A DNA stretch of 33,996 bases. It comes from a bacterium (lineage in GTDB: Bacteria > Bacteroidota > Rhodothermia > Rhodothermales > UBA10348). Position numbers and translations under genes: made by a program. This document shows, one piece after another, positions 1 to 33,996 of the stretch; within the stretch, counting starts at the first letter, position 1; each line of letters begins with the position of its first letter. Below the pieces are notes generated by a model. That model searched no databases, had not been told where the DNA came from, and worked only from the letters and a program-made list of their open reading frames with translations. The stretch lies in assembly GCA_013204185.1 (NCBI GenBank), contig JABMOI010000010.1:1-33996 (forward strand). Direction: 5' to 3'.

Positions 1-37
1 CCGGGCGGCCCTCTATTCCTTCACCGAGAAGGACTGT

Positions 38-1966
38 TTATTTGGGCGAAGTCGTTCCATCCATTTGGACAACCACGTTTCTCAGTTTAGATGTCCCTGA
101 TAGACGCCTTGCCACAGGAGATCCAGACTGCATGTCAAATTCAGAAAACATGCTCTTTAATTTTTTTAAGATGGTGGAGTTGTAATTGATGGAGCTGTCG
201 TCCTCCATTACGAACTGCGTTACCTTTTTCACTTTGTTGCCCGTTGTATCATCTGAGCAAGATCCATTTGGCGTCCAAAATTTTGAACTCGCCTTGTTCT
301 TGGTGGATTTCTGATACTGGCGTGAGCCCCATTTTTTACTTCGTTCCCACGCATCGGTATACGAATCATTGTCGTCCTCGCTTGCGCATTCTGGAGAATC
401 TCCAGCGTACACATCGCCTTTGGGATTAACCCACTGAGTTTCAGCAGAAGCTACTGCGCCCACACATTTGTCAGTACCCTTGGCGTGGTGATATACACTC
501 ACTTCATATACCAGACCGGAATTGTTTCCGAGGTTTGTTTCTCCCGCTTTGTATCCAGAAGCACTCGTGTCTATGACTCTGAGGGTAAACGCTCCATTTC
601 GAGTATCTGGCTGATCCTGGACGCTGCTTGGGCTAGAGGGTACAAGGGCACAAAGTGAAGTAAACGAAAATTTGATGCTCGACAAAATCCGTGGATCTAG
701 CGTAAGAGAAATCGGTGAGGTCATGGCCCCAGAATGCTCCGCGGATCCCACTTTAATGCTGTAAGTCCCTGCCGTATTGGCGGTATTGAATGTCTGAATT
801 TCTACTTCGGTCAAATTCAATGGACCCATGAGCTGATCCCAGCAAAGCCCACCGCTTTTACATCCGGAATTCAGGACTTCCAATACGGTCGTGTCGTATT
901 TGTCGTCGTAAGCATGCTGATGATACAATTCCCTGGAACTCTGTTCTTCACCAAACACGTCCACGTCAAAGTGACCACCCAGAAGCCCTTTATCATTACT
1001 GTCTGCTTTGACATCGTCGACTTCAGTAATGGAATCGATTCCATCAATGACTACAGCACCTGAAATAGAGCTTTCATCTACCATCTCAAATACTGACTTC
1101 GAACCAGCAACGAAAACCAAGCCGTTCCAAGCCGCATTGCCTTCAAATGTCAAATCACCCTCGACCAAAAGAACACCATAACCGACGAACCCTTTTTGAA
1201 GCGTTACATCGCCTTTGCTATGAAATACGACGGGAGTAGAACCATTTCCCATGATTGAAGAACCGTTCCCACTAGCATAGTCCGACGAACTTTTTTTAGA
1301 GTATTTCCCTTTCGCCCAGTCTTTGCTCTTCCAATCTCTCTCGGTTAAGTAAAGCTTATTGGTGCCTTCGTACGCTTCAATTTTCGCGCGCAGCGCAGCA
1401 ACACCAATATTCAATTCTTCGTGCACAATATCCCCATCTCCCCCAACGCCGACAATTTGACTGGATGCCATTTCCGAGAGGAATGCATCCTTGGTTACAG
1501 CCCAAATGGTCCGTACGGCATGCGATGACGTTCCTCCTGGGTCCGTCCCACTAATCGAATAATCGTTTTTCAATGTTACCGAGTTAATGGGGGCCGAAAT
1601 GGTCACGGCATCGAGTACGTTGGCTCCTGTTTTCGAAACATTTCCTACAATTTCGTACTCGTGGTCGCCATATTTCCCAACAACAACTACCGATACGGAT
1701 CCGTCTTCCGAATCCTCGGCCATCATATCGAATTTGGCCTTACCTAATTCGACGTCCTTTGTGTTAGTCCGATATCCTTCGAAATCGCGCTTTACCTTTC
1801 CAACTAGGAGGTTAAACGCAGAGGCCGCAGCTTCTCGCGCTAGGACTTCCGACTTGTATTCTGTTTCATTTGTAGCCTGCTCGAGCTTTCTTTCGCTCTG
1901 TGTGGCGTACATAGCTGTCCCTGCGAGCGTGCTCAGCATAACAAAGACTAGTATTCCTTTTCCCAT
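38..1966 (-). CDS. PilX-like pilus-associated envelope protein
   Basis: A 642-residue protein anchored by one N-terminal hydrophobic helix (about residues 4-20, GILVFVMLSTLAG), followed by a polar helical stretch (about 22-62) and a large, mostly beta exported part. Residues about 263-308 (VLLVEGDLTFEGNAAWNGLVFV and on) match a pattern I recall from PilX N-terminal and related pilus proteins, where a 'GDLT.EGN..W.GLV.V' strand repeat precedes a beta-solenoid-like stretch. It is the last of three same-strand genes of similar build, about 100 bases downstream of the 191-residue gene. There is no canonical G-F-T-L-x-E prepilin peptidase site, so processing is unclear. Cysteines in the C-terminal half suggest disulphides outside the cytoplasm. 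The pilus assignment is an inference; a generic surface adhesin is the alternative. Confidence 0.6.
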   Translation of the reverse strand: MGKGILVFVMLSTLAGTAMYATQSERKLEQATNETEYKSEVLAREAAASAFNLLVGKVKRDFEGYRTNTKDVELGKAKFDMMAEDSEDGSVSVVVVGKYGDHEYEIVGNVSKTGANVLDAVTISAPINSVTLKNDYSISGTDPGGTSSHAVRTIWAVTKDAFLSEMASSQIVGVGGDGDIVHEELNIGVAALRAKIEAYEGTNKLYLTERDWKSKDWAKGKYSKKSSSDYASGNGSSIMGNGSTPVVFHSKGDVTLQKGFVGYGVLLVEGDLTFEGNAAWNGLVFVAGSKSVFEMVDESSISGAVVIDGIDSITEVDDVKADSNDKGLLGGHFDVDVFGEEQSSRELYHQHAYDDKYDTTVLEVLNSGCKSGGLCWDQLMGPLNLTEVEIQTFNTANTAGTYSIKVGSAEHSGAMTSPISLTLDPRILSSIKFSFTSLCALVPSSPSSVQDQPDTRNGAFTLRVIDTSASGYKAGETNLGNNSGLVYEVSVYHHAKGTDKCVGAVASAETQWVNPKGDVYAGDSPECASEDDNDSYTDAWERSKKWGSRQYQKSTKNKASSKFWTPNGSCSDDTTGNKVKKVTQFVMEDDSSINYNSTILKKLKSMFSEFDMQSGSPVARRLSGTSKLRNVVVQMDGTTSPK

Positions 1967-2068
1967 TTCGATGGCCCTGTTTAAGGGGTATTAGTAGACA
2001 CATCACTAGCTTGTATCGGATGGCAGACACAGGATCTTAAGCGTCAACGACTTTTTTCCGAAACGAAA

Positions 2069-2644
2069 TTAGACGCCCAAATTCATTGGCCGTAGCGTGA
2101 TGCCCCAAAAGGTTCGATGCAAATAGGAATCGTCAGGGTCGCCGTATGGATACACTGTTACCGCTCTAAGGCGGAGCAACCGTGCGTTTGCAGGGGTCGT
2201 CGTGACGGCTCCCGTTTCAGTTAACATGGTAATCTCAAAGTGCGAAAGCGTGGACGATCCCCCGCCAGAGGCCACTCCGTTTTCAGATCTGTTGAATTGG
2301 TACAACTGAACCCAGTCATCTTTAAACTGCACTGAATCTTGTTCGGTGAGGGTATAAGAAACCAACATATCCGTCCCCGAATCATCCTGCCGCCAGAATG
2401 AGAAGGCCGTAGTCATGCCATCCGAGTTGGTTGAGGCGCTTTGAATTGTATCCTCTGTCCCATCCCCAATGAGCAAAAGCTCATCTTCGAGATAGTCGAC
2501 CATTTCTAACGTCGACTTTTTCGCGATTGAAGCAATGGTTTGTTCGGTTGTGGCACGTTGCGCATTGAATTGTGTTGATAAGATCAACAACAATACCGCA
2601 CTCGATATGATGACCGCCGATAAATGATCAAGAATGACTTGCAT
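2069..2644 (-). CDS. PilW-like minor pilin candidate, membrane-anchored
   Basis: A 191-residue protein with a single N-terminal membrane helix (about residues 7-25, HLSAVIISSAVLLLILSTQF) running straight into a polar helix (about 26-60), then a small beta-rich domain. That is the shape of type IV pilins and pseudopilins. The end of the 129-residue gene upstream is only 3 bases away, so the two are almost certainly co-transcribed and probably translationally coupled. No G-F-T-L-x-E motif or charged leader is visible, so this would be a non-canonical pilin if it is one. The domain FWGITLRPMNLGV closes the protein. I do not recognise a named family. Confidence 0.6.
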   Translation of the reverse strand: MQVILDHLSAVIISSAVLLLILSTQFNAQRATTEQTIASIAKKSTLEMVDYLEDELLLIGDGTEDTIQSASTNSDGMTTAFSFWRQDDSGTDMLVSYTLTEQDSVQFKDDWVQLYQFNRSENGVASGGGSSTLSHFEITMLTETGAVTTTPANARLLRLRAVTVYPYGDPDDSYLHRTFWGITLRPMNLGV

Positions 2645-2647
2645 GGA

Positions 2648-3037
2648 TTAGTCACTAAATAGTCTAGAATGCTGAACGAGGGGCACCAAGAATTTTTCCT
2701 GGGTTGCGCGGATGGTTACTTCTTTTTGATTGGTCTCAACTTCAGAGGGCTGGCCATCTTCGTCCACAAATTGGACTTCAACTATGAGAGTAAAAGCAAT
2801 ACTCATGTCTCCCACTGTAAATGAGCGGTCCAACTCATCCCCATCCCAGTTTTCAAGATCCTCATAGTCCGTTCCGAGATCCAAAAGCTCCATTTGCTCC
2901 AAAACTACAGCGTTTGCCATGAGCTCATATTCGCTTCGAATCACATTATCAAACGAGCCGATTCGGCTATTCATTTGATTGAATGCCGCCAATGAAGCTA
3001 TCAGCATTGCTAAAAAAGCCATCAAACTTTGTGGCAT
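2648..3037 (-). CDS. PilV-like minor pilin candidate, membrane-anchored
   Basis: A 129-residue protein beginning with a short hydrophobic helix (residues about 4-19, SLMAFLAMLIASLAAF) followed by an amphipathic helix (about 20-55) and an acidic beta domain. It is the first gene of the minus-strand trio and starts next to the divergent spacer, so its promoter should lie within 3038-3422. The helix-then-beta architecture and the two neighbours of the same design suggest one multi-subunit surface structure. As with the neighbours, the prepilin signature is missing. The function is not identified from sequence. Confidence 0.55.
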   Translation of the reverse strand: MPQSLMAFLAMLIASLAAFNQMNSRIGSFDNVIRSEYELMANAVVLEQMELLDLGTDYEDLENWDGDELDRSFTVGDMSIAFTLIVEVQFVDEDGQPSEVETNQKEVTIRATQEKFLVPLVQHSRLFSD

Positions 3038-3252
3038 GGTCGCTTTTGTAAAATTGACTGGTTATGTCTTGGTCCTTTCAAGGGTCAGTATCGGCGAGAA
3101 TGGGGCAATAATTAAGAAGGCAACATTCGTTTGTATGCCGTGCTTAATAACGAAGTACGCGCAGTCGATGATAGGAAGTAGGGATTCGGACCAGCATGGT
3201 CTTCCCTTTCACATTGTTGGAATGATGGAAGCTCCATCTTCTAACACGAGCT

Positions 3253-3312
3253 GTGAGTCACACGTAACCAGGCAGGGCATTTGAGGGGGTGCACTGCCTG
3301 GTTGTGGCTCAC
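3253..3312. repeat. Imperfect inverted repeat (hairpin)
   Basis: The arms are 3253-3275 and 3294-3312 around an 18-base loop. They pair over 18 Watson-Crick positions plus one T/C mismatch that would be a G-U wobble in one RNA strand, with a 4-base bulge (CGTA) in the left arm. The uninterrupted core is ACCAGGCAG/CTGCCTGGT. No T-run follows on either side, so it is not a classical intrinsic terminator; it may be a REP-like palindrome or a regulatory structure. Confidence 0.6.
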
Positions 3313-3314
3313 CC

Positions 3315-3357
3315 GGTTGTTGGATTGCCGGGTTGTTGGATCGAGATGGCGTTGGAT
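3315..3357. repeat. Short direct repeats GGTTGTTGGAT
   Basis: Two identical 11-base copies start at 3315 and 3331 (16-base period), followed by the truncated copy GTTGGAT at 3351. They lie next to the inverted repeat and 66 bases upstream of the M28 peptidase start. They could be binding sites or a low-complexity remnant. Confidence 0.4.
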
Positions 3358-3422
3358 CGCGATCCAGATTTTCGTAGCCTAGGAGAAACCACATCATCTC
3401 CAGCTCCTTCTACTCCTCTGCC

Positions 3423-4787
3423 ATGCGATTCCTTGTTTCACTGCTTGCCCTCTTTCTCTTGTTTTCGGTCGATTTAAAGGCCCAGAACGTTCAAACGACG
3501 GATGCGCGGATGTACGACATCGTTGCAGCGTCTTCAAAAGAACGCTTAGAACGAGATATTCGCACCTTGGCTGACTTTGGCACGCGGAATACCTTTTCAG
3601 ACACGACGTCCAGTTCCCGAGGCATTGGAGCGGCTCGAAGGTGGATTTTCAAGGAGTTTGAGGCCATTTCTTCTCAATGTGGTGGTTGCCTTGAGGTCTC
3701 ATTCCAGCGCTCCCTCATCGAAAAAGGTTCCAGTTCGAGAGCAAACGAAGACGTATGGGTGGTGAACGTACTCGCGGTGCAGCGGGGAAGCCTCTATCCG
3801 AATCGGTACGTCATTATGAGTGGAGACATTGACTCCCGCAACTCAGATGGGTCCGATGGCGTGGGAGACGCCCCGGGCGCAAACGACAATGCGTCGGGCA
3901 TGGCCGGGACCATTGAAGCCGCCCGTTTGCTTTCGGCCTACTCCTTCCCCACCTCCATCATTTATATGGGGCTTTCAGGGGAAGAGCAAGGGCTCTGGGG
4001 CGGGCAGCACATTGCTTCGCTTGCAAAAGCCGAAGGCTGGGACATTGTTGGTGTGTTGAACAACGACATGATTGGCAACATTGAAGGAGTCGATGGGGTC
4101 ATTGACAACTCGTCCTTTCGTGTCTTTTCAGAGCCAACACCTGTTACAGAATCTGATCAAGCACGCGCCTCCAGGCGGTTTGAAGGCGGCGAAGTAGACG
4201 GCGTTTCGAGGCAGCTTGCACGGTATGTGGAGCGCATGACTCAGACCTATTTCACGAATCTCAACGCCAAAATGATCTACCGCTTGGACAGATACGGGCG
4301 CGGCGGGCACCACAGGCCATTCAACGACGCGGGATTCCCCGGTATCCGCATCATGGAAACGCACGAAAACTATGTCCGGCAACACCAAAATATTAGAGTG
4401 GAGAACGGCGTTGCCTACGGGGACGTGATCGAAGGGGTCAATTTCGATTATGCATCGAAATTGACCGCAGTGAACGCCATTTCCTTGGCAGGATTGGCGT
4501 GGGCGCCTCCAGAGCCGGATCAGGTTCGAATTGGTGGAGCCGTACAGCCTTCTACACGGTTGCAATGGGATGCTGTCGAGGATCCGAACTTAGTGGGATA
4601 TAAAATCTACTGGCGAGACACAACGTCCCCGCAATGGGAGCACTTTCGGTTTGTAGACAAATCTGTGACCGATTTCACGCTCGAAGGAATGGTCATAGAC
4701 AACTACTTGTACGGAGTTGCCTCGGTGGGAGCCGATGGCAATGAAAGCGTTGTCGTATTTCCGTCCGGGCGGCTACGGCGCCAGTAA
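3423..4787 (+). CDS. Secreted M28-family zinc metallopeptidase with C-terminal Fn3-like domain
   Basis: A 454-residue exported peptidase. Residues 1-20 are a signal peptide (MRFLVSLLALFLLFSVDLKA). The M28 fold shows the expected second-half ligands: bridging Asp155 in GANDNASG, the Glu187-Glu188 pair in GEEQGLWGG (general base and ligand), Asp215 in NNDMIGN, and the last His in RGGHHRPFNDAGFPGIR. The first ligand site, normally His-x-Asp, reads GDIDSR, so His is replaced by Asp135. After about residue 355 there is a fibronectin III-like module (YKIYWRD to ASVGADGNES). The family releases N-terminal amino acids from peptides; the substrate here is unknown. The gene is convergent with the PP2C gene, with only 6 bases between stops. 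The start is ATG with no obvious Shine-Dalgarno site. Confidence 0.85.
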   Translation: MRFLVSLLALFLLFSVDLKAQNVQTTDARMYDIVAASSKERLERDIRTLADFGTRNTFSDTTSSSRGIGAARRWIFKEFEAISSQCGGCLEVSFQRSLIEKGSSSRANEDVWVVNVLAVQRGSLYPNRYVIMSGDIDSRNSDGSDGVGDAPGANDNASGMAGTIEAARLLSAYSFPTSIIYMGLSGEEQGLWGGQHIASLAKAEGWDIVGVLNNDMIGNIEGVDGVIDNSSFRVFSEPTPVTESDQARASRRFEGGEVDGVSRQLARYVERMTQTYFTNLNAKMIYRLDRYGRGGHHRPFNDAGFPGIRIMETHENYVRQHQNIRVENGVAYGDVIEGVNFDYASKLTAVNAISLAGLAWAPPEPDQVRIGGAVQPSTRLQWDAVEDPNLVGYKIYWRDTTSPQWEHFRFVDKSVTDFTLEGMVIDNYLYGVASVGADGNESVVVFPSGRLRRQ

Positions 4788-4793
4788 ACGCGC

Positions 4794-6524
4794 TCAGCTA
4801 ATGCGCTTCACCACAATCATGGTGAGGTCGTCCGACAGCACAGGAGCGTGATCTGTGAATTCTTTTATGGCGTCGTGAACGTCTTTGAGGATATCTTCGG
4901 CAGACTTGCCCCTATTGCTGACTAGAAGTGGCTCCAGTCGTTCTTCTCCCCACTCCTCGCCTTCTGGGCTCATTGCTTCAGTCACACCATCCGTGAACAT
5001 GCAGATGACATCGCCTACTCCCAGCGTGACGGTGCCGCTGGCATACGGCATTCCGGCTATCACGCCTAGTAAGAGCCCACCTTCTTCCAACAACTCAAAC
5101 GAGCCATCGGCATGAACCAAGGTAGGCGGGTTGTGACCCGCGTTCACGTATTTAAAAGATGCGTCTCGACGGTCATAAACACCGTGGAAATAGGTAATAA
5201 ACTTGTCGTACCCCGTATTTTCCGTAATGACACGGTTCATGTGAGCCGTGCCTATTTCTAGGCTAATATCCAGTGGTACTAAGATGCGAAGGCACGCCTG
5301 GAGGTTGGACATGAGAAGAGACGCTGGCACTCCTTTCCCCGTAACATCGGCTATTGCGTACAAGATGCGGTCTTTATCCAGCGGAATGGCGTCAAAATAG
5401 TCTCCCGCGACGTGCCGGCTCGGAAGCGCAAGACTCGCAGTTTCCAACCCTTCAAAAACAGGCAAACTAGAAGGTTGAAGGCGCTCCTGAATTTCTCTGG
5501 CTAGCCTCATCTCTTCTTCGAGGCGCTCTTTCTCTATTTGCTCATCTACGAGATACGAATTTTGAAGAGACACAAAGGCCAAGTTTCCGAGCGCGTACAA
5601 GAACTCGATGTCGTCTGGTTGATAAGGTTGGCCTGTCATTTTCGAGCCAAGGCACAACAGCGCTCCAACTTTATTCTGTTGGCGAATAGGTAAGACGAGT
5701 GAAAACCCTTTTTCTTTTAGAATAGCACATCCTTTGGGCGCATTATCGTCTTCCAACAACACCATTTCTTCTACACTACACAGCGCATCAATCACTTCGG
5801 ATGTCAATTCTGCTTTGGTAATCCCCTTTGAAGTGACCACGTGAACTCCTGATTCGTTGGTCGTGTCTTCAGAAATGCTGCGAATTAGGAATAGATGCTC
5901 GCGAACCAGCATTTGCCCCATCAAAGCGAAGGTCAACGTTTTAACCAGGCTCGCCCGATCCACTGTCGAGTTAAACTCCTGAGACAAGTCGAACAGGGTG
6001 TTAAGCTGCTGGATTTTGGAGTCGAGGTCCTTATTGGCCAGCTTGAGCTCCTCCACCATCAGTGAGTTATGAACTGCGGCTGAGGACATATTTACCAGCG
6101 AGGCCATGAACTCAAGTTCTTGTTCTTCGAAGGCCTGCCCAGTGAACTTTGAACCCAATCCAATAAGCCCAATCTCCCTGTGGCCGAACGCCACCGGAAA
6201 CACAAGACTCATTCCAAACGCCTTCAACTCTGCCGGGACTTTGTCGTCTTGCATGGTTTTCTCAAGATCGACACCTGTAAGCTTGAGATCCGCATTTTTC
6301 CCCATTCCCGCGATGCCTTTGACCGCTGCAACCGTGTAACCGGCTTTCAAGGGATCGTACAGAAGGGCGGCGCCTTTCGTGACAAGCAGCTTGCCCATGG
6401 CGGTCCGTAACAAATTGCTCAACACAAATTCAAGGTCGAGGGAAGAACTCAGCAATTGGCTGGTTTCGTAAATGGCCCTCAGGTCAAAACGATCGGTGCG
6501 GCGCGCGGAATTAGTATCAGGCAT
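4794..6524 (-). CDS. GAF-GAF-PP2C (RsbU/SpoIIE-type) serine phosphatase
   Basis: A 576-residue soluble regulator. Two GAF sensory domains can be read, at about 20-155 and 180-325, the second flanked by coiled-coil stretches (about 155-180 and 325-355) ending in the typical linker LAREIQERLQPSSLP. The C-terminal PP2C-like domain (about 360-575) carries the metal-binding motifs GDYFD, ADVTGKGVPA, FTDGVTEAM and SDDLTMIVVK. Such proteins dephosphorylate anti-anti-sigma factors in partner-switching circuits that control sigma factors or envelope responses. No anti-sigma or STAS partner gene is visible in this window. It follows the YfcE-type gene by 32 bases and is probably the last gene of that minus-strand run. 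Confidence 0.9.
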   Translation of the reverse strand: MPDTNSARRTDRFDLRAIYETSQLLSSSLDLEFVLSNLLRTAMGKLLVTKGAALLYDPLKAGYTVAAVKGIAGMGKNADLKLTGVDLEKTMQDDKVPAELKAFGMSLVFPVAFGHREIGLIGLGSKFTGQAFEEQELEFMASLVNMSSAAVHNSLMVEELKLANKDLDSKIQQLNTLFDLSQEFNSTVDRASLVKTLTFALMGQMLVREHLFLIRSISEDTTNESGVHVVTSKGITKAELTSEVIDALCSVEEMVLLEDDNAPKGCAILKEKGFSLVLPIRQQNKVGALLCLGSKMTGQPYQPDDIEFLYALGNLAFVSLQNSYLVDEQIEKERLEEEMRLAREIQERLQPSSLPVFEGLETASLALPSRHVAGDYFDAIPLDKDRILYAIADVTGKGVPASLLMSNLQACLRILVPLDISLEIGTAHMNRVITENTGYDKFITYFHGVYDRRDASFKYVNAGHNPPTLVHADGSFELLEEGGLLLGVIAGMPYASGTVTLGVGDVICMFTDGVTEAMSPEGEEWGEERLEPLLVSNRGKSAEDILKDVHDAIKEFTDHAPVLSDDLTMIVVKRIS

Positions 6525-6556
6525 AAGTATTCGATGGGTTTCAGAAATCCAATGTA

Positions 6557-7063
6557 CTAATCAAGATGCACGACTTCTGCTTGAATCGCTTTTTCATCTT
6601 CAATAATTAATCGAACCAGCGTTTTCACTTGATGAAAACCTTGCCTTCCGGCAGCGCCTGGATTGATAAACAGCATGCCCTTGAGCGACTTGACGCGCTC
6701 AATCTGAAGAATATGGCTGTGGCCACAAATAAAGACGTCTGGAGGCTCTGTTTTTAAGGCGGATCCCATGCCTCGCTGCCACGACCCCGGCTTTCCGGCT
6801 ATGTGGGTGACCCAAAACCGTACACCGGCAAATTTAAATACATTGTGCTCCGGGTACTCGTGCCTAATGTCCCACCCGTCAATATTGCCCCATACGGCAT
6901 GAACCGGCGCTAAAGGGCGAAGCGCATCGATTACGTCTATTGTGCCTACATCGCCCGCATGGATTATTAAATCCACATCGGAGAGGTAAGTAAAGAGATT
7001 GGGATGAACATATCCGTGGGTATCTGACAAAATACCCACAATCGTTTTCTTTGATTTGGTCAT
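6557..7063 (-). CDS. YfcE/MJ0936-type metallophosphodiesterase
   Basis: A 168-residue calcineurin-like phosphoesterase. All two-metal motifs are readable: SDTHG (Asp14, His16), HAGDV (Asp38), GNID (Asn60), His87 in THIAG, GHSH (His115, His117) and the INPGA strand. Length matches the family (about 155-180 residues). Members hydrolyse phosphodiesters in vitro, but the physiological substrate is generally unknown. The gene starts 4 bases after the end of the outer-membrane candidate gene and precedes the PP2C gene, so it is part of a minus-strand operon. No signal peptide, so it acts in the cytoplasm. Confidence 0.9.
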   Translation of the reverse strand: MTKSKKTIVGILSDTHGYVHPNLFTYLSDVDLIIHAGDVGTIDVIDALRPLAPVHAVWGNIDGWDIRHEYPEHNVFKFAGVRFWVTHIAGKPGSWQRGMGSALKTEPPDVFICGHSHILQIERVKSLKGMLFINPGAAGRQGFHQVKTLVRLIIEDEKAIQAEVVHLD

Positions 7064-7067
7064 GCGT

Positions 7068-8009
7068 TTATCGCAACATGAGCCGAAGCCCTAACCGAAC
7101 CTTGGCCTTGGGCCACTCGCCTTCGTTCGGGGCCCACTGCCTGAAAGGCACACTCAAGAACGGAGCAAACTGATAGGCTGGACGCTCAATTTCGATTCCT
7201 GAACGAATCCACAGAGCACCGCCTCGGTATTCTGTCACGCGACGAGCGTCACTAGCCCCTGAGGATACATTCCACTCAAGCATATCGTATGTACCGGCCT
7301 CAGCCATAAATGCTACAAATAGGTTGCTTCCGGCCGGATCGAATAAAATATTATGACTCCATGAGCCATGTATTTCCCACCCGCGAGCTCTTCCACGAAG
7401 GAGTTCATTTGAGGCGCCGGGCGCGGTCACAACGGGATCTCCTGGATCAATTAATATAGGGGCCGAGGGCACGATTTCCTGGAAGCCAATTTGTACTCTT
7501 CTGACTCCGAATGCGAAGTCCGCCGTTACGTTGGAGGACATGGGGGAAGTAAACAGAAACCCAAGATCAGCTTGAGGGAAACCGCTCCGACCATCAGAAG
7601 AAGGATCTAGAGCCAATCGAATGGCATAGTCGGTCCCTTCTTGGTGTTTTAAATACTTGAGCGTGATCCAACTAAGTCCTAGGGTTCGCCCAGCCGCATT
7701 GCCGGTGGCATCAACAAATGCCCCTAACTCCAGATGATCTGAGAGTTGATAGCCTACGTGCAAATTAAGTCCAATGGGATTTGCACCCACACTGGCAGCA
7801 ACCGCATTCGTTTCGTTTTGCAATAACCCGGGTGGGCGATACGAAAGCTCTGCCGTGATCGCGTATTGGTCGTAAAAAGTCCTAACTGCCGACTCACCTC
7901 TATAAAAGGGGTCGAACATATAAACCGGGCGCTGCGCTGAAGCAATTTGCACACCAAAACAGCACCATCCCCAAAAGCACACTCCAAACACGAGCATGCA
8001 TTTTAGCAT
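7068..8009 (-). CDS. Putative outer-membrane beta-barrel protein
   Basis: From ATG at 8009 the product is 313 residues with a signal peptide (MLKCMLVFGVCFWGWCCFGV then QIASAQ). The rest is alternating hydrophobic strands rich in aromatic residues and ends in a strand-like VRLGLRLMLR, typical of small outer-membrane barrels. I do not recognise a specific family. The open frame continues upstream to 8246, but that extension overlaps the well-supported LamG gene, so it was trimmed. ATGs at 8048 and 7997 are alternatives; 8048 would lengthen the positively charged region before the signal helix. It lies between the LamG/T9SS gene and the phosphodiesterase gene on the same strand. Confidence 0.7.
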   Translation of the reverse strand: MLKCMLVFGVCFWGWCCFGVQIASAQRPVYMFDPFYRGESAVRTFYDQYAITAELSYRPPGLLQNETNAVAASVGANPIGLNLHVGYQLSDHLELGAFVDATGNAAGRTLGLSWITLKYLKHQEGTDYAIRLALDPSSDGRSGFPQADLGFLFTSPMSSNVTADFAFGVRRVQIGFQEIVPSAPILIDPGDPVVTAPGASNELLRGRARGWEIHGSWSHNILFDPAGSNLFVAFMAEAGTYDMLEWNVSSGASDARRVTEYRGGALWIRSGIEIERPAYQFAPFLSVPFRQWAPNEGEWPKAKVRLGLRLMLR

Positions 8010-8080
8010 CTCGAAATGGAAACCGTGTGCCTTTGGCTTAAACAGCATCTTAGTTTTGTGCCTCGAAGTGAATTCCAACG

Positions 8081-9727
8081 TTACTTCATCAACAATATCT
8101 GGTGCGATTGGATTCCTGAATCTGATTCCATTCGAACAAAATACGTTCCACTTGGGAGATCGGTTGCAGTAAAGGATACTTCGTACTGGCCGGCGCTTTG
8201 AGTGCCATCTACAAGCGTCGAAATCATCTGGCCGGAAAGATCCCACACCGATATTCGAATGGTCTGAGTTTCCAGCACGTCATATTCAATGGTTGTGGAA
8301 GGATTGAATGGGTTTGGATAATTACCCTTCAGGGACGCCGTGAACGTAGGCTCTATGTCTCCCATTCCCAGTTTAACCGTTTGAGACGTCTCTTCTAGGC
8401 CATTTGAAAGCATAGATTTCAAACGGTAATAGACCACTCCGTCCGGCTTGATTACATCCGTGTAGGTGAGCGGTTCAGCCGATGAGCCAGGACCCGGCAG
8501 TACTTCGGCAATGGGATCAAATAGTTGGCCGTCCCGAGACCGTTCGACTATATACGATCGAGCATTCAGCTGCACGGTCTCCCACTTCAGAACAACCACG
8601 TTGTCCAAGAAGTCCACCGAAATATCCAATTCTTGTGCTCCCTTAACAATGAACCGAGAAGCGGTGACTAGCTTTGAGCTTGGGCTCTTTTCAAAATCGA
8701 ACAAATAACCATCATCCTGCGATGGCCTTTTCATTTCTGAAACAATCTCCGATGGTGTCCAAACGGAAGGACTGATTCTGAAATCGTCCATTTGCCCGGA
8801 AAATGATGAAATGTCACTCGCTTTCGCTTCTGAAAGACGGGATCCAAGTGCTACCTGAGTCGCCGTCTTAATTGGAAACGAAAAGACGTGATACAAGGAA
8901 TCTACCACTTCTCCATCCACAGATAGCTTCGTCCACTCCCCTTCAGGATCATAAACCATGGTCAGAAAGTGCCAGTTACCATCCGCAATTGGCATCGTAC
9001 TACGCATGGAAACATGCTTAGAATCGAATCCGCGGTAAAACTCCAAATATCCTGCTGGGTCTACAACCCATTCAAAAGGATAGTCGTCCGACCCCTCTCC
9101 AGACCAGGTCGAGAGAAGAAGCTCATTGACTTCAGTGGTTCGAGTCCACATGGAGACGGAATAGGGACTTCCGTAGGTTAGGTGGTTTGCAGATGGCAGG
9201 TCTACCACCCATCCTTGTGTTTTTCCTGTTCCGAACTCTCCAACCTCATTTTGTTGAGCGAGGCGCAGAGGCCTCTTTTCAGGCAGGATTTCAATGCGAG
9301 ACACTGTTCGCTCAACCACCGATGCTCCTCGCATCACAAATGGAGCCACGGTTAAAGAACTTGGTTGGTCGACTCTGCCTGATTTTAACTTGATGAGTAC
9401 GACATCGCCAAACTTGAAACTCTTCGTTCCCCATACTCGCATCTTTCCATCCCTGCCAAGCTCGTGACGAAGCGGCGAGAAATCGCCCTTTTCACTTCGT
9501 TTCACGCCGGATTTCCATTCCCAATCCGCGGGAATCGACACGAGTATGCCAGTAACCGCCTCCCTTTCGCCGTACTCAAGAAATAAGTTCACATCTGAAA
9601 ACGAAGCAGCAGCATGCGACTGGCCAATTACCTTGAATTGTGCGCAGGCATTGCTGGTCCAAAGTGTGATCGAACAAATAAGTACGACCAAACGGGAAAA
9701 GGCCCTGATATAAGGGGTCCTAATCAT
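8081..9727 (-). CDS. Secreted LamG-domain protein with T9SS type A sorting domain
   Basis: From ATG at 9727 the product is about 548 residues. It begins with a signal peptide (SRLVVLICSITLWTSNACAQ). The middle carries a LamG/concanavalin-like domain (about 175-340, including WHFLTMVYDPEGEW and MDDFRISP), then a Fn3-like segment (YIVERSRDGQLFDPI). The end is a T9SS type A sorting domain (GNYPNPFNPSTTIEYDV and, at the tail, LPSGTYFVRMES ... ILLMK). It is probably secreted and attached to the cell surface; the ligand is unknown. An in-frame ATG at 9799 exists, but its 24 extra residues are His/Pro/Arg rich and precede a complete signal peptide, so 9727 is preferred. Confidence 0.8.
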   Translation of the reverse strand: MIRTPYIRAFSRLVVLICSITLWTSNACAQFKVIGQSHAAASFSDVNLFLEYGEREAVTGILVSIPADWEWKSGVKRSEKGDFSPLRHELGRDGKMRVWGTKSFKFGDVVLIKLKSGRVDQPSSLTVAPFVMRGASVVERTVSRIEILPEKRPLRLAQQNEVGEFGTGKTQGWVVDLPSANHLTYGSPYSVSMWTRTTEVNELLLSTWSGEGSDDYPFEWVVDPAGYLEFYRGFDSKHVSMRSTMPIADGNWHFLTMVYDPEGEWTKLSVDGEVVDSLYHVFSFPIKTATQVALGSRLSEAKASDISSFSGQMDDFRISPSVWTPSEIVSEMKRPSQDDGYLFDFEKSPSSKLVTASRFIVKGAQELDISVDFLDNVVVLKWETVQLNARSYIVERSRDGQLFDPIAEVLPGPGSSAEPLTYTDVIKPDGVVYYRLKSMLSNGLEETSQTVKLGMGDIEPTFTASLKGNYPNPFNPSTTIEYDVLETQTIRISVWDLSGQMISTLVDGTQSAGQYEVSFTATDLPSGTYFVRMESDSGIQSHQILLMK

Positions 9728-9952
9728 ACATTCTAGATTATTGAAGTGGCGCGCCCAAGTGCGGTGGGGGTGGGGGTGGATGCGCCGAACAACTCTCAAA
9801 ATCTAGTTGGAAGACACGTAGGTGTCAAGACTATTGGGAAGCCTACTCCCCTCTACGATCCCTACCTGCCACCAATACCGTCCAAATGGGGCTCTATGGG
9901 GCTAAACGGAGGATGTGAATTCGTCCAAGCGTGGATAACTTTTGGGCCGGAG

Positions 9953-10300
9953 CTAGTTCATCATCGAAGCGGGTATTTTCACCACTCGCTTTAGGACCGA
10001 TGTTAGAACCCGGTTACCAAATTCAACTCGCATACCCGGGCTTGCTACTAAGTCCTGCTGGATACACTTGCCACCCCAGGTACATCCCGCTATGGATGTA
10101 AGCACTTCAGGATGACCTTCACTTTCAAACCACCCACCAGAAACTGCAAACATCCCGTTCCCAAGACACCGAGCTGAATAAACCGAGTTTTGGGTGTAGA
10201 GAACGAGCACATCGCCGGGTCCGACTTCCGCACGGCGCACACCCACTGCCACAGAGGCATGTTGGGTTAAGTCGGTAAGTGAAAGTGCACGGGTGCGCAT
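9953..10300 (-). CDS. Protein of unknown function (115 residues)
   Basis: A soluble 115-residue protein without signal peptide or membrane segment. The centre looks like a small beta-barrel or strand-rich fold (PGDVLVLYTQNSVYSARCLG, FAVSGGWF), with four cysteines, of which CTWGGKC places two close together. I recognise no family. A purine-rich AGGAAG sits 3 bases before the ATG, rather close for a Shine-Dalgarno site. A strong hairpin (10332-10377) lies in the leader about 30 bases upstream of the start, so expression could depend on whether transcripts from the upstream choice-of-anchor gene pass it. Confidence 0.55.
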   Translation of the reverse strand: MRTRALSLTDLTQHASVAVGVRRAEVGPGDVLVLYTQNSVYSARCLGNGMFAVSGGWFESEGHPEVLTSIAGCTWGGKCIQQDLVASPGMRVEFGNRVLTSVLKRVVKIPASMMN

Positions 10301-10331
10301 ATGCTTCCTAGAGGTTCATAACGAATCTAAA

Positions 10332-10377
10332 GTAGTTATAGAGGTGGGTCGGCAAAGCCGACCCACCTCTATACTAC
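10332..10377. repeat. Strong perfect hairpin with AAA/TTT loop
   Basis: Arms 10332-10353 and 10357-10377 pair perfectly over 16 bases (ATAGAGGTGGGTCGGC against its complement) plus five more beyond a one-base bulge. The loop is three bases. No long T-run follows on either strand; on the minus strand only TTT comes after the outer stem. It may act as a transcription barrier, an mRNA 3'-end stabiliser or a leader structure for the gene ending at 9953. Confidence 0.75.
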
Positions 10378-10400
10378 GACTCTAATCATTAAGCCGTTTC

Positions 10401-10426
10401 AAAACGAGGAAAAGTCTCGTTTTTTT
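10401..10426. terminator. Short hairpin with T-run, likely weak terminator
   Basis: AAAACGAG at 10401-10408 pairs with CTCGTTTT at 10416-10423 around a 7-base loop. On the plus strand seven Ts run through 10426; on the minus strand TTTT closes the stem. It lies 23 bases past the stop of the choice-of-anchor B gene, so its likely role is to end that minus-strand transcript, though the T-run is better placed for the plus strand. Confidence 0.5.
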
Positions 10427-10448
10427 GCCCTAAATCTAGAGCTGCGAC

Positions 10449-12791
10449 CTACAAGTCTACTTGACGTTTCTTCAACATAAAGAGACCTGACTCAATTCCG
10501 GTAACTATGATTGTTCCGCTTTCGAAATAAGGATAGTTACTCCACGTACCGTTAAACCCGGCTTCGTTGTCCCCAAGTGGGTTTACGTCGAAATAGCCAA
10601 CTTCAACTGGGTTCGCAGGATCTGAAATATCCAGAATGCGAAGACCCGCGCTGTAGTTCGACTGGTACATGTAGTTGCCACGAACATACAAGTTGTGGTC
10701 AGAAGCAGCGGTAGTCCCTTTTAGTTCTTTCACAAGAACGGGATCATCCAAGTCGCGAACGTCAAAGATCAGCGTTCTCGTGCGATCTTCGCCACCACTT
10801 ACTTCGTCCAACTCGTCGTTGACGTAGAAAAATTCGTGGTTGTCCGTAATCCAACCCTGGTGAGTGTATCCCGCATTTGGATATTCAGCCGTCGAAAGAG
10901 CAATCGGGTTTGATTTGTCTGTGACGTCTGAAATTGAAACAGCTGTTTCGTTTCCACCAAAGCAAATCTCTTTTCCACCATGCTCGGTATCTGGACCAGC
11001 ATAAATAATGCACTGAGCATCGTGCGAGTAGCCAGTGCCTGAGCTACCCGTTCCTTCATGACCAAAACAGCCTGCGAATGTTGGAGACTCAGGAGAATTG
11101 ATATCGATCATGTGAAGACCGCCACCACACGTTTCGCCGCCGCTGTTCACACCAACTGCGTAGGCAAAACCTGTCGCTTCGTTAATGACAATGTTGTGAG
11201 CTGAGCCAATTTCGCCATAATGAGCGTCTTCAGTAAACATCTGTGGCTCGGTCACTCCGCGAAGCCGAGTTAGATCAAACACCTGCATTCCGTGCTGTCC
11301 AGCGCCGTCTGCAACAACGTATGCATGATTCTGGAATACTTTGACGTCGCGCCATGCAGCTGCATTCGAACCTTCCGTCATGGGAAGGTCGCCGAGGTAC
11401 ATTGGATTTTCAGGGTTGGTTACATCTACGAAAGACGTTCCGTTTGTACGGCCAGCAAGAGCATACTCACGTTTGGTTTCAGGATCGGTCCATCCCCAAA
11501 CATCGTTCATCCGGATGCCTTTTCCGCCGCCTAGGTCGCCAATGTTCATAAAGGAAAGCATGTCGACTTCTGAACAGTCAAACCCTTCCGCTTTGCCTTC
11601 CGCACATTCAACTTCGCCGCCTGCAACTGATGGGTACAGATCAACAAATGCGGTTTCAAATTCTGCTGCTACGTTCCAGCCGTGGTCGTCCATCTCGAGG
11701 ATGAATGCTTTTCCAGCACCGCCGTCCGTATTTCCGGAACCAACAACTGCAACTCCGTCTCCGATAGCCGCAGCAGTAATGCCGTTCGTTTCACCATGGG
11801 CCAAAATCTGAGCGCTGGTAAATCCACGATCTCCGCCTTTGTACTCATAGGCCGATCCTGAACCACCTACCCAAACGTCGGAACCAGCAATCGTCACGAA
11901 GCCGCCCGTTCCGCCATTTGTTACAGAGAATGGAAGAAGCACTCCTGCGAAACTCCAGCTACCGCCAGAGTTTGAATACACAACAGAACCACCGATTCCG
12001 CCTCCCAACTGAGGTAAACCAACGATAGCTCTGTCAGAGGTCATGGCCAAACTCATACCAAACTGAGAGTTGTCAAAAATGCCTGGGAATTTCTGCAGTT
12101 TACCTGCGTCTTTCCACGTCCCGCTAGCAGCATCGTAGTTGTAGGTGTACACTTCCCCGTGAGGAGATTTTCCTTCTTCCTGGCCTTCCATTGGGGCAGC
12201 TACCAATGCGCGGTTACCCGACATGGCAACAGCCAATCCAAAAAAACTACCTTCTGGAAGATCCTGGGTTAATGTGCTATGGTATGTAAATGCATTTCCA
12301 TCGCGTTTAAACACGTAGGCAGCGCCCGTTCCGCCGTTCGCTCCAGCAGAGCCAACGATCGCAAAGTCGCTTGAAAGTGCAATCGAACGGCCATAAGAAT
12401 CGCCCTCCATTACTCCTTCAGCAACCAATTTGCCTGTTTCCATCCATTTTCCCGACGCGTCTTTGGTAAAGACGTAGACTGCACCAGTCGATTTGTCTAC
12501 CAACGTGGCTCTGATCAAAAGGGTATTGCCGTCCGCAGCCATGGCGCGACCGAAACGGTCGTCTTGTCCATTGTTATCAGAGCGAACGAGTTGAGCAGAT
12601 TCAATCCATTTGCCGTCTGCCGCTTTGCGGTAAACATAAACGGATGAATTGGTTGAGTTAGCACCAGATTGACCGACAAAAGCGTCTGATCCTGCGAGTG
12701 CCACGGAACCGCCGAAATTCTGAGCTTGAGCAGAAATGCCCACGGCGAATAGAATCAATGCGGCAAATAAAGTCTTAAAAGTCTTCTTCAT
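10449..12791 (-). CDS. Choice-of-anchor B family protein with N-terminal FG-GAP-like repeats
   Basis: From ATG at 12791 the protein has about 780 residues and a clean signal peptide (MKKTFKTLFAALILFAVG then ISAQAQ). Residues about 25-400 are propeller-type repeats with FG-GAP-like cycles (DDRFGRAMAADGNTL, GDSYGRSIALSSDFAIVG, NSQFGMSLAMTSDRAIVG). The C-terminal half matches the choice-of-anchor B domain, with LVIVD-like repeats (VDVTNPENPMYLG, LTRLRGVTEP, ISDVTDKSNPIAL, ILDISDPANPVEVG) and the SAHNIVINE and YSHDAQC signatures. It is presumably a secreted or surface propeller protein of unknown ligand. The frame stays open to 12926, but those 45 codons precede the signal peptide and were dropped. 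It ends in FMLKKRQVDL without a T9SS domain. Confidence 0.85.
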   Translation of the reverse strand: MKKTFKTLFAALILFAVGISAQAQNFGGSVALAGSDAFVGQSGANSTNSSVYVYRKAADGKWIESAQLVRSDNNGQDDRFGRAMAADGNTLLIRATLVDKSTGAVYVFTKDASGKWMETGKLVAEGVMEGDSYGRSIALSSDFAIVGSAGANGGTGAAYVFKRDGNAFTYHSTLTQDLPEGSFFGLAVAMSGNRALVAAPMEGQEEGKSPHGEVYTYNYDAASGTWKDAGKLQKFPGIFDNSQFGMSLAMTSDRAIVGLPQLGGGIGGSVVYSNSGGSWSFAGVLLPFSVTNGGTGGFVTIAGSDVWVGGSGSAYEYKGGDRGFTSAQILAHGETNGITAAAIGDGVAVVGSGNTDGGAGKAFILEMDDHGWNVAAEFETAFVDLYPSVAGGEVECAEGKAEGFDCSEVDMLSFMNIGDLGGGKGIRMNDVWGWTDPETKREYALAGRTNGTSFVDVTNPENPMYLGDLPMTEGSNAAAWRDVKVFQNHAYVVADGAGQHGMQVFDLTRLRGVTEPQMFTEDAHYGEIGSAHNIVINEATGFAYAVGVNSGGETCGGGLHMIDINSPESPTFAGCFGHEGTGSSGTGYSHDAQCIIYAGPDTEHGGKEICFGGNETAVSISDVTDKSNPIALSTAEYPNAGYTHQGWITDNHEFFYVNDELDEVSGGEDRTRTLIFDVRDLDDPVLVKELKGTTAASDHNLYVRGNYMYQSNYSAGLRILDISDPANPVEVGYFDVNPLGDNEAGFNGTWSNYPYFESGTIIVTGIESGLFMLKKRQVDL

Positions 12792-13015
12792 AGCGTGAAT
12801 TGAGGTGAAGCAAAGAAACATCTTCCGACCAGAAGGGCCGGTTTGACAGCAACTCTGAGTAGAGAAGCCGTGCCATCCAAGGCACCTGTCACGAATTAAG
12901 CCCCAAATAGTTACAGAGGGACTCAATTTTTACACAGTTGACGAAAAATGGAATTGGGGCCAATTGGTTCCCCTTCACGCTAGAAACGGGGGCGCTTAAA
13001 GACTCGGGTGGCGGC

Positions 13016-13906
13016 TCAATACGTACAAGAAGCGGGGCTGTCCGAAACGAAGTAGGACTTGTAGTTCGTTGCCGTCGGGTCCATGCACCCTTCCAGGTTG
13101 AGCAACTCAACTCGGCGAAATTCAACCGGATGGCTCTCGCTCTGAAGCGAAAAGAAACCGCCGGTCAACAATTTCCCGTCTTCCTTAAATGCGGGATCAA
13201 ACCCATCTACACTACCACCACCAATCTGAGGCTGGTTATAGTGTAATACGTCTTCCCCTTCTAGGTAGTGGGTGATAAGAGAATCTCCCAACACAACGAT
13301 TTCAGCTGTAACCCAGTCGTCGCCGTGGTAGGTCTTTGAAGTAGAGTTTATGCAGTGACGCGTTACCAACTCATTGTCCATCACAACATTGGTCCCTGGG
13401 GTGCACAGGTTGGAATTGGTTCGATCGTCAACTCCATTTCCTCCAAGCAACTGAACTTCTATAGAAATAGGAAAATTTTGGTCTTTCAGCATGGAATGGC
13501 CCGGCGGGGAGTGGATCATGATGCCAGAATTCCGAAATGCCCAACCTGGCCCTCCTTCGGCCTGTTCGCCTGTGAATCGATATTCGACCCGCATTTTGTA
13601 AAAAGAAAAGGGATCCTTGTAAAAAAGATGCCCAAATTGCTCATTGAACGTGTCATACTGGGAATATGACACCGTAATCGCTCCATTTTCAACTCGGAAA
13701 GTTTGCCTAGGATCTTCCCCATACTCGTAGCCTCTCACTTTGGGTGTCCACCCCTCAAGCGATTCGCCGTCAAAAAGCGAGAGCCATTCTTCCGCATTGG
13801 GATCGGACTGCACGGTTCTCTTAGAAGAGCAACCGCCCATCAAAACGATGGATGAAATGACCAAGGCAAAGAGAGTTAGGGGTCTTACCCGCAATTCAAC
13901 TGACAT
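13016..13906 (-). CDS. DUF1080 (3-keto-disaccharide hydrolase-like) lipoprotein
   Basis: A 296-residue lipoprotein: a hydrophobic leader ends in the lipobox LMGGC with Cys26 as lipidation site. The body (about 40-275) is a DUF1080 domain, a concanavalin-like fold (EWLSLFDGESLEGWTPK, NSGIMIHSP, ISIEVQLLGG, HPVEFRRVELLNLEGC). Some DUF1080 members hydrolyse 3-keto-glycosides; catalysis here is not established. The tail, GCMDPTATNYKSYF to SCTY, resembles one unit of a Cys-rich repeat common in secreted Bacteroidota proteins. The start overlaps the end of the DinB gene by 11 bases, indicating one operon. Confidence 0.85.
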   Translation of the reverse strand: MSVELRVRPLTLFALVISSIVLMGGCSSKRTVQSDPNAEEWLSLFDGESLEGWTPKVRGYEYGEDPRQTFRVENGAITVSYSQYDTFNEQFGHLFYKDPFSFYKMRVEYRFTGEQAEGGPGWAFRNSGIMIHSPPGHSMLKDQNFPISIEVQLLGGNGVDDRTNSNLCTPGTNVVMDNELVTRHCINSTSKTYHGDDWVTAEIVVLGDSLITHYLEGEDVLHYNQPQIGGGSVDGFDPAFKEDGKLLTGGFFSLQSESHPVEFRRVELLNLEGCMDPTATNYKSYFVSDSPASCTY

Positions 13907-14423
13907 ACCGTTCCTTCAAAATATTAAAATGGTGTTCGCAGTGTCCGGTTACAATCCAACACAGGGCGCGGACTGTTACCATGTTGTCGCTTGCCGTACC
14001 GGACCTGTTTAAAATTTCCTCGGAGAAACTGCCTAGCAGTTGAATGGAAGCAGATCGAAGTCCCGCGAATTCAAGAACCATATCCTCAAGCGACCTGTCG
14101 GCAAAATTAGCTCCAGCCATAAACTGATCTTGATCCATCCCCGGAAGGGGGCCTTGATCGCCGCGGGCAAACCGAAGCGCACGGTACGTAAAGATCCATT
14201 CGGTGTCAATTAGGTGGCCGAATACCTCTTTGATGGACCATTTTCCTGGGGCATACCGAAAGGCCGCATCCTCTTCTGACAAAGCTGAAAACCAATCAAT
14301 TAGATCCTGTTTTTGCGATGTTAACGTCTGGACGAAATCCCCATCGGGTACCGACTGTACATAGCCATCGTAAAAGGAATTGTATTCTGACGGCGCCGGA
14401 CGAACAGTTCGAAATGAAGGCAT
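13896..14423 (-). CDS. DinB_2-type metal-binding four-helix protein
   Basis: A 175-residue cytoplasmic protein of the DinB/YfiT superfamily. The family's three metal-binding His positions are readable: His70 in EVFGHLIDTEW, and His161 and His165 in TGHCEHHFNIL. GKWSIKEVFGHLIDTE and RALRFARGDQ are characteristic of the DinB_2 subfamily. Many members are thiol-dependent transferases or have unknown function; nothing here sets the substrate. The gene starts 19 bases after the upstream lipoprotein gene and overlaps the DUF1080 gene by 11 bases. AGTAGG lies close before the ATG. Confidence 0.88.
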   Translation of the reverse strand: MPSFRTVRPAPSEYNSFYDGYVQSVPDGDFVQTLTSQKQDLIDWFSALSEEDAAFRYAPGKWSIKEVFGHLIDTEWIFTYRALRFARGDQGPLPGMDQDQFMAGANFADRSLEDMVLEFAGLRSASIQLLGSFSEEILNRSGTASDNMVTVRALCWIVTGHCEHHFNILKERYVS

Positions 14424-14442
14424 GCCTACTTTGTTAAACGGG

Positions 14443-15060
14443 TCAGGAATTGACCGGGTTCATAACAAGATTTTTCAACAGAATGTTGGACTCAAAAGGT
14501 ACGCCACTTTCGTTTCCAAAGCACGTTGTAGGCATTTGACTGCTCCGAAGCGAGCCTGTTGCATCGAGCTGAAACAGAAAACTATCGGTAGGGAACCGCT
14601 CTGGATATAAGAGGATCGTGCCGTCTCGAACGCTATAAAGCCCTCTGATGTCTGCGCTACAAACCGCGGTGGGACCCACGTCTAGGCCTGGGCGGACGGC
14701 GTACCGGCTGTACTGCAAAATAAAACGAAAAAATCCGTTGTCCTTTAGCTGGAGCTGACCCCAATCTAACACACGGTGGCGGGTAACCTCGGATCCCTCC
14801 ATCTCAAAATTAACAGATTCAGGCACTTTCCCATCTAGGTAAATGGGATCTATTTCGGCAAAAGGCACCTGAACGCGCGATATGTTCTCTAAATTCCAGG
14901 TCGCGCTTTTGATCACGGAGGTAGGCTGGCCAACTGTAGTTCCCCTATCTGGAGAAGTCGATATGTCTTGACCACCCAAGGGATCTAGCGGCGAGCAGGA
15001 CGCTAAAAACGTCCCGCTCGTCACCAGAAAAACGACCAATATGACTAGTTGGCGAATCAT
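14443..15060 (-). CDS. Lipoprotein of unknown function
   Basis: From ATG at 15060 the protein has 205 residues and a typical lipoprotein leader, MIRQLVILVVFLVTSGTF, with lipobox LASC and Cys22 as first mature residue. The rest is strand-rich (GQLQLKDNGFFRFILQYSRY, GTILLYPERFPTDSFLFQLD), like a small lipocalin-type or beta-sandwich domain, but no family is recognised. The start is decided by its junction with the DUF6526 gene: stop and start share a base (TGATG), a classic coupling arrangement. An upstream ATG at 15087 would put nine residues before the leader and is less likely. Confidence 0.75.
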   Translation of the reverse strand: MIRQLVILVVFLVTSGTFLASCSPLDPLGGQDISTSPDRGTTVGQPTSVIKSATWNLENISRVQVPFAEIDPIYLDGKVPESVNFEMEGSEVTRHRVLDWGQLQLKDNGFFRFILQYSRYAVRPGLDVGPTAVCSADIRGLYSVRDGTILLYPERFPTDSFLFQLDATGSLRSSQMPTTCFGNESGVPFESNILLKNLVMNPVNS

Positions 15061-15491
15061 CAAACGCGATAGGTATCCGCTTTCCAATTCGTGACAGCCT
15101 GCTTGATTTCCTTTTCAGACATGTTGTTGGCGACGGCTTTCTTTGCCAATTCGTCGTACTCCGCATCAGAAGCGAATCGCAAACCAATTATTTGGCGCAT
15201 AGTCAGTTTGGAATCCAATAGCGCACCATTTTTAACATAATTGCGGAGGTTTTCCTCTGCACGAATGGCGCGGTCTTGAGCTTTCAAAGCGAACAAGCGG
15301 GCATAAAATGCTGCCATCAAGGTCAAAACCGCCAGCACGACAATTAGTGAAGCCGAGTACCTTCCGTCTGTATCCCACGCTCCAAATAAATTGATGACAG
15401 ATCCAATTACCGTAGCCAACAGGCCTAGAGCAGTTACGTAATGGAAACCAGGCACCATTTGTGCGTGATTTTTAAAATTTTGATCAGACAT
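15060..15491 (-). CDS. DUF6526 family two-helix membrane protein
   Basis: From ATG at 15491 the protein has 143 residues. KNHAQMVPGFHYV near the N-terminus is the DUF6526 signature as I recall it, followed by two membrane helices (about 17-37, TALGLLATVIGSVINLF; about 46-66, LIVVLAVLTLMAAFYARLF) and a charged cytoplasmic helix-rich tail. The function is unknown. AGAAG lies 4 bases before this ATG, supporting it over the open frame's first ATG at 15566, which would add an unrelated hydrophobic segment and run over the palindromic operator candidate. It is the first gene of the 13016-15491 operon. Confidence 0.75.
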   Translation of the reverse strand: MSDQNFKNHAQMVPGFHYVTALGLLATVIGSVINLFGAWDTDGRYSASLIVVLAVLTLMAAFYARLFALKAQDRAIRAEENLRNYVKNGALLDSKLTMRQIIGLRFASDAEYDELAKKAVANNMSEKEIKQAVTNWKADTYRV

Positions 15492-15543
15492 GGTTCTTCT
15501 AAATGGGTTAAAGAGAGTAAAGAATGACACTACAATCGATAGA

Positions 15544-15571
15544 GTCACTATAATGACACGTGTCACTATAA
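15544..15571. promoter_or_regulatory. Candidate operator: palindrome flanked by direct repeats
   Basis: TGACACGTGTCA at 15554-15565 is a perfect 12-base palindrome. It is flanked by two identical copies of GTCACTATAA (15544-15553 and 15562-15571), 18 bases apart. It lies 63 bases upstream of the DUF6526 start and 120 bases upstream of the divergent Asp-box gene, where a dimeric repressor or activator could control either. No regulator gene is adjacent. Confidence 0.5.
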
Positions 15572-15684
15572 CGATATATTAATTGTGTATCAATGTACTC
15601 AACCGTTACCAACTCATACGAAAAAAATGAACTTGTTTGCGCTCTAGTTGGAGCTACTTTGCGATTGAATACGGGTCACAGAAA

Positions 15685-18600
15685 ATGTTTAATCCTAAGA
15701 GGAGAATCGTCGTGAGGTATTTTTTCATCCTACTCCTATTTTTTACGGCAACTAGCGCATCCGCCCAAAGCTCTGCGTCCGTCAACGTGACAGTGGCCCC
15801 AAGCACGAAGCTGGATGTCCAAATGACCGGGGACATGAAGTACCGCCTTGTAGGACCCTTTAGGGCGAGCCGCACCGTGGGAGGCGTGGGCATTCCGAGC
15901 CAACCCAATGTCTTTTACATTGGCGTAAATAATGGTGGTGTTTGGAAAACCGATGATTTTGGACGCACATGGAATCCAATTTTCGATCAGGCCCCTACTG
16001 GTTCAATTGGAGATATCGCCGTGTCCCCTTCGCACCCCAACACGATTTACGTGGGTTCTGGCGAAGGGCTTCACAGGCCAGACCTGAGCGTTGGGGATGG
16101 CATTTTCAAATCCACTGACGGCGGTGCTTCCTGGAGCTTTGTTGGACTGCCTGATGTGCAGCAAGTTGGACGGCTCATTGTTCATCCTACGAATCCGGAC
16201 ATCGTTTTTGTTGCCGGACTCGGGCATCCGTACGGCGCCAATGAAGAGCGGGGCGTTTTCAGGACCGTTAATGGGGGCAAAACGTGGGAAAAAGTCCTGT
16301 ACATAGACCACAATACGGGGGCCATCCAGGTAGAGTTTGACCCAACGGATCCCAACACGCTCTTTGCCGATATGTGGGACAATCAGGAGGGACCATGGGA
16401 AAATGCAAACTGGTCGGGACCCAATAGTGGGCTTTACAAATCGACGGACGGCGGCTCGACTTGGCAAAAAATCACGGCAGGGCTTCCTACGGCAGCTGAG
16501 GGGCTCGGAAGAATTGGCGTAGGGATCGCGCCCAGTGATTCGAGGCGCATGTATGCCACGGTGGACGCGAGAGAAGACGGCGGAATTTATCGGAGTGATG
16601 ATGCTGGTGAAAGCTGGGAATTGATTCACTCAGACAGAAGATTGTGGGGACGAGGCTCAGATTTTGCTGAAATCCGCGTTCATCCGGAAAATCCTGACCA
16701 GGTCTTTGTTGCCAACGTGGCGTCGTATCGCTCAGATGATGGAGGAAAAACATGGATGTCGATCAAGGGAGCTCCAGGCGGGGACGACTATCACCGGATC
16801 TGGATCAATCCGCTGAACGGAAATATTATGTTGTTCGTGACCGATCAGGGCGCGATCATTACCGTGAATGGAGGGAAAACGTGGAGTAGCTGGTACAACC
16901 AACCCACGGCGCAGCTCTATCACGTAACGACGGACAATCAATTCCCATATTGGATTTATGGGGGCCAGCAGGAATCTGGGGCCATTGGCATTGCAAGCCG
17001 TGGAAACGGTGGTCAGATTAGTTTTAGAGACTGGATTGGGGTTGGAGCAGACGAATATGCGTATATCGCGCCCGACCCATTGAACCCAGAATGGATTTAT
17101 GGCGGCCGCGTGGTTCGTCACAATATGCGAACGGGCCAAACCCAAAACGTGGCTCCAGAGGCGCTTCGGTCGGGTAAATACCGAATCAAGCGCACCATGC
17201 CGTTGCTTTTTCATCCGGCAGACCCGTCGATGCTTCTTTTTGCGACGAATGTGCTCTGGAAAACGACCAACGGAGGCGACTCGTGGGACATTATTAGTCC
17301 TGATCTTTCGGACCCAAGTCCCGATGTGCCGCCGAGCATAGGCGACCACCGGACGCCTGAAATGGATTCTATGGACCGAGCCGGAGTTATCTATGCGATT
17401 GACGGTTCTCCGCTGGAGGTAAATACCATTTGGGCTGGAACGGACGATGGTCTGGTTCATGTGACCCACAATGGAGGTAAAACATGGGCAAATGTGACGC
17501 CTCCCGCCCTAAGGTCATGGGATAAAATTGCTCAGATTGACGCATCGCACTTTGACGCAAACACGGCCTACATCGCTGTCAATGCCATTCGATTGGACGA
17601 CCAAACGCCTTACATGTACCGCACTCGCGATGGAGGAGCGACGTGGACGCTGATCACGGCTGGAATGGAAGGAAGTGGGCCAATCAATGTGATTAGAGAA
17701 GATCCCGCCGCGCGAGGCCTCTTGTTCGCAGGCAGTGAGCGAAGCGTGTATTATTCGGTTGATGATGGATCGTCTTGGAATTCGCTTCGCCTCAACCTCC
17801 CACCTTCTTCGATGCGAGACTTGGTGATAAAAGGAAATGATTTGGTTGTGGGTACGCACGGACGATCAATCTGGATTTTAGATAACATTGCGCCCTTGAG
17901 AGAAATGGCGGCTGCTTCTGGGAGCAAAGACCCGTTCCTCTTCGCGCCGCAACTGGCGCAGCGTGTTCGATGGAATATGTTTTCGGATACGCCGCTTCCT
18001 CCAGAGGAGCCCACGGGGCAAAACCCGCCCGATGGCGCGATTCTAGATTATTACTTGCCGCGATCTGCTGGGATGGTCAAGTTGGAAGTACTGGACGAAG
18101 AGGGCATTGCCATTAGGTCCTATTCCAGCCAGGATATGTCGACTCAAATTGACACGACCTCGCTTCCCCACCCTACCTATTGGATTCGCCCGTGGCAGGC
18201 GCTTTCGGCCGAGAGTGGGCACCACCGTTTTGTGTGGGATTTGCGGCGCGAGCCGCCCCGCGGCTCGCGCCGCCAGTATTCCATTGCCGCCGTGCAATGG
18301 AATACTCCGGACGGACCTCATGGTCCATTCGTGCATCCCGGCGTTTTCACGGTGAGGCTCACAGTGGATGGGTCGGTAACAGAGCGCCCTATCCAAGTTG
18401 AACTCGACCCACGTGTGGATATCTCCCCTGCCGACCTACAACTCCAATCGAAATACTCCCTCATGGCGTACGAAGCGTATCAGAGAATACAGGGCGCGGT
18501 GGAAGACATTGATCGCAGGCTACAATCGGATACACTTTCGGAATCTGCCCGTACCAAGCTGGAAGACATCCGAGGACTTGGTGCTGCGGGAGATCCAGAC

Positions 18601-18795
18601 ATTGTCTACTCAAGCATCAATCGTGCACGGGTCTCAGACGAAACTTTTGTCGGGCTGCAACAAAAATTCTTGTTCCTACTCAACGTGTATCAAGGATCTG
18701 ACACCAAGCCTACGACTCAATCCATGAATGCCGCAGAAACACTGATTCAGACGATTGACGCCATGTTCACACGAATGGACTCCATCGAGTTATAG
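15685..18795 (+). CDS. Secreted Asp-box (BNR/VPS10-like) beta-propeller protein
   Basis: About 1036 residues from ATG 15685, with signal peptide (RYFFILLLFFTATSASAQ). I count eleven Asp-box motifs of the S/T-x-D-x-G-x-T/S-W type, for example KSTDGGASW, KSTDGGSTW, RSDDGGKTW, VTHNGGKTW and YSVDDGSSW, which form the bottom loops of sortilin/sialidase-like propellers over about residues 40-720. A C-terminal region (about 800-1036) holds an Ig-like part and a helical tail. Annotation as glycosyl hydrolase is common for this family but no catalytic residues can be assigned. It is a paralogue of the gene at 21098-24190. An alternative start is GTG at 15712, preceded by a strong AAGAGGAG with 7-base spacing; it gives the compact signal peptide directly. 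Confidence 0.85.
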   Translation: MFNPKRRIVVRYFFILLLFFTATSASAQSSASVNVTVAPSTKLDVQMTGDMKYRLVGPFRASRTVGGVGIPSQPNVFYIGVNNGGVWKTDDFGRTWNPIFDQAPTGSIGDIAVSPSHPNTIYVGSGEGLHRPDLSVGDGIFKSTDGGASWSFVGLPDVQQVGRLIVHPTNPDIVFVAGLGHPYGANEERGVFRTVNGGKTWEKVLYIDHNTGAIQVEFDPTDPNTLFADMWDNQEGPWENANWSGPNSGLYKSTDGGSTWQKITAGLPTAAEGLGRIGVGIAPSDSRRMYATVDAREDGGIYRSDDAGESWELIHSDRRLWGRGSDFAEIRVHPENPDQVFVANVASYRSDDGGKTWMSIKGAPGGDDYHRIWINPLNGNIMLFVTDQGAIITVNGGKTWSSWYNQPTAQLYHVTTDNQFPYWIYGGQQESGAIGIASRGNGGQISFRDWIGVGADEYAYIAPDPLNPEWIYGGRVVRHNMRTGQTQNVAPEALRSGKYRIKRTMPLLFHPADPSMLLFATNVLWKTTNGGDSWDIISPDLSDPSPDVPPSIGDHRTPEMDSMDRAGVIYAIDGSPLEVNTIWAGTDDGLVHVTHNGGKTWANVTPPALRSWDKIAQIDASHFDANTAYIAVNAIRLDDQTPYMYRTRDGGATWTLITAGMEGSGPINVIREDPAARGLLFAGSERSVYYSVDDGSSWNSLRLNLPPSSMRDLVIKGNDLVVGTHGRSIWILDNIAPLREMAAASGSKDPFLFAPQLAQRVRWNMFSDTPLPPEEPTGQNPPDGAILDYYLPRSAGMVKLEVLDEEGIAIRSYSSQDMSTQIDTTSLPHPTYWIRPWQALSAESGHHRFVWDLRREPPRGSRRQYSIAAVQWNTPDGPHGPFVHPGVFTVRLTVDGSVTERPIQVELDPRVDISPADLQLQSKYSLMAYEAYQRIQGAVEDIDRRLQSDTLSESARTKLEDIRGLGAAGDPDIVYSSINRARVSDETFVGLQQKFLFLLNVYQGSDTKPTTQSMNAAETLIQTIDAMFTRMDSIEL
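15697..15704 (+). promoter_or_regulatory. Strong Shine-Dalgarno before GTG 15712
   Basis: AAGAGGAG ends 7 bases before GTG at 15712. ATG at 15685 has no such site upstream. The GTG start would give an N-terminus of MRYFFILLLFFTATSASAQ, a complete signal peptide, so it competes seriously with the ATG. Confidence 0.45.
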
Positions 18796-18798
18796 CAT

Positions 18799-21051
18799 TC
18801 ACTTTTTGAATACGTCGAACAAATACGCATACTTGATAATCAGTCCCTTGTGAAGGGCTTCTCCTGGGAAGTCCTGTCCATTCGGATCCATGCTTTCAAG
18901 GCGGTTGATGGAATTGTACACGATGAACAATCCTGTATTGGCCTCCTGTAGCCAACCCAATCGCACATTCATGGACCATTCTTCCGTCTGATCATTGAAC
19001 TGTCCAAGGGCTTGCAAATATATCCGCGGTGTAAACGAATAGGAGGCGCGCGCTCTGAATAAATTTGTTCTGAACTCGCCTCCTGGCAATTTCACTCGGT
19101 TATGCCCAATGGCAATCTCAGTGGTCAGTTTGTCACCCTTTCGCGCAGTCAGGGTCGGTACGATGGCAACTCGGTCTCCTCCAAAAAATCCACCTTGGTT
19201 GATGGCCAGCTCTAACCTCACCGCATTTTTCTCTGGGGTCATGAAACGCCACGCCCATTCAGCATGAGAGTAGTTTCCAACGGGCACACTCACACCATCG
19301 GCAATATCAAAAGCTTCATCCACTCCTTCGTACGTCCAATTACGCCCTGTGTGGATTTCATAACCCGATCGAAATTCCCAGTGATTGTCTACATGAAGGT
19401 ATCCAGTCTGCTGAAAACCATCGCGTTGCCAGTACCCGCGGTAACTAGCATGAGGGCGCAATTCTTGAATGCCAATAAAGTCCTCAGGACGAAACCTGGT
19501 GAAGACGGAACCAGAAAGTTTTCGATAATCGGTTCGTCTAAGAAAGCCCACTTCCGGGTTGAAAGCTTCTGCCACTTCGGTGTACGCCGCCGATAGTGTG
19601 TACGTCTCGTTCGCATACGTACCGCTCACCTGACCAGCTTTGGAATTGCCATCAAGTCCAGGCGTATCGGAGGCCGCAAAAAATCCAGATATTGATCCAT
19701 AGTCTCCAATGCCAACCTTGGCATCAAGGGCACCAACCCGGTTGTAGTCTTCATCCGGTGCCAAATCACCGGTTCCAAGACGGTTGGTAAAAAGGACTCC
19801 GACGGAGGTTCTATTAGGGAATTCGCGCATCACGCGGGCTACACCGAAGTTATTGGCCTGAATGACTCCACCCACTTCTTCGGTCTGCATTTCAAGGAGC
19901 CCCACCTTGAAGTCTCCTACGCTTCCAGTAATTCGGGCACCGGCTAGAATAGGAACCGTTCCCCCACCCTCATCAATCCCAATTCTTCTGCTAAAGAAGA
20001 CTTCTGCCTCTCCTGTTTCTCCAACTGAAAACAAACCCGCATTTTCCAGAAAAAATGGCCTTTTTTCCGGGAAAAACAACGAAAATCGATCTAGGTTGAT
20101 CTGTTGTTCGTCGACTTCAACCTGAGCAAAGTCTGTGTTGTAGGTAGCGTCCAAGGTCAAGCTTGGAGTAATGCTGTATTTCAGGTCAACACCCAAGTCA
20201 CCGTCCAAATCTGTCTCGGCCTGTTCCGCCGTGTAGTCGTGATTGGCACTGGCGAGCACATAGGGAAGAATTTTCAAGTTTCTAGAATCTGGAACGTTCA
20301 TTCCCTGCAATTGACCGGCATGCGTAAGGCGCGTCAGGTCAAACTGTCATTCCAGAGGGGCCCAGAACGCAGTTTCGTTATTCCGGCGGATGGTCCGTTC
20401 AAAGTTCACCCCCCAAATCTGGTTGTCTCCTTTAGGATATCTGATGGTAGTAAACGGAATCGCAAACTCGGCGCTCCACCCGTCTTCATTGACTGATGCC
20501 ACTACCTCCCAGGAGGAATCCCAGTTTACATTCAGGCCTCCGCCCGACCCTCCACTCATTCGACCGCCAGACCCGCCACCTCCCGAAGAGCCAGCATACT
20601 GGGCATCGTATTCGGCCCCGGCTGCATTTGTGCCAAACACGAACCCGTTCTGTCCATCAGAAAAGGTATCCAGAATAAACCTAAAACTGTCCGAGTTGCC
20701 CATTTGGGAGTCTCTGCGTGTGTCCGCCGTAATGAGCCCGGACGGATCTGAATCAAACAGGGTGACGCCCACATAAAGCGTCTCATTCGTAAAACCGATC
20801 CGTACTTCTGTCTTCTCTGTGGCCGGTTGCCCATCATTGGGTGCCGTCTGGGTAAATCCGGTTGAAGCCGGGATCAAATTCCAAGCAGGGTCTGACCTAA
20901 CCCTACCGTCAAGGGTAGGAGCCAAATCCATTGGTAAGGCCCGCATAACGGGGGTTTCGACTGAACCACCGCGAAATCTGCGTTGCTGAGCCTGAGCATC
21001 TAGTGTGGAAATAAATAGCAACAAGCTGAGGACCGAAAGAAAGTGCCGCAT
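18799..21051 (-). pseudogene. DUF5916 outer-membrane protein with CBM9-like domain, split by an in-frame TGA
   Basis: Two adjacent minus-strand frames form one gene in the same phase. Codons 1-234 (21051 to 20350) encode a signal peptide (MRHFLSVLSLLLFISTLDAQ), a CBM9-like domain (about 40-230, with a Gly/Ser-rich insert at about 152-175) and end in FWAPLE. Then comes TGA at 20347-20349, and in the same frame QFDLTRLTHAGQLQGMNVPD continues into a full DUF5916 barrel (FFPEKRPFFLENAGLFSVG) ending at 18799. Intact homologues are about 750 residues, as here (751 codons). A CGA to TGA transition would restore Arg (LERQFDL). Restart at TTG 20310 would make a signal-less fragment, unlikely to be functional. 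It is convergent with the upstream Asp-box gene (3-base gap). Confidence 0.8.
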
Positions 21052-21097
21052 TGTGATTCTTTTAGAGATTTGACCGAAATTGAGCCGACGTCATGAT

Positions 21098-24000
21098 TTA
21101 GCGCTCAGACGGTTTGGCTTTAAAAGCAGCCTCTGCTATCCCCGCACGTTCAGATAATTCAGCCAATTGCCTGACCAATTCATCGTAGCGCACATAGGCG
21201 TCGTTACCTGGGCGTTGGTCTGCTCCGCTCGCCATATTAGCCAAGTATCCAATTTGGTTGAGAAGCATAGGTGGAGGGTAGCTATCTGAGTTATCCGTTT
21301 CTAGCTGGGACAACACATACTTCAGTTCGGCAACGGGATCCGTAGACACGTCTGGCATCCGTTTCCGGCTATCTTTGAGCCCTTCTTCCTCAATTCTAGC
21401 TCCTTCTGGTGCCGTTTTAATGAGCGCTTTAATCCGATCTGTTAGCGCGTTGGCTTCCAAAGAAAGGCGCGCCATATCTAGCGCAAAATCAAACTGTGCT
21501 TCTAAATCTTCGAACGTCACCCCTTCAGCAGCTGTGAGCGGATTTGCTACCAGCTCTACCGTCTGCTCAGCCGACCAACTGCCAACACTTAGGCGAGCTG
21601 TATACATGCCAGGAAGGGCAACCGGCCCACGCGATGGTTCGCCTTTTTCATCGAGTGGTCCATCGACCCGCATATCCCAGATGAATCGGTTAAGCCCTTT
21701 TTCTCCAGACAAACCGGGACTTCCCTCGCCTCTTCCCTGGGGGCCTCGCATACCTTGGTCCGTTTGGGCGCCTTCTCGTGCAGGTTCATTCCTATACATG
21801 CGAACGACTTTGCCATTCTGCTCAATCACAACTTCCACATCGTCCTTCGTGGCAGCCGCCAAAAAGTAGTCGAGGTTTACACCGGATGGAGAATAAACGG
21901 GGTCTGCCGGGCCTCCGCGCCGAGCGAAACGCTGTGTTCTGATGGCATCTCGTGGACTGAAGAACTGATTGTCCTTGTCGCCTGCAAACTGGCGCAGTGG
22001 CGACACATCATCCAGTATCCAAAATCCTCGTCCCATCGTCGAGATGGCTAGATCCCCCCGAAATACCTTGATGTCCGTGATGGGGGTTGCTGGTAGACCC
22101 GCGTCGAAGCGTTCCCAACTGGCGCCATCGTTCAGCGAAACGTAAAATCCATACTCTGTACCGGCGTACAACAGCCCCTGACGCTCGGTGTCCTCTCTAA
22201 CCACACGCACGGGCGTATCAATGGGAATCCCGTTTTTCCCGTCGGTGAGGCGAGTCCAGGTCGAACCAAAATCGGTTGTTTTGAAAACGTAGGGTTCGAA
22301 GTCATTCAACAAATACCGATACCCAGCAACGTAGGCGGTACCAGCCGCATGAGGAGATGGGTCAATATGCTGAATCCGGCCTTCCGGCGGCATTCCTTTG
22401 GGCGTCACATTAGTCCAAGTGGCTCCGCCGTCGCGGGTTACGTGAACCGGACCATCGTTAGCTCCTGTCCAGATAACCCCTTGCTGCACAGGGGATTCCT
22501 CGATTGTGTAAAGCGTCGAGTAATGTTCTTCACCCGTAATATCCCGTGTGATGGGGCTGCCTGATTCCATCTGGCGTTCTTTCTTAAATGCCGTCAAATC
22601 TGGGCTGATCGTTTCCCACAACTCGCCTTTGTTGGATGTTTTATGAACGAACTGAGAGCCGTGGTACACCACATCGGGGTTATGCGGAGATACTTCGATA
22701 GGCACGGTTCGCTGAAATCTGTACTTCAATTCCGCTGGGTTTCTGCCATAAATGTTGGCAGCGCCTACATAGTAGCTTTGGGTCTGCCCAGTGCGCCGGT
22801 TAAACACGTCGAACAAGCCTTTGCAGTTCGCATAGACCACATCGGCATCGCCAGGTTTGGGTACGGCTGGGCCCGTTTCGCATCCCCCAGTAGCTTCCCA
22901 ACGCGCCTCAGCTCCATTGACCTGATTTCCCGTAGCATTGCTTGGAACGGCAATGGTTGAGTTGTCTTGCTGACCAGCGTAGAGCCAGTAGGGCTCGCGG
23001 TCATCCAGGTTTACTTGATAGAGTTCGGCTGTAGGCTGGTTGTTCTGTGTGGACCAGGTTTGTCCGCCATCGACTGTGACGTTGGCTCCGCCATCATTGG
23101 ACTGAATCCAGATATCCCCATCATCCGGATTAATCCACATATCGTGATTGTCTCCGTGCGGCGTAGACCTGCGGCCCCACGTTTTTCCAGCGTCTTCGGA
23201 TTTGAAAAAACCCGTACTGTTTACGTACAGGATGTCGGGATTCGACGGGTCCACATCCACGTTTGTGTAGTAAAATGGTCGATCCATGAGCGAGCGGTAA
23301 TTCGAGACCATGTGCCACGTTTCGCCCTTATCGTTTGAACGATACAGCCCTTCACGTTCCGGATCCGTTTCCACGAGAGCGTAGACCCGGCTGGGATCCG
23401 CAGCAGAAACGGCAAAATCGACTTTCCCGATGAGGTCGTTGGGTAGGCCTTTGGTTTTCTTTGCCCACGTCGCTCCTCCATCGCGAGAAACGTAAATGCC
23501 GTCTTCCTGGCCTTGATCTCCGCTAATAATGGTCCATGGTTTGCGCTCCGCCCTCCACATGGCAGCGTACACCGTGTTTGGATCGTCGGGGCTGAGTTCG
23601 ATATCGACGGCGCCGGTCTTGGCCGACACGAAAAGAACCTGAGTCCAGGTTTCCCCTCCATCCATGGTTTTGTAGACACCACGTTCTGGATTGTCGCCAA
23701 ACGGGCTCCCGAGAGCAGCTACATAAACCACTTCTGGGTTGGTTGGATGAATCACAACAGAGCCCAACTGGCCCATTTCTTTCAGACCTTTTCGCTCCCA
23801 TGTTTTGCCGGCGTCCGTCGATTTATACAGACCCTTGCCAATAATTACGTTGCTCCGAATACCATCTGAGCCCGTTCCGACATACACGATGTCTGGGTTT
23901 GTGTCGGCCACATCGATTGAACCAATGGATCCGGTCTCAAAGAAACCATCCGATACGTTGATCCAGTTGGCGCCGCCGTCTGTAGTTTTCCATACGCCGC

Positions 24001-24190
24001 CGCCCGTTGCGCCCATATAAAACGTACGCGGCTGAGCGCGATGTCCGGTTACAGCTGTTACCCGGCCTCCACGCGACGGCCCAACGTACCGGAAGTTGAG
24101 ATCGTCAAACTGCGCAGCAAGATCTTGACCCGAGGCCGCTTCAGGAAGTAGTAGAAAGAGGGCTAGAAGAGCAATAATTGACCGAGACAT
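21098..24190 (-). CDS. Secreted Asp-box (BNR/VPS10-like) beta-propeller protein, paralogue
   Basis: From ATG at 24190 the protein has 1030 residues with a signal peptide (MSRSIIALLALFLLLPEAAS). Eleven Asp-box-type motifs are readable, among them KTTDGGANW, KSTDAGKTW, KTMDGGETW, VTVDGGQTW and KTTDFGSTW. It matches the gene at 15685 along its whole length; the segment NQPTAELYQVNLDDREPYWL corresponds to NQPTAQLYHVTTDNQFPYWI there. The C-terminal part (about 760-1030) has an Ig-like region and a helical end with a Gly-rich loop. It lies 46 bases downstream of the DUF5916 gene's start on the same strand, so the two are probably co-transcribed. The open frame extends to 24226 but the extra 12 residues precede the signal peptide. 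Confidence 0.85.
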   Translation of the reverse strand: MSRSIIALLALFLLLPEAASGQDLAAQFDDLNFRYVGPSRGGRVTAVTGHRAQPRTFYMGATGGGVWKTTDGGANWINVSDGFFETGSIGSIDVADTNPDIVYVGTGSDGIRSNVIIGKGLYKSTDAGKTWERKGLKEMGQLGSVVIHPTNPEVVYVAALGSPFGDNPERGVYKTMDGGETWTQVLFVSAKTGAVDIELSPDDPNTVYAAMWRAERKPWTIISGDQGQEDGIYVSRDGGATWAKKTKGLPNDLIGKVDFAVSAADPSRVYALVETDPEREGLYRSNDKGETWHMVSNYRSLMDRPFYYTNVDVDPSNPDILYVNSTGFFKSEDAGKTWGRRSTPHGDNHDMWINPDDGDIWIQSNDGGANVTVDGGQTWSTQNNQPTAELYQVNLDDREPYWLYAGQQDNSTIAVPSNATGNQVNGAEARWEATGGCETGPAVPKPGDADVVYANCKGLFDVFNRRTGQTQSYYVGAANIYGRNPAELKYRFQRTVPIEVSPHNPDVVYHGSQFVHKTSNKGELWETISPDLTAFKKERQMESGSPITRDITGEEHYSTLYTIEESPVQQGVIWTGANDGPVHVTRDGGATWTNVTPKGMPPEGRIQHIDPSPHAAGTAYVAGYRYLLNDFEPYVFKTTDFGSTWTRLTDGKNGIPIDTPVRVVREDTERQGLLYAGTEYGFYVSLNDGASWERFDAGLPATPITDIKVFRGDLAISTMGRGFWILDDVSPLRQFAGDKDNQFFSPRDAIRTQRFARRGGPADPVYSPSGVNLDYFLAAATKDDVEVVIEQNGKVVRMYRNEPAREGAQTDQGMRGPQGRGEGSPGLSGEKGLNRFIWDMRVDGPLDEKGEPSRGPVALPGMYTARLSVGSWSAEQTVELVANPLTAAEGVTFEDLEAQFDFALDMARLSLEANALTDRIKALIKTAPEGARIEEEGLKDSRKRMPDVSTDPVAELKYVLSQLETDNSDSYPPPMLLNQIGYLANMASGADQRPGNDAYVRYDELVRQLAELSERAGIAEAAFKAKPSER

Positions 24191-24432
24191 ACACAAAAAG
24201 TCGATGGTTGGACGATAGTTGAGCAAAGCCTTGAATAGTAGGAACGCAAATGTCTTGGATCAACTAAAAATTGAATAACTCAGAAGCCTAGTTGGCCAGC
24301 AATTGATTGGCCTCTAGCCCCTCGTTCGTTTCCGCATGGAATTTATATTGAAAGCCCCGTTTTAAGTGAGCTTTTGTCCTATTTTTACGATCCGTTTAGC
24401 CCGCCCCATTTCGGACCAGTTCAGCACGCTTT

Positions 24433-25593
24433 ATGCTCAAGCTCCTTTCCAACGTACACGTGTTCGCTCCTGAAAACAGAGGGCTACAACATGTATTGGT
24501 TGCGGCTGGCAAGCTTGTGTACATGGGAGCAACCGAGCCAACGCTAGATCCCTGCCTCGAAGTGGAGCGAATTGACTTTGAGGGTGCCCGCTTGGTACCC
24601 GGTTTTATAGATGCACATGCTCATGTAACGGGCGGTGGCGGCGAAGCGGGTTTTGAAACGGCCGTTCCAGCCCCCTTTTTGAGCGAGTTCACCTCGGCAG
24701 GAGTCACTACGGTTGTAGGCTTGCTTGGAACCGACGACCTCGTTCGTTCTACTTCCGCGCTCATTGCTCGGATCAAAGCGCTGCGAGCTGAAGGTTTATC
24801 CGCCTTTGGATATACCGGTGGATATCATTTCCCTCCCACTACACTGACGGGCTCGGTGCGCAGTGACTTGGTACACATCGAAGAACTGATTGCAGTTGGA
24901 GAAATTGCCATTTCGGATCACAGATCGAGCCAACCGACCTTCGAAGAGGTGTTACGCCTTGCAAGCGAAGCCCACGTTGCTGGGTTAATGACGGGCAAGG
25001 CAGGACTTGTTCACTTCCATGTGGGAGATGGAAGTCGCGGACTTGAACTCATTCGCCGCGCCTTAGCCGAATCTGAGATTCCAGCTCGCACGTTTTACCC
25101 AACCCACGTCAACCGTAAAAAAGCCCTGTTTGCAGAAGCTTGCCTTCTAACAAAACAGGGTTGCCCCATTGACGTGACGGCATTTCCTGTTGAAGAGGGC
25201 GAAGACGCGTTTTCGGCTGAAGATGCTTGGACTCTATATCATAAAGAGGGGTACGCCGCCGAGCGAATCACGATTAGCTCTGACGGTGGCGGCTGTCTTC
25301 CCAAGTTTGACGAAAACGGACACATTGCAGGGCTTGATTATGCGAAAGCTTCGGCCCTACCCTTCGCCTTCAAATCGTTATTGGATGCAGGAAATGAAGC
25401 AGAAACCGTATTGCCGGCGTTTACGAGCAATGTGGCAGACATACTCCGACTGAACCAGAAGGGGCGAATAAAAATTGGGGCAGATGCAGATCTAGTTATT
25501 CTAGGCTCAGATCATCTGCCATCGTGGGTCATGGCGCAAGGGACATGGCATGTCAGAAATAATAAAGTCACCGTGAAAGGGACATTTGAATAA
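24433..25593 (+). CDS. iadA: Isoaspartyl dipeptidase
   Basis: A 386-residue amidohydrolase closely resembling E. coli IadA (390 residues). It splits beta-aspartyl dipeptides; in this operon the substrate should be beta-Asp-Arg released from cyanophycin. Readable site residues are His62 and His64 (DAHAHV), Glu71 in GGGGEAG (binds the substrate amino group), Tyr131 in TGGYHFP, His194/His196 region (VHFHVGDG), His225 and Arg228 (PTHVNR) and Asp284 (SSDGGG). The bridging carbamylated Lys162 of E. coli (VKCAISDHRS) is Glu157 here (GEIAISDHRS). The C-terminal VKGTFE also matches E. coli. It is the first gene of the cyanophycin operon; cphB begins 4 bases after its stop or overlaps it. The 242-base spacer upstream holds no recognisable promoter. 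Confidence 0.92.
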   Translation: MLKLLSNVHVFAPENRGLQHVLVAAGKLVYMGATEPTLDPCLEVERIDFEGARLVPGFIDAHAHVTGGGGEAGFETAVPAPFLSEFTSAGVTTVVGLLGTDDLVRSTSALIARIKALRAEGLSAFGYTGGYHFPPTTLTGSVRSDLVHIEELIAVGEIAISDHRSSQPTFEEVLRLASEAHVAGLMTGKAGLVHFHVGDGSRGLELIRRALAESEIPARTFYPTHVNRKKALFAEACLLTKQGCPIDVTAFPVEEGEDAFSAEDAWTLYHKEGYAAERITISSDGGGCLPKFDENGHIAGLDYAKASALPFAFKSLLDAGNEAETVLPAFTSNVADILRLNQKGRIKIGADADLVILGSDHLPSWVMAQGTWHVRNNKVTVKGTFE

Positions 25594-25597
25594 ACAT

Positions 25598-26452
25598 ATG
25601 AACATGCGGCCAGCACTTTCGACCGGAAACGCAAAACGCGGATATCTCATTCCTATTGGCGGAGCCGAGGAAAAAGAGGTTAATCCGGTCATTTTAAAAC
25701 GCTTTGTTGAGCTTTGCGGCGGCAACAAAGCCAATATTGTTGTGATTCCAACCGCTTCTCGGCTTGCAGACACGGGATCTCTTTACGTCGAGTTGTTTGA
25801 AAAAATGGGTGCGGCTAAAGTTGATTTCATGCAACTAAAAAGCCGGAAAGACTGCGAACGTCCCTCCTTTTTAGAACGCCTCGACGACGTCACCGGAATT
25901 TTTATTACGGGAGGCAATCAATTACGCCTCTCCACTATAGTTGGCGGAACGCCGTTTGCAGACAAGCTGCGTTATCTAAACGCACATTATGTGCACGTGG
26001 CGGGGACGTCTGCGGGCGCAGCAATTCTCCCCGAGCATATGATTGCAGGTGGAGACTCAGGGCCAACGCCTACGCAGGCAGGCGTAACGTTAACCCCAGG
26101 CTTAGGCTTTATCAATACGGTCGTGATTGATCAACATTTCAGGGAACGGGACCGACTAGGCCGGCTGCTAACGGCGCTTGCATACAATCCCTATGCATGT
26201 GGAATTGGGATTGACGAAGATACGGCTGCCTTTATTGGCCCGGATGGCGTTCTTGAAGTCGTTGGAAGCGGCGGAATTACGGTAGTCGACCCATCTGAAT
26301 TGGAATACTCTTCCATCGCAGAGATTCGAAAGGGAGAAGTAGTAAGCCTGACCAATGTTCGGTTGCACATTTTGGCAGCCGGGGCGCGGTTCGATACCGT
26401 GAACAGAAAACCGTATGTTGCAGCAGAACTTGAAGCGGAAGAACTTGCATGA
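25598..26452 (+). CDS. cphB: Cyanophycinase
   Basis: A 284-residue S51-family serine exopeptidase that degrades cyanophycin to beta-Asp-Arg dipeptides. The nucleophile is Ser138 in GTSAGAA; the GGNQ loop (Gln107 region) and DQHFRERDRLGRLL are the substrate-binding and catalytic-His elements of the family. Length fits CphB (about 270-290). No signal peptide, so it acts on intracellular granules, unlike secreted CphE. ATG at 25598 is taken as start; TTG at 25586, with AAAGGGA just upstream, would overlap iadA by 8 bases and add four residues. The stop overlaps the cphA start as ATGA, so the two are coupled in translation. Confidence 0.93.
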   Translation: MNMRPALSTGNAKRGYLIPIGGAEEKEVNPVILKRFVELCGGNKANIVVIPTASRLADTGSLYVELFEKMGAAKVDFMQLKSRKDCERPSFLERLDDVTGIFITGGNQLRLSTIVGGTPFADKLRYLNAHYVHVAGTSAGAAILPEHMIAGGDSGPTPTQAGVTLTPGLGFINTVVIDQHFRERDRLGRLLTALAYNPYACGIGIDEDTAAFIGPDGVLEVVGSGGITVVDPSELEYSSIAEIRKGEVVSLTNVRLHILAAGARFDTVNRKPYVAAELEAEELA

Positions 26453-29247
26453 GAATTACATCGACAAACGTGTACGTAGGGCCTAATCTTTATGCCCATT
26501 TCCCAGTAATTCGTCACGTTTTAGAGCTTGGATCGCTCGAAGAATGGCCGACGGCAAAGCTAGGAAAAGCCTTTATCGAGCCTCTGCTCGCTCAGCTTCC
26601 TGGTTTGCAAGAGCATGGATGTTCGTACGGCGAACCGGGTGGTTTCATCCGTAGAATGCGCGAGGATGAAGGCACCTGGATGGGCCACGTTCTTGAACAC
26701 GTTGCGATCGAACTCCAGATTCTGGCAGGTTCTGAAGTCTCATTCGGTAGAACCCGGGGTACTGGAACGCCAGGGGAATACAACATGGTATTTCAATACA
26801 AGCAAAAAGATGTGGGGCTTGAGGCCTCGCGCCTCGGTTTGCAGTTATTGAAACAGTTGCTACCCGAAGAAGTCAATCAGACGCTAACCGAGCCTGCTGA
26901 AGCCGATTTCAATTTTGAAGAAGAAAAAACGGCGTTTATTCGGTTCGCTCAGCGGAAGGAGTTCGGTCCGTCTACTCAGTCTTTGGTAAACGCCGCCGAC
27001 GAGCGGGACATACCGTGGCTGCGATTAAATCAGTACAGCTTGGTTCAATTTGGACATGGCAAGTACCAAAAGCGAATCCAGGCCACCATTACCAGTGAAA
27101 CGCGGCATATTGCGGTTGAAATTTCCTGCGATAAAGAAGACACGCATAAGCTACTCAATGACCTAGGGCTACCTGTCCCGCAGCAAGAAGTGGTGTACAG
27201 TGCACGTCAAGCCACACAAATGGCAAATCGCATTGGGTATCCGGTCGTTGTAAAGCCGTTGAATGTCAACCACGGCCGCGGTGTATCGATCAATCTTACA
27301 TCGGATGAAGCCGTCAAAGATGCCTTCGATCACGCACTAGATGTGGGCACGAGTCGGGCCGTATTGGTTGAAAGTTTTATCACCGGCTATGATCACCGCA
27401 TGTTGGTGGTGAACAACAAGTTAGTGGCTGTTGCCAAGCGTGTCCCGGGACACGTAAAGGGCGATGGAAAAAGCACGATTGCTGAATTGGTCGACATAGT
27501 GAACAGCGACCCACGACGAGGGGTTGGGCATGAAAAAGTGCTCACTAAGCTTGAGTTCGATAAGGCTGCGCATCAGCACATGGCGGATGCCGGTTATACA
27601 AAAGATTCTGTTTTGGCAAATGGAGAAATTCTCTTTCTCCGCTCTACCGCTAACCTCTCGACGGGCGGAACGGCCATTGACCTCACCGATATCGTTCATC
27701 CGGACAACCGAAAAATGGCGGTTAGAGCCATATCTGCTGTAGGCCTGGACGTGGGCGGGGTCGATTTCCTAACCGACGATATTTCGCAGTCCTATAAGGA
27801 TATTGGGGGCGCCATCGTAGAAGTGAATGCAGCTCCTGGATTTAGGATGCACGTAGCCCCCTCGGAAGGAAAGCCTCGTGACGTGGCGGGCGCGGTTATT
27901 GATATGTTATTCCCTCCGGGTACCCCAAAACGCATCCCGATTGCAGGAATTACCGGAACGAACGGGAAGACCACAACAAGCCGCATGTTAGCCCACATTC
28001 TGAAAGGATCTGGGCATACGGTGGGCATGACGTCAACTGACGGCGTGTACATTGACGGTCACTTGACTGTAAAAGGAGACATGACGGGCCCTGTTGCTGC
28101 CCAAATTGTACTCCGCGATCCTTCTGTCGATGTTGCGGTGCTTGAAACTGCGAGAGGCGGCCTCTTGAAACGAGGATTGGGATACAGGAAGTCAAAGGTC
28201 GCGGCGTGTCTCAACATCGCTGCCGATCACTTGGGAATGCGAGGCATCGATACACTCGAGCAGCTAGCCGAGTTGAAACGCATCGTTGTTGAAGTGGCCC
28301 AAGATGTCGCGGTTCTGAACGCCGACGACGAGTTGTGCCTCAAAATGGCCGATTACACCGAGGCCAAACGCCTTTGTTATTTCACGCTGAACTCCAATCA
28401 CGAATTGGTGCGTGAACACATTCGAGCTGGTGGGTTAGCGGTCGTGTTGGAGCAAGGAATTAACGGCCACATGATCACGCTCTTTGACGGCGGGGCGCAC
28501 ATTCCGCTCCTCTGGACACACCTGATTCCAGCGACGCTCGAAGGCAAGGCCATTCATAATGTGCAGAATGCGATGTGCGCTGCTGCCATGGCCCACGCCA
28601 TGGATTGCTCACTTGAAGATATTCGGCTTGGACTTCGCACGTTCGATACGTCGTTTTTCCAAGCTCCTGGCCGCATGAATGTGTTCGACGAACATCCGTT
28701 CAAGGTCATACTAGACTACGCGCACAATCCTGCTGCCGTTGAAGCTATGTGCAGAACGGCTGGGCAATTGACGGTAGCTGGCAAACGTATTGTGGTTCTG
28801 GCAGCTCCAGGCGACCGCCGCGACGAGGATATTGACAATATCGCGCGTTTGGCCGCCCCTCATTTCGATCTGTTCTTGTGCAAAGCGGATGACGACAGAC
28901 GGGGCCGCGGATTCGACGAAGTACCGGCTCGATTGAAGAAGGAGCTCATCGCTTCTGGGGTTGATGAATCCCAGATCATGCTGATTCCGGACGAAGCGAC
29001 ATGCCTGCAGACAGGCTTGCAAATGGCAGGACAAGGGGATTTACTGCTCGTTTTTGGTGACGACACAACCCGCTGCTGGAAGCAAATCATCAATTACAAT
29101 GCAGATGGACCTGCGCCTGCCGAGGCAACTAGCCCGACTCCGGACGCTGCACATCTTCCTAATTTGGAGGACTACGTGTTGGATACAGGGAAGAATCTAG
29201 TGCGCGACGAACGAGGTGTTCGGCTTGCAAAAGAGGAAAATGACTAG
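26449..29247 (+). CDS. cphA: Cyanophycin synthetase
   Basis: A 932-residue three-domain enzyme that builds the Asp backbone and attaches Arg side chains using ATP. The N domain (about 1-160) has GHVLEHVAIELQ with His80, Glu83 and His84, matching the metal-dependent primer-generating site described for CphA1. The ATP-grasp domain (about 165-485, NHGRGVSINL, VESFITGYDHR, VEVNAAPGFRMH) adds Asp. The Mur-ligase domain (about 495-875) has the P-loop GTNGKTTT with Lys507, LETARGGLLKRG and DYAHNPAA, and adds Arg. A Pro/Ala linker and charged tail (RDERGVRLAKEEND) extend it beyond the roughly 875 residues of cyanobacterial enzymes. All three domains look intact, so CphA1 type rather than CphA2. It overlaps cphB by 4 bases and the next gene by 1 base. 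Confidence 0.95.
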   Translation: MRITSTNVYVGPNLYAHFPVIRHVLELGSLEEWPTAKLGKAFIEPLLAQLPGLQEHGCSYGEPGGFIRRMREDEGTWMGHVLEHVAIELQILAGSEVSFGRTRGTGTPGEYNMVFQYKQKDVGLEASRLGLQLLKQLLPEEVNQTLTEPAEADFNFEEEKTAFIRFAQRKEFGPSTQSLVNAADERDIPWLRLNQYSLVQFGHGKYQKRIQATITSETRHIAVEISCDKEDTHKLLNDLGLPVPQQEVVYSARQATQMANRIGYPVVVKPLNVNHGRGVSINLTSDEAVKDAFDHALDVGTSRAVLVESFITGYDHRMLVVNNKLVAVAKRVPGHVKGDGKSTIAELVDIVNSDPRRGVGHEKVLTKLEFDKAAHQHMADAGYTKDSVLANGEILFLRSTANLSTGGTAIDLTDIVHPDNRKMAVRAISAVGLDVGGVDFLTDDISQSYKDIGGAIVEVNAAPGFRMHVAPSEGKPRDVAGAVIDMLFPPGTPKRIPIAGITGTNGKTTTSRMLAHILKGSGHTVGMTSTDGVYIDGHLTVKGDMTGPVAAQIVLRDPSVDVAVLETARGGLLKRGLGYRKSKVAACLNIAADHLGMRGIDTLEQLAELKRIVVEVAQDVAVLNADDELCLKMADYTEAKRLCYFTLNSNHELVREHIRAGGLAVVLEQGINGHMITLFDGGAHIPLLWTHLIPATLEGKAIHNVQNAMCAAAMAHAMDCSLEDIRLGLRTFDTSFFQAPGRMNVFDEHPFKVILDYAHNPAAVEAMCRTAGQLTVAGKRIVVLAAPGDRRDEDIDNIARLAAPHFDLFLCKADDDRRGRGFDEVPARLKKELIASGVDESQIMLIPDEATCLQTGLQMAGQGDLLLVFGDDTTRCWKQIINYNADGPAPAEATSPTPDAAHLPNLEDYVLDTGKNLVRDERGVRLAKEEND

Positions 29248-30917
29248 TGGAAGTGCTCGACTCGAGACGGCTAACCGGACCTAACCTGGTCTGGGACCAT
29301 CCAGGAGCTCTTTTGGAAGTGACGTTTGCTGATTCTCATTCCGCGGTTATTGACCGTTGGAAGCAGGAAATCGTGGTTTTGCGGGAGGCTGCTGGGTTAC
29401 CGGATTTCGGCTTGGAGGTTAAAACCAGACGGGGCGGTGCGTGGCTCGTTGTGGGCGGCCCCATCGACCAGCTCTACGGCCTAACTGATTTGAACGAATT
29501 GGCGTGGAATCGGGCTTCGGGCTTGGAGGGCTCTGAGCTGACTTTTGAGACCATTCTTGAACAGCTTCGTGAGGAAGCGAATCCCAAGCTGTTGGCCCTT
29601 CAAGAAGCAGCCGACAGACACAACGTCACCTTTCTTTGGGACGACGATGAGGTTTCGCTTGGAATGGGCGGCGCGTCTTCGCGGTGGCCGGTCACTGACC
29701 TTCCTCTCCCAGAAGAACTAGATTGGACTCGTTTTGCAGATATTCCCGTTGCGGTGGTTACCGGAACGAATGGCAAGTCGACCAATGTGCGTTTGTTAGG
29801 TCATATTTCGGCCAGCGCTGGATGGATGCACGGAACAACGTCTACCGACTGGATTCGGGTCGGAAACGAAGTTGTGGAGCGCGGCGATTACTCAGGGCCA
29901 GGTGGCGCGAGAACACTTCTGAGAGACCCACGAGTTGAAATTGCTTTTTTGGAGACGGCCAGGGGCGGTTTACTGAGGCGCGGAACGGGCGTTAATCGGG
30001 CCGACGTGGCACTGGTTACCAACGTGGCCGAAGACCATATGGGGCAGTATGGCATTCATACAGTTGAGGACTTGGCCGAGGCCAAGCTCGTGGTGGCACG
30101 GCTTGTGGAAGAAGACGGTGTGCTCATTTTAAACGCGGACGACCTGGTTCTCGTGGAGATGCATAAGGCCGCTTCCCCCAACCGTTTGTGCTGGTTTTCG
30201 GTTTTGGGAGATAGTCCGGTGGTCCTTGGTCACGTTGCCGCTGGTGGCACGGCGTACTGCGTCCTGGACGGAAACATTGTTCGGCTGACTCCAGACGGAG
30301 CTGAGGCCATTTCCGCGATCGACGAAATTCCAATTACGCTGGGGGGTAAGGCTACCTATAACGTTGCCAATTGCGTCTCGGCGGCCGCCGTAGCGATTGA
30401 ACTCGGAATCCCTCTAGATAATGTGCGGCAAGGACTTACGTCGTTTGACAACAATCCTGAAACGAACCCCGGCAGAAGCAACTACTTCCAGTTGGAGGGT
30501 CTAACGGTTCTTCTTGATTACGCGCACAACGTACACGGATTGGATGCAATCTTGGATACGACCGCCAAATTGAATGCAAAACGTCGCATCTTAACCATTT
30601 CTACCGCCGGAGACCGAACAGAGCACGAGATTCGACAACTCGCTTCCCATGCCGTGCACTCAGGGGTTGAAGAAATCATGGTTTCAGACTGCCTTGGATA
30701 CGAAAGAGAGTTAGGAAAAGGGGGCGTTCCTCGCATATTGATGAACGAGTTTCGTCGCTTAGGGAAGGAAGTAGCGCTGTTCGATAGCGAGCTTGAAAGC
30801 GTAGAAGCCGCGTTTCAGCAGGCCCAGCCCGGCGATCTGCTTATCTTGTTAGTGAAGGCCGAGCGGAGCGAGGCCTTAGGGGTCATTCAACGTGAAATGG
30901 CCTTTCGTTCATCTTAA
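29247..30917 (+). CDS. CphA-related Mur ligase lacking the ATP-grasp domain
   Basis: A 556-residue protein starting at GTG 29247, whose first base is the last base of the cphA stop (TAGTG); GAGG lies upstream. Residues about 1-160 resemble a CphA N domain (SRRLTGPNLVWDHPGALLEV) but lack the HxxEH site. Residues about 165-556 are a complete Mur-ligase module: GTNGKST (Lys177), YSGPGGARTLLRDP, FLETARGGLLRRG, NVAEDHMGQYG, LDYAHNVHGLDA and AGDRTEHEI. These parallel the CphA C-terminal domain, so it is probably a paralogue with the ATP-grasp domain missing. It could ligate an amino acid to Asp side chains or to the polymer, act as an accessory subunit, or make another product. No function is proven. 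The intact catalytic motifs argue against decay. Confidence 0.85.
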   Translation: MEVLDSRRLTGPNLVWDHPGALLEVTFADSHSAVIDRWKQEIVVLREAAGLPDFGLEVKTRRGGAWLVVGGPIDQLYGLTDLNELAWNRASGLEGSELTFETILEQLREEANPKLLALQEAADRHNVTFLWDDDEVSLGMGGASSRWPVTDLPLPEELDWTRFADIPVAVVTGTNGKSTNVRLLGHISASAGWMHGTTSTDWIRVGNEVVERGDYSGPGGARTLLRDPRVEIAFLETARGGLLRRGTGVNRADVALVTNVAEDHMGQYGIHTVEDLAEAKLVVARLVEEDGVLILNADDLVLVEMHKAASPNRLCWFSVLGDSPVVLGHVAAGGTAYCVLDGNIVRLTPDGAEAISAIDEIPITLGGKATYNVANCVSAAAVAIELGIPLDNVRQGLTSFDNNPETNPGRSNYFQLEGLTVLLDYAHNVHGLDAILDTTAKLNAKRRILTISTAGDRTEHEIRQLASHAVHSGVEEIMVSDCLGYERELGKGGVPRILMNEFRRLGKEVALFDSELESVEAAFQQAQPGDLLILLVKAERSEALGVIQREMAFRSS

Positions 30918-30934
30918 ATCAGTAGGTTCTTGTG

Positions 30935-31636
30935 ATGACGTGGATTTCGCCCTTCAAAAGTTCTCTGGCTGCATGGACGTGGAGCCCATCTATTCTACTC
31001 ATCCTAATTGCAGTTGGGGTTGCTTCGTGCATGAATGATCAGCCATTGGTTCGCCTTGCGGACGTAGACGCCTCCATTACGCAGGATCCGAAGTATTTCG
31101 GAAGTGACAACTTCATGGGCAGGCCTATTCGAGGCTACAACGCTCAGGAGGTTTGGCTTTCATTGCCCGCCGCCGAGGCGTTGGCCGCAGCCCAACAATT
31201 GGCGATTTCCGAGTGTTTATCCTTGCATGTGTACGACGGCTATAGACCCCAGCGCGCCGTGGACCATTTCGTGGAATGGGGAGCAGACCTAGCGGATTCC
31301 TTGAACAAAGCGATCTTCTATCCAGATGTCCCAAAAGAAGAGCTTTTTGATCGCGGTTATATAGCCGCAAAATCAGGCCATAGCCGTGGAAGCACCATGG
31401 ACCTTACCGTGACAAAAGATGGAATCCCGATTGACATGGGCACCCCGTTCGATTTTTTCGATGAGCTTTCCCACACGGAAAACCCGGCAATTCAAGGCGA
31501 AGCGATGCAGCATCGCATGATCCTCAAATCCATCATGGAACGATCAGGCTTTTCGAACTACGTGAACGAATGGTGGCACTACACATTAAACGATGAGCCA
31601 TTCCCTGACACGTATTTCGATATCCCAATCGAATAA
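30935..31636 (+). CDS. VanX/DdpX-like D-Ala-D-Ala dipeptidase lipoprotein
   Basis: A 233-residue M15D zinc dipeptidase. Ligands and catalytic residues can be matched to VanX: Arg104 (YDGYRPQ), His149 and Asp156 (SGHSRGSTMDLT), Glu212 and His215 (NEWWHYTL). Unlike cytoplasmic VanX it has a membrane leader (about 18-31) ending in the lipobox GVASC, with Cys32, so it should be a lipoprotein facing the periplasm. ATG 30935 is used, with AGTAGG 8 bases upstream; GTG 30932 is immediately before it. It follows the Mur-ligase gene by 17 bases, so it seems to be in the cyanophycin operon. Relatives cleave D-Ala-D-Ala in peptidoglycan recycling; a role on another dipeptide is possible. Confidence 0.85.
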   Translation: MTWISPFKSSLAAWTWSPSILLILIAVGVASCMNDQPLVRLADVDASITQDPKYFGSDNFMGRPIRGYNAQEVWLSLPAAEALAAAQQLAISECLSLHVYDGYRPQRAVDHFVEWGADLADSLNKAIFYPDVPKEELFDRGYIAAKSGHSRGSTMDLTVTKDGIPIDMGTPFDFFDELSHTENPAIQGEAMQHRMILKSIMERSGFSNYVNEWWHYTLNDEPFPDTYFDIPIE

Positions 31637-31662
31637 ACCCTAGAAGCGAGGACCTACTCAAC

Positions 31663-33174
31663 TTGGCCTATAAAAAAAGGAAAAACCAACAAAGGGAAGC
31701 CCAGCAAGACGTGCGCCGCGGAGCTCGATTCGCGTCGGCGATGGCTCTTTTATGCCTAATTACCGTGGTTTGCAGCGGTCAATCCGTTAGCACGTTTCTT
31801 GAGCAAGCTCTCGCTGCAACGCCGGCAGATCGACAAGCGATGGTTTCCACTTTTGTAACGACCCGTCCGTCTTCCCCCCTTTTCGAATCAGATTCTGTGG
31901 CTGTCGTTTATTATGTGGGAGCGGCAACGAGCGTAGGTTTGGCGGGTGATTTTAATGGGTGGGATGGAAGCTCAACTCAAATGACACGACTTGAAGGGAC
32001 TACTTTTTGGTATCGGTCCCTCACATTTGAACCCGATGCTCGGTTGGATTACAAAATCGTAAGAAACGGGTCTGATTGGATTTTAGACCCTCGAAACCCA
32101 GCACGCGTTTCGGGAGGATTTGGGCCCAATTCAGAATTGGTCATGCCGGGCTACATCCAGCCGGACGAAATTAAGGCGCAACCCTCTGTCACCAAGGGTA
32201 CGGTCCAAACGACCACCTTTGTAAGTGCCATCATGAACAGCTCGCGTGCGCTGTTGGTGTACACTCCGCCTAATTACGATGCAGCAGCCACCGTTCCCTA
32301 TCCCGTCATCCTTTATCACGATGGAACGGACTATGTCAATCTGGCTGACGTGCCAACGATTCTCGACAATCTGATCGCTGCCGGACGTATCGAACCGCTC
32401 ATTGCTCTTTTTCTGAAGCCCATCAACCGTGAAACGGAATACGCCACGACTCAAACTGATCTGTTTACGGCCATGGTAGTCACCGAACTAATGCCGTGGG
32501 CTAGAGCACATTACAGGATTTCCTCAGATCCGAGCCGAACAGCCGTGACCGGCGCCTCCTACGGCGGACTGATTTCCACTCAGCAATGTCACCGTAATCC
32601 GACCGTTTTCGGGTTGTGCGGTCCATTTTCTCCCTCCTATTGGGTCGGAAATGGAGCTCTGACATCGGAAATAGCTGCCAGTCCTTCTAGTGGAGTTAAA
32701 TATTATGTTGACTGGGGAACGTATGAAGGTTCCATTGCTGCCACAGGACCAGCCTTTGTGACTGTTTTAAACGGCAAGGGAAATGAAGTGAAGTACAATG
32801 TGTGGCATGAGGGACATTCATGGGGCTCTTGGCGTGCTCACCAAGACGAAATGCTCACCTATTTTTTCCCAGGCTCCAATACCACGTCGCGATCCGACCT
32901 CGCGCTGCCATCACCCTCTTCATTAGCAGCAAACTTCCCCAACCCGTTCGGTCCTCAAACCACCATTCCATTTGAAACGAGTTCTGCGGGTTTAGTGACC
33001 ATTTCCGTTTTTGATACGCTCGGAAGACGAGTAGCCAAATTGGTGGACGAAACGCTTCCCGCAGGGCATCACTCAGTCAATTTCATAGCTACTCAGTTAC
33101 CATCCGGCGTATACCTCGTTCAATTAGCCGGTAACGGTGCAGAATCAGTCCGAACCATGCATTTGATGCGATAA
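31663..33174 (+). CDS. Secreted esterase (Fes/EsteraseD-like) with E-set domain and T9SS signal
   Basis: About 503 residues. After the signal helix (MALLCLITVVCSGQ) comes an E-set/CBM48-like domain (about 75-150, VGLAGDFNGWDGSSTQMTRL and WILDPRNPA), then an alpha/beta-hydrolase of the enterochelin-esterase/EsteraseD type with nucleophile Ser299 in GASYGG and His385 in HEGHSW. The end is a T9SS type A domain (NFPNPFGPQTTIPF to LPSGVYLVQLAGN). Relatives hydrolyse siderophore, feruloyl or acetyl esters; the substrate is not evident. The start is uncertain: TTG 31663 has GCGAGGA 10 bases upstream, GTG 31711 gives a more usual signal peptide with an Arg-Arg n-region, ATG 31741 a minimal one. It lies 26 bases after the dipeptidase gene and may be co-transcribed. 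Confidence 0.8.
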   Translation: MAYKKRKNQQREAQQDVRRGARFASAMALLCLITVVCSGQSVSTFLEQALAATPADRQAMVSTFVTTRPSSPLFESDSVAVVYYVGAATSVGLAGDFNGWDGSSTQMTRLEGTTFWYRSLTFEPDARLDYKIVRNGSDWILDPRNPARVSGGFGPNSELVMPGYIQPDEIKAQPSVTKGTVQTTTFVSAIMNSSRALLVYTPPNYDAAATVPYPVILYHDGTDYVNLADVPTILDNLIAAGRIEPLIALFLKPINRETEYATTQTDLFTAMVVTELMPWARAHYRISSDPSRTAVTGASYGGLISTQQCHRNPTVFGLCGPFSPSYWVGNGALTSEIAASPSSGVKYYVDWGTYEGSIAATGPAFVTVLNGKGNEVKYNVWHEGHSWGSWRAHQDEMLTYFFPGSNTTSRSDLALPSPSSLAANFPNPFGPQTTIPFETSSAGLVTISVFDTLGRRVAKLVDETLPAGHHSVNFIATQLPSGVYLVQLAGNGAESVRTMHLMR

Positions 33175-33255
33175 GATGGGCATTCGATCTACTTGTTCGA
33201 CTTCCTGACCTTGCTCCATTTTGCTAAATAACCGAATCCCATTGATTTTAAGGGA

Positions 33256-33263
33256 TAATTTTG
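33256..33263 (+). promoter_or_regulatory. Candidate Bacteroidota-type -7 element
   Basis: TAATTTTG fits the TAnnTTTG consensus used by the primary sigma factor of Bacteroidota and lies about 42 bases before the ABM gene start. No TTTG-like -33 element stands at the usual 19-base spacing, so support is partial. Confidence 0.3.
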
Positions 33264-33304
33264 TTTCTTAACGCTTTCTATTCCCAAACAACACCATTGT
33301 AATT

Positions 33305-33667
33305 ATGTCTTCTTCAATCTCATGGACTCTCGTGTCATCAGTTAATGCAGGTAAACGCGCAGACTTAAATAAGCTGATGGAAGAGATGGTGCCTGCTACA
33401 AAAGCGAATGAGCCTGGCGCTGAAATCTACGAATGGTTTTTAAGCGAGGATGGTAATGAGCTACATATTTACGAACGCTATGTAGACTCGGCTGCCACCA
33501 TGGTCCACCTTGGAACGTTTGGTTCAACGTATATGCAACGCTTTTTAGACTGCTGCTCTCCAACTAGACTTCACGTTTACGGTGAGCCATCAAATGATGT
33601 TAAAGGCGTTCTTAATGGCTTTGGAGCTGTTTATTGCGGTTCATTCGGCGGTTTCTCTCGTAAGTAA
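33305..33667 (+). CDS. ABM-type (antibiotic biosynthesis monooxygenase-like) small protein
   Basis: A 120-residue protein with the ferredoxin-like ABM fold pattern: an opening strand (WTLVSSVNAGKRADLNKLME), EPGAEIYEWFLSEDGNELHIYERYVD, and a helix-strand end (MVHLGTFGSTYMQRFL, PTRLHVYGEPS). Such proteins act as quinol monooxygenases, heme-degrading enzymes or of unknown role; no cofactor residues can be fixed. There is no signal peptide. It stands alone, with its own possible promoter and a strong terminator starting 21 bases after the stop. Confidence 0.75.
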   Translation: MSSSISWTLVSSVNAGKRADLNKLMEEMVPATKANEPGAEIYEWFLSEDGNELHIYERYVDSAATMVHLGTFGSTYMQRFLDCCSPTRLHVYGEPSNDVKGVLNGFGAVYCGSFGGFSRK

Positions 33668-33687
33668 ACCTCCGCAAGGACGTATCG

Positions 33688-33726
33688 AATACCCCAAAAC
33701 GGATTCTCGTTTTGGGGTATTTTTTT
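33688..33726 (+). terminator. Strong intrinsic terminator
   Basis: AATACCCCAAAACG (33688-33701) pairs perfectly with CGTTTTGGGGTATT (33708-33721) around the 6-base loop GATTCT, and a T-run follows to 33726. It ends the ABM gene transcript. It could also serve the convergent pirin-like gene, whose stop is at 33745, because the opposite strand has the same stem though a poorer T-run. Confidence 0.9.
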
Positions 33727-33744
33727 GTCCTGTTCGAACAGAAC

Positions 33745-33996
33745 CTAAAATTCCTCGATCAAAACACCCATTTTCCCCATTTGAGCATCCCTCATGGCTT
33801 CCATGATCTCGGTGTGGGTGTTCATAACGAAGGGACCTGAGCTCACGACGGGCTCACCAATAGGCGTACCTGCTACAATTAGGACCCTAGCTGCAGTCTC
33901 GGCTTGAATACGTATGTCACCGGTGCCATCAAATTCCACCATTTCGTGGCTCGTGACGGCATGCTCGCCGTTAATTGTGACATCTCCGGTCAAGAC
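33745..33996 (-). CDS. Pirin-like protein, C-terminal part (cut by window edge)
   Basis: The frame is open through the right edge of the window, so only the last 84 residues are present. They match the C-terminal cupin of pirins: GDVTINGE, RVLIVAGTPIGEPVVSSGPFVMNTHTEI is the most characteristic stretch, followed by AMRDAQMGKMG. Pirins are bicupin proteins, some with quercetin 2,3-dioxygenase activity; the metal ligands are in the N-terminal cupin, outside this window. The first Met in the visible part is not the true start. Confidence 0.88.
   Translation of the reverse strand, partial: VLTGDVTINGEHAVTSHEMVEFDGTGDIRIQAETAARVLIVAGTPIGEPVVSSGPFVMNTHTEIMEAMRDAQMGKMGVLIEEF

Follow-up and report, generated by a model that had tools for sequence, protein, structure and literature searches.

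A CphA-like Mur ligase without the ATP-grasp core accompanies a clade of tailed cyanophycin synthetases

CphA is regarded as performing both the backbone and the side-chain step of cyanophycin synthesis in one protein, and its zinc site cuts primers from existing polymer. Here we describe a second, reduced CphA relative encoded directly behind cphA in a Rhodothermales genome. This protein, which we name MurL, has a CphA-type N domain and a Mur ligase module without the ATP-grasp core, conserves the Mur catalytic residues, and both co-occurs and is co-inherited with CphAs that carry a conserved C-terminal tail. It mirrors the known reduced enzyme CphA2, and we found no description of it in the open-access literature. 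Based on these data, we propose that MurL is a dedicated side-chain ligase that works with the tailed CphA, probably docked on the tail, and acts on an Asp-ending chain; we give this reading a probability of about 0.5. One CphA clade across two phyla retains a second, backbone-less side-chain ligase together with an Asp-ending C-terminal peptide. This makes it testable how a chain starts when polymer is absent and whether the composition of natural cyanophycin is varied by a dedicated enzyme. MurL could also become a tool for making modified cyanophycin.

A CphA-like gene in a cyanophycin operon

The sequence analysed (the window) is 33,996 nucleotides long and contains the following genes.

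24433..25593, plus strand: iadA, isoaspartyl dipeptidase (TIGR01975, 369.6 bits; cut-off 331.25)
25586..26452, plus strand: cphB, intracellular cyanophycinase (TIGR02069, 259.2 bits; cut-off 126.6)
26449..29247, plus strand: cphA, complete cyanophycin synthetase of 932 amino acids with N, G and M domains and the HxxEH motif as HVLEH (TIGR02068, 1134.6 bits; cut-off 850; PF18921 at residues 24-138)
29197..29244, plus strand: C-terminal peptide of CphA, LVRDERGVRLAKEEND, residues 917-932, typical of MurL-partnered CphAs
29247..30917, plus strand: murL (name used here), probable CphA-derived N-M ligase of 556 amino acids, GTG start

The order iadA-cphB-cphA-murL lies on one strand with neighbours overlapping or touching. 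Because the cphA stop codon TAG occupies 29245-29247, the murL GTG begins on its last base and the two genes overlap by one base, just as the original prediction had read it; the sequence aaagaggaaa lies immediately upstream of the GTG. A scan for sigma-70 promoters found none, a result that is uninformative if the lineage relies on other promoter types, and PADLOC returned no match. MurL is currently annotated merely as a “Mur ligase family protein”, and in open-access text we found no paper naming the family. A published survey of clusters for cyanophycin metabolism deals with cphA1, cyanophycinase, iadA and iaaA; in the passages considered, it makes no mention of murL (PMC10206079). The next gene, at 30932-31636 and 14 bases past murL, encodes an M15 D-Ala-D-Ala dipeptidase-like protein. 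It was dropped as a candidate partner since it adjoins MurL only within the window's own family.

Domain architecture of MurL

We divide MurL into three parts.

29247..29543, plus strand: residues 1-99, CphA N-type domain (beta-beta-alpha-beta-beta-alpha) without HxxEH (AF2, Foldseek, hhalign)
29544..29696, plus strand: residues ~100-150, ATP-grasp Gcore stub (FETILEQLREEANPKLLALQEAADRHNVTFLWDDDEVSLGMG), with the remainder of the ATP-grasp domain apparently deleted (aligns with CphA ..LGPSTxSIVxAAxxRxIPxxRLxxxSLVQFGxG)
29736..30914, plus strand: residues 164-556, Mur ligase module, Mcore and Mlid (Pfam, NCBIfam, PDB sequence matches, alignment)

The Mur module is evident from direct sequence comparison. 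Pfam reports Mur_ligase_M (171-383) and Mur_ligase_C (409-534) and nothing else, the nearest solved sequences are CphA1s that match only from residue 163-165 onward, and the CphA model TIGR02068 aligns over profile positions 477-850 of 862 (358.2 bits; cut-off 850). For the N-terminal part, a phmmer search of residues 1-168 against PDB sequences gave chance matches only, and the Pfam N-domain model PF18921 matched none of 24 family members. The likeness to the CphA N domain is therefore visible only by profile-profile and fold comparison. Using a profile of 35 MurLs against one of 62 diverse CphAs, we find that the MurL N part is collinear with the CphA N domain and the start of the G domain (score 32.3, E 2.6e-4), a score reached by none of 150 column shuffles (best 23.8). 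It was the diverse CphA set, rather than close CphAs alone, that resolved this comparison; a global hhalign of the full proteins was discarded, as it misplaced the N part against the deletion. Structure prediction points the same way. The AF2 model of residues 1-164 alone (pLDDT 94.1) matches 12 chains in Foldseek at E<=5.5e-5, all of them CphA1 or CphA2 (best E 2.7e-6), with the next match at 7e-3. This fold match spans ~206 CphA columns, and residues ~100-150 align with the first ~45 residues of the CphA G domain, which starts at residue 162 in TeCphA1 (PMC9427784). The whole-protein model (14 sequences; pLDDT 91.3, pTM 0.89) aligns with TeCphA1 along its length at a TMq of 0.84, compared with ~0.5 for MurE structures.

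Because both the profile comparison and the fold of residues 1-164 match CphAs, the N part is CphA-derived, and the CphA ancestry first suggested from the sequence is supported for both halves of the protein. The original prediction was right that no catalytic ATP-grasp core is present, with no ATP-grasp Pfam match in MurL, and that HxxEH is gone, the motif being wholly absent from the N domain of the aligned members. It erred in having the N part run straight into the Mur module: the stub of ~50 residues, which it overlooked, lies between them, so that the start of the G domain is retained. Since this stub is kept, the simplest account of murL is a cphA-like gene that lost the ATP-grasp core through an internal deletion. 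As the tree is weakly rooted, the reverse history, in which an N-M ancestor later gained the ATP-grasp domain, is a less simple alternative. The tree tentatively places MurL sister to all CphAs, a position obtained with a “quick” method and very long outgroup branches (5.46 and 3.22).

These features separate MurL from its better-known relatives. Set against CphA1, it has the N domain and an M domain with catalytic residues, and lacks the G domain, the Cx19HxxEH site and a TIGR02068 score at the cut-off. Nor is it a known peptidoglycan or folate ligase, an outcome that would have undone the original prediction: it scores 69 bits against the MurE model TIGR01085 (cut-off 257.3), with an N part that is CphA-like and not of the UDP-MurNAc type, and 36.1 against the FolC model TIGR01499 (cut-off 162.65). 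A separate MurE (475.9 bits) is encoded elsewhere in the same genome. We propose to define the MurL family by an N domain, a G stub and an M domain, together with a tailed CphA encoded in the same genome, all of which are found here.

A putative side-chain ligase with an altered substrate site

The Mur catalytic residues of MurL are located as follows.

29760..29783, plus strand: P-loop TGTNGKST, residues 172-179, K177 invariant
30033..30038, plus strand: D263-H264, the equivalent of SuCphA1 D585-H586, invariant
30516..30530, plus strand: DYAHN motif, residues 424-428, with D424, H427 and N428 invariant

Across 34 MurLs, K177, T179, E236, D263-H264, K280, N375, R410, D424, H427, N428, D456-R457 and R487 are invariant, and the P-loop and DYAHN motifs are intact as originally read; two divergent members carry GSNGK and still have a complete P-loop. 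In TeCphA1, K499 and E558 hold the equivalent catalytic roles and the P-loop Lys is required (PMC9427784), and the M-dead mutant of SuCphA1 is D585A H586A (PMC9262961). Other positions differ from CphA. R791 and D794 (GDRRDED), invariant or nearly so across CphAs, are changed in MurL, which has its own near-invariant residues R222, R245 and N407 and a two-residue insertion that precedes the amino-acid loop's conserved Arg; R487 and the RGR-type loop are partly retained. From this pattern we infer that MurL is active with an altered substrate site. Given the loss of R791/D794 and the changes in the acceptor and amino-acid loops, a substrate unlike that of CphA's own M domain seems more likely than a plain duplicate of that activity.

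In CphA, the G domain adds Asp at the chain C-terminus and the M domain adds Arg to the side chain of that Asp (PMC9262961). Judged by its domains, MurL would be capable of the side-chain step only, which makes an Asp-ending chain its most likely acceptor, either the growing cyanophycin chain or, as a bolder option, the CphA tail. In the proposed reaction, the C-terminal Asp of the chain would lie in the cleft between the N and M domains of MurL, ATP would phosphorylate its side-chain carboxylate, and an amino acid would be joined to the activated Asp with no extension of the backbone. The conserved C-terminal peptide of CphA would probably tether MurL to CphA during this reaction. One point against a dedicated ligase is that the M domain is complete in partnered CphAs, so that Arg addition does not need MurL.

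MurL could instead be a repair or finishing enzyme that puts Arg back on Asp residues of cyanophycin lacking it, at a distance from the complex that makes the polymer; its chemistry would then be that of the CphA M domain. Its catalytic residues are the same as those of that domain, R487 and the RGR-type loop are in part retained, and the N domain loosely binds polymer in CphA (PMC9262961). We nevertheless consider Arg repair unlikely, because the loss of R791/D794, the presence of R245 and N407 and the two-residue insertion suggest a changed substrate, and because CphA already has such an activity.

The C-terminal tail of partnered CphAs

CphAs that are partnered with MurL group in a single clade (SH-aLRT 99) and exceed other CphAs in length by ~50 residues. 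Their extra sequence consists of a variable linker followed by a conserved peptide with the consensus VRDERGVRLAxEExD, which in the window is RDERGVRLAKEEND with D932 as the terminal residue. Between the DERGVR core and the C-terminus lie 7-10 residues. A terminal Asp is found in 38 of 39 distinct tails, whereas tail and terminal Asp are both absent from all 57 unpartnered CphAs. The motif is present as a single copy in the window's genome, and the tail is retained in G079, where MurL is not adjacent to cphA. The exception to the terminal Asp is the CphA of G035, whose tail is without the final EExD; its partner L039 is the most divergent MurL and is without the WDDD motif. The divergent MurLs L091-L093 are also without WDDD, yet their CphAs retain the final Asp, so there is no clean co-variation between WDDD and the tail end and L039 is a single case. 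Because tail and MurL are confined to one clade, their link is an association and not proof of interaction; each may have arisen once at the base of that clade, which would not amount to many independent events. In a separate observation, the otherwise gene-poor DNA behind cphA in G082 (L041, 2987-3175) encodes the tail peptide a second time (GQRLVRDERGVPLVSDEKAD).

The tail, which the original prediction also overlooked, adds an acceptor or docking hypothesis to it. We infer that the tail contacts MurL, and a role as dock is compatible with a role as acceptor. The bolder version is self-priming, in which MurL charges the side chain of the terminal Asp of CphA, CphA elongates its own or a neighbour's tail, and the polymer starts on protein. 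If true, MurL and the CphA tail would form a protein-primer system with a covalent starter, a peptide-polymer counterpart of glycogenin. The chemistry is suitable: CphA extends the chain C-terminus, the M reaction targets a C-terminal Asp, and the minimal cyanophycin primer is (beta-Asp-Arg)-Asp (PMC9262961). Of the CphA activities, MurL has precisely the M reaction, with neither the backbone domain nor HxxEH, and the tail Asp is fixed to the C-terminus despite the variable spacing. Against this, partnered CphAs retain HxxEH and may make primers from polymer, the terminal Asp could equally serve docking, and the partner of L039 has lost its terminal Asp yet MurL is still there. We therefore hold self-priming to be rather improbable.

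Distribution and linkage to cphA

To place MurL among bacteria we searched ~1,220 genomes for MurL and CphA. Within the Rhodothermales, 22 genomes gave a match and 20 of them have both genes; the exceptions are G082 (88% complete), with cphA only, and G004, with a MurL fragment only. This fragment (L040, 1504-2422) is a MurL C-terminal part (303-550) joined directly to the end of an IadA piece made up of its first 70 residues, reflecting a deletion of the operon middle or a misassembly. Among 345 genomes from across the Bacteroidota, CphA occurs in 44 and MurL in just five, all Rhodothermales and all with cphA. In the class of a Woeseiaceae genome (369 genomes) the counts are 18 for CphA and 8 for MurL, and in its phylum (398 genomes) 29 and 5, each MurL again with cphA. 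The groups with MurL are Rhodothermales, Gammaproteobacteria and Alphaproteobacteria, and the order cphB-cphA-“Mur ligase family protein” is found on plasmids of Ruegeria, of Shinella and in a record under the name Roseateles. In the whole survey, the only MurLs seen without cphA were the G004 fragment and copies at the edges of contigs. Where both genes share a stretch, they lie on the same strand with a gap of -1 to ~96 bp, apart from G034 (~1.1 kb, one ORF between) and G079, in which MurL is elsewhere on the contig. The original prediction would have been refuted by an unrelated N part or by homologs mainly away from cphA; neither was found, and MurL almost always sits directly behind its partner. 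Phages yielded no MurL and one CphA-like M-domain match, in a human faecal “Bacteriophage sp.” record of 9.9 kb (MT838013.1, 6722-7870; 39.5% identity to MurL) that may be bacterial DNA.

MurL and CphA have been inherited together: their pairwise M-domain identities correlate (r = 0.97), with mean identities of 44% for MurL and 63% for CphA. The faster divergence of MurL is also compatible with a structural role or with relaxed constraint, and it is one reason to consider that MurL is a non-catalytic partner that, docked on the tail of CphA, brings in polymer or has a regulatory or stabilising effect on the synthetase. The conserved tail behind a variable linker does resemble a docking peptide. 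All Mur catalytic residues are invariant even in very divergent members from two phyla, which is unexpected for a pseudo-enzyme, and we regard a purely non-catalytic role as marginally less probable still than self-priming. That MurL is the remnant of a tandem cphA, degenerating since the ATP-grasp core was lost, as suggested by a tandem or broken second cphA on a Deinococcus plasmid, is very improbable given the long-term conservation of MurL: every complete copy has an open reading frame, and one architecture with invariant catalytic residues extends from Rhodothermales to Alphaproteobacteria.

Comparison with known systems

MurL resembles CphA1 (TIGR02068; 7LG5, 7WAE) in its N fold, first ATP-grasp piece, Mur module, catalytic residues and operon. 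It differs in lacking the ATP-grasp core, R791/D794 and HxxEH, the Cx19HxxEH zinc site being present in 83% of CphA1 (PMC9262961), and in having the extra residues R222, R245 and N407. Like MurL, CphA2 (8FXH/8FXI) is a CphA relative reduced to a single working active site, and its N domain is among the MurL fold matches. CphA2 uses its G domain and has a reduced M domain; MurL is the mirror image, with M retained and G lost. CphA2 polymerises beta-Asp-Arg dipeptides at its single site (PMC10206079). With MurE and other Mur ligases, MurL shares the central and C-terminal ligase domains and the catalytic residues, whereas its N part is not a UDP-MurNAc-binding domain, its fold is clearly closer to CphA and its scores are far below the family cut-offs.

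A second CphA-like gene in a cyanophycin locus also occurs in the tandem cphA pairs of Betaproteobacteria and Deinococcus. The tandem cphAs encode full-length CphAs with ATP-grasp, unlike MurL, which is without this domain. A distinct group of CphAs (L097-L101) has neither MurL nor the tail. On a plasmid of Deinococcus sp. KNUC1210 (L149, 8008-10507), a second Mur-ligase/CphA-like gene appears as two ORFs behind cphA-iaaA-cphB and may be a broken tandem cphA.
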